Assembly (NCBI RefSeq): GCF_022809715.1
Contig: NZ_CP094459.1
Location: 744,001 to 808,000, forward strand
Origin: Burkholderia pyrrocinia
GTDB taxonomy: Bacteria > Pseudomonadota > Gammaproteobacteria > Burkholderiales > Burkholderiaceae
Direction: 5' to 3'
DNA length: 64,000 nucleotides
The notes under the pieces are model-generated. The model saw only the letters and a program-made list of their open reading frames with translations, was not told the DNA's origin and did not search any database. Both the position numbers and the translations under genes were made by a program. Below are positions 1 to 64,000 of this stretch, one piece after another; positions within the stretch are counted from its first letter, which is position 1, and every line of letters begins with the position of its first letter.

Positions 1-657
1 CTTGCCGCCCTGAGCGGCCGCGAGCACGTAGCACTGGTTCTCGACGGCCCGCGCGCGCAGCAGCGTTTCCCAGTGCGCGCGGCCCGTCGTATACGTAAAC
101 GCGGACGGGACGACGATCATCGCGCAGTCGCCCATCCTGCGATACAGCTCCGGAAAGCGCAGATCGTAACAGACCGACAGGCCGACCCGCCCGAACGGCG
201 CGTCGAACGCGACGACCGTATCGCCCGCGCGGATCGTGCGCGCCTCGTCGAACGACTCGTCGCCTTTCTCGAAGTTGAACAGGTGGATCTTGTCGTAGCG
301 CGCGGCCTCGTTGCCGGACGGATCGAACACGAGCGTCGTGTTCAGCACGCGATCGGGCTCCGGCGCCTTCAGCGGCAGCGTGCCGCCGATCACCCAGATG
401 CCGTGGCGGCGCGCGGCGTCAGCGAGGAAGCGCTGGATCGGGCCGTCCTGGTAGGGTTCGGCGAGCGCGAGCTTGTCGGTGTCGCGGTGGCCCATGAAGC
501 AGAAATACTCGGGCAGCAGCACGAGCTGCGCGCCTTCGCCGGCCGCTTCCGCGATCAGGCGGCGGGCTTCGGCGAGATTGCGCGTGACGTCCGGCGTGCT
601 CACCATCTGCAGCGCGGCGACCCGAAAGGGCGTGGCGGAACGGGTGTGGTCGGTCAT
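1..657 (-). CDS. Carbon-nitrogen hydrolase (nitrilase superfamily), 3' part missing
   Basis: Amidase of the nitrilase superfamily, which hydrolyses a C-N bond of an unidentified small amide (Nit1/Nit2-type enzymes clean up deaminated glutathione or omega-amides). The visible 219 residues start at an ATG read leftwards from 657 and contain the complete catalytic triad: Glu in LLPEYF (about residue 50), Lys in YDKIHLF (about 123) and Cys in SVCYDLRFPE (about 163). The gene runs off the left end of the window, so about 50-60 C-terminal residues are missing. It lies 51 bases downstream of the large YhdP-like gene in the same direction, and is probably co-transcribed with it. Substrate cannot be told from sequence. 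Confidence 0.9.
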   Translation of the reverse strand, partial: MTDHTRSATPFRVAALQMVSTPDVTRNLAEARRLIAEAAGEGAQLVLLPEYFCFMGHRDTDKLALAEPYQDGPIQRFLADAARRHGIWVIGGTLPLKAPEPDRVLNTTLVFDPSGNEAARYDKIHLFNFEKGDESFDEARTIRAGDTVVAFDAPFGRVGLSVCYDLRFPELYRRMGDCAMIVVPSAFTYTTGRAHWETLLRARAVENQCYVLAAAQGGK

Positions 658-708
658 CGCGGGATCGGTTGCGTCATAAATGGGGTGCGGCCCGGCAGCG
701 CGCGGAAC

Positions 709-3700
709 TCAATGGTTCGTTGCATCGGCCGGACCGTGATTCATCTTACCCTGATCGCCCCGCACCCGCTCGATGTGCGGGTGCGCCCACGAGCCCGTGA
801 TCGCGTAGTCGAGCGCGAACGCGCGCGACAGCGTCTCCGACAGCGCGTAGTTCGCGGCCAGCACGCCGACGCCGAGCAGCGGATTGACGATCGCGGCTGC
901 GATCGCCGCCGTGCCGGCGCCGATCTTCGGGGCGACGTGCGCGTGCAGGTCCTGCGTTTCGGCGCCGAGGTCGACCGCACCGCGCACCGTCACGTTCGCG
1001 GGCCCCGTCGTCATCGAGAAGTCGTCGGTGCGCGCGATCCCGTTCGAGATCCGGCCGGTGCCCGTGATCTTGTCGAACGGCAGCCCCTTGCCGACCACGT
1101 CGCGGAAATTCAGCGTCAGGAAGCGCGCGAGGCTCTGCAGGCTCAGTACGCCGAGCAGCTTCGCCGCACCCGGATCGACCTTCAGGATCTGCCCGTGCTC
1201 GAGGTCGAGCGCGACCTGGCCGCCGAGCGACGGGAAGTCGACCGCGGTCGGGCCGCCGCGCCAGCCGACCTTGCCCGTTACCGTGCCGTGTCCGTCCGCG
1301 AGCGTGCGCGGCAGGCCGACGCGGTCGAGCAGCGCGCCCGCGTTGTCGATGTCGAGCTTGAAGTCGAACACGGTGCGGCGCGGCGCATCGTTTTCGTCGG
1401 CGCCGCGTGCGAGCGCGCGGCGCGACGTGCGCCAGTTGCCGGTCGCCGTCAGCTTCGCGGCCGGATTCGACAGTTCCAGCTTGTCGAGCTGCCACACGGG
1501 CGTGCCGTCTTCGTCGATGTTGCGCGCGTTGACGACGAGGCGGCCGATGTCGTGGGCGCGCGCGACGACCTGGTCGACGATCAGGTCGATCGACGGTATC
1601 GGGCGGTCGGTCGGTGTCGGCAGGTTCATCGCGCGGCCGACGAGGTCTTGCTGCGCGCTGTCCGGAATCACGAGCTTCGCGAGCCGCGCGTTCAATACGC
1701 CCGCGCCGTTGTGGCCGCCGCCCGGCGCCCACGACAGGTAGCCCGACACCTGGTTCGACGCGATGTTCGCCTGCCACAGCTCGTCGACGTGCGATGCGCC
1801 GACGATCACGTTTTCCCAGTTGCGCTTGAGCAGCTTCAGCGTGCCGAAGTGGAACGCGAAGCGCTTCGGCGCGAAGCTCGCGAGATCGACGCGCGGTGCG
1901 GCCTGCGGCTCCGGCGCGCGCGGCGTGTCGGGCTTCAGCGTGCGGGCGAGCGCGAGCCACGCGTCGGCATCGAGTTCGTCGACGTCGACGGCCGCGCTCA
2001 CGCCGTCCTGCGGCATGTCGGGCATCCGGTGGATGCCCATCGCGCCGCGCACCGCGCGCAGCGGCTGGCCGCGCGTCGCGTCGAGCAGGTAGGTCGCGGA
2101 CACGGGGCCGAGCGTCAGGTCGGCGTGTTCGAGGCGCTTGCCGTCCGCCTGCGGCGCCGGCTGCAGCGTGAAGCTGAACGGCATCGGCGTGCCGGCCGCC
2201 TTCGCGAACGGCGCCGGGAAGTCCAGCGCGACGCCGGTCAGGTCGGAGCGCGCGGCGACGTCGGGCAGGCGGCCCGGCGTGCCGCGCACGGCGACCTTGT
2301 ACGGCGCGTCGCCGATCACATGTTCGAGCAGCGCCGCGGCCGCGCCGTGCAGGTTCAGCCCGCGCGCGGCGTCGAGCGCGAGCCGGCCGTCGACGTCCAC
2401 CGCGTACGGGCCGTGCGACCGGAAGCTGCCGTTCGCGTGTACCGGACCGCCGAGGAATCGGCCCGACAGGTCGTGCAGCGACGCGCCGGCATCGGTGAAG
2501 CGGACCTGGCCGCGCAGCGCGGACAGCGGCGGCACGCCGTCGGCCGACAGCGTGTTGCCGCCGAACGCGAGCGCGCCTTCGATGGCCGTGTGCTTGTGCG
2601 CGATGCGCTGCGGAATCGTCAGCTTGAGCGACAGCGCCGCGGGGCCCTGCGCGTCGAGACGCTGCGCCACGTGGCCGCTCATCGCGCCGAGCGAGCTGTT
2701 GTCCGCGTAGTCGAGCAGGTCGGCGAGCGGGCCGTTCGCATGGCCTTCGATCACGAGCGGCGAATCGGCCGGGCGGCCGAGATCGTCGATGCGGCCCGTG
2801 ACCTTCGTCAGCGCGACGCGCTTGTAGTGCGCGCGGCCGATGTCGAAGCGCAGCTTGTTCTGCGCGAGCTCGAACACGCCGTCGATTCCGTCGAGCGCCG
2901 GCCAGACGCTCGGCGTGCCGTTCGCGAGCTTGCGCGGCGGATACGGCGTCGGCTCGAAGCGGCCGCCGGTGAACGGCGCGACGATGTGGAACACGCCGGC
3001 GTCCGGCTCGTGTTCGAACGGGAATTTCTCGAGCGGGCCGCGGGCGACGATCGACGCGCCCTTGGTCACCTTGCCGTCCTGCAGCGCGTGGCCGAGATAG
3101 TTGCGCAGGTGCTCGGACATCCCGGTCGGCAGGTAGCGCGGAATGCGCGCCACCGACGCGCGCGCGAAATCGGCGCGCAGGTCGAGCGAGCCGCGGCCGT
3201 GGCCGGGGTTCGTGTACGAGCCCGACACCGCGATTTCTGCATCGGGGTTCGAGACGAGCAGGTCGGGCAGCGTCACGTCGACGCGCGCGTGCTTGTCGCC
3301 GGGCACGGGCGTGACCACCCATTTGGCGTTGCCGCGCAGCCGGTCGAACGTCAGGCGCGGCTCGTCGAACTCGCCGGGCACCGTGACGGCTGCGTTGACC
3401 GTGTCGAAATGCGCGGCGCCGCCCGTCTCGTTCGCATCGACGCGGCCCCACAGGTTCTCGACGCCCGGCCAGCCGGCACGCGGGTGGCCGCGCGGCGACA
3501 GGCCCGGCGGCGGCTCCTGCGCGGCGAAGCTGATGCCCTGCAGGTCGCCGAGGAAGCGGTAGCGGACGATCGGCGCGGCGCCGGTGCGCCGCTCCTCGTC
3601 GGCGAGTTCGGCCCGCGCGGGTTTCGCGCGCTCGACCTCGATGTGATAGTTCGACACCATCCCGCGCGGGTCGATCTTGACCAGCTCGTTGCGCAGGTGC

Positions 3701-4908
3701 GCCGGCAGCGGCAGCCCGCGGATGAATTCGCTGAGGATGCCGAGATCGACGCGGTCGCCGACGACGCTGATCAGTTGCCCCTGGCTGGCCGTCGGCACGC
3801 GGTAGCGGGCCGTCAGCGTCGACAGCGCGAGCGAGCGCGCGAGCGGCGTGCCGTCCGGCAGCGGCGGCTGGCCGAGTTCCGCGTTGAAGCGCGTCAGGTG
3901 CAGCGTGTAGTCGTGGCCGGCATCGAGCACCATGTCCCAGCCGAAGCCGACCGTCGGCACGTCGAGCCGCGGTTGCGTCGGACGCACGCGCAGCGCGACG
4001 TCGGCACCCTGCAGGTCGCCGCCCGCCGAGCGCAGGTGGCCGTCGCTGAAGGTCGCCCAGATCGCGTTGTCGATCCGGCCCGCGTGGATCATGAGCGGTA
4101 TGTCGAGGTAGCGGGCGAGCGTCTGCAGATCGACGGGGCCCGTCGACAGGTACGCGTCGCCGGTCCAGTTCGACGGCTTGCCGACCGGCGCGAGCGCCTT
4201 GTGCGTGAAGCGCGCGCGGAAATCGAGCGGGCCGAGCAGCAGCGTGCCGTTCGCGGGCGCCTGCAGCGCGGCCCTGTGTACGCGACCGTGGTTGAGCACC
4301 GCGATCCGGATGCCCGACAGCACGAGTTCCGGCGCGTCGTGCTGCGCGTCGCGCCAGCGCAGCGTGCCGCCGCGCAGCACGATCGCTTCCTGCCTCAGCA
4401 GCCACGTGCCGAACGTGTCGCTGCCGCCGTGGGTGGTCGCCACGCCGACGCCCGCGACGCTCAGCGAGCCGTCGGCCGCGCGCGCGACGACGAGGTCGGG
4501 CTGGTCGACGATCAGGCTCGACAGCGCGGGCGACAGCCGCAGCAGCGACATCCACGACAGCGCGGCCGTCGCATGCGGCACCGACAGCGCGACCTTGCCG
4601 TCGCGGCCGCGGATCGTCAGGTTCGTGAGTTCGACGCCCGGCTGCATGCCGGACCAGTTCGGGGAAAGCTTGCCGATCGAAAGCTGCGCGTGGAGCTTGT
4701 CGGAGACGACGCGCTCGATGCGCGGGCGGAATTCGTCGATGCGGGGCAGCAGCACGTAGCGCAGCCCGAGGAACGCGCCGGCCGCAACGAAGTAAGTGCC
4801 GATCCCGACGGCCAGCGTCACCTTGAACACGCGACGCAGGACTGGATGATCGTGCTTCGGAGGTCCCGCTTCGGGCGCAGCTACGGCGGATTCCTGACGG
4901 TCGGACAT
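709..4908 (-). CDS. YhdP family protein (AsmA-like, 1399 aa)
   Basis: Very large envelope protein of the YhdP/AsmA-like superfamily. In E. coli YhdP works with TamB and YdbH in moving phospholipid between inner and outer membrane. One N-terminal membrane anchor is visible at about residues 28-50, followed by a long periplasmic part with the family's repetitive beta-rich pattern and a C-terminal AsmA-like domain ending in a glycine/alanine-rich hydrophobic segment (IGAGTAAIAAAIVNPLLGVG). Length (about 1,400 aa) agrees with beta-proteobacterial relatives. The first ATG after the upstream in-frame stop region, MSDRQESAV, is used as start. It diverges from glnE with 230 bases between the start codons. 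The function is by family analogy. Confidence 0.9.
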   Translation of the reverse strand: MSDRQESAVAAPEAGPPKHDHPVLRRVFKVTLAVGIGTYFVAAGAFLGLRYVLLPRIDEFRPRIERVVSDKLHAQLSIGKLSPNWSGMQPGVELTNLTIRGRDGKVALSVPHATAALSWMSLLRLSPALSSLIVDQPDLVVARAADGSLSVAGVGVATTHGGSDTFGTWLLRQEAIVLRGGTLRWRDAQHDAPELVLSGIRIAVLNHGRVHRAALQAPANGTLLLGPLDFRARFTHKALAPVGKPSNWTGDAYLSTGPVDLQTLARYLDIPLMIHAGRIDNAIWATFSDGHLRSAGGDLQGADVALRVRPTQPRLDVPTVGFGWDMVLDAGHDYTLHLTRFNAELGQPPLPDGTPLARSLALSTLTARYRVPTASQGQLISVVGDRVDLGILSEFIRGLPLPAHLRNELVKIDPRGMVSNYHIEVERAKPARAELADEERRTGAAPIVRYRFLGDLQGISFAAQEPPPGLSPRGHPRAGWPGVENLWGRVDANETGGAAHFDTVNAAVTVPGEFDEPRLTFDRLRGNAKWVVTPVPGDKHARVDVTLPDLLVSNPDAEIAVSGSYTNPGHGRGSLDLRADFARASVARIPRYLPTGMSEHLRNYLGHALQDGKVTKGASIVARGPLEKFPFEHEPDAGVFHIVAPFTGGRFEPTPYPPRKLANGTPSVWPALDGIDGVFELAQNKLRFDIGRAHYKRVALTKVTGRIDDLGRPADSPLVIEGHANGPLADLLDYADNSSLGAMSGHVAQRLDAQGPAALSLKLTIPQRIAHKHTAIEGALAFGGNTLSADGVPPLSALRGQVRFTDAGASLHDLSGRFLGGPVHANGSFRSHGPYAVDVDGRLALDAARGLNLHGAAAALLEHVIGDAPYKVAVRGTPGRLPDVAARSDLTGVALDFPAPFAKAAGTPMPFSFTLQPAPQADGKRLEHADLTLGPVSATYLLDATRGQPLRAVRGAMGIHRMPDMPQDGVSAAVDVDELDADAWLALARTLKPDTPRAPEPQAAPRVDLASFAPKRFAFHFGTLKLLKRNWENVIVGASHVDELWQANIASNQVSGYLSWAPGGGHNGAGVLNARLAKLVIPDSAQQDLVGRAMNLPTPTDRPIPSIDLIVDQVVARAHDIGRLVVNARNIDEDGTPVWQLDKLELSNPAAKLTATGNWRTSRRALARGADENDAPRRTVFDFKLDIDNAGALLDRVGLPRTLADGHGTVTGKVGWRGGPTAVDFPSLGGQVALDLEHGQILKVDPGAAKLLGVLSLQSLARFLTLNFRDVVGKGLPFDKITGTGRISNGIARTDDFSMTTGPANVTVRGAVDLGAETQDLHAHVAPKIGAGTAAIAAAIVNPLLGVGVLAANYALSETLSRAFALDYAITGSWAHPHIERVRGDQGKMNHGPADATNH

Positions 4909-5138
4909 GCGGCGGACGGGCGGCGATATGGTAGTTTTGCAGACTGACGTTGAAATGTATCACACGGGTTCGTGCCGGCGGCCGTTGCGGCAGCACGGCA
5001 CGGGCTTTCCGGCGCGCGGTTTCGCGGCGGACGCACGCGCGTCCCGCGATGCCGCGCCGAGTCCACGGGGCCGGCCGGCAGCGGGGCGCGCACGCGTATG
5101 CCCGCGCCGGCCGGCCTTACCGCCAGGCCCGCTTCTCG

Positions 5139-7940
5139 ATGACCGACGCTTCCGCCCTGATCAGCACGTCCTATTCCCGTTATATCGCGCGCGCGGCCGC
5201 CGCGCGGCCCGCACTGGCCGAGCAGGTGGCCGCGTGGGCCGCCGCGCCGCTCGCCCGCGCGCAACTCGATGCGCGCCTCACCGAACTGCTCGCGATGCCG
5301 GACGGCGCGGCCGCGCCGTCCGAGGAGCAACTGAAGCGCGCGCTGCGGCAACTGCGCGCCGAGGCGTTCGGCGCGATCGCGGAGCGCGACCTGCGCGGGC
5401 TGGCGGACGTCGCCGAGGTGACGGGCGCGATGACCGATCTCGCCGAAGTGGCCGTGCAGCGCTCGCTGGCGCTGCTGTCGGCCGAACTCGAGGCGCAGTA
5501 CGGCGAGCCGCGCGGCGCCGACGGCCAGCGCGTCGTGCTCGGCGTGGTCGGGATGGGCAAGCTCGGCGGCCGCGAGCTGAACGTGTCGTCGGACATCGAC
5601 CTGATCTTCGTGTACGAGGACGACGGCGAGACGACCGGCGGCGCGCGCGCGCCGCTGTCCACGCAGGAATACTTCACGCGGCTCGGCCGGCGCCTGATCG
5701 GCGTGCTGTCCGAGGTCACGGCCGACGGCTACGTGTTTCGCGTCGACATGCGGCTGCGCCCGAACGGCGATTCGGGGCCGCTCGTGTGCAGCATCGGGAT
5801 GCTCGAGGAATATTTCTACGTGCAGGGGCGCGAGTGGGAGCGCTATGCATGGATCAAGGGGCGGCTCGTGTCGGAAGGCGACAGCGACGCGGCGCGGCGG
5901 CTGGAGTCGCAGCTCGAGTCGATCGTCAAGCCGTTCGTGTATCGCCGCTATCTCGATTTCGGCGTGATCGGCGCGATCCGTTCGCTGCACCAGCAGATTC
6001 GGCAGGAAGCCGCGCGCCGCGCGTCGATGCGGCCCGACAAGGCCGACGACATCAAGCTCGGCCGCGGCGGGATTCGCGAGATCGAGTTCAGCGCGCAGGT
6101 GTTCCAGCTGATCCGCGGCGGCCAGGATGCAGAGTTCCGCGTGCGGCCGACGCTCGCGGTGCTGCGCCATGCGCAGGCGCGCGGGCTGATCGGCGAGGAC
6201 GTGTGCGCACGCCTGACCGACGCTTACACATTCCTGCGCACGCTCGAGCACCGGCTGCAGTACCGCAACGACGCGCAGACGCACGCGATGCCGGTCGAGC
6301 CCGACGAACGCGCGGCACTGGCCGCGTCGCTCGGCTTTGCCGACTATGCGGCGCTGATGACGGTGCTGGACGAGTACCGGAACTTCGTCGAGGCACAGTT
6401 CGACCAGATCTTCGCCGACAAGGTGACCGGCGCGCCCTGCGGCGCAGGCGAAGAGACGGCCGCCGCGTGGATCTGGAGCGGCGCGCTCGCCGACGACGGC
6501 GAGGACGACGCGCTCGCGGCCCGCCTCGACGGCCTCGGCTTCGCCGATCCGGCGGCGGTGCTCGCGCGGCTGCGCGCGGTCTGGCAATCGTCGCGCTACA
6601 CGGGCCTGCCGGAAAAGAGCCGGCACCGCTTCGACCGCGTTGCCCAACGCGCGCTGGAGGCCGCGCCGCGGATCGACGCCGCGCGCCGCGACGACACGAT
6701 CGTGCGCCTGTTCGACCTGCTCGAGACGGTCAGCCGGCGCGGCGTCTATCTCGCGCTGCTGACCGAATATCCGGCCGCGCTCGACCGCGTGCTGTCGGTG
6801 CTCGGCGCGACGCGCTGGGGCGGCGGTTACCTGATCCGCCACCCGCAGCTGCTCGACGAACTGCTCGACGACGAGGCGATCGCGAGCCCGTTCGACTGGC
6901 CCGCGTTCAAGGACGCGCTGCGCGCGCGCCTCGCGGCGGCCGACGGCCCCGAGCAACAGATGGACCTGCTGCGACACGCGCAGCACGCGGAGGTGTTCCG
7001 GATCCTGCTGATCGATCTCGCCGGGCAGCTGTCGGTCGAGCATGTGAGCGACCGGCTGTCCGAGCTGGCCGACGCGGTGCTCGACGTGACGATCGAGGTC
7101 GTCTGGTCGCAGCTCGCGAAGCGCCATCGCGACGTGCCGAAATTCGCGGTGATCGCGTACGGCAAGCTGGGCGGCAAGGAACTCGGCTACGCATCGGATC
7201 TCGACCTGATCTTCCTGTACGACGACCCCGACGAGCGCTCGGCGGACGTCTACACGACCTTCACACGGCGGCTCATCACGTGGCTCACGACGGCGACGGG
7301 CGCGGGCGCGCTGTTCGACATCGACCTGCGGCTGCGGCCGAACGGCGAGGCAGGGCTGCTTGTCACCGATCTCGACGCGTTCCGCCGCTACCAACTGCGC
7401 GAGGGCGACGCCGCGAATACCGCGTGGGTATGGGAGCACCAGGCGCTGACGCGCGCCCGCTACAGCGCGGGCGACGCGCAGATCGGCGCGGACTTCGAGG
7501 CGATCCGCCAGCAGGTGCTGACGACGCCGCGCGACGGCGGCGTGCTCGCGAAGGAGATCGTCGACATGCGCGGCAAGGTGTTTGCCGGCCACCCGAACCA
7601 GACCGATCTGTTCGACCTGAAGCACGATCGCGGCGGGATGGTCGACATCGAGTTCATCGTCCAGTACTGGGTGCTGCTGCACGCGTCGAGCGACGCCGAG
7701 CTGATCCGCAACACGGGCAACATCGCGCTGCTGCGCGAGGTCGCGCGCTTCGGGCTGATGGGCGCGGACGAGGCCGAACGCGTCGGCGCGGCCTACCGCA
7801 AGTACCGGAAGCTGCAGCACAAGCTGCGACTCGACGGGATGGAGAAGGCGCGCGTCGATCCGGCCGAGGTGGCCGACGAGCGGGCGGCCGTGACGGCGCT
7901 GTGGACGCGGGTGTTCGGAGCGGTCGAAACGGGCGTTTGA
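5139..7940 (+). CDS. glnE: Bifunctional glutamine synthetase adenylyltransferase / adenylyl-removing enzyme
   Basis: GlnE controls nitrogen assimilation by adenylylating and de-adenylylating glutamine synthetase in response to the PII protein. Two homologous nucleotidyltransferase domains are visible: an N-terminal adenylyl-removing domain with MGKLGG and SSDIDLIFVYEDD (about residues 137-160) and a C-terminal adenylyltransferase domain with YGKLGG and ASDLDLIFLYDD (about 674-696). Both Asp pairs needed for catalysis are present. The reading frame stays open upstream to 4950, but that extension is Arg/Ala-rich and unlike the family. MTDASALIS at 5139 gives 933 aa, the usual length. It is followed by a long perfect hairpin before the convergent recN. 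Confidence 0.95.
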   Translation: MTDASALISTSYSRYIARAAAARPALAEQVAAWAAAPLARAQLDARLTELLAMPDGAAAPSEEQLKRALRQLRAEAFGAIAERDLRGLADVAEVTGAMTDLAEVAVQRSLALLSAELEAQYGEPRGADGQRVVLGVVGMGKLGGRELNVSSDIDLIFVYEDDGETTGGARAPLSTQEYFTRLGRRLIGVLSEVTADGYVFRVDMRLRPNGDSGPLVCSIGMLEEYFYVQGREWERYAWIKGRLVSEGDSDAARRLESQLESIVKPFVYRRYLDFGVIGAIRSLHQQIRQEAARRASMRPDKADDIKLGRGGIREIEFSAQVFQLIRGGQDAEFRVRPTLAVLRHAQARGLIGEDVCARLTDAYTFLRTLEHRLQYRNDAQTHAMPVEPDERAALAASLGFADYAALMTVLDEYRNFVEAQFDQIFADKVTGAPCGAGEETAAAWIWSGALADDGEDDALAARLDGLGFADPAAVLARLRAVWQSSRYTGLPEKSRHRFDRVAQRALEAAPRIDAARRDDTIVRLFDLLETVSRRGVYLALLTEYPAALDRVLSVLGATRWGGGYLIRHPQLLDELLDDEAIASPFDWPAFKDALRARLAAADGPEQQMDLLRHAQHAEVFRILLIDLAGQLSVEHVSDRLSELADAVLDVTIEVVWSQLAKRHRDVPKFAVIAYGKLGGKELGYASDLDLIFLYDDPDERSADVYTTFTRRLITWLTTATGAGALFDIDLRLRPNGEAGLLVTDLDAFRRYQLREGDAANTAWVWEHQALTRARYSAGDAQIGADFEAIRQQVLTTPRDGGVLAKEIVDMRGKVFAGHPNQTDLFDLKHDRGGMVDIEFIVQYWVLLHASSDAELIRNTGNIALLREVARFGLMGADEAERVGAAYRKYRKLQHKLRLDGMEKARVDPAEVADERAAVTALWTRVFGAVETGV

Positions 7941-7945
7941 ACGAG

Positions 7946-7986
7946 GGCAGAGCGCCTGCGGGCGCTTCGTCCGCAGGCGCTCTGCC
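7946..7986. terminator. 16-bp perfect hairpin between convergent glnE and recN
   Basis: Arms 7946-7961 and 7971-7986 are perfect reverse complements (GGCAGAGCGCCTGCGG in the left arm) separated by a 9-base loop. The hairpin starts 6 bases after the glnE stop and ends 65 bases before the recN stop. There is no T-run on either side, so it is not a classical intrinsic terminator. It may protect mRNA 3' ends or stop both transcripts by another route. Confidence 0.6.
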
Positions 7987-8051
7987 GTGAAAGCCGAACG
8001 GTGCGAGCCCGTTCGGCGTGGGCGGGACAGTGGGACAGCCCGACGGCCGCG

Positions 8052-9701
8052 TCAGGCCGCCAGCATTTCCTTCGCGTGTTTGCGCGTCGTCGCCGTGATC
8101 TCGAGCCCGCCGAGCATCCGCGCGACTTCCTCGATCCGGTTGGCGCGATCGAGCGCGACGACTGTCGACACCGTGCCGCCGCGGTCGTCGGCACCCTTCG
8201 CAACCTGGAAGTGGTGGTCGCCGCGCGCGGCGACCTGCGGCAGGTGCGTCACGCACAGCACCTGGCGGTCGCGCCCGAGCTGGTGCAGCAGGCGGCCGAC
8301 CACTTCGGCGACGCCGCCGCCGATCCCCGTATCGACTTCGTCGAAGATCAGCGTCGGCGTCGGGCTCGCCGCGCTCGCGATCACGGCGAGCGCGAGGCTG
8401 ATCCGCGCGAGCTCGCCGCCCGACGCGACCTTTGCGAGCGGCCGCAGCGGCACGCCGGCATGCCCGGCGACCCGGAACTCGACCTGCTCGAGCCCGTGCG
8501 GGCCGCCGTCGGCGAGCGGCACGAGCGCGACTTCGAAACTTCCGCCTGCCATCGACAGTTCCTGCATGCCGGCCGTGACGGCCGTGCCCAGCGCCTTGGC
8601 GGCCTGCGCGCGCGCCTTCGACAGGTGTTTCGCGTCGGCGAGATAGGCTTCCCGCGCCTTGGCCTGCACCGCCTCGAGCGCGCCGAGATCGGCGGCCGCG
8701 TCGAGCGCGGCGAGCTGCGCGCGGCGAGCCGCATGTTCTTCGTGCAGCGTGTCGGGCGGTAGCCGGAACTTGCGGGCGGTCGAGTGCAGCGCATCGAGAC
8801 GCGTTTCGACCTGCGCGAGCCGCTCGGGATCGAGATCGACGCGCTGCGCATAGTGCGACAGCGAATAGACGGCTTCCTGCAGCTGGATTTCGGCCGGTTC
8901 GAGCGACGCGAGTGCGTCGCCGAGCGCGGTGTCGTAGTCGGCGAGGCTGCGCAGCTTCGACACGATCGCGCCGAGCTGCGCGAGCATCGCGTCGTCGGAC
9001 TCGGACAGCGCGTTGAGCGCGCCGCGCACGCCTTCGATCAGGTTCGCCGAATGCGACAGGCGCTTGTGCTCGTTGCTGACTTCGTCCCATTCGCCGGCTT
9101 GCGGCGCGAGCTTGTCGAGCTCCGCCAGCTGCCACGCGAGCTTTTCGCGTTCGAGCTGCAGCTCGCGCTCGTGCGCCTTCGCGGCGTCGATCGCCTGCGT
9201 CGCGTCACGCCAGACGCGCCACGCGCGCGCGACGTTCGCTGCATCGGCGACGAGCCCCGCGTGCGTGTCGAACAGCTCGCGCTGCGCGTCGGGCCGCATC
9301 AGCAACTGGTGCGCGTGCTGGCCGTGGATGTCGACGAGCATCTCGCCGAGTTCGCGCAGTTGCGCCAGCGTCGCGCTGGTGCCGTTGATGAACGCGCGCG
9401 ACCGGCCGTTCGCGTCGATCACGCGGCGCAGCATCACGGTGTCCTCGGCGTCGAACGCGTGTTCGTCGAGCCAGCGCGCGACGCGGTCGTGCGGCGTGAA
9501 TTCGGCCGTGATGTCGGCGCGGCCGCAGCCGGTGCGTACGACGCTCGCGTCGGCACGTTCGCCGAGCGCGAGGGCGAGGGCGTCGATCAGGATCGATTTC
9601 CCGGCGCCGGTTTCACCGGAAAAGACGGAAAAGCCGCTGTCGAATTCGAGATCGAGCGCGGCCACGATGACGAAGTCGCGGATCGAGAGGTGGCGGAGCA
9701 T
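8052..9701 (-). CDS. recN: DNA repair protein RecN
   Basis: SMC-like ATPase that acts early in recombinational repair of double-strand breaks. The Walker A motif GETGAGKS is at about residues 29-36, a central coiled-coil section rich in Ala, Arg and Glu spans about 150-370, and the C-terminal half has the ABC signature region (KVASGGELARI) and Walker B (TLIFDEVDTGIGG). 549 aa is the usual RecN length. It follows nadK by 19 bases in the same direction, an arrangement seen widely in beta- and gamma-proteobacteria. I looked upstream for a LexA box but did not find one; expression may come from the nadK promoter. Confidence 0.97.
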   Translation of the reverse strand: MLRHLSIRDFVIVAALDLEFDSGFSVFSGETGAGKSILIDALALALGERADASVVRTGCGRADITAEFTPHDRVARWLDEHAFDAEDTVMLRRVIDANGRSRAFINGTSATLAQLRELGEMLVDIHGQHAHQLLMRPDAQRELFDTHAGLVADAANVARAWRVWRDATQAIDAAKAHERELQLEREKLAWQLAELDKLAPQAGEWDEVSNEHKRLSHSANLIEGVRGALNALSESDDAMLAQLGAIVSKLRSLADYDTALGDALASLEPAEIQLQEAVYSLSHYAQRVDLDPERLAQVETRLDALHSTARKFRLPPDTLHEEHAARRAQLAALDAAADLGALEAVQAKAREAYLADAKHLSKARAQAAKALGTAVTAGMQELSMAGGSFEVALVPLADGGPHGLEQVEFRVAGHAGVPLRPLAKVASGGELARISLALAVIASAASPTPTLIFDEVDTGIGGGVAEVVGRLLHQLGRDRQVLCVTHLPQVAARGDHHFQVAKGADDRGGTVSTVVALDRANRIEEVARMLGGLEITATTRKHAKEMLAA

Positions 9702-9720
9702 GGTGTCGGGCGGTGGGGCG

Positions 9721-10626
9721 TCAGGACGCCGTGTCGTCGTCTTCGTTCGACGCGTGTTCGTTCCAGTGCAGCTTCTTGCGCAGCGTCGCGTAGTAGCTAT
9801 AGCCGATCGGGTGCAGGAACGGCACCGTGTGCTTCGAGCGGCGTACCTCGATCGTGTCGTTCAGTTCGAGCGAGGTGAACGACTGCATGTCGAAGTTCAC
9901 GTTGACGTCGCGCCCGCCGACGATCTGGATCGCGATCTTGGATTCGTCGGGCAGCACGATCGGCCGGTTCGACAGCGCGTGCGGCGCGATCGGCACGAGC
10001 ACGATGCCCTGAAGCTGCGGATGGAGGATAGGGCCGGCCGACGACAGCGCGTACGCGGTCGAGCCCGTCGGCGTGGCGACGATCAGGCCGTCCGAACGCT
10101 GGTTGTACATGTACCGGCCGTCGACCGACGCGCGCAGCTCGACCATCCCGGAGAAGCCGCTGCGGTTCACGACGACGTCGTTGAACGCGAGCGCGTGGTA
10201 GATCGGTTCGCCGTCGCGCATGATCCTGGCCTCGAGCAGCGAGCGCTCCTCGCGCTCGAACTTGCCCGCCAGCATCACGGGGACGAGCGCGTGCATGTCG
10301 GCCGCCGCGATGTCCGTGATGAAGCCGAGCCGCCCGTGGTTGATCCCGATCAGCGGTGTCCGGTACGGCGCGAGCTGGCGGCCGATGCCGAGCATCGTGC
10401 CGTCGCCGCCCAGCACGACCGCCACGTCCGCACGCGCCCCGATTTCGGCCGGGGTGAGCGCCGGATAGCCGGTGATGCCGAACTCGCGCGCGGTATCGCC
10501 TTCGAAGACGACCTCGAAGCCCAGCTTCGCCAGGCTGGCAGCCAGTGTGGCGAGCGGCTCGGCGATGCCGGGCGTGTTGCTCCGGCCGACGAGCGCGACA
10601 GTATTGAACTGATTACCGGTTTTCAT
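9721..10626 (-). CDS. nadK: NAD kinase
   Basis: Phosphorylates NAD to NADP using ATP or polyphosphate, in the cytoplasm. The family GGDGT motif is seen in [11 protein letters not shown] (about residues 66-76), followed by the conserved NxGxLGF-type stretch ([11 protein letters not shown]) and the [11 protein letters not shown] nucleotide-binding segment. The start [15 protein letters not shown] at 10626 gives 301 aa, the family length. The frame continues 50 residues upstream but that part is Arg/Pro-rich and not NadK-like. It is the first gene of nadK-recN and diverges from hrcA with 131 bases between them. Confidence 0.96.
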
Positions 10627-10757
10627 GCCGGCATTACACCATAGCTCGTTGACGAAAAGAACCGGCTGTGCGCGGACGGGGCCGGATCGTGCCGGCCCGC
10701 GCAACGGTGGCCGACGCCACTCGCCGCGGTCGCGCGGTTGCGCTAAAATTTTCCACC

Positions 10758-11780
10758 ATGCTAGATCCTCGCGCACGAACCCTCCTGAAAACCCTGATCG
10801 AACGGTATATCGCCGACGGTCAGCCAGTCGGATCGCGCACGTTGTCCCGTTATTCCGGGCTCGAGCTGAGCCCGGCGACGATCCGCAACGTGATGTCCGA
10901 CCTGGAGGAGCTCGGCCTCGTGTCGAGCCCGCACACGTCGGCCGGCCGCGTGCCGACGCCGCGCGGCTACCGGCTGTTCGTCGACACGATGCTGACGGTC
11001 GAGGCGCCGATCGACGCCGAGGCCGTCGCGCGGCAGGTGCAGAACACGCTGCAGGCCGGCGAGCCGCAGCAGCGGGTGGTGGCTGCCGCCGCGAGCGTGC
11101 TGTCGAACCTGTCGCAGTTCGCGGGCGTCGTGCTGACGCCGCGCCGCAGCCACGTGTTCAAGCAGATCGAGTTCATGCGCCTGTCGGACAAGCGCATCCT
11201 GCTGATCATCGTCACGCCCGAGGGCGACGTGCAGAACCGGATGCTCGCGACGCCGCGCGACTATTCGCCGTCGCAGCTGACCGAGGCGTCCAACTACATC
11301 AACGCGCATTTCGCCGGCCTGTCTTTCGATGAGGTGCGCCGCCGCCTGCGCGACGAGATCGACCAGTTGCGCGGCGACATGACCACGCTGATGCACGCGG
11401 CCGTGACGGCCAGTACCGAGGTGCCCGACACCGAGGACACCGTGCTGATTTCCGGCGAGCGCAACCTGCTCGAGGTGGCGGATCTTTCGTCCGACATGGC
11501 GCGGCTGCGCAAGCTGTTCGACGTGTTCGACCAAAAGACGGGCCTCCTGCAACTGCTCGACGTGTCGAGCCACGCCCAGGGCGTGCAGATCTTCATCGGC
11601 GGCGAATCGACGCTCGTGCCGATCGAGGAAATGAGCGTCGTCACCGCGCCTTACGAGGTGAACGGGCAGATCGTCGGCACGCTCGGCGTGATCGGCCCGA
11701 CCCGCATGGCGTACAACCGCGTGATACCGATCGTCGACATCACCGCGCGCCTGCTGTCGCTCACGCTGAGCCAGCAATAG
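10758..11780 (+). CDS. hrcA: Heat-inducible transcription repressor HrcA
   Basis: HrcA represses class I heat-shock genes by binding CIRCE inverted repeats and is kept active by GroEL. The N-terminal winged helix ([18 protein letters not shown], with the recognition section [16 protein letters not shown] near residue 45) and the conserved [12 protein letters not shown] motif are present. Total length is 340 aa, as expected. The ATG at 10758 is preceded by TAAAAT at 10744-10749 only 8 bases away and no Shine-Dalgarno sequence, so the message may be leaderless. The target CIRCE element (usually before groES) was not found in this window, not even ahead of grpE or dnaK. Confidence 0.95.
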
Positions 11781-11868
11781 CCAGCGGTAACCAGCCCGAT
11801 CCCGCCCCGTCATCGTGCCGCGGCGCCGCCTGCGCCGACAGTCGGCCGAACGGCACGGGGCGGCCCGC

Positions 11869-11874
11869 TATAAT
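11869..11874 (+). promoter_or_regulatory. Candidate -10 element for hemH
   Basis: A perfect TATAAT lies 41 bases before the hemH start codon. The matching -35 position (around 11846, CCGAAC) is poor, so this is only a partial promoter match. Confidence 0.4.
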
Positions 11875-11915
11875 TGAGAGCCGTCCGGTCCCGTGCCCCG
11901 AGCACGTTCTTGCCC

Positions 11916-12980
11916 ATGCGTTTCGATCTTGAGCCGCCTTCGAGCACCGCGGCCGCCCATCGCATCGGCGTGCTGCTGATCAATCTCGGCACGCCCGACG
12001 CCCCCACGCCGCGCGCGGTGCGGCGCTATCTGGCCGAATTCCTGTCGGATCCGCGGGTCGTCGAAATCCCGCAGGCCGTCTGGCAGGTGCTGCTGCGCAC
12101 GCTGATCCTGCCGCTGCGCGGCCGCGCGTCCGCGAAGAAATACGCGGCCGTGTGGATGCCCGAGGGCTCGCCGCTGCGCGTGCACACCGAGCGCCAGACC
12201 GACGGCGTGCGGCATCTGCTCGTGTCGAACGGCTATCACGTGCTGGTCGATTACGCGATGCGCTACGGCAGCCCGAACATTGCGCACGCGCTCGCGCAGT
12301 TCAAGCGCTCGGGCGTCGAGCGCGTGCTGCTGATGCCGATGTATCCGCAATACTCGGCATCGACCACGGCCACCGCGTTCGATGCCGCATTCGGCGCGCT
12401 CGCGCGCATGCGCAACCAGCCGGAGGTGCGCACGGTGCGGCACTACGCCGACCATCCGGCCTATATCCACGCGCTTGCCGAACAGGTGCGCCAGTACTGG
12501 GCGCAGCACGGCCGGCCCGACTTCGCGGCCGGCGACAAGCTCGTGCTGAGCTTTCACGGCGTGCCGAAGCGCACGCTCGACCTCGGCGACCCTTATCACG
12601 ACCAGTGCCAGCAGACGGGCGCGCTGCTGATGGCCGCGCTCGGGCTGTCGACGACCGAATGCCGCGTCACCTTCCAGTCGCGCTTCGGCAAGGCCGAATG
12701 GCTGCAGCCTTATACGGCGCCGACGCTGCGCGAGTTCGGCGAGGCCGGCGTGCGGCGGGCCGACGTGTTCTGCCCCGGCTTCACGGCCGATTGCCTGGAG
12801 ACGATCGAGGAGATCGGCATGGAAGTGCGCGACGAATTCCTCGCCGGCGGCGGCAAGGCATTCCACCGCATTCCGTGCCTGAACGGCGCGCCCGCGTGGC
12901 TCGGCGCGATCGGCGAGATCGTCGCCGAGAACCTGCAGGGCTGGCCCGTCAGGGCCGCGCAGCCCGAAACGGTGAGCTGA
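11916..12980 (+). CDS. hemH: Ferrochelatase
   Basis: Inserts ferrous iron into protoporphyrin IX, the last step of haem synthesis. The N-terminal family signature [13 protein letters not shown] is at about residues 17-29. The metal-site His is in LSFHGVPKR and the catalytic Glu region is [15 protein letters not shown], both intact. Start [10 protein letters not shown] at 11916 gives 354 aa, slightly longer than E. coli HemH, as in other beta-proteobacteria. It sits between hrcA and the Hsp15-like gene in one orientation, a position that hints at co-control with stress genes, but the gaps (135 and 84 bases) allow separate promoters. Confidence 0.96.
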
Positions 12981-13014
12981 CATGGAACGAATCGCTCGCT
13001 CGCTTCATTCGCTG

Positions 13015-13047
13015 CGCCCTGGGGAGGCGGTTGGCCTCCTTGGGGCG
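13015..13047 (+). repeat. Imperfect hairpin before the Hsp15-like gene
   Basis: GGAGGC at 13023-13028 and GCCTCC at 13034-13039 form a perfect 6-bp stem with a GGTTG loop. An outer CGCCC/GGGCG pair extends it. It ends 18 bases before the ATG at 13065 and lacks a T-run. It could affect translation of the following gene. Confidence 0.4.
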
Positions 13048-13064
13048 GCCCGGCGGAGGCCGAC

Positions 13065-13472
13065 ATGAACTACAAGATTTCCACGGAACCGGGCGCGAAG
13101 CTGCGCATCGACAAATGGCTGTGGGCGGCCCGGTTCTTCAAGACGCGCTCGCTCGCGACCGATGCAGTCGACAAGGGGCACGTGAAGATCGGCGGCGCGG
13201 CGGTCAAGCCGGCAAAGGAGGTGCGCGTCGGCGACGAGGTCGAGATTGCGATCGACGGCATCGTCTGGCACATTGCCGTGCTGGGCGTGTGCGACGTGCG
13301 CGGGCCCGCGAGCGTCGCGCAGACGCTTTACGTGGAAACGGAAGCGGGGCGAGCCGCGCGGCTCGCCGAACTGGAGCGGCGCCGCACGTATCGCGAGCCG
13401 GCGGCCGAACTGCACGGCCGGCCGACGAAGCGCGACCGGCGCATCATCGACAGATTTTCTGGTGGGAGCTGA
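13065..13472 (+). CDS. hslR: S4-domain RNA-binding heat-shock protein (Hsp15 family)
   Basis: Small basic protein of the Hsp15 family. E. coli HslR binds 50S subunits carrying a stranded nascent chain and helps recycle them. The S4 RNA-binding fold covers about residues 14-75 (LRIDKWLWAARFFKTRSLA, then VKPAKEVRVGDEVEI), followed by a basic tail (RPTKRDRRIIDRF). 135 aa matches the family. The GGAGG Shine-Dalgarno at 13054-13058 supports the ATG at 13065. Its 3' end overlaps by 29 bases a possible small gene on the other strand. Confidence 0.9.
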   Translation: MNYKISTEPGAKLRIDKWLWAARFFKTRSLATDAVDKGHVKIGGAAVKPAKEVRVGDEVEIAIDGIVWHIAVLGVCDVRGPASVAQTLYVETEAGRAARLAELERRRTYREPAAELHGRPTKRDRRIIDRFSGGS

Positions 13473-13605
13473 ACATCTGGTCGAAGGTCGCCCGCGCGCT
13501 TCCGTATTCGGTCGTGCGGTCGGTAACGGCTCCCGACAGGCAGATGGTGGTGGTGCCGGCAATGAGTACCAGCGCGACCACCGATATCGCAAAGGTCAGT
13601 TTCAC
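13444..13605 (-). CDS. Possible 53-aa membrane or exported peptide (GTG start)
   Basis: A short frame starting with GTG at 13605 is preceded by a strong Shine-Dalgarno sequence (GAGGGGAG, 4 bases spacer). The product begins VKLTFAISVVALVLIAGTTT, a lysine followed by a hydrophobic stretch like a signal peptide or single membrane span, then a polar tail of about 28 residues with two late cysteine-type positions absent except Cys22 and Cys52. I do not recognise it. It overlaps the 3' end of the Hsp15-like gene by 29 bases tail to tail. Support is the ribosome-binding site and the hydrophobic N-terminus only. Confidence 0.5.
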   Translation of the reverse strand: MKLTFAISVVALVLIAGTTTICLSGAVTDRTTEYGSARATFDQMFSSHQKICR

Positions 13606-13964
13606 GGTACTCCCCTCGAGAAGAAGGGTGAAAACGGCGCCAGGTGGATTGGATGTAAGGCGACGGTCAGCTAGGGTAAACACGCTTTTCCGGCGCTTGA
13701 CTGGAGTGTAGTGCAGCCGCGCTGTGCCGAGCTAGTACTTGCCTGGTAAGCGTTGTTACAGCCCGTTTCGCCCGGTCTGGCGAACTCTGCGGGGAATGCA
13801 CCGGCGAGACGCGCGGTTGTTTCGCGGCATTGGAGAATGCCGGCGAATAACCCTCTTGAAATCGCAGTTTTCACCCTTATTTGCACCAACGATGTGCGGT
13901 GCCGCCGGGTATACGATCCGGCGGTTGCCGATTTGGCTTCAACCTCTAATCGACTTTCAGCGAC
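13606..13964. other. Intergenic region upstream of grpE
   Basis: 359 bases between the small minus-strand frame and grpE. The only clear element is the sigma-32-type promoter at 13855-13882. The remaining part shows no convincing gene, no CIRCE repeat and no terminator. Confidence 0.5.
13855..13882 (+). promoter_or_regulatory. Candidate sigma-32 heat-shock promoter for grpE
   Basis: CTTGAAA at 13855-13861 is a perfect sigma-32 -35 box. After a 12-base spacer comes CCCTTATTT at 13874-13882, close to the -10 consensus CCCCATNT. It is 82 bases upstream of the grpE ATG. This is a consensus match by eye. Confidence 0.7.
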
Positions 13965-14510
13965 ATGGAAAACACGCAAGAGAACCCGTCTACCCAATCG
14001 GCCGAAGACATCGGCAGCGAGAAGCAGGCGGCGCAAGGCGCCGCTCCCGCCGCCGAAGCAGCCGACGCGGCGCTCGCGGAGGCTCAAGCCAAGGTCGCCG
14101 AGCTGCAGGAGAGCTTCCTGCGGGCGAAGGCCGAGACCGAGAACGTGCGCCGCCGCGCGCAGGACGACGTCTCGAAGGCGCACAAGTTCGCGATCGAGAG
14201 CTTCGCGGAACACCTGCTGCCCGTGCTGGACAGCCTGGAAGCGGCCGTCAGCGACACGTCCGGCGACATCGCGAAGGTGCGCGAAGGCGTCGAACTGACG
14301 CTGCGCCAGCTGACGAGCGCGCTCGAGAAGGGCCGCGTCGTCGCGATCAACCCGGTCGGCGAGAAGTTCGATCCGCACCAGCACCAGGCGATTTCGATGG
14401 TGCCGGCCGAGCAGGAGCCGAACACCGTCGTCACGGTGCTGCAAAAGGGCTATACGATCGCCGACCGCGTGCTGCGTCCGGCGCTCGTCACCGTCGCGCA
14501 GCCGAAGTAA
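13965..14510 (+). CDS. grpE: Nucleotide exchange factor GrpE
   Basis: Releases ADP from DnaK, setting the speed of the chaperone cycle. The acidic, disordered N-terminus (about residues 1-35) is followed by the long dimerising helix ([20 protein letters not shown], with [15 protein letters not shown]) and the C-terminal beta domain containing the signature [15 protein letters not shown]. 181 aa is normal. It is the first gene of the DnaK chaperone block and is preceded by a sigma-32-type promoter. A thioredoxin-like gene starts 10 bases after it, separating it from dnaK. Confidence 0.97.
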
Positions 14511-14520
14511 GGCCGTCGCG

Positions 14521-14976
14521 ATGGTTCCCGCCGGCGTCGATCCGGCCGCGTTCGACGCGTTCGACATGCAGGCGCTGGCCGCCGACACGTTCGACGCGGG
14601 GATCGAAGGCGCCGGCGACGCGCTCGCGGTGGTGTTCTTCTGGGGCGTCGACTGCTTCAACTGCGAGATCGCGAAGAAGGCGATGCTCGCCCAGCCGGAC
14701 GCGATCCGCGCGCTGGACCTGAAGTGGTTCCATTGCAACGTGTACGAACACCATCAGCTCGGGCGCCGCTTCGGGCTGCACGGCGTGCCGACGTGGTTCT
14801 TCTTCCACCGCGGCAAGCGTCTCGGCCGCGCGACGGGCTGGCATGGCCTCGCGCAGTTCCAGGCGGCCGTTTCGGCGGCGCGCGCGAAGATCGCGGCGGC
14901 AAGCCGTGAATCGGCTGGCGGCGATCCGGCGGCCGGCGATCCGGCGGCCGGCGATCCGGTAGCCCGTGGCGATTGA
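14521..14976 (+). CDS. Thioredoxin-like protein
   Basis: Cytoplasmic thioredoxin-fold protein of 151 aa with no signal peptide. The redox motif is CFNC (about residues 44-47, in FFWGVDCFNCEIAKKA), followed by the cis-Pro region (GVPTWFFFHRGKRLGRATGW) of thioredoxins. The C-terminal tail carries three copies of GDPAA encoded by an in-frame 15-bp repeat at 14920-14964. The gene lies 10 bases downstream of grpE and before dnaK, so it is likely heat-induced by read-through from the grpE promoter; whether it helps redox control of chaperones is inference. Confidence 0.85.
   Translation: MVPAGVDPAAFDAFDMQALAADTFDAGIEGAGDALAVVFFWGVDCFNCEIAKKAMLAQPDAIRALDLKWFHCNVYEHHQLGRRFGLHGVPTWFFFHRGKRLGRATGWHGLAQFQAAVSAARAKIAAASRESAGGDPAAGDPAAGDPVARGD
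14920..14964 (+). repeat. 15-bp in-frame tandem repeat, three copies
   Basis: The unit GGCGATCCGGCGGCC occurs at 14920-14934 and 14935-14949, and with two changes at 14950-14964. It encodes repeated Gly-Asp-Pro-Ala-Ala at the end of the thioredoxin-like protein. Being a multiple of three, copy-number change would lengthen the tail without frameshift. Confidence 0.85.
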
Positions 14977-15007
14977 AAAAATTTAATATCCGCATCGCCT
15001 GTCGGGT

Positions 15008-15035
15008 CTTGAAAACGGACCGGACGGACGCATTT
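15008..15035 (+). promoter_or_regulatory. Candidate sigma-32 heat-shock promoter for dnaK
   Basis: CTTGAAA at 15008-15014 and, 13 bases later, ACGCATTT at 15028-15035 (6 of 8 positions of CCCCATNT, counting N). It lies 88 bases before the dnaK ATG, giving dnaK its own heat-shock start besides the one before grpE. Confidence 0.65.
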
Positions 15036-15122
15036 CGGAAACAGAGTTGAATTCTGGCGCGCGAAACCGCCAAAAAAGGCAGGGTTTCGTGCAGCAAACA
15101 GGCATTTCTGGAGATTAGGAAA

Positions 15123-17075
15123 ATGGGAAAGATCATCGGTATTGACCTCGGCACCACGAACTCGTGCGTCGCCATCATGGAAGGCAACCAGGTCAAGGTC
15201 ATCGAGAACTCGGAAGGCACGCGCACCACGCCGTCGATCATCGCGTACATGGACGACAACGAAGTGCTCGTCGGCGCGCCGGCCAAGCGTCAGTCGGTGA
15301 CCAACCCGAAGAACACGCTGTTCGCGGTGAAGCGCCTGATCGGCCGCCGCTTCGAAGAGAAGGAAGTCCAGAAGGACATCGGCCTGATGCCGTACACCAT
15401 CATCAAGGCCGACAACGGCGATGCATGGGTCGAGGCACATGGCGAAAAGCTCGCGCCGCCGCAGGTTTCGGCGGAAGTGCTGCGCAAGATGAAGAAGACG
15501 GCCGAAGACTACCTCGGCGAGCCGGTCACGGAAGCCGTGATCACGGTGCCGGCTTACTTCAACGACAGCCAGCGCCAGGCGACCAAGGACGCCGGCCGCA
15601 TCGCGGGCCTCGAAGTCAAGCGGATCATCAACGAGCCGACGGCAGCCGCGCTCGCGTTCGGCCTCGACAAGGCAGAGAAGGGCGACCGCAAGATCGCCGT
15701 GTATGACCTCGGCGGCGGCACGTTCGACGTGTCGATCATCGAGATCGCGGACGTCGACGGCGAAATGCAGTTCGAAGTGCTGTCGACCAACGGCGATACG
15801 TTCCTCGGCGGCGAAGACTTCGACCAGCGCATCATCGATTACATCATCGGCGAGTTCAAGAAGGAGCAGGGCGTCGACCTGTCGAAGGACGTGCTCGCGC
15901 TGCAACGCCTGAAGGAAGCCGCCGAAAAGGCGAAGATCGAGCTGTCGTCGAGCCAGCAGACCGAAATCAACCTGCCGTACATCACGGCGGACGCGTCGGG
16001 CCCGAAGCACTTGAACCTGAAGATCACCCGCGCGAAGCTGGAAGCGCTGGTGGAAGACCTCGTCGAGCGCACGATCGAACCGTGCCGCATCGCGATCAAG
16101 GACGCGGGCGTCAAGGTGTCGGACATCGACGACGTGATCCTGGTCGGCGGCCAGACCCGCATGCCGAAGGTCATGGAGAAGGTGAAGGAGTTCTTCGGCA
16201 AGGATCCGCGCCGTGACGTGAACCCGGACGAAGCCGTCGCGGTTGGCGCGGCGATCCAGGGCCAGGTCCTGTCGGGCGACCGCAAGGACGTGCTGCTGCT
16301 CGACGTGACCCCGCTGTCGCTCGGCATCGAGACGCTCGGTGGCGTGATGACGAAGATGATCAGCAAGAACACGACGATCCCGACGAAGCACGCGCAGGTG
16401 TATTCGACGGCGGACGACAACCAGGGCGCCGTGACGATCAAGGTGTTCCAGGGCGAACGCGAAATGGCGGCAGGCAACAAGCTGCTCGGCGAGTTCAACC
16501 TCGAAGGCATCCCGCCGGCACCGCGCGGCGTGCCGCAGATCGAAGTGACCTTCGACATCGACGCGAACGGCATCCTGCACGTCGGCGCGAAGGACAAGGC
16601 GACCGGCAAGGAAAACAAGATCACGATCAAGGCCAACTCGGGTCTGTCCGAGGCTGAAATCGACCAGATGATCAAGGACGCGGAAGCGAACGCAGCGGAA
16701 GACCACAAGCTGCGCGAGCTGGCCGATTCGCGCAACCAGGGCGACGCACTGGTCCACAGCACGAAGAAGGCGCTCGCCGAGTACGGCGACAAGCTGGACG
16801 CGGGCGAGAAGGAAGCGATCGAAGCGTCGCTGAAGTCGCTCGAGGAAGTGCTGAAGGACACGTCGGCCGACAAGGCGGCGATCGACGCGAAGGTCGAGGA
16901 ACTCGGCAAGGTTTCGCAGAAGCTCGGCGAGAAGATGTACGCCGACATGCAGGCCCAGCAGGCGGGTGCCGCCGGCGCGGCGGGTGCAGCGGAAGGCGCG
17001 GCCCACGCGGGTGGCGCGCAGCAGGCTGCCGACGACGTCGTCGACGCCGAGTTCAAGGAAGTGAAGAAGGACTAA
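15123..17075 (+). CDS. dnaK: Molecular chaperone DnaK (Hsp70)
   Basis: ATP-driven Hsp70 chaperone that binds exposed hydrophobic segments of unfolded proteins. The actin-like ATPase domain (about residues 1-385) opens with [17 protein letters not shown] and contains phosphate motif [11 protein letters not shown]. The substrate-binding domain starts around [17 protein letters not shown], and the helical lid ends in the Ala/Gly-rich linker and conserved acidic tail ([14 protein letters not shown]). 650 aa is the expected length. TTAGGA 5 bases upstream serves as ribosome-binding site. It lies between the thioredoxin-like gene and dnaJ. Confidence 0.99.
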
Positions 17076-17097
17076 GCCGGGTTGCAACGGCACCGCA

Positions 17098-17123
17098 CGC
17101 CGCGCGCTCGAACGCGCGCGGCG
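17098..17123 (+). other. 10-bp GC hairpin after dnaK
   Basis: CGCCGCGCGC at 17098-17107 pairs perfectly with 17114-17123 around a TCGAAC loop, 22 bases after the dnaK stop. No T-run follows. It may stabilise the dnaK message or reduce read-through into dnaJ, which starts 256 bases after dnaK. Apart from this I see no gene in 17076-17330. Confidence 0.5.
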
Positions 17124-17330
17124 CGGCTGACAAGCGGTCTGTCTTTCCTTCCGGATGGCCGGATCGACTCCACGCCTGGCGGGCTTCGCGGCCCTCCGGG
17201 CACATTTGTTTTTTGGCGGGTGCTGCGCGAGCCGTCCGCGGACGGGCGCAGCGCCAGACGAGTCGAGAGACTTTACTGCGGGCGAAAGGAGCCGCCGCGT
17301 GCGCGATGCGTGGCGGCACAGTGAATCGAT

Positions 17331-18467
17331 ATGGCGAAACGGGATTACTACGAGGTTCTGGGCGTCGCGAAGAATGCGGGCGACGACGAAATCAAGAAGG
17401 CATATCGCAAGCTTGCGATGAAGTATCACCCTGACCGCAATCCGGACAGCAAGGATGCGGAAGAGCATTTCAAGGAGGTGAAGGAGGCCTATGAAATGCT
17501 GTCGGACAGCCAGAAGCGGGCCGCGTACGACCAGTACGGCCACGCGGGCGTCGATCCGAACATGGGCGGTGCGGGCGCACAGGGCTTCGGCGGCTTCGCG
17601 GATGCATTCGGCGACATCTTCGGCGATATCTTCGGCCAGGCCGCGGGCGGCGCCGCGCGCGGCGGCCGCGGCGGCCCGCAGGTGTACCGCGGCGCCGACC
17701 TGCGCTACAGCATGGAAATCACGCTCGAGCAGGCCGCGCACGGCTACGACACGCAGATCCGCGTGCCGAGCTGGGTGTCGTGCGAGGTCTGTCACGGGTC
17801 GGGCGCGAAGCCCGGCACGAAGCCGGAAACCTGCCCGACCTGTCACGGCCAGGGCACGGTGCGCATGTCGCAGGGCTTCTTCAGCATCCAGCAGACCTGC
17901 CCGAAGTGCCATGGCACGGGCACCTATATCCCTGAGCCGTGCGTGCACTGCCACGGGTCGGGCAAGGTGAAGGAAACCAAGACGCTCGAAGTGAAGATCC
18001 CGGCCGGGATCGACGACGGGATGCGGATCCGCTCGGCCGGCAACGGCGAGCCGGGCATCAACGGCGGGCCGCCGGGCGACCTGTACGTCGAGATCCACAT
18101 CAAGCCGCACTCGGTGTTCGAGCGCGACGGCGACGATCTCCACTGCCAGATGCCGATCCCGTTTACGACCGCCGCGCTCGGCGGCGAGATCGAGGTGCCG
18201 ACGCTGGCCGGCCGTGCGTCGTTCCCGGTGCCGGAAGGCACGCAGTCGGGCAAGACGTTCCGCCTGCGCGGCAAGGGCATCAAGGGGCTGCGTTCGAGCA
18301 TCGCGGGCGATCTGTACGTGCACGTGCAGGTCGAGACGCCCGTGAAGCTGACCGACCAACAGCGCGACCTGCTCAAGCAGTTCGAGAAGTCGCTGGCCGA
18401 GGGCGGCGCGCGTCACAGCCCGCAGAGCAAGAGCTGGTTCGACCGTGTGAAGAGCTTCTTCGAGTAA
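17331..18467 (+). CDS. dnaJ: Chaperone co-factor DnaJ (Hsp40)
   Basis: Delivers unfolded proteins to DnaK and stimulates its ATPase. The J domain (about residues 1-70) contains the essential HPD in [10 protein letters not shown] Gly/Phe-rich linker follows ([20 protein letters not shown]). The zinc-binding domain has all four CxxCxGxG repeats: [24 protein letters not shown] and CVHCHGSG. The C-terminal substrate domains are complete. 378 aa is typical. pabB starts 4 bases after its stop, an odd neighbour for a chaperone but common in this group. Confidence 0.98.
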
Positions 18468-18471
18468 CGGC

Positions 18472-20415
18472 ATGACTGAAGGCAGCGAGAGCGCGTCGTT
18501 CGCGCTCTTGGACGATTGCGACTCGACCGCGTCCGCGCGGTCGAGTCGCTTGTATTCCGGCTTCGTGCACGAACGCGTGTGCACGGATCCGGCGCGGCTC
18601 GACGAAATCGACGCGGCGGTGGCGCAGGACCTGCGCGACGGGCTGCATGCGGTGGTCGTCGGCGATTACGAATTCGGACGCAACCTGCAACGAGCGCAGC
18701 CGGGCGATGCCCCGCTGCGCTTTTTGCTGTATGCGCGCTGCGAGCGCTTGTCGCGCGACGAAGTCGACGCGTGGCTCGCGCAGCAGGACGGCGGCGGTTC
18801 GCCGTCGATCGCGGGCGTCGCGCATGTCGCGAAGAGCGTGTCGCGCGACGCGTTCGACGCGGCGATCGCCGCGGTGCACGACGCGCTGCGCGCGGGCGAT
18901 TCGTACCAGATCAACTACACGTACCGGCTGAATTTCGACGTATTCGGCACGCCGCTCGCGCTGTACCGGCGGCTGCGCGCGCGCCAGCCCGTGCGTTATG
19001 GCGCGCTGATCGCGCTGCCGGGCGGCGCGTGGGTCGTGTCGTGCTCGCCGGAACTGTTCGTCGAGAAGCACGGCGACGTGCTGCGCGCGCGGCCGATGAA
19101 GGGCACCGCGCCGCGTTCGGCCGATCCCAGCGAAGATGCGGCAGCTGCCGCGTTCCTCGCGAGCGATCCGAAGAACCGCGCGGAGAACGTGATGATCGTC
19201 GACCTGCTGCGCAACGACGTGTCGCGGATCGCGCGCACCGGTACGGTCCGCGTGCCGGCGCTGTTCTCCGTCGAGCCGTATGCGTCGGTGTGGCAGATGA
19301 CGTCGACGGTCGAGGCCGGCTGGCGCGACGGCACGACGTTCGCGCAGATGCTGCGTGCGCTGTTTCCGTGCGGATCGATCACGGGCGCGCCGAAGCACAT
19401 GACGATGCAGTTGATCGACACGATCGAGTCGACGCCGCGCGGGCTCTATACGGGTGCGATCGGCTGGCTCGATGCGCCGCAGGACGGCGCCGGTTCCGAT
19501 GCGCGCGGCAATCGCGCGGCCGGTTGCGGCGATTTCTGTCTGTCGGTCGCGATCCGCACGCTGACGCTGGCTGCTACCGTCGAAGGCGCGGCTGGAGACG
19601 GTGCGGCCGCCGCCGCTACCGAAGAAACACGCGATCCGGCAACGGCAACCGCAACCGCCGACCGGCGCCGCGGCACGATGGGCGTCGGCGCGGGCATCGT
19701 GCTCGACAGCGTCGCGGCCGACGAATATGCGGAGTGCGAATTGAAAGCGCGATTCCTGACGGACGCCGATCCCGGCTTCCAGTTGTTCGAAACGACCGCC
19801 GCCACGCGTGCGGACGGCATCCGGCATCTCGATCGTCATCTCGCGCGGCTGCAGCGCAGCGCGGATGCGCTCGGCTTCCGCTTCGACGCCGATGCGTTGC
19901 GCCGCGAGATCGACGCGCGCTGCGCGGCGCTCGACGGCGACGGGCCTTACCGGATGAAGCTCTCGCTCGCGAAGGACGGCACGGTCGAGATCGTCGCGGC
20001 CCCGCTCAAGCCGCTGCCGGCGGGGCCGGTCGGCGTGCTGCTGGCGTCCGCGCACGGGTTCGCGCCGACCCGCGCGAGCGATGCGCTGCTGCTGCACAAG
20101 ACGACGCGCCGCGCCGAATACGACCGCGCGTGGCAGGCGGCGGAGGCGCTCGGCGGCTTCGACATGCTGTTCGTCAACGAGCGCGGCGAGGTGACGGAGG
20201 GCGGGCGCTCGAACCTGTTCGTGAAACTCGACGGCCAGTGGGTGACGCCGCCGCTGGCGTGCGGCGTGCTACCGGGCGTGATGCGCGGCGTGCTGCTCGA
20301 TGACCGTGCGTTCGGTGCGGCGGAGCGCGTCGTGACCTGCGACGATCTTGCGCGCGCGCAGGCGCTGCTGCTGACCAACGCGCTGCGCGGCGCGCTCGAC
20401 GCGGTATTGAAGTAA
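18472..20415 (+). CDS. pabB: Fused aminodeoxychorismate synthase component I and 4-amino-4-deoxychorismate lyase
   Basis: Makes p-aminobenzoate for folate. Residues 1 to about 420 are the chorismate-using PabB domain: KGTAPRS (covalent Lys motif of PabB), NRAENVMIVDLLRND, GSITGAPKHMTM and GVGAGIVLDS are all visible. Residues from about 430 to 647 are a class IV PLP aminotransferase fold like PabC (FQLFETTAA start, LLLHKTTRR with the PLP lysine region, NERGEVTEGGRSNLFV). So both steps after glutamine amidotransfer are on one chain. An unusual Ala/Thr-rich insertion (about residues 362-400) sits between IRTLTL and GVGAGIV inside the PabB domain. It follows dnaJ by 4 bases and ends at a strong terminator. 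Confidence 0.93.
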   Translation: MTEGSESASFALLDDCDSTASARSSRLYSGFVHERVCTDPARLDEIDAAVAQDLRDGLHAVVVGDYEFGRNLQRAQPGDAPLRFLLYARCERLSRDEVDAWLAQQDGGGSPSIAGVAHVAKSVSRDAFDAAIAAVHDALRAGDSYQINYTYRLNFDVFGTPLALYRRLRARQPVRYGALIALPGGAWVVSCSPELFVEKHGDVLRARPMKGTAPRSADPSEDAAAAAFLASDPKNRAENVMIVDLLRNDVSRIARTGTVRVPALFSVEPYASVWQMTSTVEAGWRDGTTFAQMLRALFPCGSITGAPKHMTMQLIDTIESTPRGLYTGAIGWLDAPQDGAGSDARGNRAAGCGDFCLSVAIRTLTLAATVEGAAGDGAAAAATEETRDPATATATADRRRGTMGVGAGIVLDSVAADEYAECELKARFLTDADPGFQLFETTAATRADGIRHLDRHLARLQRSADALGFRFDADALRREIDARCAALDGDGPYRMKLSLAKDGTVEIVAAPLKPLPAGPVGVLLASAHGFAPTRASDALLLHKTTRRAEYDRAWQAAEALGGFDMLFVNERGEVTEGGRSNLFVKLDGQWVTPPLACGVLPGVMRGVLLDDRAFGAAERVVTCDDLARAQALLLTNALRGALDAVLK

Positions 20416-20483
20416 CGAAGCGATGGATCGCACACCGCGCTCATGCCGGTGCCGCGACGCTTTTCATCGATGCAGCGACCAAC

Positions 20484-20522
20484 AAAAAGCGCGGCGCCCC
20501 GCAAAGGGCGCCGCGCTTTTTT
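20484..20522. terminator. Bidirectional intrinsic terminator (pabB / panB)
   Basis: An 11-bp perfect GC stem (20489-20499 with 20106-type partner at 20506-20516) is flanked by AAAAA on the left and TTTTTT on the right, so it can stop transcription from both the pabB and panB sides. Confidence 0.92.
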
Positions 20523-20562
20523 CATATCCGGGTGCCGGCGAACGCGCCGCCGGCCGTACACG

Positions 20563-21378
20563 TCAGAACGAATGTTCCGGACCGGGGAACGAACCGTCCT
20601 TCACCGCGCGCACGTACGCTTCGACCGCCGCCTGGATGTTCGGCTGGCCCTGCATGAAATCCTTCACGAAGCGCGGCCGCTTGCCGGGGAAGATCCCGAG
20701 CATGTCGTGCAGCACGAGCACCTGCCCCGAGCAGTCCGCGCCCGCGCCGATGCCGATCGTCGGAACGCGCAGCATGTGCGTGACCTCGGCCCCGACGAGG
20801 GTCGGCACGGCCTCGAGCAGGACGACCTGCGCGCCGGCCGCTTCGACCGCGCGCGCATCGCGCAGCAGTTGCGCAGCGCCGGCCTCGGTCTTGCCCTGCA
20901 CCTTGAAGCCGCCGAACGCGTGCACCGATTGCGGCGTGAGACCCACGTGCGCACACACGGGCACCGCGCGCTCGACGAGGAAGCGGATCGTATCGGCGAG
21001 CCATTCGCCGCCTTCGAGCTTGATCATCTGCGCGCCCGCGCGCATCAGCTTGACGGCGCTCGCGAATGCGTCGGACGGCGTGCCGTACGTGCCGAACGGC
21101 AGGTCGGCCATGATCAGCGCGCGCGGCTGCGCGCGTGCGACGCAGGCCGTGTGATACGCGATGTCGTCGAGCGTGACGGGCAGCGTGGTCGTATGGCCCT
21201 GCAGCACGTTGCCGAGCGAATCGCCGATCAGCAGCACGTCGGCGCCCGCGCGATCGAGCAGTGCGGCAAAGCTCGCGTCGTAGCACGTGAGCATCGCGAT
21301 CTTATCGCCGGCGTCGCGCATTGCCTGCAGCTTGGGCACCGTCACGGCAGGCCGGCTCGATTCCTGGAGATAGGTCAT
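20563..21378 (-). CDS. panB: 3-methyl-2-oxobutanoate hydroxymethyltransferase
   Basis: First committed step of pantothenate synthesis: transfers a hydroxymethyl group from methylene-tetrahydrofolate to 2-oxoisovalerate, giving ketopantoate. Seen are the TCYDASFA motif (about residues 31-38), [18 protein letters not shown] with the metal Asp, and the conserved Glu/Gly segment ([12 protein letters not shown]). 271 aa is the family length. It is the last gene of the minus-strand run and lies 43 bases after the deoxynucleoside kinase; panB next to folK and a kinase links it to folate-related metabolism. Confidence 0.96.
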
Positions 21379-21421
21379 GGGAAATTCGGTTCGATGGGTG
21401 AAGAACGACAGGCGGGACGCG

Positions 21422-22108
21422 TCAGAGCGTCGTCTCGCCCTTGACGAAGAATTCCTTGCGGCCGCGCATCGTCTCGATGCGCTCGATCAGCAGCGCAAGA
21501 TCTTCGGGGGAATCCAGCGGGTTCAGGTGTTCCGCAGCGACCGTCAGCACCGGCGTGCGGTCGTAGTGGTAGAAGAATTCGTTGTACGCGTCGACGAGCG
21601 AGCGCAGGTACGTGTCGCTGATCTGCAGTTCCATCGGCAGCCCGCGCTTCTGGATGCGCGAGAACAGCACTTCGGGGCTCGCCTGCAGATAGACGACGAG
21701 GTCGGGCGACGGCGCCTGCGGCACGTCCACGTGCGTCGCGATCGACCGATAGAGCTGCCATTCGTCTTCCGGCAGGTTCAACCGCGCGAAGATGTCGTTC
21801 TTCTGCGGCATGAAATCGGCGACGACGGGTCGGCCCGTTTCCAGCGCGCCGACCAGCTCGCGCGCCTGCTGCGCGCGCTGCAGCGCGAACGACAGCTGCA
21901 CGGGCAGCGCGTAGCGCGCGGTGTCGCGATAGAAGCGTTCGAGGAACGGGTTGTCCTGCGGGCGTTCGAGCAGCGTCTGCATCGACCAGCGCTCGGCGAG
22001 CAGGCGCGCGAGCGTCGTCTTGCCGACGCCGATCGGGCCTTCGATCACGAGATAGCGGTGCGGGGCGCGCAGGTCGGGGGCGGTGACGGTCAGCGGAGTG
22101 GGGTTCAT
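21422..22108 (-). CDS. Deoxynucleoside kinase family protein
   Basis: Salvage kinase of the dCK/dGK family that phosphorylates a deoxynucleoside with ATP. The P-loop is [11 protein letters not shown] (about residues 24-34). The substrate-side motif with catalytic Glu/Arg is present ([20 protein letters not shown] and [16 protein letters not shown]). The ATG at 22108 overlaps the folK stop by 4 bases (ATGA), fixing the start and implying coupled translation. 228 aa fits the bacterial short form. Which nucleoside it prefers cannot be read from the sequence. Confidence 0.9.
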
Positions 22109-22647
22109 CGGCAGCGGTTCTTGTCGGTGTCGTCGCCGGCCGCGAGCGCCTTCTGCATCAGGCACTGGCAAGTCTGTACCTTTTCGACGCGCTGGTCCGC
22201 GACGGCGGCGAGGAACGCATCGGCGCGGCCGCGCGCGGGGATGTCGAGTGCCGGCTCGATCTCGACGAGCGGCACGAGCGCGAATGCGCGGTCGGTGAGG
22301 CGCGGGTGCGGGACGATCAGGTCGGGTTCGTCGATCGAGTCGGCGCCGAACAGCAGGATGTCGAGGTCGAGCGTGCGCGGCGCGTTGCGATACGGGCGCT
22401 CGCGCCCGAAGTGATGTTCGATCTTCTGGCAGAGCGCGAGCAGCTCGCGGGCAGACAGCGTCGTGTCGAGCTTGACGGCGCAGTTGTAGTAGTCGTCGCC
22501 GCCCGCTTCGAACGGCGCCGTGCGATACAGGCTCGATTTGCCGAGGATCGAGATGGTGCGCTGCTGTGCGAGGCACACCACCGCGTCCTTCAGGGTCTGG
22601 CGCGCATCGCCGAGATTCGCCCCCAGTCCGATATATGCAACCGTCAT
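22105..22647 (-). CDS. folK: 2-amino-4-hydroxy-6-hydroxymethyldihydropteridine diphosphokinase
   Basis: HPPK transfers pyrophosphate from ATP to hydroxymethyl-dihydropterin in folate synthesis. The start MTVAYIGLGANLGDAR and the signature RTLDLDILLFG (metal-binding Asp pair) followed by LIVPHPRLTDRAFALVPL are clear. 180 aa includes a short extra tail after the HPPK domain with three Cys/Gln-rich residues (QTCQCLMQKAL). It lies 35 bases after pcnB and overlaps the kinase gene downstream. Confidence 0.95.
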   Translation of the reverse strand: MTVAYIGLGANLGDARQTLKDAVVCLAQQRTISILGKSSLYRTAPFEAGGDDYYNCAVKLDTTLSARELLALCQKIEHHFGRERPYRNAPRTLDLDILLFGADSIDEPDLIVPHPRLTDRAFALVPLVEIEPALDIPARGRADAFLAAVADQRVEKVQTCQCLMQKALAAGDDTDKNRCR

Positions 22648-22682
22648 GGCATCACTTCCTACGTCGTTCGCCGGCGCGTGCG

Positions 22683-24221
22683 TCAGTCGTCGGAACCGCC
22701 CGCGGTGTCCGGTGCCTGCTCGGCAGCACCTTCACCCGGCTTGCGGTTTCGCGCGCCGCCGCGGCGGCGCCGCTTGCGGGGCGATTTTTCCTTCGAGCCG
22801 CCCTGCGTGAGCAATGCCTCGCGGGCAGCCGCGTCGCCTTCGATGAAATCCGTCCACCACTGTCCGACATCCGCATCGAGCTCGCCGGATTCGCAGCGTA
22901 ACAGGAGGAAATCATACCCCGCTCTAAACCTTTGGTGTTCCAGCAGCCGCATCGCGCTGCGGCCCGAGCGTTTCTCGAGGCGCAACTGCAGGCCCCAGAT
23001 CTCGCGCATGTCGGCCGAATAGCGCTTGTGGATCGCGAGTTTCTCGGTCTGCATGTCGATCACGTCGTCCATCGCGCGATGGAGCGCCGGCACCGGAATC
23101 TCGCCTTCGGCCGTGTATTGCTCGAAGCGCTGGCGCATGTCGTGCCACAGCAGCGTCGCGAACAGGAAGCCGGGCGATACCGTCTTGCCGGCGCGTACGC
23201 GCGCGTCGGTGTTGTTCAGCGCGAGCGTGATGAACTTCTCGCCCTGCGGCTGTTCGAGCACGACGTCGAGGAGCGGCAGCAGCCCGTGGTGCAGGCCTTC
23301 CTTGCGCAACTGCTTCAGGCACGCGAGCGCATGGCCCGACAGCAGCAGCTTCAGCATTTCGTCGAACAGGCGCGCGGCCGGCACGTTGTTGATCAGGTCG
23401 GCCAGCGCGTTGATCGGCTCGCGCGTATGCGGCTCGATCTCGAAGCCGAGCTTCGCCGCGAAGCGCACGACGCGCAGCATCCGCACCGGATCCTCGCGGA
23501 AACGCGTGGCCGGGTCGCCGATCATCCGCAGCAGGCGGGCGCGCATGTCGGCCATCCCGTCGTGGTAGTCGAGCACCGTCTGCGTCGACGGGTCGTAGTA
23601 CATCGCGTTGATCGTGAAGTCGCGGCGCGCGGCATCTTCATGCTGCTCGCCCCACACGTTGTCGCGCAGCACGCGGCCGCTCGCGTCGACCGCGTGCGTG
23701 TGGCGATCGAGTTCGTCGCGCTTCAGGCGCCTCGGCGGCTCGGCCGACGGGGCAGCCTCGGGCGGCGCGTCGACCAGCGCGCGGAACGTCGACACCTCGA
23801 TCAGTTCCTGGCCGAACTGCACGTGGACGATCTGGAAGCGGCGACCGATCAGGCGCGCGCGGCGGAACAGGCGCTGCACCTCGGTCGGCGTCGCGTCGGT
23901 CGCGACGTCGAAGTCCTTCGGCGCGATGCCGAGCAGCAGGTCGCGAACCGCGCCGCCGACGATGAACGCGCGAAAGCCTGCCTGCTGCAGCGTGTCGGTC
24001 ACGCGCACGGCATTCCTCGAGATCAGCGACGGATCGATCTGGTGCACGCTGGCCGGCACGACGGTCGGCTCATGGTTGCTGCGCGGCTTCTTCGCGCCGC
24101 CGCGTGCGCTTTTCGTGGGGCGTGGGGCAGCAGGGGCCGCTTCGTCGGCCTGAGCCGCTTCGGGGGGCGTTTGCTGGGCTTCGTCCTGGCCGAGCAGCTT
24201 GCGGATGAATTTTTTGATCAC
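22683..24221 (-). CDS. pcnB: Poly(A) polymerase I
   Basis: Adds poly(A) tails to RNA 3' ends to promote decay. The class II nucleotidyltransferase head has the GGAVRDLLLG motif and the catalytic pair in KDFDVATDATP (about residues 90-115). A helical RNA-binding neck follows, and the C-terminus is highly basic (SPRKRRRRGGARNRKPG) as in proteobacterial PcnB. The first 45 residues are Ala/Pro-rich and disordered. 512 aa is normal for this group. The adjacent HAD gene stops 5 bases upstream of the start region, so the pair is co-transcribed. Confidence 0.94.
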   Translation of the reverse strand: MIKKFIRKLLGQDEAQQTPPEAAQADEAAPAAPRPTKSARGGAKKPRSNHEPTVVPASVHQIDPSLISRNAVRVTDTLQQAGFRAFIVGGAVRDLLLGIAPKDFDVATDATPTEVQRLFRRARLIGRRFQIVHVQFGQELIEVSTFRALVDAPPEAAPSAEPPRRLKRDELDRHTHAVDASGRVLRDNVWGEQHEDAARRDFTINAMYYDPSTQTVLDYHDGMADMRARLLRMIGDPATRFREDPVRMLRVVRFAAKLGFEIEPHTREPINALADLINNVPAARLFDEMLKLLLSGHALACLKQLRKEGLHHGLLPLLDVVLEQPQGEKFITLALNNTDARVRAGKTVSPGFLFATLLWHDMRQRFEQYTAEGEIPVPALHRAMDDVIDMQTEKLAIHKRYSADMREIWGLQLRLEKRSGRSAMRLLEHQRFRAGYDFLLLRCESGELDADVGQWWTDFIEGDAAAREALLTQGGSKEKSPRKRRRRGGARNRKPGEGAAEQAPDTAGGSDD

Positions 24222-24226
24222 GACGT

Positions 24227-24904
24227 TCAGAATAAATCGAGGATACGCCAGCCGCGGGTGCTTGCATGCGCACGCAGCGTGTCGTCAGGGTTGGTCGCGA
24301 TCGGGTCGGTGACTTTCTCGAGCAGCGGGATGTCGTTGTGCGAGTCGCTGTAGAAGTAGCTGTGCGCGAAGTCGTCCCAGTGCTTGCCCAGCGACGCGAG
24401 CCATGCTTCGGTACGCACGATCTTGCCTTCGCGATAGCTCGGCGTGCCGGTCGGCCGGCCCGTGTACGGCGAATCGGGATGCCCGTCGGTCGTTTCGACC
24501 TCGCATGCGATCAGCGTATCGACGCCGAACGCGGTCGCGATCGGGCGCGTGATGAATTCGTTGGTCGCCGTCACGACGCAGCACAGGTCGCCCGCGTCGA
24601 GGTGCTTGCGCACGAGTTCGAGCGCGGCGGGCGTCATCGCGGGCCGGATCACCTCGTGCATGTACTGCTCGTGCCATTCGGCGAGCTGCGCGCGCGAATA
24701 TTTCGCGAGCGGCGTGAGCATCGCCGTCAGGTACGCGTGGATGTCGAGCTTGCCGGCCTTGTAGTCGGCGAAGAACTGATCGTTCTGACGCGAGAAGCTT
24801 TCCGCGTCGACGATGCCGAGCTTCACCATGAAGCGGCCCCATTCGTGGTCGCTATCGGTCGGGATCAGCGTGTGATCGAGGTCAAAGAGTGCCAGATTAG
24901 TCAT
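24227..24904 (-). CDS. HAD-IB family phosphatase (SerB-like)
   Basis: Haloacid dehalogenase superfamily hydrolase of subclass IB. The catalytic motif I is LFDLDHTLIPTDSDHEW (nucleophile Asp at about residue 8, acid/base Asp at 10), motif II is VVTATNEFIT and motif III/IV is YSDSHNDIPLLEKV. 225 aa. Close relatives are annotated as phosphoserine phosphatase-like or histidinol-phosphate phosphatase-like proteins; the true substrate is not known from sequence. It sits between hda and pcnB in a single minus-strand run. Confidence 0.88.
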   Translation of the reverse strand: MTNLALFDLDHTLIPTDSDHEWGRFMVKLGIVDAESFSRQNDQFFADYKAGKLDIHAYLTAMLTPLAKYSRAQLAEWHEQYMHEVIRPAMTPAALELVRKHLDAGDLCCVVTATNEFITRPIATAFGVDTLIACEVETTDGHPDSPYTGRPTGTPSYREGKIVRTEAWLASLGKHWDDFAHSYFYSDSHNDIPLLEKVTDPIATNPDDTLRAHASTRGWRILDLF

Positions 24905-24915
24905 GGAAGCGCATT

Positions 24916-25656
24916 TTACTCGAAGCGGTTCGGGCCCGTGCCCGGTGGTGTGATGTCGTCGCCGGGACGCGCGAGCATGCGGCGCAGCAGCGGCAGCGTG
25001 ACGGCGCGTTTCTGTTCGAGCGAGAAGCGGTCAAGCGCGTCGAGCAGCGCCATCAGGCTCGGCATGTCGCGGCGGAAATGGGTCAGCAGGTAGGCGGCGA
25101 TGTCGTCGGTGAGCGCGATCCCGCGCTCCTTCGCCGCGAGCTTGAGCACCGCGATCTTGCCGGCGTCGGACGGCGGCGACAGGTGGAACACGAGCCCCCA
25201 GCCGAGGCGCGTGCGCAGATCCTCTCGCACGTCGAGCGCGAGCGGCGCCGCGGGGCCTGCCGCGACGAACGCGCTCGACGGATGCGCGCGGACTTCGTTG
25301 AACAGGTTGAACAGCGCGACCTGCTGCGTGTCGGTCATCCGGTCGCAGTCGTCGATCGCGTAGATGCCGATGCGCGGGTCGAACGTGAACGCGCCGAGCG
25401 GGCTCTGCGGCGTCAGGTAGCGCGCATAGCCGTACGATGCATCGCTCACGAGCGCCTGCAGCAGGTGGCTGCGGCCGCTGCCGGGCTCGCCCCAGATGTA
25501 GAACGACCGGTCCGGCACGGGGCCCGCCGCGAGCGCGAGGTCGAGCTTCTGCAGCCGCGTGACGAGCTCGTCGTTCTCCTCGCTCATGATGAAGTTGTCG
25601 AACGTGGCGGGCGGCGGCGTGCCGAGATCGAGCGTCAGTTGACGGGACACAGTCAC
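24916..25656 (-). CDS. hda: DnaA regulatory inactivator Hda
   Basis: AAA+ protein related to the DnaA ATPase domain; with the sliding clamp it makes DnaA hydrolyse ATP and so prevents re-initiation of replication. The N-terminal clamp-binding motif is visible as RQLTLDLG (QL[ST]L[DP]L type, residues 5-12). The Walker A is modified (WGEPGSGRSHL, Lys replaced by Arg as in many Hda) and Walker B is YAIDDCDRM. The start is taken as the GTG at 25656 (VTVSRQLT); GTG at 25650 is an alternative. 246 aa. It diverges from purM with 241 bases between. Confidence 0.92.
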   Translation of the reverse strand: MTVSRQLTLDLGTPPPATFDNFIMSEENDELVTRLQKLDLALAAGPVPDRSFYIWGEPGSGRSHLLQALVSDASYGYARYLTPQSPLGAFTFDPRIGIYAIDDCDRMTDTQQVALFNLFNEVRAHPSSAFVAAGPAAPLALDVREDLRTRLGWGLVFHLSPPSDAGKIAVLKLAAKERGIALTDDIAAYLLTHFRRDMPSLMALLDALDRFSLEQKRAVTLPLLRRMLARPGDDITPPGTGPNRFE

Positions 25657-25859
25657 AATGCGGGTCGGTTGAGAATACGCGTGCCGTACGCCGGGCACGC
25701 GCCGGGGACCGCGGCTCCATGGGCTGCACGCGCGACCGCACGCACGGCGGCGCGCCGGTTTCGGCGCGGCTCGCTGGGCGATGAAAACGGGGACGTGTTG
25801 ACCAAGATGCAATCCCTGACGATTCGGTGCTGGGAATTCCGGCCAACGGGCCGGCTTCG

Positions 25860-25878
25860 GGTAAAATCGCATTTTACC
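25860..25878 (+). promoter_or_regulatory. Perfect inverted repeat upstream of purM
   Basis: GGTAAAATCGCATTTTACC has 7-bp arms around a 5-base centre and ends 19 bases before the purM ATG. It contains TAAAAT, which could be a -10 box, so a protein bound here would block purM. It does not match the E. coli PurR box. Confidence 0.45.
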
Positions 25879-25897
25879 GACCTTCTCGCATTCCCCC

Positions 25898-26953
25898 ATG
25901 AATCCTCCGAAATCTGCTCCCGACGCTCAGGGTCTGTCCTATCGCGACGCAGGCGTCGACATCGACGCTGGCGACGCGCTCATCGACAAGATCAAGCCTT
26001 TTGCGAAGAAAACCCTGCGCGACGGCGTGCTCGGCGGCATCGGCGGGTTCGGCGCGCTGTTCGAGGTGCCGAAGAAGTATCGCGAGCCCGTGCTCGTGTC
26101 GGGCACCGACGGCGTGGGCACCAAGCTCAAGCTGGCGTTTCATCTGAACAAACACGACACCGTCGGCCAGGATCTGGTCGCGATGAGCGTGAACGACATC
26201 CTCGTGCAGGGCGCCGAGCCGCTGTTCTTCCTCGACTACTTCGCGTGCGGCAAGCTCGACGTCGACACGGCCGCGACGGTCGTCAAGGGCATCGCTCAGG
26301 GCTGCGAACTGTCGGGCTGCGCGCTGATCGGCGGTGAAACGGCCGAAATGCCGGGCATGTACCCGGACGGCGAATACGACCTGGCCGGCTTTGCGGTCGG
26401 CGCGGTCGAGAAGAGCAAGATCATCGACGGCAGCACGATCGCCGAAGGCGACGTGGTGCTGGGCCTCGCATCGAGCGGCATCCACTCGAACGGCTTCTCG
26501 CTCGTGCGCAAGATCATCGAGCGCGCGAACCCCGACCTGTCGGCCGATTTCCACGGCCGCTCGCTCGCCGACGCGCTGATGGCACCCACGCGCATCTACG
26601 TGAAGCCGCTGCTCGCGCTGATGCAGAAGCTGTCGGTGAAGGGCATGGCGCACATCACGGGCGGCGGCCTCGTCGAGAACATTCCGCGCGTGCTGCGCGA
26701 AGGCCTCACGGCCGAGCTCGACCAGAACGCGTGGCCGCTGCCGCCGCTGTTCAAGTGGCTGCAGGAGCACGGCGGCGTCGCCGACGCGGAAATGCACCGC
26801 GTGTTCAACTGCGGGATCGGCATGGCCGTGATCGTCGCGGCGGCCGATGCCGATGCAGCGATCGCCGACCTGACCGCCGCCGGCGAACAGGTGTGGAAGA
26901 TCGGCACCGTGCGTGCGACCCGCGAAGGCGAGGCGCAGACGGTCGTGGTCTGA
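25898..26953 (+). CDS. purM: Phosphoribosylformylglycinamidine cyclo-ligase (AIR synthetase)
   Basis: Fifth step of purine synthesis: ATP-dependent ring closure of FGAM to AIR. The N-terminal [15 protein letters not shown] motif, [15 protein letters not shown], the Asp-rich site [25 protein letters not shown] and [11 protein letters not shown] are all intact. 351 aa is standard. Regulation may involve the perfect inverted repeat ending 19 bases before the start. It ends with an intrinsic terminator 32 bases downstream. Confidence 0.97.
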
Positions 26954-26980
26954 CGCGCCACCAGCAGCAGATGCAGCAAG

Positions 26981-27016
26981 AAAAGCCGCCCGGAGTCGAT
27001 CCGGGCGGTTTTTTTT
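26981..27016 (+). terminator. Intrinsic terminator of purM
   Basis: Stem 26986-26994 pairs with 27000-27008 (CCGCCCGGA type arm, 5-base loop) and is followed by eight T residues at 27009-27016. Confidence 0.92.
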
Positions 27017-27054
27017 CGGGTGCCGCGGGTGGCGCCGATGAAGGAGGGACGACG

Positions 27055-27450
27055 ATGACCGAAGACGAACATGCGATCCGCGAGCTCGTGGAAAACTGGT
27101 TCGTGTCGAGCCGGCGCGGCGATCTGGCGACCGTGCTCGACCTGATCGCCGACGACGCGATCTTCATGGTGGCCGGCAAGCCGCCGTTCGACAAGGCGGC
27201 GTTCGCGGCCGCGTCGCGTGAAGCGAACGCGGGTGCGGAGCACGCACCGAAGGTCGACGGCCGCTATCGGATCGACGAGCTGCGCGTGATCGGCGACTGG
27301 GCGTACATGCGCAATTTCCTCGAGATCGACGCGACGCCGCCGGGCGGCGAAACGATCCGCCGCTCGGGCCATACGCTGACGATCTTCCGCAAGGCCGGCG
27401 GCCGCTGGCAGCTCGTGCGCGATGCAAATCTCGTGACGCTCGCGCACTGA
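27055..27450 (+). CDS. NTF2-like (SgcJ/EcaC-type, DUF4440) small protein
   Basis: 131-aa single-domain protein with the cone-shaped NTF2 fold pattern: MTEDEHAIRELVENWFVSSRRGD, then VLDLIADDAIFMVAGKPPFD and a C-terminal sheet GHTLTIFRKAGGRWQLVRDAN. Relatives are called SgcJ/EcaC oxidoreductases or DUF4440 proteins, but most have no proven activity. A strong AAGGAGGGA ribosome-binding site at 27041-27049 fixes the ATG at 27055. It stands alone between the purM terminator and the convergent tetA gene. Confidence 0.85.
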   Translation: MTEDEHAIRELVENWFVSSRRGDLATVLDLIADDAIFMVAGKPPFDKAAFAAASREANAGAEHAPKVDGRYRIDELRVIGDWAYMRNFLEIDATPPGGETIRRSGHTLTIFRKAGGRWQLVRDANLVTLAH

Positions 27451-27484
27451 GCGCGGCGATGCGTACGGCGGCGCCTGTCGCCGC

Positions 27485-28678
27485 TCAGGCGGACGGCCGC
27501 GGTGCGCCCGCCGGCCGCGTGCCGGCCAGCAACGGCGGCACGAGCAGATAGAGCAGCGCGGCGGCAGCCCATACGAGCCCCGGCCACGTCGCGCGCGTCG
27601 CCGCATAGGTCGCGGTGACGACCAACGGGCCCGCCACGCCGATCAGGCTGGCCACGCTCGCGAGCGTGCCCTGCAGTTCGCCCTGGCGCGCATCGTCGAC
27701 CTGCCGCGCGAGCATCGCCTGCAGCGCCGGCAGCGTCATGCCGCCCGCCGCGAACAGCGGCAGCAGCGTGAACGGCACCCATGCGGCGGTCGCGAACGCG
27801 ATCACCGCGAGCCCGAGCGCGTCGCCCGCGAGCCCCAGCGCGAGCGCGCGACGCTCGCCGAGCCGCGCGATCAGCGGCCCGATCGCGAACGCCTGCGCGA
27901 GCGCATGGCACGCGCCGTAGCCCGCGAGCGACAGCCCCGCGATCGGCGTCGACCAGCCGAAATGTTCTTGGCCGTACAGGATCCACAGCGTCGCGGGCGC
28001 CTGCGATACCAGCGCGACGATCACGTAGATGCCGATCAGCGGCACGAGCGCGGGTGCGCCGCTCAGCCGGCGCAGGCTCGCGAACGGGTTGAGCGCGGCG
28101 ACCGCGCGGCCTGCGCGGGCCGAGCGCGGCCGCGATTCCGGCAGCGCGCGCCATACGAGCACGAGATTCAGCGCATTGAGCAGCGCGGCCGCGACGAACG
28201 GCGCGCGCAGGTGCAGCGCGCCGAGCAGCCCGCCGATCAGCGGGCCTGCGATGAAGCCGATGCCCATCATCGCGCCGAGCTGGCCGAAGCGCCGTGCGCG
28301 GTCGGGTTCGGCCGTGACGTCGGTGACGTACGCGGTCGCGACCGCCACGTTCGCGCCCGTGATGCCCGCGATCAGCCGCCCCGCGTAAAGCCAGGCAAGC
28401 GTCGGCGCGAGCGCCATCAGCAGGTAGTCGAGCGCGGCGCCCGCGAGCGACGCAAGCAGCACGGGCCGACGGCCGAAGCGGTCGCTCAGCGCGCCGAGCA
28501 GCGGCGCGCACAGGAACTGCGCGAACGCGTACAGCGCGAGCAATACGCCGTAGTGCGTGTCGGTGCTGCCCGCGCCGGCGAGCGAGCGCAGCAGGCCGGG
28601 CAGGATCGGCATCACGATCCCGACGCCGATCGCATCGAGCAGGACCGTGGCCAGGATGGCAATCAGGGACGGATTCAA
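27485..28678 (-). CDS. tetA: TetA-like tetracycline efflux MFS transporter (TTG start)
   Basis: Inner-membrane drug/H+ antiporter with 12 predicted spans, 397 aa. The N-terminus NPSLIAILATVLLDAIGVGIVMPILPGLLR-type stretch (first span and motif D), the loop 2-3 motif GALSDRFGRRPVLL and the motif C segment GFIAGPLIGG match the TetA(A/B) group. The start codon is TTG at 28678. A 19-bp operator-like palindrome ends 7 bases upstream and no Shine-Dalgarno is seen. tetR is divergent, with 62 bases between start codons. Actual tetracycline resistance is inference; chromosomal members may export other compounds. Confidence 0.88.
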   Translation of the reverse strand: MNPSLIAILATVLLDAIGVGIVMPILPGLLRSLAGAGSTDTHYGVLLALYAFAQFLCAPLLGALSDRFGRRPVLLASLAGAALDYLLMALAPTLAWLYAGRLIAGITGANVAVATAYVTDVTAEPDRARRFGQLGAMMGIGFIAGPLIGGLLGALHLRAPFVAAALLNALNLVLVWRALPESRPRSARAGRAVAALNPFASLRRLSGAPALVPLIGIYVIVALVSQAPATLWILYGQEHFGWSTPIAGLSLAGYGACHALAQAFAIGPLIARLGERRALALGLAGDALGLAVIAFATAAWVPFTLLPLFAAGGMTLPALQAMLARQVDDARQGELQGTLASVASLIGVAGPLVVTATYAATRATWPGLVWAAAALLYLLVPPLLAGTRPAGAPRPSA

Positions 28679-28685
28679 GGGGGTG

Positions 28686-28704
28686 ACTCTATCGATGATA
28701 GAGT
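28686..28704. promoter_or_regulatory. tet operator 1 candidate
   Basis: ACTCTATCGATGATAGAGT is a palindrome with 8-bp arms and is identical to the Tn10 tetO1 consensus (ACTCTATCATTGATAGAGT) except at the centre. It lies 7 bases before the tetA start. Confidence 0.88.
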
Positions 28705-28722
28705 GGCGATTATTCCATAGTT

Positions 28723-28741
28723 TCCCTATCGGTGATAGAGA
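28723..28741. promoter_or_regulatory. tet operator 2 candidate
   Basis: TCCCTATCGGTGATAGAGA differs from the Tn10 tetO2 sequence (TCCCTATCAGTGATAGAGA) at one base. Its last base is the A of the tetR ATG, so a bound repressor covers the start of its own gene. Centre-to-centre distance to the first operator is 37 bp. Confidence 0.88.
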
Positions 28742-29373
28742 TGAAGGACACAGGGGCGCGATTGACGCGCGACACGGTATTGCGCGCGGCGCTCGAACTG
28801 CTTGATGAAGTCGGTATCGACGGGCTGTCGACGAGGCGGCTCGCCGAGCGGCTCGGCGTGCAGTCGCCGACGCTTTACTGGCATTTCAAGAACAAGGCCG
28901 AGCTGCTCGACGCGATGGCCGAAGCGATCATGCTCGAGCGCCACGGCGCGTCGCTGCCGCGGCCTGGCGAAGCGTGGGATGCGTGGCTTGCCCACAACGC
29001 GCGCAGTTTCCGCCACGCGCTGCTCGCCTATCGCGACGGCGCGCGCCTGCATGCCGGTACGCGGCCGCGTGCGCTGCATTTCGGTTCGATCGAACGCAAG
29101 GTCGCGCTGCTCGGCGAAGCGGGCTTCGCGCCGGATGAAGCGGTCGACGTGATGTATGCGCTCGGCCGCTTCGTGGTCGGATGGGTGCTGGAGGAACAGG
29201 CAGAGCAGGACGGTGAGGCCGATGCGCCGCTGCCGGACGCGGCCGAGTATCCGCTGCTCGCGAAGGGCTGGGCCGCGCTGCGCGAGCGCGGCGGCGACGA
29301 AGCGTTCGAGCGCGGCGTCGCGCTGATCGTCGATGGCGCCCGAGCGCATCTGGCAGCGCGCCGGCGCGGCTGA
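28741..29373 (+). CDS. tetR: TetR tetracycline repressor
   Basis: One-component repressor that binds the two tet operators and is released by tetracycline-Mg. The helix-turn-helix is at about residues 25-47 (GIDGLSTRRLAERLGVQSPTLYWHFKNK), almost identical in the recognition helix QSPTLYWH to the Tn10-type repressors. The C-terminal ligand domain of the TetR_C type (DGARLHAGTRP with His/Thr used for drug binding) follows. ATG at 28741 gives 210 aa; a GTG at 28732 inside the operator is an in-frame alternative. No Shine-Dalgarno is visible. It diverges from tetA and converges with miaA. Confidence 0.92.
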   Translation: MKDTGARLTRDTVLRAALELLDEVGIDGLSTRRLAERLGVQSPTLYWHFKNKAELLDAMAEAIMLERHGASLPRPGEAWDAWLAHNARSFRHALLAYRDGARLHAGTRPRALHFGSIERKVALLGEAGFAPDEAVDVMYALGRFVVGWVLEEQAEQDGEADAPLPDAAEYPLLAKGWAALRERGGDEAFERGVALIVDGARAHLAARRRG

Positions 29374-29394
29374 CGCGGGCTGCCGGCGGCCCGC

Positions 29395-30369
29395 TCAGCC
29401 CGGCGCGCGGCCGTCGAGTACGCGTTCGAGCGCGTCGAGCGCGCGGGCCGTCGAGTCCGGCGCGATGCAGTCGACGACGATCCGTTCCGGCATCGCGCGC
29501 AGCCAGGTGAGCTGGCGCTTGCACAGCTGGCGCGTCGCGAAGATGCCCTTGTCGCGCATCGTCCGGTAGTCGGTGTCGCCGTCGAGGAATTCCCACGCCT
29601 GCCGATAGCCGACGCAGCGCATCGACGGCAGGTCGGGATGGAGATCGTCGCGACGGCGCAGCCGTTCGACTTCGTCGATGAAGCCCGCGTCGAGCATCGC
29701 GTCGAAGCGCTGCGCGATGCGTGCGTGCAGTACCGCGCGATCCGACGGTTCGAGCGCGACCGGCACGAAGCGGTACGCGGCGGCCGCATCGTCCGCGCGC
29801 CGCGGCGCGGCGAGCAGCGCCGACATCGGCTGCCCGCTCAGCATGAAGATTTCGAGCGCGCGCTGGATCCGCTGCGAATCGTTCGGCGCGAGCCGCGCGG
29901 CCGTGTCGGGATCGACCTGCGCGAGCCGCGCGTGCAGCGCGGGCCAGCCGTCGCGCGCGGCGTCGGCGTCGAGCTGCGCGCGCACGTCCGGATCGGCGCC
30001 CGGCAGGTCGTTGAGCCCCTGCGTCAGCGCCTTGTAGTACAGCATCGTGCCGCCGGCGAGCAGCGGCGTGCGACCGCGCGCGGCGATCTCGCCGATCAGG
30101 CGCAGCGCATCCGCGCGGAATTCCGCGGCCGAATACGCGTCGGCCGGGTCAATGATGTCGATCAGGTGATGCGGCACGCTCGCGCGTTCTTCGCGAGTCG
30201 GCTTCGCGGTGCCGATATCCATGTCGCGGTAGACGAGCGCCGAATCGACGCTGACGATCTCGATCGGGCGGCGCGCGGCGAGCGCCAGCGCCGCGGCCGT
30301 CTTGCCCGAAGCGGTGGGGCCGAGCAGGCAGGCGATCGTCGTCGGGGTGGACTGCGAAGGAGCGCTCAT
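29395..30369 (-). CDS. miaA: tRNA dimethylallyltransferase
   Basis: Attaches a dimethylallyl group to A37 of tRNAs reading UNN codons. The P-loop GPTASGKT is at about residues 17-24, followed by the [17 protein letters not shown] motif and [10 protein letters not shown]. The insertion domain and C-terminal [13 protein letters not shown] and [15 protein letters not shown] segments are complete. 324 aa is normal. The ATG at 30369 overlaps the mutL stop by 4 bases, so the two are translationally coupled, the same mutL-miaA order as in E. coli. Confidence 0.96.
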
Positions 30370-32348
30370 TGCCCGCGCATGAAGAGACGGTCGAGATCGT
30401 TCAGCGTGAGCTGATACCAGGTCGGACGGCCATGATTGCATTGGTCCGCGCGCTCGGTCGCTTCCATCTGGCGCAGCAGCGCGTTCATCTCGTCGAGCGT
30501 CAGGCGCCGGTTCGCGCGCACCGCGTGGTGGCACGCGAGCGTGCCGAGCAGTTCGTGCTGGCGCTCGGTGAGCACGCGCGAGCCGCCGAACGCATGCAGG
30601 TCGGCGAGCACCGCGCGCGCGAGCGACTGCAGGTCGGCATCCTTCAGCAGCGCCGGCACCGCGCGGATCGCGAGCGTCGTCGGCGACAGCACCGCGAGAT
30701 CGAAGCCGAGCGATTCGAGCGTGTCGCGTTCTTCCTCGACCGTGCCGATCTCGACCGGCGTGGCCGTCATCGACACCGGCAGCAGCAGCGACTGCACGGC
30801 GACCGAGCGATCGGTGAGCGCGTTCTTGAACTGTTCGTACAGTATCCGCTCGTGGGCCGCGTGCATGTCGACGATCACGAGCCCGTGCGCGTTCTGTGCG
30901 AGCACGTAGATGCCGTGGATCTGGCCGAGCGCGAAGCCGAGCGGCTGCTCGTCGTGCGCGGTGGCGGCGATCGGCGACGCAGTGAAGCCCGGCAGCGGCG
31001 CACCCGGCGCGTCGGCCGAATCGCGGGCGACGGTGGTCGTGCCGTCCGGCGTGCCAGCGCCGCTGTCCTTGCGGCCGAACAGCGCATCGTAGAGCGCGAG
31101 CGGCTGCGCGACGGGCAGCGTGCCCTGCGTCATCCGCGCCTGGCGCATCCAGGTGTTGCCCGCCGACGATGACGACGGCGACGAGAAGCCGCTGCCGCCG
31201 GTGGCCTGGCCGTGGCCCTGGCCGAGCGGCGTGTCCAGGAACGATGCGGGTCCGCGCGGCGCAGGCTCGATATGCGCGGCGTGACCGCCCGCGGTGGTTT
31301 CCGGCGACGCGCCCGCGTGGCGCGCGAGCGCGCGCTGGACCGCGTGGAACACGTACTGGTGGATCGAGCGCGAATCGCGAAAGCGCACCTCGATCTTCGA
31401 CGGATGCACGTTCACGTCGACGGCTTCGGGCGGCAGGTCGAGGAACAGCACGTACGACGGGTAGCGGTCGCCGTGCAGCACGTCCTCGTAGGCCGCGCGC
31501 ACCGCATGTGTCAGCAGCTTGTCGCGCACGAAGCGGCCGTTGACGAAGAAATACTGCTGGTCGGCGCGCCCGCGGCTCGCGGTCGGCAGGCCCGCGCAGC
31601 CGTAGACGGCGAGCGGGCCGGCCTGCTCGTCGAGCGGCAGGTGCGCGGTCGCGAAGCTGTCGCCGAGGATCTTCGCGACGCGCTGCGCGGGCTCGGTCGC
31701 ATTCCAGTGCTCGACGGCCTTGCCGTTGTGCAGCACCGAGATCGCGACGTCCGGCCGCGCGAGTGCCGCGCGGCGGATCATTTCCAGGCAGTGGCCGAAC
31801 TCGGTCTGCTCGCTCTTCAGGAACTTGCGCCGCGCGGGCGTGTTGAAGTACAGCTCGCGCACCTCGATCGTCGTGCCGGTCGAGCCGGCGGCCGGTGACA
31901 GCACGCCTGTCTGCGCATCGATCTTCATTGCATGCGCGGCGTCGGTGGTCCGGCTCGTGATCGACATCTCGGCGACCGATGCGATCGACGCGAGCGCTTC
32001 GCCGCGGAACCCGAGCGTCGCGACCGCCTCGAGCTCCTCGAGCGAGCGGATCTTGCTGGTGGCATGGCGCATCAGCGCGAGCGCCAGCTCGTCGGGCGGA
32101 ATCCCGCAACCGTCGTCGGTGATCGAGATGCGCTTGACGCCGCCTTCTTCCAGCACGATGCGCAGCGTCGTCGCGCCGGCATCCATTGCATTCTCGAGCA
32201 GTTCCTTGACGACCGACGCCGGGCGTTCGACGACCTCGCCCGCGGCGATCTGGCTGATCAGCTGGTCGGGCAGGGGCTGGATCGCGCGCAGCGGGCGCGG
32301 AGCAGGGGCGGGCGCGGCGCCCGCGGCCGTTTCGGTGATATCGGACAT
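30366..32348 (-). CDS. mutL: DNA mismatch repair protein MutL
   Basis: Couples MutS mismatch recognition to downstream repair factors. The GHKL ATPase domain has [22 protein letters not shown], the catalytic ENAMDAGAT and the ATP-lid motifs DDGCGI and [11 protein letters not shown] variable Pro/Gly/Ser linker spans about residues 345-470, and the C-terminal dimerisation domain ends with NHGRPT(W) as in other proteobacteria. The endonuclease DQHA(X)2E motif is changed to [12 protein letters not shown], as the family commonly shows. 660 aa. TATAAT lies 6 bases before the ATG with no Shine-Dalgarno, suggesting a leaderless transcript. Confidence 0.97.
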
Positions 32349-32354
32349 GGCCGA

Positions 32355-32360
32355 ATTATA
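32355..32360 (-). promoter_or_regulatory. Candidate -10 element of mutL directly at the start codon
   Basis: On the minus strand a perfect TATAAT is 6 bases before the mutL ATG at 32348. Transcription from it would begin at or next to the A of the ATG. The -35 region (CCGGCA) is weak. Confidence 0.45.
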
Positions 32361-32528
32361 GCGAGGCGGCGGATGCGTGCCGGGGCGACCGGCGGTTACG
32401 TTTTTTCACGGAGCCTTAAGGTAGTTTCGGTATGATGGCTCCGTCGCGCGCGCCGCCTTGGCCGGCGGGTGCTTCCGCCTTTTCGACCATTCCGGCCCTT
32501 TCGCCCTTTCGCCTTCGAGGAATCGCAT

Positions 32529-33212
32529 TTGGATACGCTGCTTCATTTCGTCAACCTTGTCCTGCATATCGACGCATTCCTCGGCGATTTCATCCGGCAG
32601 TACGGCGCATGGGTCTATCTCGTCCTGTTCCTGATCGTGTTCTGCGAGACGGGGCTCGTCGTGTTCCCGTTCCTGCCCGGCGATTCGCTGCTGTTCATCG
32701 GCGGCGCGTTCGCGGCGACAGGCGAAATGAACGTCGGCGCGCTGATCGTGCTGCTGCTCGTCGCGGCGATCTCCGGCAACACCGTGAACTACCTGATCGG
32801 CCGCTGGGTCGGCCCGAAGGTATTCAATACCCATATCCCGGTGCTCGAGCGCTTCCTCGATCGCGCCGCGCTGCAGAAGACCCACTCGTTCTACGACAAG
32901 CACGGCGGCAAGACGATCGTGCTCGCGCGTTTCATCCCGGTCGTGCGTACGTTCGCGCCGTTCGTCGCGGGTGCGTCGTCGATGAGCGCCACGCGCTTCC
33001 AGCTCTTCAACGTGATCGGCGCGCTGGTCTGGGTGCTGCTGCTCGTGCTGCTCGGCTATTTCTTCGGCAACATCCCGTTCGTCCGCCAGTACCTGAACGT
33101 GATCGTGCTGGTCGGCATCGGCGCGGCGATCGTGCCGGTCGCGCTCGGCGCGGTATGGAAGCTCGTGCGCGGGCGGCGGTCGGACCATGCGCAGAAGACG
33201 GGTGGGCGCTGA
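32529..33212 (+). CDS. DedA family inner-membrane protein (TTG start)
   Basis: DedA/SNARE-associated membrane protein, a family now linked to undecaprenyl-phosphate or phospholipid flipping and to polymyxin resistance in Burkholderia. Visible are the family's re-entrant and Arg motifs: VVFPFLPGDSLLFIGGAFA, GRWVGPKVFNTHIP, then FYDKHGGKTIVLARFIPVVRTFAPFVAG (motif with the two conserved Arg). Five to six hydrophobic segments are predicted over 227 aa. The frame is open further upstream (Phe/Pro/Arg repeats, not family-like); TTG at 32529 with GAGGA upstream matches the known N-terminus DTLLHFVNLV. It diverges from mutL. Confidence 0.9.
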   Translation: MDTLLHFVNLVLHIDAFLGDFIRQYGAWVYLVLFLIVFCETGLVVFPFLPGDSLLFIGGAFAATGEMNVGALIVLLLVAAISGNTVNYLIGRWVGPKVFNTHIPVLERFLDRAALQKTHSFYDKHGGKTIVLARFIPVVRTFAPFVAGASSMSATRFQLFNVIGALVWVLLLVLLGYFFGNIPFVRQYLNVIVLVGIGAAIVPVALGAVWKLVRGRRSDHAQKTGGR

Positions 33213-33240
33213 GCGGGGCGCTTCGCTTCCTTTTCGGTGC

Positions 33241-33279
33241 AAAAAAAGCGCGGCAATTTGAATTGCCACGCTTTTTTTT
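33241..33279. terminator. Bidirectional intrinsic terminator (DedA / MscS)
   Basis: GGCAATT at 33252-33258 pairs with AATTGCC at 33261-33267, with an outer GCG/CGC pair around one mismatch. A-run on the left and T-run on the right make it work in both directions between convergent genes. Confidence 0.9.
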
Positions 33280-33294
33280 CGTCCGGCGCCGCCG

Positions 33295-34107
33295 TTACGC
33301 GTTGCGATGCAAGAGCGGCGTTTCGGGCGTCGGGTATTGCGCGTCGCGGAACGTCTCGATGATCACGCGGTTGGTATCGCAGTACACCTGCCAGTAGTTC
33401 TCGGGTGCCGTGGACGGGCGCACGAACAGCAGCGGGCCTTCCGGCGTGAACTGCAGCACGCCGACGTCCGGCGCCGGGTCGGTCAGCACGTTCGGGATCT
33501 GCTGGATCGACGTCTTCAGGCGATTGATCGCGTCGACCGCGTCGACGCCGTTCGCGATCTTCGCGGTTAGGTCGACGCGGCGGTGCGACGTTGCGCTGTA
33601 GTTCGCGATGTTGTCCGAGAAGATCTTGTTGTTGCCGACGATCGTCACGATGTTGTCGGCGGTGACGATCGTCGTGCCGAACAGGCCGAGCTCCTTCACC
33701 GTACCCGTGACGCCGCCTGCGCTGATCACGTCGCCGATCTTGAACGGGCGCAGCACCTGCATGAACACGCCGGCGGCGAAGTGCGCGAGCAGGCCGCCCC
33801 AGGCCGTGCCGATCGCGAGGCCGAGGCCGGCGAGCAGCGCGGCGAACGAGGTCGTCTGCACGCCGAAGATCTGCAGGATCGCGAGGATCAGCAGGATCGT
33901 CAGCAGCACGCCGACGACGGAGGTCAGGTAGTCGGTGAGCGTCGGGTCGACCTTGCCGCTGCGGCGTACGACCTTGCCGAGCAGGCGCGTGCCGATGCGG
34001 ATCGCCCAGCGGCCGATGAACCACAACACGATCGCGGCGAGAAGGTTGAGGCCGAAGTCGAGGCCGCGGGTCATCAGGAATTGCTGGGCGGTGGCGAGGT
34101 CGGGCAT
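33295..34107 (-). CDS. Small-conductance mechanosensitive channel (MscS family)
   Basis: Inner-membrane channel that opens under membrane tension to release solutes on osmotic downshock. Three membrane segments are visible in the first 125 residues; the third, pore-lining helix is rich in Ala/Gly (GLGLAIGTAWGGLLAHFAAGVFMQVLRPFKIGD). The cytoplasmic beta domain follows (GTVKELGLFGTTIVTADNIVTIVGNNKIF). 270 aa is the short MscS form. It is convergent with the DedA gene and separated by a shared terminator. Confidence 0.93.
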   Translation of the reverse strand: MPDLATAQQFLMTRGLDFGLNLLAAIVLWFIGRWAIRIGTRLLGKVVRRSGKVDPTLTDYLTSVVGVLLTILLILAILQIFGVQTTSFAALLAGLGLAIGTAWGGLLAHFAAGVFMQVLRPFKIGDVISAGGVTGTVKELGLFGTTIVTADNIVTIVGNNKIFSDNIANYSATSHRRVDLTAKIANGVDAVDAINRLKTSIQQIPNVLTDPAPDVGVLQFTPEGPLLFVRPSTAPENYWQVYCDTNRVIIETFRDAQYPTPETPLLHRNA

Positions 34108-34318
34108 GGAGTCTCCGGGAGGGGGAAAGGTGAAGATCGAACGTAAGGGGGCTCGATCGATGGGCCCTTTATAGCCGACGCGGCGTCATGAGACAACGGG
34201 CCTGGTGGTCGGCGCGTTCATCAACGCTTGCCGGAGACCTCGATCCGCAACGATTCCTTATATCTCTGTCTATTTGCGGTTCACGCGCCGCGCCTGACGG
34301 CGCGCACGGCGCCGGCCG

Positions 34319-35152
34319 CTACTTCTGCCGCGGCCCGAACGGCCGCTGCTGCACGTCCGCCCCGTGCGCGACGATCGCCATGCCCTCCGGCACTTCCTCC
34401 CACGCGCCGCGCAGGTCGACGAGCGGCTCGGACACGACCATGAACGCGTCGTCGCCGACTTCGGCGATGCGCGGGTCATGCGGATACAGCTCGTGCAGGT
34501 GCTTGAACGACGTGCTGTGGAACAGCGAACGCGATTGCCGTTCGCTCGAGTAGCGCACCGCGATGATCCGTTCGCCGTCGGTCGCGCAGACCGTCATGTT
34601 GAGCGGGTCGGCCACGCGATGCCGCGCGGCGGTTTCCTCGACCACGCCGGCCATCCGTTCGAGCGCCTGCAGCGGCATCTGCTCGAGGCCGTACGTCAGC
34701 GCGAGGCGGAACATCAGCTCGGAATCGGTCGAGCCTTCGAGCGTCGGGAACAGTGCTGGATCGACCTTCATCGTCAGGTCGCGGCGCAGCTTGTGGAAGC
34801 CGCGGATCAGCCCGTTGTGCGCGAACAGCCAGCGGCCGTGGCGGAACGGGTGGCAGTTGGTTTCCTGCACGGGCGTTTCGGTCGCCGCGCGGATATGCGC
34901 GATGAACATCCGCGAGCGGATCGCGCGCGCGGCTTCGCGCAGGTTGCGATCGTTCCACGCGGGATGCACGGAGCGATAGCGGAACGGCAGTTCGTCGGGG
35001 TGCCCGTACCAGCCGATGCCGAAACCGTCGCCATTGGTGGTCGTGGCGCCGAGCTCCGAATGCAGGCTCTGGTCGATCAGCGAATGCTTCGCGCGGAACA
35101 GCACGGTCTCGAGATGGATCGGATTGCCCGTATAGGCGAGCCAGCGGCACAT
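34319..35152 (-). CDS. Class II glutamine amidotransferase (YafJ family)
   Basis: Ntn-type glutamine amidotransferase domain on its own, 277 aa. After Met removal the nucleophile is Cys2 (MCRWLAYTGNPI). GATTTNGDGFGIGWYG and FIAHIRAATETPVQETNCHPFRHGRWLFAHNG are the substrate and oxyanion segments shared with GatD/YafJ proteins. No synthase domain is attached, so the acceptor of the released ammonia is unknown. The start at 35152 is required by the Cys2 rule; the frame continues upstream without similarity. Neighbours on both sides are unrelated. Confidence 0.9.
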   Translation of the reverse strand: MCRWLAYTGNPIHLETVLFRAKHSLIDQSLHSELGATTTNGDGFGIGWYGHPDELPFRYRSVHPAWNDRNLREAARAIRSRMFIAHIRAATETPVQETNCHPFRHGRWLFAHNGLIRGFHKLRRDLTMKVDPALFPTLEGSTDSELMFRLALTYGLEQMPLQALERMAGVVEETAARHRVADPLNMTVCATDGERIIAVRYSSERQSRSLFHSTSFKHLHELYPHDPRIAEVGDDAFMVVSEPLVDLRGAWEEVPEGMAIVAHGADVQQRPFGPRQK

Positions 35153-35356
35153 GGAGCGCTCCCTCACGATGAATCGTTCGCGCATGGTAGCCGACTTCGC
35201 CGCGCGGCCGCGTCTGCGGCCTGCCGGCACGGTTGTCCGTGCGAGCGCGCTGCCCAATGCTCACATGTAACGCACGCGCATGCGCAACCGCCCGGCCAGG
35301 CGGCCGGGCGTCGCGCAGCGAGGCGGCCCGCGACGGCGCCGCCGCGGCCGTCATGC

Positions 35357-35686
35357 TCAGTCGCCGAGCGCGTCCATCACGCGCGCCGAATAGACGAGCG
35401 CGGCACCCGCATTCAGCGCAATTGCGACGCCGAGCGCTTCCGCCACTTCCTCCCTGGTCGCGCCATGCTTTGTCGCTTCGGCCGTGTGAACGGCGATACA
35501 GCCGTCGCAGCGCGTCGTGACGGCCACCGCGAGCGCGATCAGCTCGCGCGTTTTCGCGTCGAGATGGCCCGTCTTGGCGCCGGCCCCTGCCAGCGCCTGG
35601 TAGCCGGCCAGCGTATCGGGCGACAGCTTGGCGATATCGCCGATGCGCGTCGAGAGTTCCTTCCGGTATTCGTTCCAGTTCAGCAT
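35357..35686 (-). CDS. Carboxymuconolactone decarboxylase family protein (AhpD-like)
   Basis: Small all-helical protein of 109 aa with the AhpD-type redox motif CDGCIAVH (Cys pair plus His, about residues 55-62) and the upstream LDAKTRELIALAVA helix. Such proteins act as alkylhydroperoxidases or related enzymes. It diverges from an AraC-type regulator whose start is 129 bases away, so that regulator probably controls it. The ancestral decarboxylase function is unlikely because of the CxxC. Confidence 0.88.
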   Translation of the reverse strand: MLNWNEYRKELSTRIGDIAKLSPDTLAGYQALAGAGAKTGHLDAKTRELIALAVAVTTRCDGCIAVHTAEATKHGATREEVAEALGVAIALNAGAALVYSARVMDALGD

Positions 35687-35815
35687 GATGCGTCCTTTCG
35701 AGTAGAGGTGAGGAGGGCGGCGGGCGCCGCGATCTCGGGGGATGCAGGGCTATTCTGATCGTTCGCGCTGAGGGTTTCGATACGTTAGAGTGTCAATTTT
35801 TAGCGCGATCGTCTC

Positions 35816-36763
35816 ATGGATGCATTGAGTCAACTGTTGTCGCTGGGCCGCAGCCATGTCGAACTCGACGTGCGTTGCCTGCTCGACGGGCCGTTCGCGA
35901 TGCCGCACGACCCGTTGCCGCCCGGCGAGGCGGCGTTCCACCTGCTGCTGGCCGGCACGTGCCGGCTGCGTACCGCCGACGGGCGCACGCTGCAACTCGC
36001 CGACGGCGATTTCGTGCTGCTGCCCGCGGGTGGCGCGCACGACCTGCTCGACGCGGGAGCCGGCCGGTCGCGGCCGGTCGCGCCGCTGCGCGAACCGGCC
36101 GCCGCCGGCGGCGCGGTGGTCCCGGTCAAGTCGAATCTCGATCCGGCCGAATCGGGCAGTGCGAGCGTGGACCTGCTGTGCGGACGTTTCGTCTATGCGC
36201 GCGGCGCGGGCGAACTGCTGATGCGCACGCTGCCGCAGGTGCTGCACGTCGGGTTGCGCGAGGCGTCGGGGTTCGCGCCGCTGCAACTGCTGACGAGCGT
36301 GCTGCGCAGCGAGGCGTCGAATGTGCAGCCGGGCGCCGGCGCGATCGTGAATGCGCTCGGCCAGGCGCTGCTCGCGTATGCGTTGCGCGCGTACGGCCGC
36401 GACGCGCGCGTGCCGTCCGGCTGGCTCGCGCTCGCGGCCGATGCGCGGCTCGGCCCGTCGGTCCAGGCCGTGCTGCAGGCGCCGGAGCAGCCGTGGACGG
36501 TCGAGTCGCTCGGCGACGCAGCGGCGATGTCGCGCGCGACCTATGCACGGCATTTCCGCGAGAAAGCCGGGATGAGTGTCGGCGCGTTCGTCGCGCAGAT
36601 CCGGATGATGCATGCATGCGCGCTGTTGCAGGATACGCAGCGCGGGCAGGCGGAGATCGGCCAGGCGGTCGGTTATCAATCCGAGGCGGCCTTCGGCAAG
36701 GCGTTTCGCGCGGTGCTCGGCACGACGCCCGGGCGCTGGCGGCGCGCGCAGCGCGGAACGTAA
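35816..36763 (+). CDS. AraC family regulator with N-terminal cupin
   Basis: 315-aa transcription regulator. The first ~190 residues match the cupin-like sensor (AraC_binding/cupin_6: MPHDPLPPGEAAFHLLLAGTCRL, DGDFVLLPAGGAHDL). The C-terminal 100 residues hold two helix-turn-helix motifs (WTVESLGDAAAMSRATYARHF and AEIGQAVGYQSEAAFGKAFR). Divergent orientation to the AhpD-like gene suggests that gene is its target; relatives usually activate an oxidoreductase next door. No link to the lipid cluster downstream can be proven. Confidence 0.9.
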   Translation: MDALSQLLSLGRSHVELDVRCLLDGPFAMPHDPLPPGEAAFHLLLAGTCRLRTADGRTLQLADGDFVLLPAGGAHDLLDAGAGRSRPVAPLREPAAAGGAVVPVKSNLDPAESGSASVDLLCGRFVYARGAGELLMRTLPQVLHVGLREASGFAPLQLLTSVLRSEASNVQPGAGAIVNALGQALLAYALRAYGRDARVPSGWLALAADARLGPSVQAVLQAPEQPWTVESLGDAAAMSRATYARHFREKAGMSVGAFVAQIRMMHACALLQDTQRGQAEIGQAVGYQSEAAFGKAFRAVLGTTPGRWRRAQRGT

Positions 36764-36868
36764 GACTGCAGGCGAGGTCGTCTTGTGGCGAGCGCCAAAG
36801 CTGCTACCATGCGCGAAACGCAGTTCAACGAAAACGATTTCGAACAACAAGAAAGAGAGGGCAAAGCA

Positions 36869-37312
36869 ATGAACCAGACCACCATCCAGCAGCCGTCGTT
36901 CGCATTCGTGGCCGCGTCGTGGGCCGCACTGATCGCAGGTTTTGCGGCATTCCTGATCGGGCTCTGGAACGCCGGCATGCAGCTCAACGAGAAGGGCTAC
37001 TACTTCACCGTGCTGGTGTTCGGTCTCTATGCGGCGATCTCGCTGCAGAAAAGCGTCCGCGATCGCGCGGAAGGCATTCCCGTCACCGGCATCTACTACG
37101 GCATCAGCTGGATCGCGCTGCTGCTGTCCATCGCGCTGCTGGTCGTCGGCCTCTTCAACGCAACGCTGCAGCTGAGCGAGAAGGGCTTCTACGCGATGTC
37201 GTTCGTGCTCGCGCTGTTCGGCGCGGTGGCCGTGCAGAAGAACACGCGCGACCTGCAGGGCGCGAAGCCGCGTTATACCGACGCCGATTCCGCGCCGTCC
37301 GTCCAGGAGTAA
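36869..37312 (+). CDS. YiaA/YiaB-type inner-membrane protein
   Basis: 147-aa protein with two repeated modules, each of two hydrophobic segments: WAALIAGFAAFLIGLWNAGMQLNEKGYY and WIALLLSIALLVVGLFNATLQLSEKGFY, the LxEKG(Y/F)Y motif occurring twice. This is the YiaA/YiaB (YiaAB) two-helix domain in duplicate; function is unknown in all species. The ATG at 36869 follows GAGAGG. The frame is open back to 36785 but the added part has no similarity. The glycosyltransferase starts 139 bases after its stop. Confidence 0.85.
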   Translation: MNQTTIQQPSFAFVAASWAALIAGFAAFLIGLWNAGMQLNEKGYYFTVLVFGLYAAISLQKSVRDRAEGIPVTGIYYGISWIALLLSIALLVVGLFNATLQLSEKGFYAMSFVLALFGAVAVQKNTRDLQGAKPRYTDADSAPSVQE

Positions 37313-37451
37313 CGGCACACGGGGCGGGCGCCTGCGAAGGCCGCCCGTTTCGAGACGACGCCAGCTGCGCCCCGCATTCGCCGGCGTGCCGCAGGCTCCC
37401 CGTCCATTCGTTTCATCCGTGCCGCTGCGCATGACGATGGAGATATTCAGG

Positions 37452-38516
37452 ATGCCAGACATCACAGACATCGCACCGCGCACGCGCTCGGTAGCCCGTG
37501 GCGTGGCCGCGAAGGCCGCGCTCGTGCTGGAGACGAACAACCTGCGCGGCGGCGCCGGCCTCGCACAGGCCGTCGACAGCCTGAAGCGCCTCGTGTCGGC
37601 GCTGTCGAAGCAGACCGTGCCGCCCGCGGCACTCGCGCAATGGATCATCACGCACGACGGCTTGCCCGCCGATGCGTGCGCACAGATCGTCGCGCTGGCC
37701 GGCCGCCCGATCGACTTCGTCGAGATCGGCGCGAGCACCGGCTACTACGATGCGAAGAACGACGGTTTCGATCGCGTCGACGCGGCTCGCTGCGACATCG
37801 TCGTGTTCGGCGATGCCGATTGCCGGCCGGCCGACGACTGGCTCGAGCAGCTGCTTGCACCGTTCGCACGCGATGCCGGCGATGCACCCGTCGCGGTGGC
37901 GGGGCGGACCAGCTATGCGCCGAACGTGCTCGGCATCGCGCTGACGTCGATCGATTTCATGTATTTCCCGAGCCCGCTGCGCGACGGCGCGACACGCAAC
38001 TTCTACGCGAACAACGTCGCGTTCCGGCGCGACGTGTTCGCGCAATTCCGCTACGAGCCGCTCGACGGCGTCTATCGAGCCCATTGCCAGGTGATGGGGC
38101 TGCGGATGCAGGCGGCCGGCGTGGCCGTCGAGTTCGCGCCGGCCGCGCATACCGAGCATCGGCTGCCGGACACGCATCGCGAATCGCTGAAGCTGCGCTG
38201 GATGCGCGGCGAGGACAGCGTCGGGCTGACGCCGTATCTCGTGAACGCGTACCTGCCGCGCCAGTGGCAGTGGCTCGGCCGCAGCGGCCCGCTCGGCCCG
38301 TTCTGCGTGATGGCGATGCGGCTCGGATACAGCCTGCGCGCGCTCGATCGCCAGCAACTGCCGCGGCTTGGCGCCGTCCGTTATCTCGCGGCCGTCGGCG
38401 TCACGATCGCCGCGTCCGCCGTCGATACGCTCGGCGCGCTCGCGCGCGGTTTCGGGCTCGCGGGACGGGCGTCGGCCCGGCGCGATCTCGAAGCGCTGTC
38501 CTATCACCGTCATTGA
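37452..38516 (+). CDS. Family 2-type glycosyltransferase
   Basis: 354-aa GT-A fold transferase. Visible are the nucleotide-sugar part with DxD-like VVFGDADCRPADDW (about residues 116-130), an acceptor-side section (NNVAFRRDVF) and a GEDSV motif near residue 257 that fits the family's ED base. A long hydrophobic stretch near the C-terminus (VRYLAAVGVTIAASAVDTLGALA) may anchor it to the membrane. GGAG 9 bases upstream supports ATG 37452; ATG 37431 is possible. First gene of a six-gene run with lipid-type enzymes. Its sugar and acceptor are unknown. Confidence 0.82.
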   Translation: MPDITDIAPRTRSVARGVAAKAALVLETNNLRGGAGLAQAVDSLKRLVSALSKQTVPPAALAQWIITHDGLPADACAQIVALAGRPIDFVEIGASTGYYDAKNDGFDRVDAARCDIVVFGDADCRPADDWLEQLLAPFARDAGDAPVAVAGRTSYAPNVLGIALTSIDFMYFPSPLRDGATRNFYANNVAFRRDVFAQFRYEPLDGVYRAHCQVMGLRMQAAGVAVEFAPAAHTEHRLPDTHRESLKLRWMRGEDSVGLTPYLVNAYLPRQWQWLGRSGPLGPFCVMAMRLGYSLRALDRQQLPRLGAVRYLAAVGVTIAASAVDTLGALARGFGLAGRASARRDLEALSYHRH

Positions 38517-38574
38517 AACGGCACCGCGCACCGCGGCCCCGCCACTCCGACTCCCTGCATTCATCCCGACGACC

Positions 38575-39591
38575 ATGCCTTCATTCGCCACCCGAGTTGC
38601 CTGCCTCGCCCTGTTTGCCGCCAGCGCCGGCGCCCATGCCGCGCCGGTCGATCACGCGGGGCGCGGGATCGTCCACTTCGCGTCGCAAAGCGGCTGCCCG
38701 TTCGCGAGCGCGGCCGCGACGGACTGCAATCGCGTCGCGCTCGATGCGCCCGACGTTCACGCGAGCATCGATACCGACGCGCACGCGATCGTCTTTTCGA
38801 GCGACGCGAATCGCCGCACGAAGGACGTGCTCGGCGACGTGCTGCTGCAGGGCACGGGCGTCGACGGCGACGGCCGGCGCGTGCCGTTGAGCGTCCACGT
38901 GCTGCTGCGTCGCGACGGTGCGAAATGGGGTCGCGACGTGTACGTCCATGCGCCGGTGCACGGCAAGTTCACCGATGTCCGCATCGATCCGTATCGCGTG
39001 CGCGTGAAGGAAGGCGACACCGAGCGCGACGTGCTGACGCCGGACGAAACGCTCGCGCTGTTCGCGCATCCGTCGCTGGCATCGCGGCTCGCGCGGCATC
39101 TCGTGAAGGTGAGCGCGACCGATCCGAAGCAGCCGTCAGCCGACGACATCACGATCGCGCTCGGCGTCGGCGGCCTGACGAAGCCGGTCGCACGAGCGAG
39201 CTTCACGTCGAACGCGCCGCACGATGCGGACGTCGATCGCGCACTCGCGGCCGGTACGTGGTCGATTCGTTTCGAAGCACTGAGCAATCACATTCCGGTG
39301 TGGGTCGCGCAGCGCGAGCTGTTCCTGTTCGGTCTCGACGGCAGCGCGCTGTTGAAGGAGGTGCGCGAGCGCGGTTTCAGGAAGAACGACCGGATCGAAT
39401 TCGGCGCGCGCGGCGGCAGCGGCTATCTGCGCGTGAACGGCCGCGAGGAGGCATTCGCGGGCGCGGCCGCATCCGCGCATGCGTTCATGCAGGAAAGTTT
39501 CGTCGGCCTGATTCTCGGCTGGCGTCGCGATCCGGCTGCCGCTGCGGCATCCGCGACGAAATCCGCGTCCGCACCGGGCGTGCCGGCATGA
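38575..39591 (+). CDS. Secreted protein of unknown function
   Basis: 338 aa with a clear signal peptide (MPSFATRVACLALFAASAGAHA, cut probably before APVDHAG) and otherwise no family I recognise. The mature part contains two cysteines (GCPF and DCNR) close together near the N-terminus that may form a disulphide, several charged beta-like segments, and a low-complexity Ala-rich end. It is 58 bases after the glycosyltransferase and its stop overlaps the next gene's ATG by 4 bases. It could be a periplasmic binding or transport component of the lipid cluster, which is inference from position alone. Confidence 0.8.
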   Translation: MPSFATRVACLALFAASAGAHAAPVDHAGRGIVHFASQSGCPFASAAATDCNRVALDAPDVHASIDTDAHAIVFSSDANRRTKDVLGDVLLQGTGVDGDGRRVPLSVHVLLRRDGAKWGRDVYVHAPVHGKFTDVRIDPYRVRVKEGDTERDVLTPDETLALFAHPSLASRLARHLVKVSATDPKQPSADDITIALGVGGLTKPVARASFTSNAPHDADVDRALAAGTWSIRFEALSNHIPVWVAQRELFLFGLDGSALLKEVRERGFRKNDRIEFGARGGSGYLRVNGREEAFAGAAASAHAFMQESFVGLILGWRRDPAAAAASATKSASAPGVPA

Positions 39592-40337
39592 CAGCGGCAA
39601 GCGAACTGCCCGCATCGCCGCAGGCGATGCACGGCGAGCGCTTCGACTGTCTCGATGTGCCCGTGCCGCACGGCGCGGCGCGGGTACGTGCGTATCTCGT
39701 CGATCGCATCAAGCGGGCGGCGATCCGGCAGCTTCATCGCAGCGCGCATGGCGAGCGCTGGATGCTGCGCATGTACCTGATCGGCGAAGAAGCGACCGAG
39801 TGCGCGTTGCACGACGACTGGACCGGACAGCCGCCGGACTGGCTCGCGCCGCGCATCGAGCAGCATCTCGCGGACGAGCGCCGCCACGCGGCCGCGTTTG
39901 CCGAGGCGCTGCGCCTGCGCGGTGTCGCGGCTTCGACGGAGCCGCACGAGCCCGACTGGCTGAGCCGGCGCAAGATCCTGCGATGGCGCCGGCTCGCGCA
40001 GCGCTACGCGCCGCAGTTCGCGCAAGGCGTGCTCGTGCCGGCCTATGCGACGGGCCTGTGCGCGGAACAGATGGCGATGCGCGTGCTGGCGCGACACTGC
40101 GCGACGATCGGCGACGCGCATCCGCTGTATCCGCTGCTCGCGCGCGTGCTCGCCGACGAGACGCGGCACGTCCGGCTCTGTTCGGACACGCTGCGCCGTC
40201 TCGTCGCGCCGTCCGAGGCGGCGCATCTCGCCGCGTTGCTGGACGAGATCCGCGCGATCGACGCCGGTTTCGGCGTGACGGGGGCGCTGGCGATGTACGC
40301 GGCCGGCTGGATCCAGTCGCTTCGTCCGCGCGCATGA
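39588..40337 (+). CDS. Ferritin-like di-iron protein
   Basis: 249-aa helical protein with a complete set of ferritin-like iron ligands: Glu67/68 in GEEATE, Glu97 and His100 in DERRH, Glu160 in AEQM and Glu191 and His194 in DETRH. This E...ExxH twice pattern is that of di-iron oxygenases and ferritin-like domains (MiaE, AurF and others are distant examples). The start overlaps the preceding stop by 4 bases and its own stop overlaps the next start by 4, so translation is coupled. A hydroxylase or desaturase role on a lipid or sugar substrate is an inference. Confidence 0.82.
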   Translation: MTAASELPASPQAMHGERFDCLDVPVPHGAARVRAYLVDRIKRAAIRQLHRSAHGERWMLRMYLIGEEATECALHDDWTGQPPDWLAPRIEQHLADERRHAAAFAEALRLRGVAASTEPHEPDWLSRRKILRWRRLAQRYAPQFAQGVLVPAYATGLCAEQMAMRVLARHCATIGDAHPLYPLLARVLADETRHVRLCSDTLRRLVAPSEAAHLAALLDEIRAIDAGFGVTGALAMYAAGWIQSLRPRA

Positions 40338-41491
40338 TGCCGCGGATCGTCTATCTCGCGACGGCCGACGCACGCGGCCATCTGATGCGCGCGCAACTGC
40401 TCGTGCATGCGTTGCGCACGGCCGGCGCGCAGGTCGACGTGCTGACGACGTCCGATGCGGGGCAGGCATTCCTGTCCGCGTTCGGCATCGACGCGCCCGT
40501 GCTGTCCCGTTACTACGCGGTGCAGTTCGACGCACGGCAGAACATGCTGCGCGATGCGACCGATCGCAATGTCGCGCACTACGTGTTCAGGCCGACGCGC
40601 ATGCTGCGCGACATCGCGCGGCTGCGTGCGATCGTCCGCGATGCAGATCTCGTGATCAACGACTCGTTTCATCCGGCGCTGCTGTTCATGGGCGCGATAC
40701 CGGGCTGGCGGCGCCGTATCGTTCATGTGTATGGCGGCAGCCTGCGCCGCGCGTTGACCGCGAATTTCGATGCGCGGCTGCCGCGTGCGCTGGCGCGTGC
40801 GTTTGCGCGGATCGTCGACTGGCAGATCGATTCGGCGCGGTGCTGCATCGAGCACGATTTTGCGTACGAGGTGACCGACGCTGCGCAGCGATCGCGCGAG
40901 CATTGCAGGTTGCCGACGCCGGTGCCGGTCGTCGCCGAACTGCCGGCTTCGGAGCCGGCTGTCGCCGCCGTTTATCTGAATCCGCACTTTCGCGATGTCG
41001 CGCTCGCCGATGCGCTGTCGGCCGGCATGCGCGACGCGGGGCTCGCCGCGCACCGCGTGGGCGAGGGTTACGCCGGGCACGACGGCTGGACCGGTGTCGA
41101 TACCGACTGGGCGATGCGTGCCGCGCACGCGCCGCTGATCGTGTCCGCACCCGGAATGGCCGCGCTGTCGATTGCGCGCGTATATCGCCGCCCGATCCTG
41201 CTCGTGCTGACCGATCAGCCCGAGCAGGCGAGCAATGCCGCGCGCGCGGCACGGCTGCAGCTCGTGCATCGCATCGTCACGTGGCGCGGCGATGCGGCCG
41301 CGTTTCGGCAGGAGGTCGGGCAGGCCGCTGCGGACCTGATGCGCAATCCGGGTACGCGAGCTGGAACGATCGCCGGCCGCGAGCATGCGTGTGCGCGCGA
41401 GGATGCGTGGACGTCGCGCATCCTCGCGCTGCGGCCGCATGCACGGACGGCCGATGCGGATCCCCGATGCGAGGCGCCGGCGCCGCGATGA
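40334..41491 (+). CDS. GT-B-like glycosyltransferase
   Basis: 385-aa protein with the GT-B N-terminal pattern ATADARGHLMRAQLLVHALRTAG (GxGHxxR-like) and a second half with a donor-type stretch (APLIVSAPGMAALSIARVYRRPILLVLTDQPEQASNA) typical of MurG/UDP-glycosyltransferase-like folds. Lipid-linked substrates are usual for this fold group. ATG at 40334 overlaps the previous stop by 4 bases. The last ~35 residues are low-complexity. It could act after or together with the first glycosyltransferase of the cluster. Confidence 0.78.
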   Translation: MMPRIVYLATADARGHLMRAQLLVHALRTAGAQVDVLTTSDAGQAFLSAFGIDAPVLSRYYAVQFDARQNMLRDATDRNVAHYVFRPTRMLRDIARLRAIVRDADLVINDSFHPALLFMGAIPGWRRRIVHVYGGSLRRALTANFDARLPRALARAFARIVDWQIDSARCCIEHDFAYEVTDAAQRSREHCRLPTPVPVVAELPASEPAVAAVYLNPHFRDVALADALSAGMRDAGLAAHRVGEGYAGHDGWTGVDTDWAMRAAHAPLIVSAPGMAALSIARVYRRPILLVLTDQPEQASNAARAARLQLVHRIVTWRGDAAAFRQEVGQAAADLMRNPGTRAGTIAGREHACAREDAWTSRILALRPHARTADADPRCEAPAPR

Positions 41492-42117
41492 ACACGATGC
41501 TGCTTCGTGACGATCGTCGACCCGATATCCGGCAGATGCTGGCCGCGACGTTCGGCATGACCGCGGGCCTCGCGATCTTCATTCTGCTGGAGCGCAGCGT
41601 CACGCCGCGCTACGTGTTCGCCACGCCGATCGATGCGCGGATTCCGTTCATCGCATGGTCGTGGTTCGTCTATGTCGGCTTCTTTCCGTTCGTGATTGCG
41701 CTCGCCGCGTATGCACGGCCGCCCGCGTTCGCCGCGTTCAAGGAGGCCGTGCTGATCGCATTCGTGCTCGGTGTCGTCTGCTTCCTGCTGTTTCCGGAAG
41801 CCGTGCCGCGGCCCGACGTCGCGGAGATCGGCAATACGTTCGTGCGCGACCGTCTCGCGCGCATGTGGCAGCTCGATCTCGCGGCCAACGGTTTTCCGAG
41901 CCTGCATGTCGCGGTGACGTGTCTTGCGTGCCGGATGCTGACGGACCGGCGCTGGAGCCGGCATCGGTTCGTGGCGACGGCGATCGGTCTGCTGATCTGT
42001 GCGTCGACGCTCACGCTCAAGCAGCATACGGTCGCCGACGTATTAGGCGGTGTCGCGCTCGCGATGGTCGGCGCGCTGTGGGTCGAGCGGCGTTCGCTGC
42101 GCAGGAGGCTCGCGTGA
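41488..42117 (+). CDS. PAP2-superfamily membrane phosphatase/phosphotransferase
   Basis: 209-aa membrane protein with about six hydrophobic segments. Catalytic motifs are FPSLH (residues 136-140) and KQHTVADVLGG (His180, Asp184); the first part of the PAP2 triad (KxxxxxxRP) is not obvious. FPSLHxA and HxxxD with a following GG resemble the PAP2_3 group that includes inositol-phosphorylceramide synthase, i.e. enzymes moving phospho-headgroups between lipids. ATG overlaps the preceding stop by 4 bases. Phosphatase or headgroup transfer on the cluster's lipid is the likely job. Confidence 0.85.
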   Translation: MNTMLLRDDRRPDIRQMLAATFGMTAGLAIFILLERSVTPRYVFATPIDARIPFIAWSWFVYVGFFPFVIALAAYARPPAFAAFKEAVLIAFVLGVVCFLLFPEAVPRPDVAEIGNTFVRDRLARMWQLDLAANGFPSLHVAVTCLACRMLTDRRWSRHRFVATAIGLLICASTLTLKQHTVADVLGGVALAMVGALWVERRSLRRRLA

Positions 42118-43064
42118 CGACGGATGCCCATGTTCATCACGCCGGGCCGAACGCCGAGCTTGCGTTGTTCGTGCCCGATCCCGCGCTGTTTCGCGTGAGC
42201 GCGCCACGTGTCGGCGCTGCGCTGGCAGGCGACTGGCTGATGATTGCCGGGGCGTTCGCGATGGCGATCGCGTTCCCGCATCCGCTCGTATACGCATTTG
42301 CCGCGGTCGTGATCGCGCGCAGCCAGCTTGCGCTCGCGGTCATGATGCACGAAGGCGCGCACGGGTTGCTGGCACGGAACCGGCGCGTCAACGACGTGCT
42401 GGGCCAGTTGTTCGCGGCCGGCCCGCTGTGGCTGTCGCTGCGCACGTATCGTGCGGGGCATCTGAAGCATCATCGCGCGCCGATGCAGCCTGACGATCCC
42501 GTCGCGCTGCTGTTCGGCGTGCACGACTATCCGGTGACGCGCGGCCGGCTGATCGGCCGCCTGCTCGCGTACGCATGCGGGATCGGCTACGTGACGAGCG
42601 TCGTGAAGCTCGCGCGCGGCGAGTTTGCGCATGCGTTGCCGACGGTCCGGAAATCACGCGCGTATGCGGCGTGGGAAGTCGCGTCGATGCTGGCCGGCAA
42701 CGGCTTGTTGTTCGGTGCGCTCGCACTGGCCGGACATCCGCTGTTGTACATCGGGTTGTGGATCGTGCCGTCCGTCACGCTGTTGCCGCTCGTCGGGCAG
42801 GTGCGCGCGATCTTCGAGCACGCGGGGCTGCCGGCTTGCGACGACCAGAGCCGCAACGCGCGCACGATCATCCGGCGTTCGTGGCAGACGTTCCTGTTCG
42901 GGCCGCACGCGATCCATTTCCATATCGAACATCACCTGTACATGCGGATGCCGTTTCATAACCTGCCGGTCGTGCATCGACAACTCGCGCAGCGGCAGTT
43001 GTTGCCTGAAGGCAATCTGTACGCGGGATACGGTGCGGTGCTGCGTGACGTGAGCGTGCGCTGA
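42114..43064 (+). CDS. Membrane fatty acid desaturase
   Basis: 316-aa di-iron membrane desaturase/hydroxylase. Three histidine boxes are complete: HEGAH (residues 79-83), HLKHH (116-120) and HFHIEHH (268-274). Several membrane segments (AGAFAMAIAFPHPLVYAFAAV; LLFGALALAGHPLLYIGLW) lie between. The GTG start at 42114 has AGGAGG upstream and overlaps the PAP2 stop. Last gene of the coupled run. Position and regiospecificity are not readable; lipid-bound acyl chains or sphingoid-type chains are likely substrates. Confidence 0.88.
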   Translation: MTTDAHVHHAGPNAELALFVPDPALFRVSAPRVGAALAGDWLMIAGAFAMAIAFPHPLVYAFAAVVIARSQLALAVMMHEGAHGLLARNRRVNDVLGQLFAAGPLWLSLRTYRAGHLKHHRAPMQPDDPVALLFGVHDYPVTRGRLIGRLLAYACGIGYVTSVVKLARGEFAHALPTVRKSRAYAAWEVASMLAGNGLLFGALALAGHPLLYIGLWIVPSVTLLPLVGQVRAIFEHAGLPACDDQSRNARTIIRRSWQTFLFGPHAIHFHIEHHLYMRMPFHNLPVVHRQLAQRQLLPEGNLYAGYGAVLRDVSVR

Positions 43065-43188
43065 CTTGCGAGCGGGGATTGTGCGGTTGTATGCGCCGGG
43101 GCGACGGTGGACGAGGATGCCGGATGCTTGCGCGCACAATCGGATACGAAGTGGAAATTTCGAGCCCGACACGGCAAGAGGCAGACGC

Positions 43189-43213
43189 AAAAAAGCCTCC
43201 ACGCGGGAGGCTT
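43189..43213 (-). terminator. Intrinsic terminator of tRNA-Lys
   Basis: On the minus strand, GCCTCC (43206-43211) and GGAGGC (43195-43200) form the stem, with an extra AG/CT-type extension, followed by TTTTTT (43189-43194), 26 bases after the tRNA 3' end. Confidence 0.85.
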
Positions 43214-43238
43214 CAATTGCAACTATCGAAAAGATAGA

Positions 43239-43315
43239 TGGTAGGGTGGGAGGGACTCGAACCCTCGACTCTCTGATTAAAAGTCAGATACTCTAACCAA
43301 CTGAGTTACCACCCC
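43239..43315 (-). tRNA. tRNA-Lys (anticodon UUU)
   Basis: 77 bases including an encoded CCA. Acceptor stem GGGGTGG pairs with CCACCCT. The anticodon loop CTTTTAA reads UUU in the centre, so it decodes Lys AAA/AAG. The T loop GGTTCGAGTCC is typical. A near-consensus sigma-70 promoter lies about 85 bases upstream and an intrinsic terminator 26 bases downstream. Confidence 0.97.
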
Positions 43316-43399
43316 ACGTCCTCAAAAACTGCTCGAGAACGAGAAAAACGGCTTCAGGCTGTAGCTGATGCGGCTTGCTTGCGACCCAAAGAGCAAAAG

Positions 43400-43428
43400 A
43401 TTATAGCGACGGATTTTCGGTGAGTCAA
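43400..43428 (-). promoter_or_regulatory. Near-consensus sigma-70 promoter for tRNA-Lys
   Basis: On the minus strand TTGACT (43423-43428) and TATAAT (43400-43405) are separated by exactly 17 bases. Expected start near 43393 gives a 5' leader of about 78 bases to be removed before the mature tRNA. Confidence 0.85.
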
Positions 43429-43444
43429 CAATCCGCCACGATAA

Positions 43445-44194
43445 TTATTTGATCGTTTCGAGCTTGCCCTGCGCCGTCTGCGCCGCGTTCGACCCGGCGT
43501 ACTGCGACACCACCTGCTCGAACGTCTTCTTCGCGGCCGCCTTCTGGCCTTGTTCGAGCTGGTTCGTACCGATCGCCACGAGGGCGTCGGCCGCGCGCGG
43601 GTGTTGCGGGTACTTGCTGACGATCCCTTGCCACGTCGCCGTCGAACCGCGGTAGTCGCGCAGCGCGTATTGCGCGTTGCCGAGCCAGTACTGCGCGGTC
43701 GGCTGGTGGGGGCTCTGCGGATACTTCGCGATGAAGCTGCGGAACGAAGCCGCCGCCGCCTTGAAGTTGCCGTTGCGGAACTGCTGCTGCGCCGCGTTGA
43801 GCGCATCCGTTTCACCCGGCTGCACGGTGCCTTCGACACCGTCGATCGTCGCCTGCTGCGGCTCGAACTTCTTGAGCCGCGTGTCGAGATCCTGGTAGTA
43901 CTCCTTCTGCTGCCGCTCGAGCGTCGTCAGCCGGTTCGTCAGGTCCTCGTTCTCGCCGCGCAGCGTCGCGACCTGCTGGTTCAGCTGGTCGAGACGGCCG
44001 GATTGATCGAGGATCGTACGCTGGGCGGCGGACAACTGGCTCGCCAGGTTGTCGGTCTTGCTGCGCAGGTCGAGCACGGCGCGGCGCGCTTCGTTGTCGT
44101 CGAACACGCCGGCGTGCGCCGGCGCGGCCGACCACGCCGCGCCGGCGACGCAGAATGCTGCGGCAACGCGCAGCCAGGATACACGATGCGTCAT
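43445..44194 (-). CDS. cpoB: Cell division coordinator CpoB (YbgF)
   Basis: Periplasmic protein of the Tol-Pal system that couples outer-membrane constriction to peptidoglycan synthesis through TolA and PBP1B. A signal peptide covers about residues 1-28 (RVAAAFCVAGAAWSAAPAHA), a coiled-coil trimerisation segment rich in Gln/Leu spans about 38-105, and the C-terminal TPR repeats follow (ALNAAQQQFRNGNFKAAAAS; AQYWLGNAQYALRDYRGS). 249 aa is normal. Last gene of the operon; 19 bases lie between it and pal. Confidence 0.93.
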   Translation of the reverse strand: MTHRVSWLRVAAAFCVAGAAWSAAPAHAGVFDDNEARRAVLDLRSKTDNLASQLSAAQRTILDQSGRLDQLNQQVATLRGENEDLTNRLTTLERQQKEYYQDLDTRLKKFEPQQATIDGVEGTVQPGETDALNAAQQQFRNGNFKAAAASFRSFIAKYPQSPHQPTAQYWLGNAQYALRDYRGSTATWQGIVSKYPQHPRAADALVAIGTNQLEQGQKAAAKKTFEQVVSQYAGSNAAQTAQGKLETIK

Positions 44195-44213
44195 ACGGCG
44201 ATTCTTCCGTTAC

Positions 44214-44723
44214 TTACTGTTGGTAGACGAGGTCTGCGCGACGGTTCTGCGCCCACGACGCTTCGTCGTGACCCGTTGCCTGCGGCTTTTCCTTGCCGAG
44301 GCTCACGGCTTCCATCTGCGAATCGTTCACGCCGAGCAGCGCCATCGCGCGGCGGACGGCTTCCGCACGCTTCTGGCCCAGTGCGAGGTTGTACTCGCTC
44401 GTGCCGCGTTCGTCGGTGTTGCCCTGGATCAGCACGTGGCGCTGCGGATGGCTCTTCAGGTACTGAGCGTGCTGCTGCATCAGCGGCTGGTACTCGTCCT
44501 TCACCGAATAGCTGTCGAAGTCGAAGTAGATGCTGCGCTTCGCGAGCGGGCTGTTCGGGTCGTTCAGCGGATCGACGTTCACTTGCGCGACGTTGTCGGC
44601 GCTCGGTTGCGTGCCGACTGCACCCGCGTTTGCCTTGTCGTCGAGCTTCACGCCCGATTTGCACGCTGCGAGCGCGCTGATCATCATCACGGCCAGAGCC
44701 AGACGAGCTTTATTCGACATCAT
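44214..44723 (-). CDS. pal: Peptidoglycan-associated lipoprotein Pal
   Basis: Outer-membrane lipoprotein that tethers the outer membrane to peptidoglycan and binds TolB. Signal peptide with lipobox LAAC (cysteine about residue 21, in MISALAACKSG). The C-terminal OmpA-like domain has the peptidoglycan motif GNTDERGTSEYNLALGQKRAEAV. 169 aa. AAGGAG 7 bases before ATG 44723 chooses this start over the next ATG at 44720. Confidence 0.97.
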   Translation of the reverse strand: MMSNKARLALAVMMISALAACKSGVKLDDKANAGAVGTQPSADNVAQVNVDPLNDPNSPLAKRSIYFDFDSYSVKDEYQPLMQQHAQYLKSHPQRHVLIQGNTDERGTSEYNLALGQKRAEAVRRAMALLGVNDSQMEAVSLGKEKPQATGHDEASWAQNRRADLVYQQ

Positions 44724-44740
44724 GGTTACTCTCCTTGTGG

Positions 44741-46036
44741 TCATTGCATGAAGGGCCCCCAAGACGGCTCACGAACGGAGCCGCCCTGGACGGACAGGAT
44801 CTGTGGCGGCGCGCTGCCGTCGGAGGGCACTGCAGCCAGAACGTTGCGACCACCCGACTGGGTAGCGTACAGAAGGTACTGGCCGTTTGCCGCGAAGCTC
44901 GGCGATTCGTCGTGATTCGTATTCGTGATGGCGTTCGCCGCGCCGGATTGCAGATCCTGAACGTACAGCTTGAAGCCCCCACCGGTGCGGGAGATGTAGG
45001 CGAGCAGCTTGCCGTCCGGGCTCACACGCGGGCTCGTGTTGTAGCTGCCGGTAAAGGTCACGCGCTGCGCGGCACCGGCGCTTTCGCCCTGTGCTGGCAT
45101 CCGGTAGATCTGCGGCGCGCCGCCGCGATCGCTCGTGAAGTAGATCCAGCGGCCGTCCGGCGAGTAGTACGGCTCGGTGTCGATCGAGCTGCTCTGCGTG
45201 AGACGGCGCAGGCCGCCGCCGTTCGCATTGACCGTATAGATTTGCGTGTTGCCGGTCAGCGACAGCGCGACGGCGAGCGTGTTGCTGTCCGGCGACCATG
45301 CCGGTGCGCTGTTGTTGCCCTTCTGGTCCGAGACCATGTAGCGGCGGCCGGTCGGCAGGTCATGGATGTAGACGATCGGCTTCTTGCGCTCGAACGACAC
45401 GTACGCGACCTTCGTGCCGCTCGGCGACCAGGCCGGCGAGATGATCGGCTCGGTGCTCGACAGTGCGATGCGCGCGTTCTGGCCGTCCGAATCCGAGATC
45501 TGCAGCTGGTAGCGATTACCGGTCTTGATCACGTACGACAGGCGCGTGGCGAACACGCCGCGCACGCCGAGCAGCTTCTGGTAGATGTAGTCGGCGATCT
45601 TGTGGCCGGCCGTGCGCAGCGTGGTGTCGGTGGCCGTCAGCGACAGGCCGCCGAGGCTTTGCTGCTTCACGGTGTCGTACAGGATGAAGTTGACCTTGTA
45701 CTGGCCGTTCGCGTCGCGGTTCACGCTGCCGGCGACGAACGCATTTGCGCCCTTGGCCTTCCATGCGCCGAGATCGACCGAGGCGGTCTCGGGCACGGGC
45801 GTGCTGCCCGCGTCGATGTTGGTGAATTTGCCGCTGCGGGCGAGGTCGGCGCGGACGATCGACGTGACCTGCTGCGGCAGGCCCGCCTCGTTCGCGAAAT
45901 TCGCGGTGGCAATGGGGAACTGGGTCGAACCGACACCGGTGATCAGCACGTTGACCTGGGCGTTAGCGGCGCTGCCCGCCGCAATCAGACACGAGGCCAC
46001 GAGTGCCCTGAAACCTAGTTTTGTCATCAAACTCAT
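44741..46036 (-). CDS. tolB: Tol-Pal system protein TolB
   Basis: Periplasmic protein of 431 aa that binds Pal and the TolA C-terminus. A signal peptide is present (about residues 1-26, ending ANAQ). The N-terminal alpha/beta domain (residues ~27-165) is followed by a six-bladed beta-propeller with repeated WSPDGxxxAYxS-type motifs ([63 protein letters not shown]). Gap to pal is 17 bases. Confidence 0.97.
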
Positions 46037-46147
46037 GCTTCTTGCTTCCCGTATGACTTGGATCGCTGCGCAACCGCAGAGAGACAGTAAAAATACCCGA
46101 TTCGTTCCCGTCCGACAGCGACGCCCGGAGTGTAAGCGTATTTCCTT

Positions 46148-47197
46148 TCACTCCGCCGCCTTGAAGGTAATCGTAATGTCCGACGGGGTACGACCGTTAG
46201 AATCGGGCGGCAACGGGACCGATGCCTGGATCGCATTGACCACGGCTTGATCCCACCCCGAATTCCCGCTGGAGCGGGAGACCGATGCGCTCAATACGTC
46301 ACCGGACGGCGTGCACCGAATCTTGACGACGGTGGTCAGGCCTGCTCGCTCGCCGCCCCAAACGATGTTCGGCTTGACGCGGCGGCGCACCTTGTCGGCA
46401 TAGCCGGGCGATGCGGCGTTGCCGCCGGAGCCCGTGCCCGTGCCGCTCTTCGCGAGGCCTTCGCCGCCGCCTTCGCCGGCGCCGGACAGACCCTGCATCT
46501 GAGCGAGACGCGCGCTGCGTTCGCGGTCGAGCTTCGCCTTCGCCGCCGCATCGGCTTTTGCGCGCGCCGTGGCTTCGGCCTTCGCCTTGGCCTGGGCTTC
46601 CGCCTTCGCCTTCGCGGCCGCGTCGGACTTCGCCTTCGCCGCCTGCTGCGCTTCGAGCTGCGCCTGCTTCTGCTGCTGGAGTTTCTGCTGTTCGAGCTTT
46701 TGCTGCTCGGCGAGCTGCTGTTGCTTGAGCTTGTCGGCCTGCTTCTGCCTGTCGCGTTCCGCGGCCTTCTGCGCGGCGAGCGCGGCAGCCTGCTGTGCCG
46801 CCAGCTGCGCGCGCCGGGCGTCCTCTTCCTGCTGGGCCTTCAGTTGCTGGGCGCGGCGCTGCTGCTCGAGCAGCGCTTCGCGCGCGGCTGCTTCCTGCTG
46901 CCGCTTCTTCTGCTGCAGCGCGATGTCGGCCTGTTCGTCGCGCACCGGGGGAGGGGGCGGCGCGACCTTCGCGGGCGGCGTCACGACAGGCCGCGGCGCG
47001 GCGACGTCGGGCACTTCGGTCCACAGCTCGGCTTCGGCGCCGGCCGGCGTGCTGTTCTGCCACTGCACGCCGTGATAGAGAAACAGCGCGAGCAGCACGT
47101 GCATCAGCGCGGCGAGCGCGAATGCACGCCAGGTGCCGCGCTCGCGAGGTGGCCGAGGCGGATAGCCGGTGCTGCGCAGGGATTGCTGCCGGTTCAT
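46148..47197 (-). CDS. tolA: Cell envelope integrity protein TolA
   Basis: Inner-membrane protein that spans the periplasm and links TolQR to TolB-Pal. One membrane segment near residues 25-42 (AFALAALMHVLLALFLYHGV). The long middle domain (about 75-240) is helical and made of Ala, Lys and Gln with repeats such as KAKAEAQAKAKAEA. The C-terminal TonB/TolA domain starts around residue 260 and keeps the conserved core (VKIRCTPSGDVLSASVSRSSG). 349 aa. The ATG overlaps the tolR stop by 4 bases. Confidence 0.93.
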   Translation of the reverse strand: MNRQQSLRSTGYPPRPPRERGTWRAFALAALMHVLLALFLYHGVQWQNSTPAGAEAELWTEVPDVAAPRPVVTPPAKVAPPPPPVRDEQADIALQQKKRQQEAAAREALLEQQRRAQQLKAQQEEDARRAQLAAQQAAALAAQKAAERDRQKQADKLKQQQLAEQQKLEQQKLQQQKQAQLEAQQAAKAKSDAAAKAKAEAQAKAKAEATARAKADAAAKAKLDRERSARLAQMQGLSGAGEGGGEGLAKSGTGTGSGGNAASPGYADKVRRRVKPNIVWGGERAGLTTVVKIRCTPSGDVLSASVSRSSGNSGWDQAVVNAIQASVPLPPDSNGRTPSDITITFKAAE

Positions 47198-47643
47198 TGC
47201 GATTTGACGAGGAGGCCGACGCGCTTGACGCCGCGCGCCTTCAGATCCGACATCACGGTCATGACCGCATCGTACTGCACGGTCTTGTCGGCTGCGATCA
47301 CGACCGGCTGGTCGGGATGATCGGCCTGCCGGGCCGAGATGAAGCCGTCGAGCTCGGCCTTCGTCATCGTGTCTTCCTGGGTCGCGCCCGAGTCGCCCTT
47401 GTACTTGACGCTCATCGTGCGGTCGGCCTTGATGTTGACGACGACGGGCGGCGTCTGCTCCTGCGGCGCGGCATTGCCGACGGTCGGCAGGTTGATGATC
47501 GACGGGGCGACGAGCGGTGCGGTGACCATGAAGATCACGAGCAGCACCAGCATCACGTCGATGTACGGCACGACGTTGATGTCGGCCATTGCGCGGCGCG
47601 AGCGGCCGCCGCGCATGCTGGATCGGATGGGACTTCCTGCCAT
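47194..47643 (-). CDS. tolR: Tol-Pal system protein TolR (ExbD family)
   Basis: Part of the TolQR proton-driven motor. A single membrane helix near residues 22-42 contains the essential Asp (INVVPYIDVMLVLLVIFMVTAP). The periplasmic domain of about 100 residues follows. 149 aa. Starts 10 bases after tolQ and overlaps tolA. Confidence 0.95.
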   Translation of the reverse strand: MAGSPIRSSMRGGRSRRAMADINVVPYIDVMLVLLVIFMVTAPLVAPSIINLPTVGNAAPQEQTPPVVVNIKADRTMSVKYKGDSGATQEDTMTKAELDGFISARQADHPDQPVVIAADKTVQYDAVMTVMSDLKARGVKRVGLLVKSQ

Positions 47644-47653
47644 GGCGAGCTCC

Positions 47654-48331
47654 TTACTGGGCCTGACGCTGCAGGATGTTCGAGAACTCTTCGATGAAGG
47701 TCTCGAAGCGGATCGCGAGGCGGTCGATGTCGTGCGCGTAGCGGTTGTACGCGACCACCGCCGGAATCGCGGCGAACAGGCCGATCGCGGTGGCGACGAG
47801 CGCCTCGGCGATGCCCGGCGCGACGTTCGCGAGCGTGGCCTGCTGCACGTTCGCGAGGCCGCGGAACGAGTTCATGATCCCCCAGACCGTGCCGAACAGG
47901 CCGATGTACGGGCTGACCGAACCGACCGATGCGAGGAACGCGAGGTTCGCTTCGAGCACGTCCATTTCACGCTGGAACGACGCGCGCATCGCGCGGCGTG
48001 CACCGTCGAGCACGAGGCCCGGATCGCTGAGGCGCTTTTCCTTCGCCTTCAGGAATTCGCGCATGCCCGATTCGAAGATCCGCTCGAGCGCGCCGATCGT
48101 GTGGCGGTTGTTGGCCGCACTCTGGTACAGCGCCTGCAGGTCGCCGCCCGACCAGAAATCCCTCTCGAAGCGTTCGGTCTGCGCGCGTGCGCGGCGGATC
48201 GCAAACCACTTGCGGAAGATGAAGGTCCACGACATCAGCGACAGCAGCAACAGCAGCCCCATCACGGCCTGGGCCAGCACGCTCGCGTTGAGGACGAGGG
48301 AAATGATCGACAGGTCTTGAGAAGTGTTCAT
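47654..48331 (-). CDS. tolQ: Tol-Pal system protein TolQ (ExbB family)
   Basis: Stator of the proton-driven motor, with three membrane segments (about residues 18-40, 130-155 and 168-190). Conserved Thr/Gly-rich channel residues appear in ASVGSVSPYIGLFGTVWGIMNSF and VAPGIAEALVATAIGLFAAIPAVVAYN. 225 aa. First tol gene after ybgC with a 130-base gap that may hold its own promoter. Confidence 0.96.
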   Translation of the reverse strand: MNTSQDLSIISLVLNASVLAQAVMGLLLLLSLMSWTFIFRKWFAIRRARAQTERFERDFWSGGDLQALYQSAANNRHTIGALERIFESGMREFLKAKEKRLSDPGLVLDGARRAMRASFQREMDVLEANLAFLASVGSVSPYIGLFGTVWGIMNSFRGLANVQQATLANVAPGIAEALVATAIGLFAAIPAVVAYNRYAHDIDRLAIRFETFIEEFSNILQRQAQ

Positions 48332-48461
48332 AGAGGTTTGAGTAACGTCCCTTCGGGGCGCCCGGTATGCGTGCGGCGCGGCGCGCCGGCCGAGCCTGGC
48401 GCCGAACCTTGCTTAGTATCGAATCAGGAAGGCAAGTTCATAGGCTTTGTCTAAACGGCGC

Positions 48462-48938
48462 TCAAGCGAGCTTCGTTGACAATACAGTCTGCCCGGTATC
48501 GATGACGGGCCCGCGGTGCAGCGCGTCGAGCACGGCCGGCGGGATGGCCGCGGGCCGGATACCGTTACGGTCGACGCAGCCGAGGCGGATATGTCCGGCC
48601 ACGAGCAGCGTGTCGCCACACCAGGCTTCCTGCGTGAATTCCACCGATGCGCGGCCGATGCGTCCGGGCCGGCTCGTGATCGCCAGCGTGTCGTCGAGTC
48701 GCGCCGGTGCGCGGTAGTCGAGCGACGTGCTGCGGACGATGAAGATCGCGCCGGTGTCGTCGGCGAGCCGACGCTGGTCGATGCCGCATGCGCGCAGCCA
48801 CTCGGTGCGGGCGCGCTCGAAGAACTTCAGGTAGTTGGCATAGAAGACGATGCCGCCTGCATCGGTATCCTCGTAGTACACGCGCACCGGCCAGGTAAAG
48901 CCGGAACGCCCTTCCGGGGAGCGGGTAGGCTGAGTCAT
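48462..48938 (-). CDS. ybgC: Acyl-CoA thioesterase YbgC
   Basis: Hot-dog-fold thioesterase found at the head of tol-pal operons, acting on short-chain acyl-CoA or acyl-ACP. The catalytic section VRVYYEDTDAGGIVFYANYLKFFERARTEW-type (Asp, Tyr, His-equivalent Asn) is at about residues 18-45. ATG 48938 gives 158 aa; ATG 48947 is in frame but has no better ribosome site. Transcribed towards tolQ. Confidence 0.94.
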   Translation of the reverse strand: MTQPTRSPEGRSGFTWPVRVYYEDTDAGGIVFYANYLKFFERARTEWLRACGIDQRRLADDTGAIFIVRSTSLDYRAPARLDDTLAITSRPGRIGRASVEFTQEAWCGDTLLVAGHIRLGCVDRNGIRPAAIPPAVLDALHRGPVIDTGQTVLSTKLA

Positions 48939-49054
48939 GGCGCGCATTCTACCGGAACGCAGGAACCGGATTCGTAACCGTTTCGTAACGGAATGTAGTA
49001 CGACGCGGCACACCGCGGGCCGGCCGGAGGCCGGCCGCGGCTGCGCGCGATGGG

Positions 49055-49801
49055 TCAGCCGCGATGGATCGTGAGGCCCGCCGGCGCCTGGGCGACCGGC
49101 ATCATCTCGATCGTGTTGATGTTCACGTGTGCCGGGCGCGTCGCGATCCAGTAGATCGTGTCGGCGATGTCCTCGGACGTGAGCGGCTGGACGTTCTGGT
49201 ACACGTTCGCCGCCTTCGCGTCGTCGCCGCGGAAGCGGACGTTCGAGAATTCCGTGCCGCCGCACAGACCCGGCTCGATGTCGGTCACGCGCAATGGCGT
49301 GCCGATCAGGTCGGCGCGCAGGTTCAGGCTGAATTGTCGGACAAAAGCCTTGGTTGCGCCGTATACGTTCCCGCCCGGATACGGATAGGTGCCGGCAACC
49401 GAACCGAGATTGAAGATATGGCCGCGGCCGCGCTCGATCATGCCGGGCAGCAGCGCGTGCGTGACGGTCACCAGGCCCGAGCAGTTCGTGTCGATCATGG
49501 TCTGCCATTCGTCGAGGCTGGCCTTGTGGGCCGGCTCGACGCCAAGCGCGAGGCCGGCGTTGTTGACGAGCACGTCGAGCGCCGCGAATTCGGCGGGAAG
49601 GGCGGCCGGCACGGCTTCGACGGCCGCGCGGTCGCGCACGTCGAGCTCGAGCGGCAGAAGGGCATCGCCGAGCTCGGCGGCGAGCGCATCGAGACGATCC
49701 TTGCGACGCGCGGTCGCGACGACGCGGTGGCCTCCTTTGACGAAGGCACGGGCGATGGCGGCGCCGAAGCCGGCGGACGCGCCTGTGACGAACACGATCA
49801 T
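49055..49801 (-). CDS. Short-chain dehydrogenase (YdfG type)
   Basis: NADP-dependent SDR of 248 aa. The cofactor motif TGASAGFG is at residues 6-13, NNAGLA at about 82, and the catalytic Ser in LGSVAGTYPYPGG, Tyr-x-x-x-Lys in YGATKAF (about residues 151-155). The closest known relative by pattern is YdfG, which oxidises L-allo-threonine/3-hydroxy acids, here next to glyA (Ser/Thr metabolism). ATG 49801 is preceded by AGGAGCAG. It diverges from glyA. Confidence 0.9.
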   Translation of the reverse strand: MIVFVTGASAGFGAAIARAFVKGGHRVVATARRKDRLDALAAELGDALLPLELDVRDRAAVEAVPAALPAEFAALDVLVNNAGLALGVEPAHKASLDEWQTMIDTNCSGLVTVTHALLPGMIERGRGHIFNLGSVAGTYPYPGGNVYGATKAFVRQFSLNLRADLIGTPLRVTDIEPGLCGGTEFSNVRFRGDDAKAANVYQNVQPLTSEDIADTIYWIATRPAHVNINTIEMMPVAQAPAGLTIHRG

Positions 49802-49942
49802 TGCTGCTCCTGGTCGATAACAAAGTAGCGGGTGATATCCCGCAAGCCTACTGAGATTGCCGCACCGCGGCAAGGCGGCAAAGCGTTTCGGCACGGGCGC
49901 GTAGAGTCTGGCCCCAATTTCTCCCGGCGCGCTGCCGTGCGG

Positions 49943-49971
49943 TTGCCTATTCATGACGCATCCAATACACT
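49943..49971 (+). promoter_or_regulatory. Sigma-70 promoter of the glyA leader
   Basis: TTGCCT (49943-49948) and TACACT (49966-49971) are 17 bases apart. The start would be near 49978, immediately before the riboswitch core, which supports both features. Confidence 0.65.
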
Positions 49972-49984
49972 AACGCGCTCATCA

Positions 49985-50085
49985 CCCCTGCGTGACTGGC
50001 GATAGAACCCTTCGGGTTCAAGGTGGAGCATCCCACCGTGAAGCGCGGGGCGCCGTTTTTGCCGTTCGCCTGGGCAGCCGTTGTG
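49985..50085 (+). ncRNA. ZTP (pfl) riboswitch in the glyA leader
   Basis: The two most conserved parts of the pfl/ZTP motif are present in order: CGTGACTGGCG at 49991-50001 and CGCCTGGGCA at 50067-50076. Between them are the expected hairpins: GAACCC-TTCG-GGGTTC (50005-50020) and GGTGG..CCACC (50022-50037). ZTP riboswitches sense the purine/one-carbon alarmone ZMP/ZTP and turn on one-carbon genes, and glyA is a usual target. About 135 bases separate the aptamer from the glyA ATG; no T-run terminator is visible, so control may be at translation or by Rho. Confidence 0.88.
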
Positions 50086-50219
50086 CGCCGTCGCGTGCAT
50101 CGCCGGTGGCTGTCCTGCCTCGCGTCATCCGGATTCTTCCGCCACGTCGAGCTGGTCCCGCCAGCAGCGCACCGTACTCGGCCACCCCGGTCAACCTGTA
50201 CACACTTAACGGAAACCGT

Positions 50220-51467
50220 ATGTTTGACAGAGCCCAAAGCACCATCGCGAACGTCGATCCCGAAGTCTTTGCAGCGATCGAGCAGGAAAACCGCCGCCAG
50301 GAAGATCACATCGAGCTGATCGCGTCGGAAAACTACACGAGCCCGGCCGTGATGGCCGCGCAGGGCTCGCAGCTCACGAACAAGTACGCGGAAGGTTATC
50401 CGGGCAAGCGCTACTACGGCGGCTGCGAGTACGTCGATGTGGTCGAGCAGTTGGCGATCGACCGCGTGAAGCAGCTGTTCGGCGCGGAAGCCGCGAACGT
50501 GCAGCCGAACTCGGGTTCGCAGGCGAACCAGGGCGTGTTCTTCGCGATGCTCAAGCCGGGCGACACGATCATGGGCATGAGCCTCGCGCACGGCGGCCAC
50601 CTGACGCACGGCTCGCCGGTGAACATGTCGGGCAAGTGGTTCAACGTGGTGAGCTACGGCCTGAACGAGAACGAAGACATCGACTACGAAGCGGCCGAGA
50701 AGCTCGCGCAGGAACACAAGCCGAAGCTGATCATCGCGGGCGCGTCGGCGTTCTCGCTGAAGATCGATTTCGAACGTCTGGCTAAGATCGCGAAGTCGGT
50801 GGGCGCGTACCTGATGGTCGACATGGCACACTACGCGGGCCTGATCGCGGCCGGCGTGTACCCGAACCCGGTGCCGCACGCTGATTTCGTGACGACGACG
50901 ACGCACAAGAGCCTGCGCGGCCCGCGCGGCGGCGTGATCCTGATGAAGTCCGAGTACGAGAAGCCGATCAACTCGGCGATCTTCCCGGGCATCCAGGGCG
51001 GCCCGCTGATGCACGTGATCGCGGCGAAGGCGGTGGCGTTCAAGGAAGCGCTGTCGCCGGAATTCAAGGCATACCAGGAAAAGGTGGTCGAGAACGCGCG
51101 CGTGCTGGCTGAAACGCTGGTGAAGCGCGGGCTGCGGATCGTGTCGGGCCGTACGGAAAGTCACGTGATGCTGGTCGACCTGCGCGCGAAGAACATCACG
51201 GGCAAGGCAGCGGAAGCGGCGCTGGGTGCGGCGCACATCACGGTGAACAAGAACGCGATCCCGAACGACCCGGAAAAGCCGTTCGTGACGAGCGGCGTGC
51301 GCCTGGGTTCGCCGGCGATGACGACGCGCGGCTTCGGGCCGGCGGAAGCGGAGCAGGTGGGCAACCTGATCGCCGACGTGCTGGACAACCCGGAAGATGC
51401 AGCGACGATCGAGCGCGTGCGTGCGCAGGTCGCCGAGCTGACCAAGCGTTTCCCGGTCTATCGCTGA
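50220..51467 (+). CDS. glyA: Serine hydroxymethyltransferase
   Basis: PLP enzyme that converts serine and tetrahydrofolate to glycine and methylene-tetrahydrofolate, the main source of one-carbon units. The PLP lysine is Lys230 in [14 protein letters not shown]. The N-terminal [16 protein letters not shown] and [12 protein letters not shown] segments are intact. 415 aa. It is preceded by a ZTP-sensing leader, fitting its role in folate and purine supply. nrdR starts 6 bases after the stop. Confidence 0.98.
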
Positions 51468-51473
51468 TCGACG

Positions 51474-51953
51474 ATGCGCTGCCCGTTCTGCCGGCATGAC
51501 GACACGCAGGTCGTTGACTCGCGCGTGTCCGAAGATGGCGCCGCGATTCGGCGGCGCCGTCGCTGCTCGGCTTGCGACAAGCGCTTCACGACGTACGAGC
51601 GGGTCGAGCTGTCCCTGCCGTTCGTCGTGAAGAAGGACGGCAGCCGTACGGAATTCGACCGTCGCAAGATCGTCGCCAGCATGCAACTCGCGCTGCGCAA
51701 GCGGCCGGTTGCTGCCGACGCGATCGACGCGGCGGTCGCCCGCATCGAATATCAACTGCTCGCGACAGGCGAGCGTGAAGTGCGTAGCGAGAAGCTCGGC
51801 GAACTCGTGATGAACGAGTTGCGCGGCCTCGATACGATTGCTTATGTCCGCTTCGCATCGGTGTATCGCCGGTTCGAGGACGTTTCCGAATTTGCCGACG
51901 TGATCGAAGAGTTCCGTCGCGCCTCTCCCGCCAAGACTCCGCGTAAGCGCTGA
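51474..51953 (+). CDS. nrdR: Transcriptional regulator NrdR
   Basis: Zinc-ribbon and ATP-cone repressor of ribonucleotide reductase genes; binds ATP/dATP to sense nucleotide supply. Zinc Cys pairs are in MRCPFCRHD and CSACDKRF (residues 3, 6, 31, 34). The ATP-cone spans about 49-139 ([20 protein letters not shown]). 159 aa. 6 bases after glyA, a pairing conserved in beta-proteobacteria and sharing the riboswitch-controlled transcript. Confidence 0.97.
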
Positions 51954-52106
51954 CGCGCTGCGTCCGTTCATCGTCTTCTCCGTTGGTTCAGTTCGCGCCG
52001 ATTGTGTCGGTCGCGATCGCATGTCGCCAGTCGGCCGTTCGGCAAATGGCGTGCGTCCGCATACGTCGCTACAGTCGTCGCATCACCTTGGCGGAGGACG
52101 ACTGCG

Positions 52107-52670
52107 ATGGGACTGCGCTATCCATCCTTGAAAAACGTGGTACGACGCTCGGGCGGGTTCACGCTCGTCGAGCTGATGGTCGTTATCGCGCTGGTGGCCG
52201 GGCTCGCGCTCCATGCGGCGCCCGCGTTCGACCAGTGGCGCTTGCGCGAACGCGTGGACGCGCGCTCGCTTGCGTTGCTCGGGGCGCTGTCGTTCGCACG
52301 TACCGAGGCGACGCGTCTCGGCGTGCGCGTCACGCTGTGCCGGGCCGGGAACGACGGCGCCTGTTTGCGTGCCGGCGAGCGGTGCGATCCAGCCGAATGG
52401 TCGTGCGACTGGCTCGTCAGCGGGCAATTCGACGGGCAGTCGCGCGTGCTGCGGCGCTATCCGCGCGATGCCGAAGTGGCCGTCGCGGGCGCCGCGCACG
52501 ATCTGGCTTTCGCACCGCCGGTCGGCCAGGCGATCGGCGGAATCCGGCGTTTCGAATTGCGTCCGCGCCGCGACCCGTCCGGAGCCGACGACGCACGCGC
52601 TTCGCGTTGCGTGCGGATTGCGGCGGGCGGCCGCGCGCGCGTTGTCGCCGGCCGTTGCGACGCGGCGTGA
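52107..52670 (+). CDS. GspH/FimT-type minor pseudopilin
   Basis: Type IV pilus minor pilin, 187 aa. Prepilin cleavage site is G-FTLVE in RRSGGFTLVELMVVIALV (cut after Gly about residue 17), followed by the hydrophobic spine. Two Cys near residues 80-97 could form a disulphide. A GGAGG site lies upstream of ATG 52107. First of five overlapping pilin genes (52107-55008). Confidence 0.88.
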   Translation: MGLRYPSLKNVVRRSGGFTLVELMVVIALVAGLALHAAPAFDQWRLRERVDARSLALLGALSFARTEATRLGVRVTLCRAGNDGACLRAGERCDPAEWSCDWLVSGQFDGQSRVLRRYPRDAEVAVAGAAHDLAFAPPVGQAIGGIRRFELRPRRDPSGADDARASRCVRIAAGGRARVVAGRCDAA

Positions 52671-53077
52671 TGACCATGCGCAACGCAATGCGCGGCACGT
52701 CGCTGATCGAGGCGATGCTGGCCGTCGCGCTGCTCGCGACCGTGATGCTGGCGGTGGCCGGCAGCCAGCTTGCGATGGCGCGCACGCAGCGGGCGACGAT
52801 CTGGCGTGAACGCGCGCTGTGGCTGGCCGATGCGCGTATCGAGCGCCCGCGCGCCGGCGCAGGAGCCGACGACGGTCTCGCGGCGCTGGCGGCTGCATCG
52901 TTGCCCGGCGGTGCGATGACGCTCGACGACGAGCCGGCCGGCGTCCGGTACGCGATTGTCGGCTGGAGAGGCGGCAATGCAGCGGTTTCGCCGCGATGCG
53001 AAGGTGCAGGTGCATCGGCGCAGCCGCCGTCTTGCGTCCGGATTCCGTTTCGGGAGGCTGGTGCAGATGAACGCTGA
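52670..53077 (+). CDS. PilV-type minor pilin
   Basis: 135-aa prepilin. The N-terminal motif is MRGTSLIEAMLAVALL (cleavage after Gly, Glu5 present), typical of PilV. The ATG at 52670 overlaps the previous gene's stop by one base; ATG 52676 is also in frame. It overlaps the next gene's start by 11 bases, implying coupled translation. Confidence 0.83.
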   Translation: MTMRNAMRGTSLIEAMLAVALLATVMLAVAGSQLAMARTQRATIWRERALWLADARIERPRAGAGADDGLAALAAASLPGGAMTLDDEPAGVRYAIVGWRGGNAAVSPRCEGAGASAQPPSCVRIPFREAGADER

Positions 53078-53900
53078 TTGCCGCATGCGTGCGCATACGC
53101 TGCTCGAAGTGCTGATCGCGATGACCGTCGGTCTCCTCGTGCTGGCGGCAGCCGGTGCGCTGTATCACGCGCAGCGCGTTGCGCAGCGGCGCGCGGAAGA
53201 CGGGTTCCGGATGCGCGATGCAGCCGGCACCGCGCTGATGCTGATTGGCCAGCAGCTCCAGATGGCGGGATTCCGGCCGCTCGATGCCGAAGGTGCGTCG
53301 TCGTTGCCGCCGGTGTTCGGTTGTTCGATGGCGCGCGTGCGCGGCGACGGTGCGCAGGTGCGGTGCGAACCTGCGCGCGCTTCATCGGACGCGCTGCTGA
53401 TCCGGTATGTCGGCGATGCCGTGTCGACGTGGCCGACGGTGAGCGGCCAGGTGTCGGATTGCCTCGGGCAGGGTGTCGGCGTGTCCGGCGAACGGGCTCC
53501 GGTGGAGAACCGCTTCGATGCGCACGTCAGCCCGTCGACGGGCGAGCCCGAACTGTACTGCGAAGGAAACGGCCGTCCAGGCACGCCACAGCCGGTCGTG
53601 TCGGGCATCGATCAGTTGCGTGCGCGCTATCTTCGCCGCGGTGGCATGCAGTTCGTCGATGCCGATGCAATGCGTGTCGACGACTGGCGCGATGTCGTGG
53701 CCGTGCATGTCTGCGTGCGGGCGCGCGGCGAACCGATGCGCGAGCCGGCCCGTCACGTCGACTGCGACGGTCGCGCTGCGGTTGCACAGGACGGCCATGC
53801 ACGTTTGACGCTGCATCGTGTCGTCGCGTTGAGGAATGCAGCGATCGCATTCGACGATACGTTGCGCGACGCAACGCACGCACGCGAGGTGTTGCGATGA
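53067..53900 (+). CDS. PilW-type minor pilin
   Basis: 277-aa protein with prepilin-like N-terminus MRAHTLLEVLIAMTVGLLVL. The usual Gly before the cut and Phe after it are replaced by Ala and His; the essential Glu5 is present. Four Cys in the body. Length and the Val/Leu-rich spine agree with PilW. Start 53067 lies within the 3' end of the PilV-type gene. Confidence 0.82.
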   Translation: MNADCRMRAHTLLEVLIAMTVGLLVLAAAGALYHAQRVAQRRAEDGFRMRDAAGTALMLIGQQLQMAGFRPLDAEGASSLPPVFGCSMARVRGDGAQVRCEPARASSDALLIRYVGDAVSTWPTVSGQVSDCLGQGVGVSGERAPVENRFDAHVSPSTGEPELYCEGNGRPGTPQPVVSGIDQLRARYLRRGGMQFVDADAMRVDDWRDVVAVHVCVRARGEPMREPARHVDCDGRAAVAQDGHARLTLHRVVALRNAAIAFDDTLRDATHAREVLR

Positions 53901-54565
53901 GCGAAGCAGGACGATACGCGCGGGAGATATCGCGATGCGTTGCGGCAGGCGACATGCATGGGCGCATTGTGGCAAACGGTGACGAACCGAGGCAGGCCGC
54001 GCGCACGGGAGCCGAGGCAACGAACCGGTGCGAGCCGCGCATACGTTTCCGGTCGGCCGGTCGCGATTGGCGTCGCGACGCGGGCCTCGCATTGCCCGCA
54101 GTGATCGCGGTCGGTGCCGCCGTTGCGGCACTGACAGGCACGTGGTTCGAATCCGCGCTGACGGAATCGCGCCGTACACGTGCGTTGTCGGATCGGCTGA
54201 TCGCATTCCACGCGGCTGATGCCGCGCTCGCGGCGTGCACCGCGCGATTGCTCCGTGGCTCGGCACCCTACGTGAACGAAGGCGAATCGCGCGCGGAGCC
54301 CGACGCGTGGCGGCGCATGCCGGCGATGGCGGCCGCCGAAGCGTTCGCGCCGTTTGCCGGATGGCCGATGGCCGCGCAGCCGCCGCGATGCCTGATCGAG
54401 GCGTGGCGCGGGGCAGGGCCGATCGGCGGCCGCGCTTACGTCGTCACCGCGCGTGGTGTTGGCGCGCACACGTCGAGCGCCGTCTGGCTGCAGCACCAGG
54501 TTGCAATACGCGACGGACGCATCGTCGCGCTGCGCTGGCGGCGCGTCGCGGCGGTGCTTCGATGA
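53897..54565 (+). CDS. PilX-like minor pilin with N-terminal extension
   Basis: 222-aa protein at the position of PilX in this cluster. A hydrophobic spine is seen at about residues 63-82 (AGLALPAVIAVGAAVAALTG) preceded by an unusually long, basic 60-residue leader, and lacking the Gly-Phe/Met-Thr-Leu-Glu consensus. The ATG overlaps the preceding stop by 4 bases. Cleavage by the prepilin peptidase is doubtful. Confidence 0.65.
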   Translation: MSEAGRYAREISRCVAAGDMHGRIVANGDEPRQAARTGAEATNRCEPRIRFRSAGRDWRRDAGLALPAVIAVGAAVAALTGTWFESALTESRRTRALSDRLIAFHAADAALAACTARLLRGSAPYVNEGESRAEPDAWRRMPAMAAAEAFAPFAGWPMAAQPPRCLIEAWRGAGPIGGRAYVVTARGVGAHTSSAVWLQHQVAIRDGRIVALRWRRVAAVLR

Positions 54566-55008
54566 ACGGTTCCGCGTCCGTGGACCGATCGGCGGGATTC
54601 ACGCTGCTCGAGCTGATGATCGTGCTCGCGATCGTCGCGGTGCTGGCCGGATGGGGCATCCCGTCGTATCGCGAGCATGTCGTGCGCGTTCACCGCGCGT
54701 CGGCGGTGTCCGCGCTGTATCGGGCGGCCCAATATCTCGAAACGCTGGACGGTGCGCCGCCGCCGGCATTGCCGGACGCGCTCGCGCAGGCGCCGCCGGA
54801 CGGCCGGGCCGTTTATCGATTGACGCTCAGGCGGCCGGACGGCGACGACTCGCCGGTAACCTACGAGCTGGAAGCAAGCCCGCTCGACACGGGCCCGATG
54901 CACGACGATGCGTGCGGCGCCTTCACGCTGCGTTCGGACGGGACGAAGGGCAATGCGCGACGGGATGGCGCCGACGAACAGGGTGCTGCTTGCTGGGGCA
55001 TGCGCTGA
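54562..55008 (+). CDS. PilE-type minor pilin
   Basis: 148-aa prepilin with perfect class III signal: DRSAGFTLLELMIVLAIVAVLAGWG (cleavage after Gly about residue 12, Glu5 present). C-terminal pair of Cys (DDACGAF and AACWGMR) forms the D-region disulphide of PilE-like pilins. The ATG overlaps the preceding stop by 4 bases. Last gene of the run; no pilY1 follows, the next gene is on the other strand. Confidence 0.87.
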   Translation: MNGSASVDRSAGFTLLELMIVLAIVAVLAGWGIPSYREHVVRVHRASAVSALYRAAQYLETLDGAPPPALPDALAQAPPDGRAVYRLTLRRPDGDDSPVTYELEASPLDTGPMHDDACGAFTLRSDGTKGNARRDGADEQGAACWGMR

Positions 55009-55062
55009 ATTCGCACGAAGGGCGCGCAACGGCGCATGGCCGTGCGCGCCGGTCGCCGAGTA

Positions 55063-55506
55063 TCAGTCGTCGTGTGCGTCGAGCTCGCGCTCGTCGCGCG
55101 ACTGCTTCCAGATCCGGTAGACCTCCCATGCGGCGAAGCCGAGCGTGCCCCACTTCAGCGCGGGGCCCGCGCTCGCGCGCAGCAGCGAGCGAACGGGTTT
55201 CGCCAGCACGAGCGACGCGAGCGAACTCAGCATCGGATACTGGTTGACGAGGTGGCCGAGGCTCGCGTTCAGGTTTTTTGCGGACTGGCTGAACTTGCTG
55301 CCGGAAAGGCCGGGGATGAATACCTTGAGCCAGCTGAAGCGCGTGACGGCCTGGCGCATTTCGCCGGCGGCCGCCGCGAGTTCGAGCCGCTCGACTTCGG
55401 ATCGCAGGATCAGCAATTCCTTGCGGAGCGCGCGATGTTGCGATGCGCTCCAGTGCGATCGCGACGAATGGGGGCGGTGTGCATTGCCCGTGACGTTCTG
55501 GCTCAT
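55063..55506 (-). CDS. DUF3318-type small protein
   Basis: 147-aa protein with a charged helix near residues 27-60 (RALRKELLILRSEVERLELAAAAGEMRQAV) and a hydrophobic C-terminal half (SLASLVLAKPVRSLL, WGTLGFAAWEVYRIW). It resembles the proteins called DUF3318 in Burkholderia; function unknown. It lies 43 bases from the YqjE-like gene in the same direction and probably belongs with it. Confidence 0.72.
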   Translation of the reverse strand: MSQNVTGNAHRPHSSRSHWSASQHRALRKELLILRSEVERLELAAAAGEMRQAVTRFSWLKVFIPGLSGSKFSQSAKNLNASLGHLVNQYPMLSSLASLVLAKPVRSLLRASAGPALKWGTLGFAAWEVYRIWKQSRDERELDAHDD

Positions 55507-55549
55507 GGCGCGTCGGCGAAGTAGGTGGGAAGGGTGAACACGACTGCGT

Positions 55550-55939
55550 TCACGGCTTGCCGCGGAACAGTTCGCGGTCTTTGTCGAGTTCGGCGAGCGT
55601 CGCCTCGAACACGGTCGGCGCGTCGCGCAGGCCCGAGCGCGCCTTCAGCGCGCACACGATGCCGCCTGCGGCATACAGCGCGGTGATCGCTGCGAGCGAT
55701 TGCCAGCGATAGGTATCCCAGAACGCGATCGCGACGAGCACGGTCAGGCTCATGAGCGCCATCGTCGCGAGCATCATTGCGGCGAGCCCGAGGAACAGCA
55801 CGCCCATCAGGCGTTCCTTCTCTTCGGCAAGCTCGATGCCCACCAGTTCGAGGCGCGTTTGCAGAAGCCCGATCGCGGAGCCGACGAGGCGGCGCAGCGG
55901 TCCTTGGCCGGATGGCTGCGAGGTGGTGTCTGTCGTCAT
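55550..55939 (-). CDS. YqjE/phage holin-like membrane protein
   Basis: 129 aa. After an N-terminal amphipathic helix (LRRLVGSAIGLLQTRLELVGIELAEEKERL, the holin_3_6/YqjE motif) come two membrane segments (GVLFLGLAAMMLATMALMSLTVLVAIAFW and LAAITALYAAGGIVCALKA). This YqjE pattern is often next to a YqjD-like (DUF883) gene, as here. Confidence 0.82.
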   Translation of the reverse strand: MTTDTTSQPSGQGPLRRLVGSAIGLLQTRLELVGIELAEEKERLMGVLFLGLAAMMLATMALMSLTVLVAIAFWDTYRWQSLAAITALYAAGGIVCALKARSGLRDAPTVFEATLAELDKDRELFRGKP

Positions 55940-56062
55940 GGGTGAGGTGCTTGCGCGTGCAGTGAGCAGCTAGGACAAAGCCGGCCGGCGGCAACCGCCG
56001 GTCGGCTTCGACGCCCGCAGGCCGCGCGACGCGGCCCACGGGACGGAACGGCGCAGCGCGCG

Positions 56063-56365
56063 TTACTTGCGGTTGATCAGCAGACCGATCAGCACGCCGA
56101 CGCCGGCTGCAACGCCGATCGACGTCCACGGATGCTCGTGCACGTAATCGTCGGTCGCGCGCGCGGCCTTCTTGCCTTTCTCGACGACCACGACCTGGAC
56201 GTCGGCTGCCTTGTCCTTGGCCTGCTTCAGGCGCGACATGGCTTTCTCGCGCAGCTCGGCCGCACGGTCGCCCGTGCTGCTGGCGGCTTGCTTGAGCAGG
56301 TCTTCGGCGTCCGCGAGAACGGTTTTGATATCCGACATCAGTTTCTCCTTGTTGATTTCCGACAT
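56063..56365 (-). CDS. DUF883/ElaB-YqjD-type protein
   Basis: 100 aa with a helix-rich charged body (SDIKTVLADAEDLLKQAAS, AAELREKAMSRLKQAKDKAADV) and a C-terminal membrane anchor (TSIGVAAGVGVLIGLLINRK). E. coli members bind ribosomes to the membrane in stationary phase. ATG 56365 follows GGAG. A DUF3318 and a YqjE-like gene follow in the same direction; together they form a small stress/stationary-phase set. Confidence 0.88.
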   Translation of the reverse strand: MSEINKEKLMSDIKTVLADAEDLLKQAASSTGDRAAELREKAMSRLKQAKDKAADVQVVVVEKGKKAARATDDYVHEHPWTSIGVAAGVGVLIGLLINRK

Positions 56366-56683
56366 TGCAACTCCCTTCGTGCTGTCATGCTGCAGGTTCA
56401 CATCGTAGCGAAACGCCTGCCTGCTGGCGAGCCGGGAAGACGCACGGCGGCAGTGCAAGTTCGCATGGTAAACGATTTGTAATTATCGGCGGAGCGGCAA
56501 ACGAGGTGAAAAGTTTCCCACGTGGCCGGCCGTCTTGCCGCGACACCGCGCAAAAATGACAAAAAAGTATGAATATCAAACGGAATAATCGTTCGCACGG
56601 CCCATTGCTTCCCGTAAGCTGATGGACTGTCCCGTGCCATACGGCGCGCGGTTTCAACCAGCATCGTTCGAGGAGGGAACATC
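56366..56683. other. Intergenic region between DUF883 and peroxiredoxin
   Basis: 318 bases between divergent genes. It is less GC-rich than the surroundings around 56540-56600 (A-rich tracts), consistent with promoters for both genes, but no convincing -35/-10 pair or OxyR site is seen by eye, and no further gene. Confidence 0.4.
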
Positions 56684-57322
56684 ATGAGTCTGCGTCTTGG
56701 CGACATCGCACCGGATTTCGAGCAGGAATCGAGCCTGGGCCCGATCAAGTTTCACGAGTGGCTCGGCGACAGCTGGGGCGTCCTGTTCTCCCACCCGGCC
56801 GACTACACGCCGGTGTGCACGACGGAACTCGGGCTGACCTCGAAGCTGAAGGGCGAATTCGAGAAACGCAACGTGAAGGTGATCGCGCTGTCGGTCGACG
56901 GCGTCGAATCGCACAAGGGCTGGATCAACGACATCAACGAAACGCAGTCGACGGTCGTCGGCTTCCCGATCATTGCCGATGCGGACCGCAAGGTTTCGCA
57001 GCTGTACGACATGATCCATCCGAACGCGAACGAAACGCTGACGGTGCGCTCGCTGTTCGTGATCGACCCGAACAAGAAGGTGCGGCTCACCATCACCTAT
57101 CCGGCCAGCACGGGCCGCAACTTCGACGAAGTGCTGCGCGTGATCGACTCGCTGCAACTGACCGACAACTACAAGGTCGCGACGCCCGGCAACTGGAAGG
57201 ACGGCGACGATGTCGTGATCGTGCCGTCGCTGCAGGATCCGGAAGAGCTGAAGAAGCGTTTCCCGAAGGGCTTCAATGCGGTGCGTCCGTATCTGCGCCT
57301 CACGCCGCAGCCGAACAAGTAA
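56684..57322 (+). CDS. 1-Cys peroxiredoxin (Prx6 type)
   Basis: 212-aa thiol peroxidase. The peroxidatic Cys is Cys45 in SHPADYTPVCTTELG. Only this Cys is in the conserved position and no resolving Cys follows, which with the C-terminal extension (VVIVPSLQDPEELKKRFPKGF) is the Prx6 pattern. GAGGAGGG upstream supports the start. A strong bidirectional terminator is 67 bases after the stop. Confidence 0.94.
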   Translation: MSLRLGDIAPDFEQESSLGPIKFHEWLGDSWGVLFSHPADYTPVCTTELGLTSKLKGEFEKRNVKVIALSVDGVESHKGWINDINETQSTVVGFPIIADADRKVSQLYDMIHPNANETLTVRSLFVIDPNKKVRLTITYPASTGRNFDEVLRVIDSLQLTDNYKVATPGNWKDGDDVVIVPSLQDPEELKKRFPKGFNAVRPYLRLTPQPNK

Positions 57323-57388
57323 GCATCGGCGCGTGAACGCGGTACCGGGCCGGCGGCCCGGATCGCGGATCCGATATCGGATGAAAAA

Positions 57389-57420
57389 CGGCCCGCCCGG
57401 CAGTCATGCCGGGCGGGCCG
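57389..57420. terminator. Strong hairpin terminator (peroxiredoxin / gcdH)
   Basis: A 13-bp perfect stem (57390-57402 with 57407-57419, GGCCCGCCCGGCA arm, GTCA loop) flanked by AAAAA on the left and TATCTT on the right. It serves both convergent genes, best towards gcdH (run of five T on the minus strand). Confidence 0.85.
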
Positions 57421-57472
57421 TATCTTCTTGCGCGTACGCGGCATCGCTGCCGGGCGCGCCGCATCCGGACGA

Positions 57473-58660
57473 TCAGAAGAATGCCTGGATGCCTGTCTGC
57501 GCGCGGCCGAGGATCAGCGCGTGGATGTCGTGCGTGCCTTCGTACGTGTTGACCACTTCGAGATTCACGAGGTGGCGCGCGACGCCGAATTCGTCGGAGA
57601 TGCCGTTGCCGCCGAGCATGTCGCGCGCGAGCCGGGCGATGTCGAGCGACTTGCCGCACGAATTGCGCTTCATGATCGACGTGATCTCGACGGCCGCCGT
57701 GCCTTCGTCCTTCATCCGGCCGAGGCGCAGCACGCCTTGCAGGCCGAGCGTGATTTCGGTCTGCATGTCGGCGAGCTTCTTCTGGATCAACTGGTTCGCG
57801 GCAAGCGGCCGGCCGAACTGCTGGCGGTCGAGCACGTACTGGCGCGCGGTGTGCCAGCACGATTCGGCGGCGCCGAGCGCGCCCCATGCGATCCCGTAGC
57901 GCGCCGAGTTCAGGCAGGTGAACGGGCCGCGCAGGCCGCTCACGTTCGGCATCAGGTTCTCTTCGGGTACGAACACCTCGTCGAGGACGATTTCGCCGGT
58001 GATCGATGCGCGCAGCCCGACCTTGCCGTGGATCGCGGGCGCCGACAGGCCTTTCCAGCCCTTCTCGAGGATGAAGCCGCGGATCGCGTCCTTGCCGTTC
58101 TCTTCGAGCTTCGCCCACACGACGAACACGTCGGCGATCGGCGAATTCGTGATCCACATCTTCGCGCCGGACAGCGAGTAGCCGCCGGGCACCTTCTTCG
58201 CGCGCGTGACCATGCTGCCCGGATCGGAGCCGTGGTTCGGCTCGGTCAGCCCGAAGCAGCCGATCCATTCGCCGGTCGCGAGTTTCGGCAGGTATTTCTG
58301 CTTCTGCGCGTCCGAGCCGAATTCGTGAATCGGCACCATCACGAGCGACGACTGCACGGACATCATCGACCGGTAGCCCGAATCGACGCGCTCGACTTCG
58401 CGCGCGATCAGCCCGTAGCTCACGTAATTGAGGCCGGGGCCGCCGTATTCCTCCGGAATCGTCGGGCCGAGCAGGCCGACTTCACCCATCTCGCGGAAGA
58501 TGGCTGCGTCGGTGCGTTCGTGGCGGAACGCTTCGGTGACGCGCGGCGCGAGCTTGTCCTGCGCGTAAGCCTGCGCGGCATCGCGCACCATCCGCTCTTC
58601 CTCGGTCAGTTGCTGGTCGAGCAGCAGCGGATCGTCCCAATGAAAAGTTGCAGCACTCAT
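57473..58660 (-). CDS. gcdH: Glutaryl-CoA dehydrogenase
   Basis: FAD-dependent acyl-CoA dehydrogenase that oxidises and decarboxylates glutaryl-CoA to crotonyl-CoA in lysine/tryptophan breakdown. N-terminal [22 protein letters not shown]-binding [16 protein letters not shown] and [18 protein letters not shown], with the catalytic Glu in the last stretch, all agree with GcdH rather than short-chain dehydrogenases. 395 aa. Divergent IclR regulator and a palindrome (58771-58787) upstream suggest it is the regulated gene. Confidence 0.93.
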
Positions 58661-58770
58661 CGTCTCATCTCCTGTCGGTCCGCGTTGGCGCTTCAGCGCT
58701 TACGCGGACCCCATGCTTTGCGGTCGTCCCCGGTTTGGCCGGGCTCATGCCAAATGATCGCTTGACTGAA

Positions 58771-58787
58771 GTTCCGCTGTGCGGAAC
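58771..58787. promoter_or_regulatory. IclR-type operator between gcdH and its regulator
   Basis: GTTCCGCTGTGCGGAAC is a perfect inverted repeat (7-bp arms, 3-base centre), the TTCCGC-GCGGAA shape known for IclR-family sites. It lies 111 bases upstream of gcdH and 35 bases before the regulator start. Confidence 0.75.
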
Positions 58788-58821
58788 AATGTTTTGCAAA
58801 TCGAACCCAGTGTAGCACCAG

Positions 58822-59613
58822 ATGACACTTTCAACCATCGACGAAACCATGATCGACGAACGCAAGTTCGTCGTCGCGCTCGCGCGCGGGCTCGACCTGC
58901 TGCGCGCATTCCGGCCCGGCGAGACGATGCTCGGCAACCGTGACTTCGCGGAGCGCACGGGGCTGCCGAAGGCGACCGTGAACCGGCTGGCCTATACGCT
59001 GACCGTGCTCGGCTACCTGCGCTACGACGAGACGCTCGGAAAGTATGCGCTCGACGCCGGCGTGCTGTCGCTCGGCTACGCGCTGCTGTCGGGCTCGGGG
59101 ACGATCGATCTCGCGCGGCCGCACATGCAGGCGCTCGCGCGCGAGATCGGCGCGGCCGTATCGCTCGGCTGTCGCGACGGGCTCGACATGATCTATCTGG
59201 AAACGATTCGCAGCGAGACCGCGCTGACGCTCGGGCTCGCGCCCGGTTCGCGGCTGTCGATGCTGACGAGTTCGATGGGGCGCGCGTACCTGGCCGTGCA
59301 GCCGGAGGACGTGCGCCGCGCGCTTTATGCGGAACTGCATCGCGCGGCCGGCGGCGCGGCCGACGCCGATGCGCTCGTCGCCGCCGCACAGCAAGCGGTG
59401 GCCGAGTTTTCGGCGGGCGGTTGCTGCTATTCGTTCCGCGCGTGGCACATGGACGTGAACGCGGCGGCCGTGCCGTTTCGCGAGCCGCGCGAGGGGCGCT
59501 GGCTGATCCTGAGCTGCAGCGGCCCCGCATCGTCGATGAACGAGGACGTGTTCCGTACGCAGGTCGGGCCGAAGCTGAAAGCGCTCGCGCAGCGGCTTGG
59601 GCAGACGGCGTGA
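58822..59613 (+). CDS. IclR family transcriptional regulator
   Basis: 263 aa. Winged helix at about residues 20-70 (ALARGLDLLRAF, LPKATVNRLAYTLTVLGYL) and the IclR effector domain after residue 80 (GAAVSLGCRDGLDMIYLETIRS, FSAGGCCYSF). Such regulators next to gcdH sense glutarate-type acids. ATG 58822; an in-frame ATG 27 bases downstream is possible. It is divergent from gcdH with a palindrome between. Confidence 0.93.
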   Translation: MTLSTIDETMIDERKFVVALARGLDLLRAFRPGETMLGNRDFAERTGLPKATVNRLAYTLTVLGYLRYDETLGKYALDAGVLSLGYALLSGSGTIDLARPHMQALAREIGAAVSLGCRDGLDMIYLETIRSETALTLGLAPGSRLSMLTSSMGRAYLAVQPEDVRRALYAELHRAAGGAADADALVAAAQQAVAEFSAGGCCYSFRAWHMDVNAAAVPFREPREGRWLILSCSGPASSMNEDVFRTQVGPKLKALAQRLGQTA

Positions 59614-59767
59614 GCAACGCGGCGCGCGGCCATCGCCGTCGCGCCGCAGCGGTTTCGGCTCCGGTTGGTGAGAGAGGGTGGAGCGGGTGAGGGCTGCCGC
59701 CGTCTCTTGTGCTGCGGTCGAACCGCGCTCATCATCGTTCGCCAGCTTCCCGACGACGAGGTTTGCG

Positions 59768-60178
59768 ATGTCTCACCCGGAATCAATGGAAGGCGGATGC
59801 GCGTGCGGCGCGATCCGCTACCGTATCGCCCACGTTCCGACCGATGCCGGCTTCTGCCACTGCCGGCTCTGTCAGCGCACGACCGGCGCGGCGGTCGTCG
59901 CATCGGCATCGGTGCCGATCGACGCGTTCGAATACCTGCAGGGCGAGCCGACCGTCTACGCGTCGAGCGCGTGGGGCGAGCGGCGCTTCTGCGGCCGTTG
60001 CGGCGCGCAGCTCGAATACCGGCTTGGCGACGCGCCGAAAACGGTCGAGATCAATTATGCGACGCTCGACGAGCCGTCGCGGCTGCGCCCGGCGTGGCAC
60101 GTCTGGTATGGGGATCGTTTCCCGGGCATTGAGATCGACGACGATCTGCCCAAGTACGACGATGGCGGACGAGCGTAA
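59768..60178 (+). CDS. GFA family zinc protein
   Basis: 136-aa protein of the glutathione-dependent formaldehyde-activating (GFA) family. Zinc-binding cysteine sets are GGCACGAIRY (residues ~10-18), CHCRLCQR (~29-36) and FCGRCGAQLEY (~77-87). Most GFA-like proteins, including this small kind, are not proven formaldehyde enzymes. It is 154 bases after the IclR gene in the same direction; the frame continues to 59678 without similarity. Confidence 0.9.
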   Translation: MSHPESMEGGCACGAIRYRIAHVPTDAGFCHCRLCQRTTGAAVVASASVPIDAFEYLQGEPTVYASSAWGERRFCGRCGAQLEYRLGDAPKTVEINYATLDEPSRLRPAWHVWYGDRFPGIEIDDDLPKYDDGGRA

Positions 60179-60191
60179 GCGGTAACCATCG

Positions 60192-60291
60192 GCGCAGACG
60201 CGCAGACGCGCAGACGCGCAGACGCGCAGACGCGCAGACGCACCAGACGCACCAGACGCGCCAGACGCGCCAGACGCGCCGACGCGCAGAC
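60192..60291 (+). repeat. 8/9-bp tandem repeat (VNTR), about 12 units
   Basis: GCGCAGAC is repeated six times without change (60192-60239), then two GCACCAGAC units, two GCGCCAGAC units (9 bp each), and two further 8-bp units (GCGCCGAC, GCGCAGAC). It is 13 bases after the GFA stop and 120 bases beyond the end of the EAL gene on the other strand. The 8-bp unit is a slip-prone length. Confidence 0.93.
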
Positions 60292-60411
60292 GTCGGGCAG
60301 CGGGTCGCGCCACGCGACCCGATCTCGCTATTCCGCAATCAGCACAACACCCGCAACAGGCATCCGGCATCCGGTGCGCCGCTCTCCGCGCGCGCCTGCC
60401 GCCCCATCCGT

Positions 60412-61215
60412 TCAGGCCGTCACGACCTTCGCAAATGCGGGCCCCTGCATGAACCGCACGTCGTGCTGGCGCAGCAGCTCGCACTGCGTCTCGTCGACGA
60501 CACCGTCGAAGATGAGCGGAATCCGCACGCGCTGCGCATACGCGACGAGCGCCTTGACCATCCCGTCGCGCAACGCGATGCCCGCATCCATCTTGATGTA
60601 GTCGGGCCGCGCCATGTCCGATTCGACCGCGAGGATGCGGCCCGGATCGGGCAGCTTGTCCGCGACCTTGAAGCCGTGATGCTGGTAGCTGCGCGTCAGG
60701 TAGCCGAGGAAGGTCTTGTGCGCGACCGCGACCGCCGGCAGCTCGATCACGATCCGTTCGGTCGGCAGCCCGAAGCGCTGCAGCACCGACGAGAAATGCT
60801 TGCCGTGGTCGTACTTCACGCTCTTGAGCAGCCGTTCGTGCACGCGCAGGAACAGCAGCCCGTGGCGCTGCGCGCCGAAGAAGTTGATCGCGTGCAGCGC
60901 GCGCGACAGGCGGTCGATCGCGACGAGCGTCTGGTCGTCGACGGCCGAGTCGACCGGATCGTGTGCGGCACCGGTGACGACCGTAACAGCCTGGAAGCCG
61001 AGTTCGTCGCCGTAGCGCTCGATCGCGTCGGTGAACGACGTCGATTGCGGCGCGCCGGGCATCGTCACGTCGTAGATCGGTTCGTAGGCGCTGCCGAGCG
61101 TGCGCTCGGGCAGATTCGCGCTCGCGGTGCCGCCTTCGGCAAGCGCGAGGTGATCCCGCAGATACGGCAGTTGCCCGGCACGGGCGACCAGCTCGGGAAT
61201 GGTGGGCGGAATCAT
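60412..61215 (-). CDS. EAL-domain protein, degenerate
   Basis: 267-aa stand-alone protein of the EAL fold (cyclic-di-GMP phosphodiesterase family). The fold is recognisable (YEPIYD near residue 44, LRVHERLL, VIELPAVA, YIKMDAG with the KxD pair, DGVVDETQCELLRQHDVRFMQGPAFA). But the E of the EAL motif itself is not in place (YEPIYD instead of E(A/V)LxR), and the DDFG and EGVE motifs are also altered, so enzyme activity is unlikely. It may be a sensor or binder of cyclic-di-GMP. Confidence 0.8.
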   Translation of the reverse strand: MIPPTIPELVARAGQLPYLRDHLALAEGGTASANLPERTLGSAYEPIYDVTMPGAPQSTSFTDAIERYGDELGFQAVTVVTGAAHDPVDSAVDDQTLVAIDRLSRALHAINFFGAQRHGLLFLRVHERLLKSVKYDHGKHFSSVLQRFGLPTERIVIELPAVAVAHKTFLGYLTRSYQHHGFKVADKLPDPGRILAVESDMARPDYIKMDAGIALRDGMVKALVAYAQRVRIPLIFDGVVDETQCELLRQHDVRFMQGPAFAKVVTA

Positions 61216-61567
61216 CGGCGTATGAAGGAAAAACGGCGGCCGAACGGGCCGCCTCGTATCTGGATATTAGCAGCGCGCGCCACGCTCGGCTCGGCGTTTC
61301 GCTCATATGGTTATCCCGTTCTCGAGCCCGCGCCTAGGGTTTACGTTGATTTCACTATTCGTAATTGGTTTTACTATTCGTAAATCCAGGATTTGTCGCC
61401 GATCAAGAAATGCGGCATTCGGGCGCCGCTCGACGGCGCCGTTCGCGAATCAACAGGAAGCAAGGAGCGAGACGTGGCGGTTGACAGGAAAGGCGGGCGG
61501 GAGCGCCGGCAGGCGACGGGCGGGACGACAGGCGCGCCGGCGCGCGCACGGCAGGGTTGAGGAGCGG
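61216..61567. other. Region between the EAL gene and the monooxygenase operon
   Basis: 352 bases between divergent genes. It contains the AT-rich double repeat at 61351-61384, followed by GC-rich sequence without recognisable element. No other gene is supported. Confidence 0.4.
61351..61384. promoter_or_regulatory. Double repeat, candidate operator of the monooxygenase operon
   Basis: ACTATTCGTAA is present twice, at 61354-61364 and 61373-61383, spaced 19 bases. The second lies in a perfect inverted repeat TTTAC-TATTC-GTAAA (61370-61384) and the first in an imperfect copy. Two sites on the same face of the helix about two turns apart suggest a dimeric regulator. Confidence 0.6.
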
Positions 61568-63229
61568 ATGGCGACCATGAGCATCGATTACCAGACGCTG
61601 AAGTTCGAGTACCGTCCGCGCGCGCATGACGCGGCCGTTCACCCGGTGATCGTCGTCGGCGCGGGCCCGGTGGGCCTGTCGGCCGCGATCGACCTCGCGC
61701 AGCAGGGCGTGTCCGTCGTGCTGCTCGACGACGACGACACGCTGTCCACCGGCTCGCGCGCGATCTGCTTCGCGAAGCGCACGCTCGAGATCTTCGACCG
61801 GCTCGGCTGCGGCGAGCGCTTCGTCGACAAGGGCGTGAGCTGGCACGTCGGCAAGGTGTTCCTGCAGGACGAGCAACTGTATGCATTCGACCTGCTGCCC
61901 GAGGAAGGGCATGCACGCCCCGCGTTCATCAACCTGCAGCAGTACTACGTCGAAGGCTATCTGGCCGATCGCGCGTTCGAGCTGCCGAACATCGACATCC
62001 GCTGGAAGCACAAGGTGACGGGCGTCGAGCAATCGGCCGAGCATGCGGTGCTGACGATCGAGACGCCGGACGGCGTCGCGACGCTGCGCGCGCAATACGT
62101 GATCGCGGCCGACGGCTCGCGCAGCCCGATGCGCACGATGATGAGCCTCGAAAGCCACGGCCGTACGTTCAAGGACCGCTTCCTGATCGCCGACGTGAAG
62201 ATGAAGGCGGAGTTTCCGACCGAGCGCTGGTTCTGGTTCGATCCGCCGTTCCACCCGAACCAGTCGGTGCTGCTGCACCGCCAGCCCGACAATGTGTGGC
62301 GCATCGACTTCCAGCTCGGCTGGGACGCCGATCCCGTCGCCGAGAAGCAGCCGGAGCGCGTGATCCCGCGCGTGCGCGCGCTGCTGGGGCCGGACGCCGA
62401 GTTCGAGCTCGAATGGGTGAGCGTCTACACGTTCCGCTGCCAGCGGATGGAGTCGTTCCGTCACGGCCGCGTGCTGTTCGCGGGCGACTCCGCGCACGGC
62501 GTGTCGCCGTTCGGCGCGCGCGGCGCGAACAGCGGCGTGCAGGATGCGGACAACCTCGCGTGGAAGCTGAAGCTCGTGCTCGACGGCCGCTCGGCCGACC
62601 GCCTGCTCGATACGTACGCGAGCGAGCGCGAGTTCGCGGCAGACGAGAACATCCGCAACTCGACGCGCTCGACCGATTTCATCACGCCGAAAAGCCCGGT
62701 GTCGCGCGTGTTCCGCGACGCGACGCTGAAGCTCGCGCGCGATTGCGAATTCGCGCGCAAGCTCGTGAACAGCGGCCGCCTGTCGGTGCCGGCCGTGCTG
62801 GCCGATTCGCCGCTGAACACGCCGGACCGCGACGGCGACGCATTCGCATGCGCGATGCGGCCGGGCGCGGCGGCAGCCGATGCGCCGGTGCGCGCAAAGG
62901 GTGCGGCGGGCTGGCTGCTGCAGCACCTGCGCGGCGGCTTCACCGGCGTGCTGTTCGGATTGCCGGGCGACGCGGCCGCGCTCGCGCAGGCCGTCGAAGG
63001 CCTCGCGCTGCCGGTGCGGCCGGTGCTCGTCGTGCCGGCCGGGCACGCGCAGCCGGTGGCCGGCATCGACGTCGTGGAGGACGTCGGCGGTTTCGCCGCG
63101 CAACGCTATGACGCGAAGCCCGGCACGTTCTACCTGCTGCGTCCCGACCAGCATGTCTGCGCACGCATGCGCACGCTCGACCGTCAGGCGCTTGCCGACG
63201 CACTGGCGCGCGCGACCTGCGCACGCTGA
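61568..63229 (+). CDS. FAD-dependent aromatic monooxygenase
   Basis: 553-aa flavin hydroxylase of the phenol hydroxylase/PHBH group. Motifs: GAGPVGLSAAIDL (Rossmann, ~residue 33), a DG motif (VIAADGSRSPMR) and the GD motif (RVLFAGDSAHGVSPFGARGANSGVQDADNL). A C-terminal thioredoxin-like domain as in MhpA/phenol hydroxylases covers about residues 440-553. The likely substrate is a hydroxylated aromatic acid. GAGGAG upstream fits ATG 61568 or ATG 61577. Followed after 40 bases by the DUF2783 gene. Confidence 0.85.
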   Translation: MATMSIDYQTLKFEYRPRAHDAAVHPVIVVGAGPVGLSAAIDLAQQGVSVVLLDDDDTLSTGSRAICFAKRTLEIFDRLGCGERFVDKGVSWHVGKVFLQDEQLYAFDLLPEEGHARPAFINLQQYYVEGYLADRAFELPNIDIRWKHKVTGVEQSAEHAVLTIETPDGVATLRAQYVIAADGSRSPMRTMMSLESHGRTFKDRFLIADVKMKAEFPTERWFWFDPPFHPNQSVLLHRQPDNVWRIDFQLGWDADPVAEKQPERVIPRVRALLGPDAEFELEWVSVYTFRCQRMESFRHGRVLFAGDSAHGVSPFGARGANSGVQDADNLAWKLKLVLDGRSADRLLDTYASEREFAADENIRNSTRSTDFITPKSPVSRVFRDATLKLARDCEFARKLVNSGRLSVPAVLADSPLNTPDRDGDAFACAMRPGAAAADAPVRAKGAAGWLLQHLRGGFTGVLFGLPGDAAALAQAVEGLALPVRPVLVVPAGHAQPVAGIDVVEDVGGFAAQRYDAKPGTFYLLRPDQHVCARMRTLDRQALADALARATCAR

Positions 63230-63269
63230 ATACCGCATTGGACACGAAAAAAACACCGGAGACTCCGTC

Positions 63270-63500
63270 ATGCCCTCACTCGACACCCGCCCGCGCCTGG
63301 CCGATCCGGACGCGTTCTATGAAGCGCTGATCGACATGCATCGCGACCTGTCCGACGCCGACAGCCAGCTCGTCAACGCGAAGCTGATCCTGCTGCTCGC
63401 GAACCAGATCGGCGACGCCGACGTGCTGCGCGAAGCGATGGCGCTCGCGCGCCAGGGCGTGACGCCGCCCGTGCATCCGGCCGCCGAGGTCGCGCAATGA
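63270..63500 (+). CDS. DUF2783 family small protein
   Basis: 76-aa protein with an all-helical look (DPDAFYEALIDMHRDLSDADSQLVNAKLILLLANQIGDADVLREAMALARQ). DUF2783 proteins are regularly beside FAD monooxygenases of aromatic degradation. The stop overlaps the next ATG by 4 bases, so translation is coupled. Function unknown. Confidence 0.85.
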   Translation: MPSLDTRPRLADPDAFYEALIDMHRDLSDADSQLVNAKLILLLANQIGDADVLREAMALARQGVTPPVHPAAEVAQ

Positions 63501-64000
63501 GCGCGGCGCCGGCCGACGCGCGCGTGCTCGAAGTCGAGCGCGTGATCGACGAGACCCATCGCCCGGGCTTTCACTGGATGCTGCTCGCGTTGTGCGGGCT
63601 GTGCCTCGTGATCGACGGTTTCGATGCGCAGGCGATGGGCTACGTCGCACCGAGCGTGATTGCCGAATGGGGTGTGCCGAAGCAGGCGCTCGGCCCGGTG
63701 TTCAGCGCGAGCCTGTTCGGGATGCTGCTCGGTGCGCTCGGGCTGTCGGTGCTGGCCGACCGGATCGGGCGGCGCCCGGTGCTGATCGGCTCGACGCTGT
63801 TCTTCGCGGTGACGATGCTCGCGACGCCGTTCGCAAGCTCGATTCCCGTGCTGATGGCGTTGCGCTTCGTCACGGGCCTCGGCCTCGGCTGCATCATGCC
63901 GAACGCGATGGCGCTGGTCGGCGAGTTCAGTCCGGCCGCGCATCGCGTGAAGCGGATGATGATGGTGTCGTGCGGCTTCACGCTCGGCGCTGCGCTCGGC
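63497..64000 (+). CDS. AAHS-type aromatic acid MFS transporter, 5' part only
   Basis: First 168 residues of a major-facilitator transporter, cut by the end of the window. The loop 2-3 motif VLADRIGRRPVLIGS and the first-span motif DGFDAQAMGYVAPSV (Asp in span 1 used by PcaK-type carriers) mark the aromatic acid:H+ symporter (AAHS) group. Together with the monooxygenase it forms an uptake-and-hydroxylation operon. Confidence 0.9.
   Translation, partial: MSAAPADARVLEVERVIDETHRPGFHWMLLALCGLCLVIDGFDAQAMGYVAPSVIAEWGVPKQALGPVFSASLFGMLLGALGLSVLADRIGRRPVLIGSTLFFAVTMLATPFASSIPVLMALRFVTGLGLGCIMPNAMALVGEFSPAAHRVKRMMMVSCGFTLGAALG

Follow-up and report, generated by a model that had tools for sequence, protein, structure and literature searches.

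A separable core and add-on in a conserved Burkholderia operon: a candidate pathway for an envelope glycolipid or lipid-linked glycoconjugate

Gene layout and conservation in Burkholderia

What could be made by a tightly packed set of genes for two glycosyltransferases (GT2 and GTB), a secreted-looking protein (SEC), a di-iron oxygenase-like protein (DII), a PAP2-family enzyme (PAP2) and a desaturase-family protein (DES), and do these genes belong together at all? The question is raised by the window, a stretch of 64,000 nucleotides from Burkholderia pyrrocinia, whose source genome is a 7.69 Mb assembly of three contigs. As the original prediction had claimed, the six genes are co-directional at 37452-43064, all on the + strand, in the order GT2-SEC-DII-GTB-PAP2-DES. 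Its claim of exact 4-base overlaps at four consecutive junctions, from SEC through DES, was likewise borne out, with ATGA at three of them and GTGA at one. The same four overlaps were present, in order, in 15/15, 15/15, 14/15 and 14/15 Burkholderia loci, counts that are biased toward agreement, as the script takes the start codon nearest to the start of the window gene. Promoter and terminator scans returned nothing exceeding shuffles.

The DII gene is carried by 27 of 65 Burkholderia genomes, and DES orthologues of at least 76% identity were found in the identical 27, which means that the presence of the two genes agrees in all 65 genomes (27 with both, 38 with neither). Desaturase matches were obtained in 33 genomes, of which six were omitted, namely G335, where the match is a fragment, and five whose match is a paralogue (about 40% identity). 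Measured between their low coordinates, the DII and DES matches lie 2.1-2.7 kb apart in 27/27 genomes, the 2.1 kb value arising where a contig end truncates a gene. Because these genomes share ancestry, the Fisher value for the co-occurrence overstates the evidence. In all 15 long named Burkholderia loci (L009-L023) the six genes follow in order a gene for a YiaA/B-type membrane protein (36785-37312, + strand, with a YiaAB Pfam match), the constant left neighbour in this genus; two loci fall outside the 15, as one begins within the DII gene (L025) and the other comes from another genus (L024). Comparison of all six genes with six Burkholderia relatives (36 comparisons) gave Ka/Ks values of 0.15-0.40; every gene is therefore kept as protein, and the six genes are under purifying selection within Burkholderia. 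The six-gene set is a real conserved unit and not a group of chance neighbours. A lack of joint conservation had been named in advance as the refuting outcome; what was found is presence shared across 27/65 genomes and an order kept in Burkholderia, Paraburkholderia and Pseudomonas.

The YiaA-type gene, upstream of the operon in 15/15 loci, is retained also in genomes without it. A YiaA match was present and the DII gene absent in 19 Burkholderia genomes; the sites of 13 were compared, and the six with weaker matches were omitted. GT2 fragments remain at three of these 13 operon-less sites (L058, L059 and L063); L063 additionally holds a 3' piece of the desaturase gene, L058 the last 53 bases, and a fourth site (L065) matches 36 bases into GT2. 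The operon has therefore not only been gained but also been lost in some Burkholderia. At the remaining nine sites no fragment was found, which is compatible with loss or with never having had the operon.

A four-gene core and a PAP2-DES add-on

Beyond the genus, all six genes are present in a Paraburkholderia genome that matches Paraburkholderia bryophila (G868, locus L046), at 53-70% identity and with different flanks, and the full set in order is present in a Pseudomonas genome (G1150, locus L053), at 52-68% identity. The contig L024, from an Azonexus metagenome-assembled genome, holds the first four genes in order and then ends. The metal and catalytic residues are kept across genera. Carriers outside Burkholderia are rare in the samples: the sample of 300 genomes from the order contained the source genome and two weak matches judged unrelated (E 4.5e-4 and 7.1e-4), the class sample had one carrier in 369, again the source genome, and the family sample had eight in 200 with the source genome included. 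The family of genome G523, Pseudomonadaceae by 16S, had four carriers in 298.

Three Pseudomonas genomes (G1060, G1125 and G1143) hold GT2-SEC-DII-GTB, with PAP2 and DES absent within the 19 kb examined, and their best desaturase relative genome-wide is only 34% identical. Because of these genomes PAP2-DES is regarded as an add-on, and the operon is made of two modules, a GT2-SEC-DII-GTB core and the PAP2-DES pair. The idea of a single six-gene lipid pathway was upheld as to the conservation of the genes together, but not as to their indivisibility. The junctions in L046 and L053 agree with this division: SEC/DII and DII/GTB are 4-base overlaps as in Burkholderia, whereas GTB and PAP2 are separated by 50-53 bases and the PAP2/DES distance is +91 or -14. 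PAP2 and DES are also found fused in one metagenomic protein of 497 residues (P0293).

In the three core-only genomes the core is preceded by a short-chain dehydrogenase gene and sits between a putative helicase-like gene and an agarase-like glycoside hydrolase (Agarase_CBM). These two flanking genes directly adjoin in G1150, where the operon is located elsewhere in the genome; the block has therefore been gained or lost as a unit. The hydrolase had been considered as a replacement partner of the core, and this was rejected since the same arrangement without the core in that one comparison genome suggests that it is a native neighbour.

Among database matches, contigs of equal size were shared by DII and SEC in 11 cases, by DII and DES in 17, by SEC and DES in 10 and by all three in 3, which, with only the best 120 matches listed in two of the three match lists, is a hint of linkage, as equal size is not proof of the same contig and the longest ones are whole chromosomes. 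None of 72,556 plasmid records matched DII (E 1e-5), GT2 (E 1e-20) or a desaturase from Xanthomonas (E 1e-30). Carriage on viral contigs was discarded as well, with 73 pattern matches of which none was related to DII, and so was an anti-phage defence system, with PADLOC matching 0/6 proteins.

Protein families of the two modules

Against curated family cutoffs, GT2, PAP2 and DES score above and DII (AurF) and GTB (Glyco_transf_4) below, while SEC has no Pfam family. GT2 (37452-38516, + strand) is a family-2 glycosyltransferase that reaches 34.8 bits for Glycos_transf_2 (PF00535; cutoff 23.3), with one weak hydrophobic stretch toward its C-terminus. Its DxD motif, DAD at residue 121, is invariant among 8 aligned sequences, and RGED at 252 becomes RGGD or RGQD in Pseudomonas. 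The second glycosyltransferase, GTB (40334-41491, + strand), obtained 20.7 bits for Glyco_transf_4 (cutoff 28.5) and 19.8 bits for MJ1255/VC2487, far under the cutoff of 195.9. It is putatively of GT-B type, which we take to be likely from its C-terminal motif DQPEQASNA at 294.

DII (39588-40337, + strand) is up to 91% identical to proteins of named Burkholderia loci. The original prediction had described the catalytic residues of DII, PAP2 and DES as intact, and all of them were located. For DII these are E67, E68, E97, H100, E160, E191 and H194; across 28 aligned sequences, the window's included, E67, E97, H100, E160, E191 and H194 are invariant, as is E71, and E68 varies. The best fold fits of the DII model are MiaE and the aldehyde-deformylating oxygenases (ADO), ferritin-like di-iron enzymes with the ligand order E / ExxH / E / ExxH. 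DII has this helical-bundle fold together with the same ligands, E67 / E97xxH100 / E160 / E191xxH194, and differs in identity, which is about 11-19% in the MiaE and ADO structure matches. The AurF profile (p-aminobenzoate N-oxygenase, PF11583) matches 26 of the 28 aligned members at E<=0.01, the best relative at 4e-12, yet the window's DII stays under the curated cutoff (24.3 against 29.6 bits), and AurF itself ranks 45 by Foldseek and is absent among the 50 structure matches listed in another comparison.

SEC (38575-39591, + strand) looks secreted by the appearance of its N-terminus. Residues ~180-328 modestly resemble the fold of chalcone-isomerase-like and plant fatty-acid-binding (FAP) proteins, at about 10% identity and with a weak score. 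Unlike those proteins, SEC is bacterial and secreted-looking and has an extra half, the first, which is beta-rich.

In the add-on, PAP2 (41488-42117, + strand) is a membrane phosphatase/phosphotransferase with four hydrophobic segments that scores 55.4 bits for PAP2_3 (PF14378; cutoff 27), which we take to be the Pfam family of Aur1-type transferases. It shares with Aur1-type phosphotransferases the PSLH and HxxxD residues, here FPSLH at 136, H180 and D184. DES (42114-43064, + strand), which begins with GTG, belongs to the membrane fatty-acid-desaturase/hydroxylase family (FA_desaturase, PF00487, 128.5 bits against 29.7) and has three histidine boxes, HEGAH at 79, HLKHH at 116 and HIEHH at 270. 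Its top NCBIfam match is GntB, an arginine hydroxylase of the same superfamily, but the 95.1 bits lie far under the cutoff of 380 and DES is paired with PAP2. By sequence, the PDB held no convincing relative for the DII alignment, GT2, GTB, DES or PAP2, the last matching no solved PAP2 structure. DES is also 98% identical to a desaturase carrying the B. pyrrocinia name, and Xanthomonas and Stenotrophomonas are among the sources of its relatives in the best 120 listed.

Candidate product and alternative readings

The enzyme families are known, and their combination appears to be undescribed. In the open-access PMC literature, as judged by titles and the starts of abstracts and with most subscription papers outside this scope, no paper on the six-gene set was found. 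One match within that scope, on BCAL3209 as a toxin (PMC5295037), was set aside as irrelevant because the locus tags behind it were a guess from gene order.

We regard the chances as evenly balanced that this two-module biosynthetic operon, which stands at different genome sites and has also been lost, produces or completes a glycolipid, or a lipid-linked glycoconjugate, of the envelope. In such a pathway GT2 and GTB would attach sugars to a hydrophobic acceptor, DII would oxidise this acceptor or an acyl chain, and SEC would retain the resulting hydrophobic molecule in the periplasm. In carriers of the add-on, DES would desaturate or hydroxylate a lipid in the membrane and PAP2 would remove or transfer a phosphate head. 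The predicted MiaE/ADO fold of DII and the putative chalcone-isomerase-like/fatty-acid-binding half of SEC would both suit a hydrophobic substrate. More tentatively, the product may belong to a class of bacterial glycolipids or glycoconjugates not yet described, in which a portable core of four genes (two glycosyltransferases, a MiaE/ADO-like oxygenase and a periplasmic lipid carrier with a chalcone-isomerase fold) is joined in some lineages by coupled PAP2-desaturase tailoring. If the glycolipid or glycoconjugate reading is true, an undescribed envelope lipid or glycoconjugate is common to some members of Burkholderia, Paraburkholderia and Pseudomonas, and one di-iron family and one secreted family, neither with a known role, would gain one. 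Natural comparisons for lipidomics are offered by the core-only genomes and by a distribution that is patchy through gain and loss.

Two other products are each rather improbable. The first is a secreted glycosylated small molecule, oxygenated by an AurF-like DII, glycosylated by the two transferases and bound by SEC, with PAP2-DES as lineage-specific tailoring; it would accommodate the AurF-type Pfam matches of 26/28 DII members, the three genomes whose core lacks lipid-specific enzymes, and the putative fold of the second half of SEC, since aromatic compounds, and not only fatty acids, are bound by chalcone-isomerase-like folds. However, the six genes include no scaffold-building enzyme or transporter, and PAP2 and DES belong to membrane-lipid families. 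The second, as improbable as the first, is the decoration of an envelope polysaccharide, in which GT2 and GTB would assemble a short sugar moiety on a polyprenyl carrier, with PAP2 recycling polyprenyl phosphate and DES or DII modifying the carrier or an acyl substituent. GT2 weakly matches polysaccharide glycosyltransferases (EpsD, 42.6 bits against a cutoff of 370) and PAP2 weakly matches undecaprenyl-diphosphate phosphatase (19 bits against 229), but flippase, polymerase and ligase are absent among the six genes and in three genomes PAP2 does not adjoin the core.

The original prediction had proposed a membrane-lipid or sphingolipid-like glycolipid pathway as plausible, and of this the glycosylated lipid persists as the plausible best reading, while the sphingolipid-like part, drawn from broad family names only, has no specific support. 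An Aur1-type pathway of that kind is very improbable: the PAP2_3 assignment and the place of DES in a broad desaturase family would fit it, but neither match is specific, the core occurs without the add-on, and no backbone gene (serine palmitoyltransferase or ceramide synthase) is among the six. That the genes are merely co-directional and functionally unrelated is scarcely credible, for although 4-base overlaps by themselves are a frequent feature of bacterial operons, these genes show joint presence and absence, an order kept with different flanks and across families, and purifying selection.

Burkholderia flank and remnant

To the right of the operon in the window, a tRNA-Lys (TTT) gene on the minus strand (43239-43315) stands between the operon and the opposite-strand genes, which we take to be cpoB/pal/tolB-like. 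At L063, a Burkholderia locus without the operon, a 5' piece of GT2 remains beside a 3' piece of the desaturase (4173-5633), apparently a deletion scar.

Neighbours of the core in Pseudomonas

In the three core-only Pseudomonas genomes, the core is adjoined by a large protein with profile matches to Agarase_CBM and GH42-like domains (loci L055, 11283-13598, and L054, 5470-7851). This protein is taken as a native neighbour because of comparison with a single genome, G1150, a Pseudomonas carrying all six genes. Immediately 5' of the core lies a short-chain dehydrogenase (L055, 6323-7231), for which no counterpart was found in the retrieved G1150 regions; it could be an alternative partner of the core in core-only Pseudomonas.

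Database relatives of the desaturase

Among the best 120 matches listed, desaturase relatives with 55-63% identity (P0219, P0277, P0281, P0283 and P0285-P0287) carry the source names Stenotrophomonas and Xanthomonas. A metagenomic protein of 497 residues, P0293, joins PAP2_3 and FA_desaturase in a single chain.
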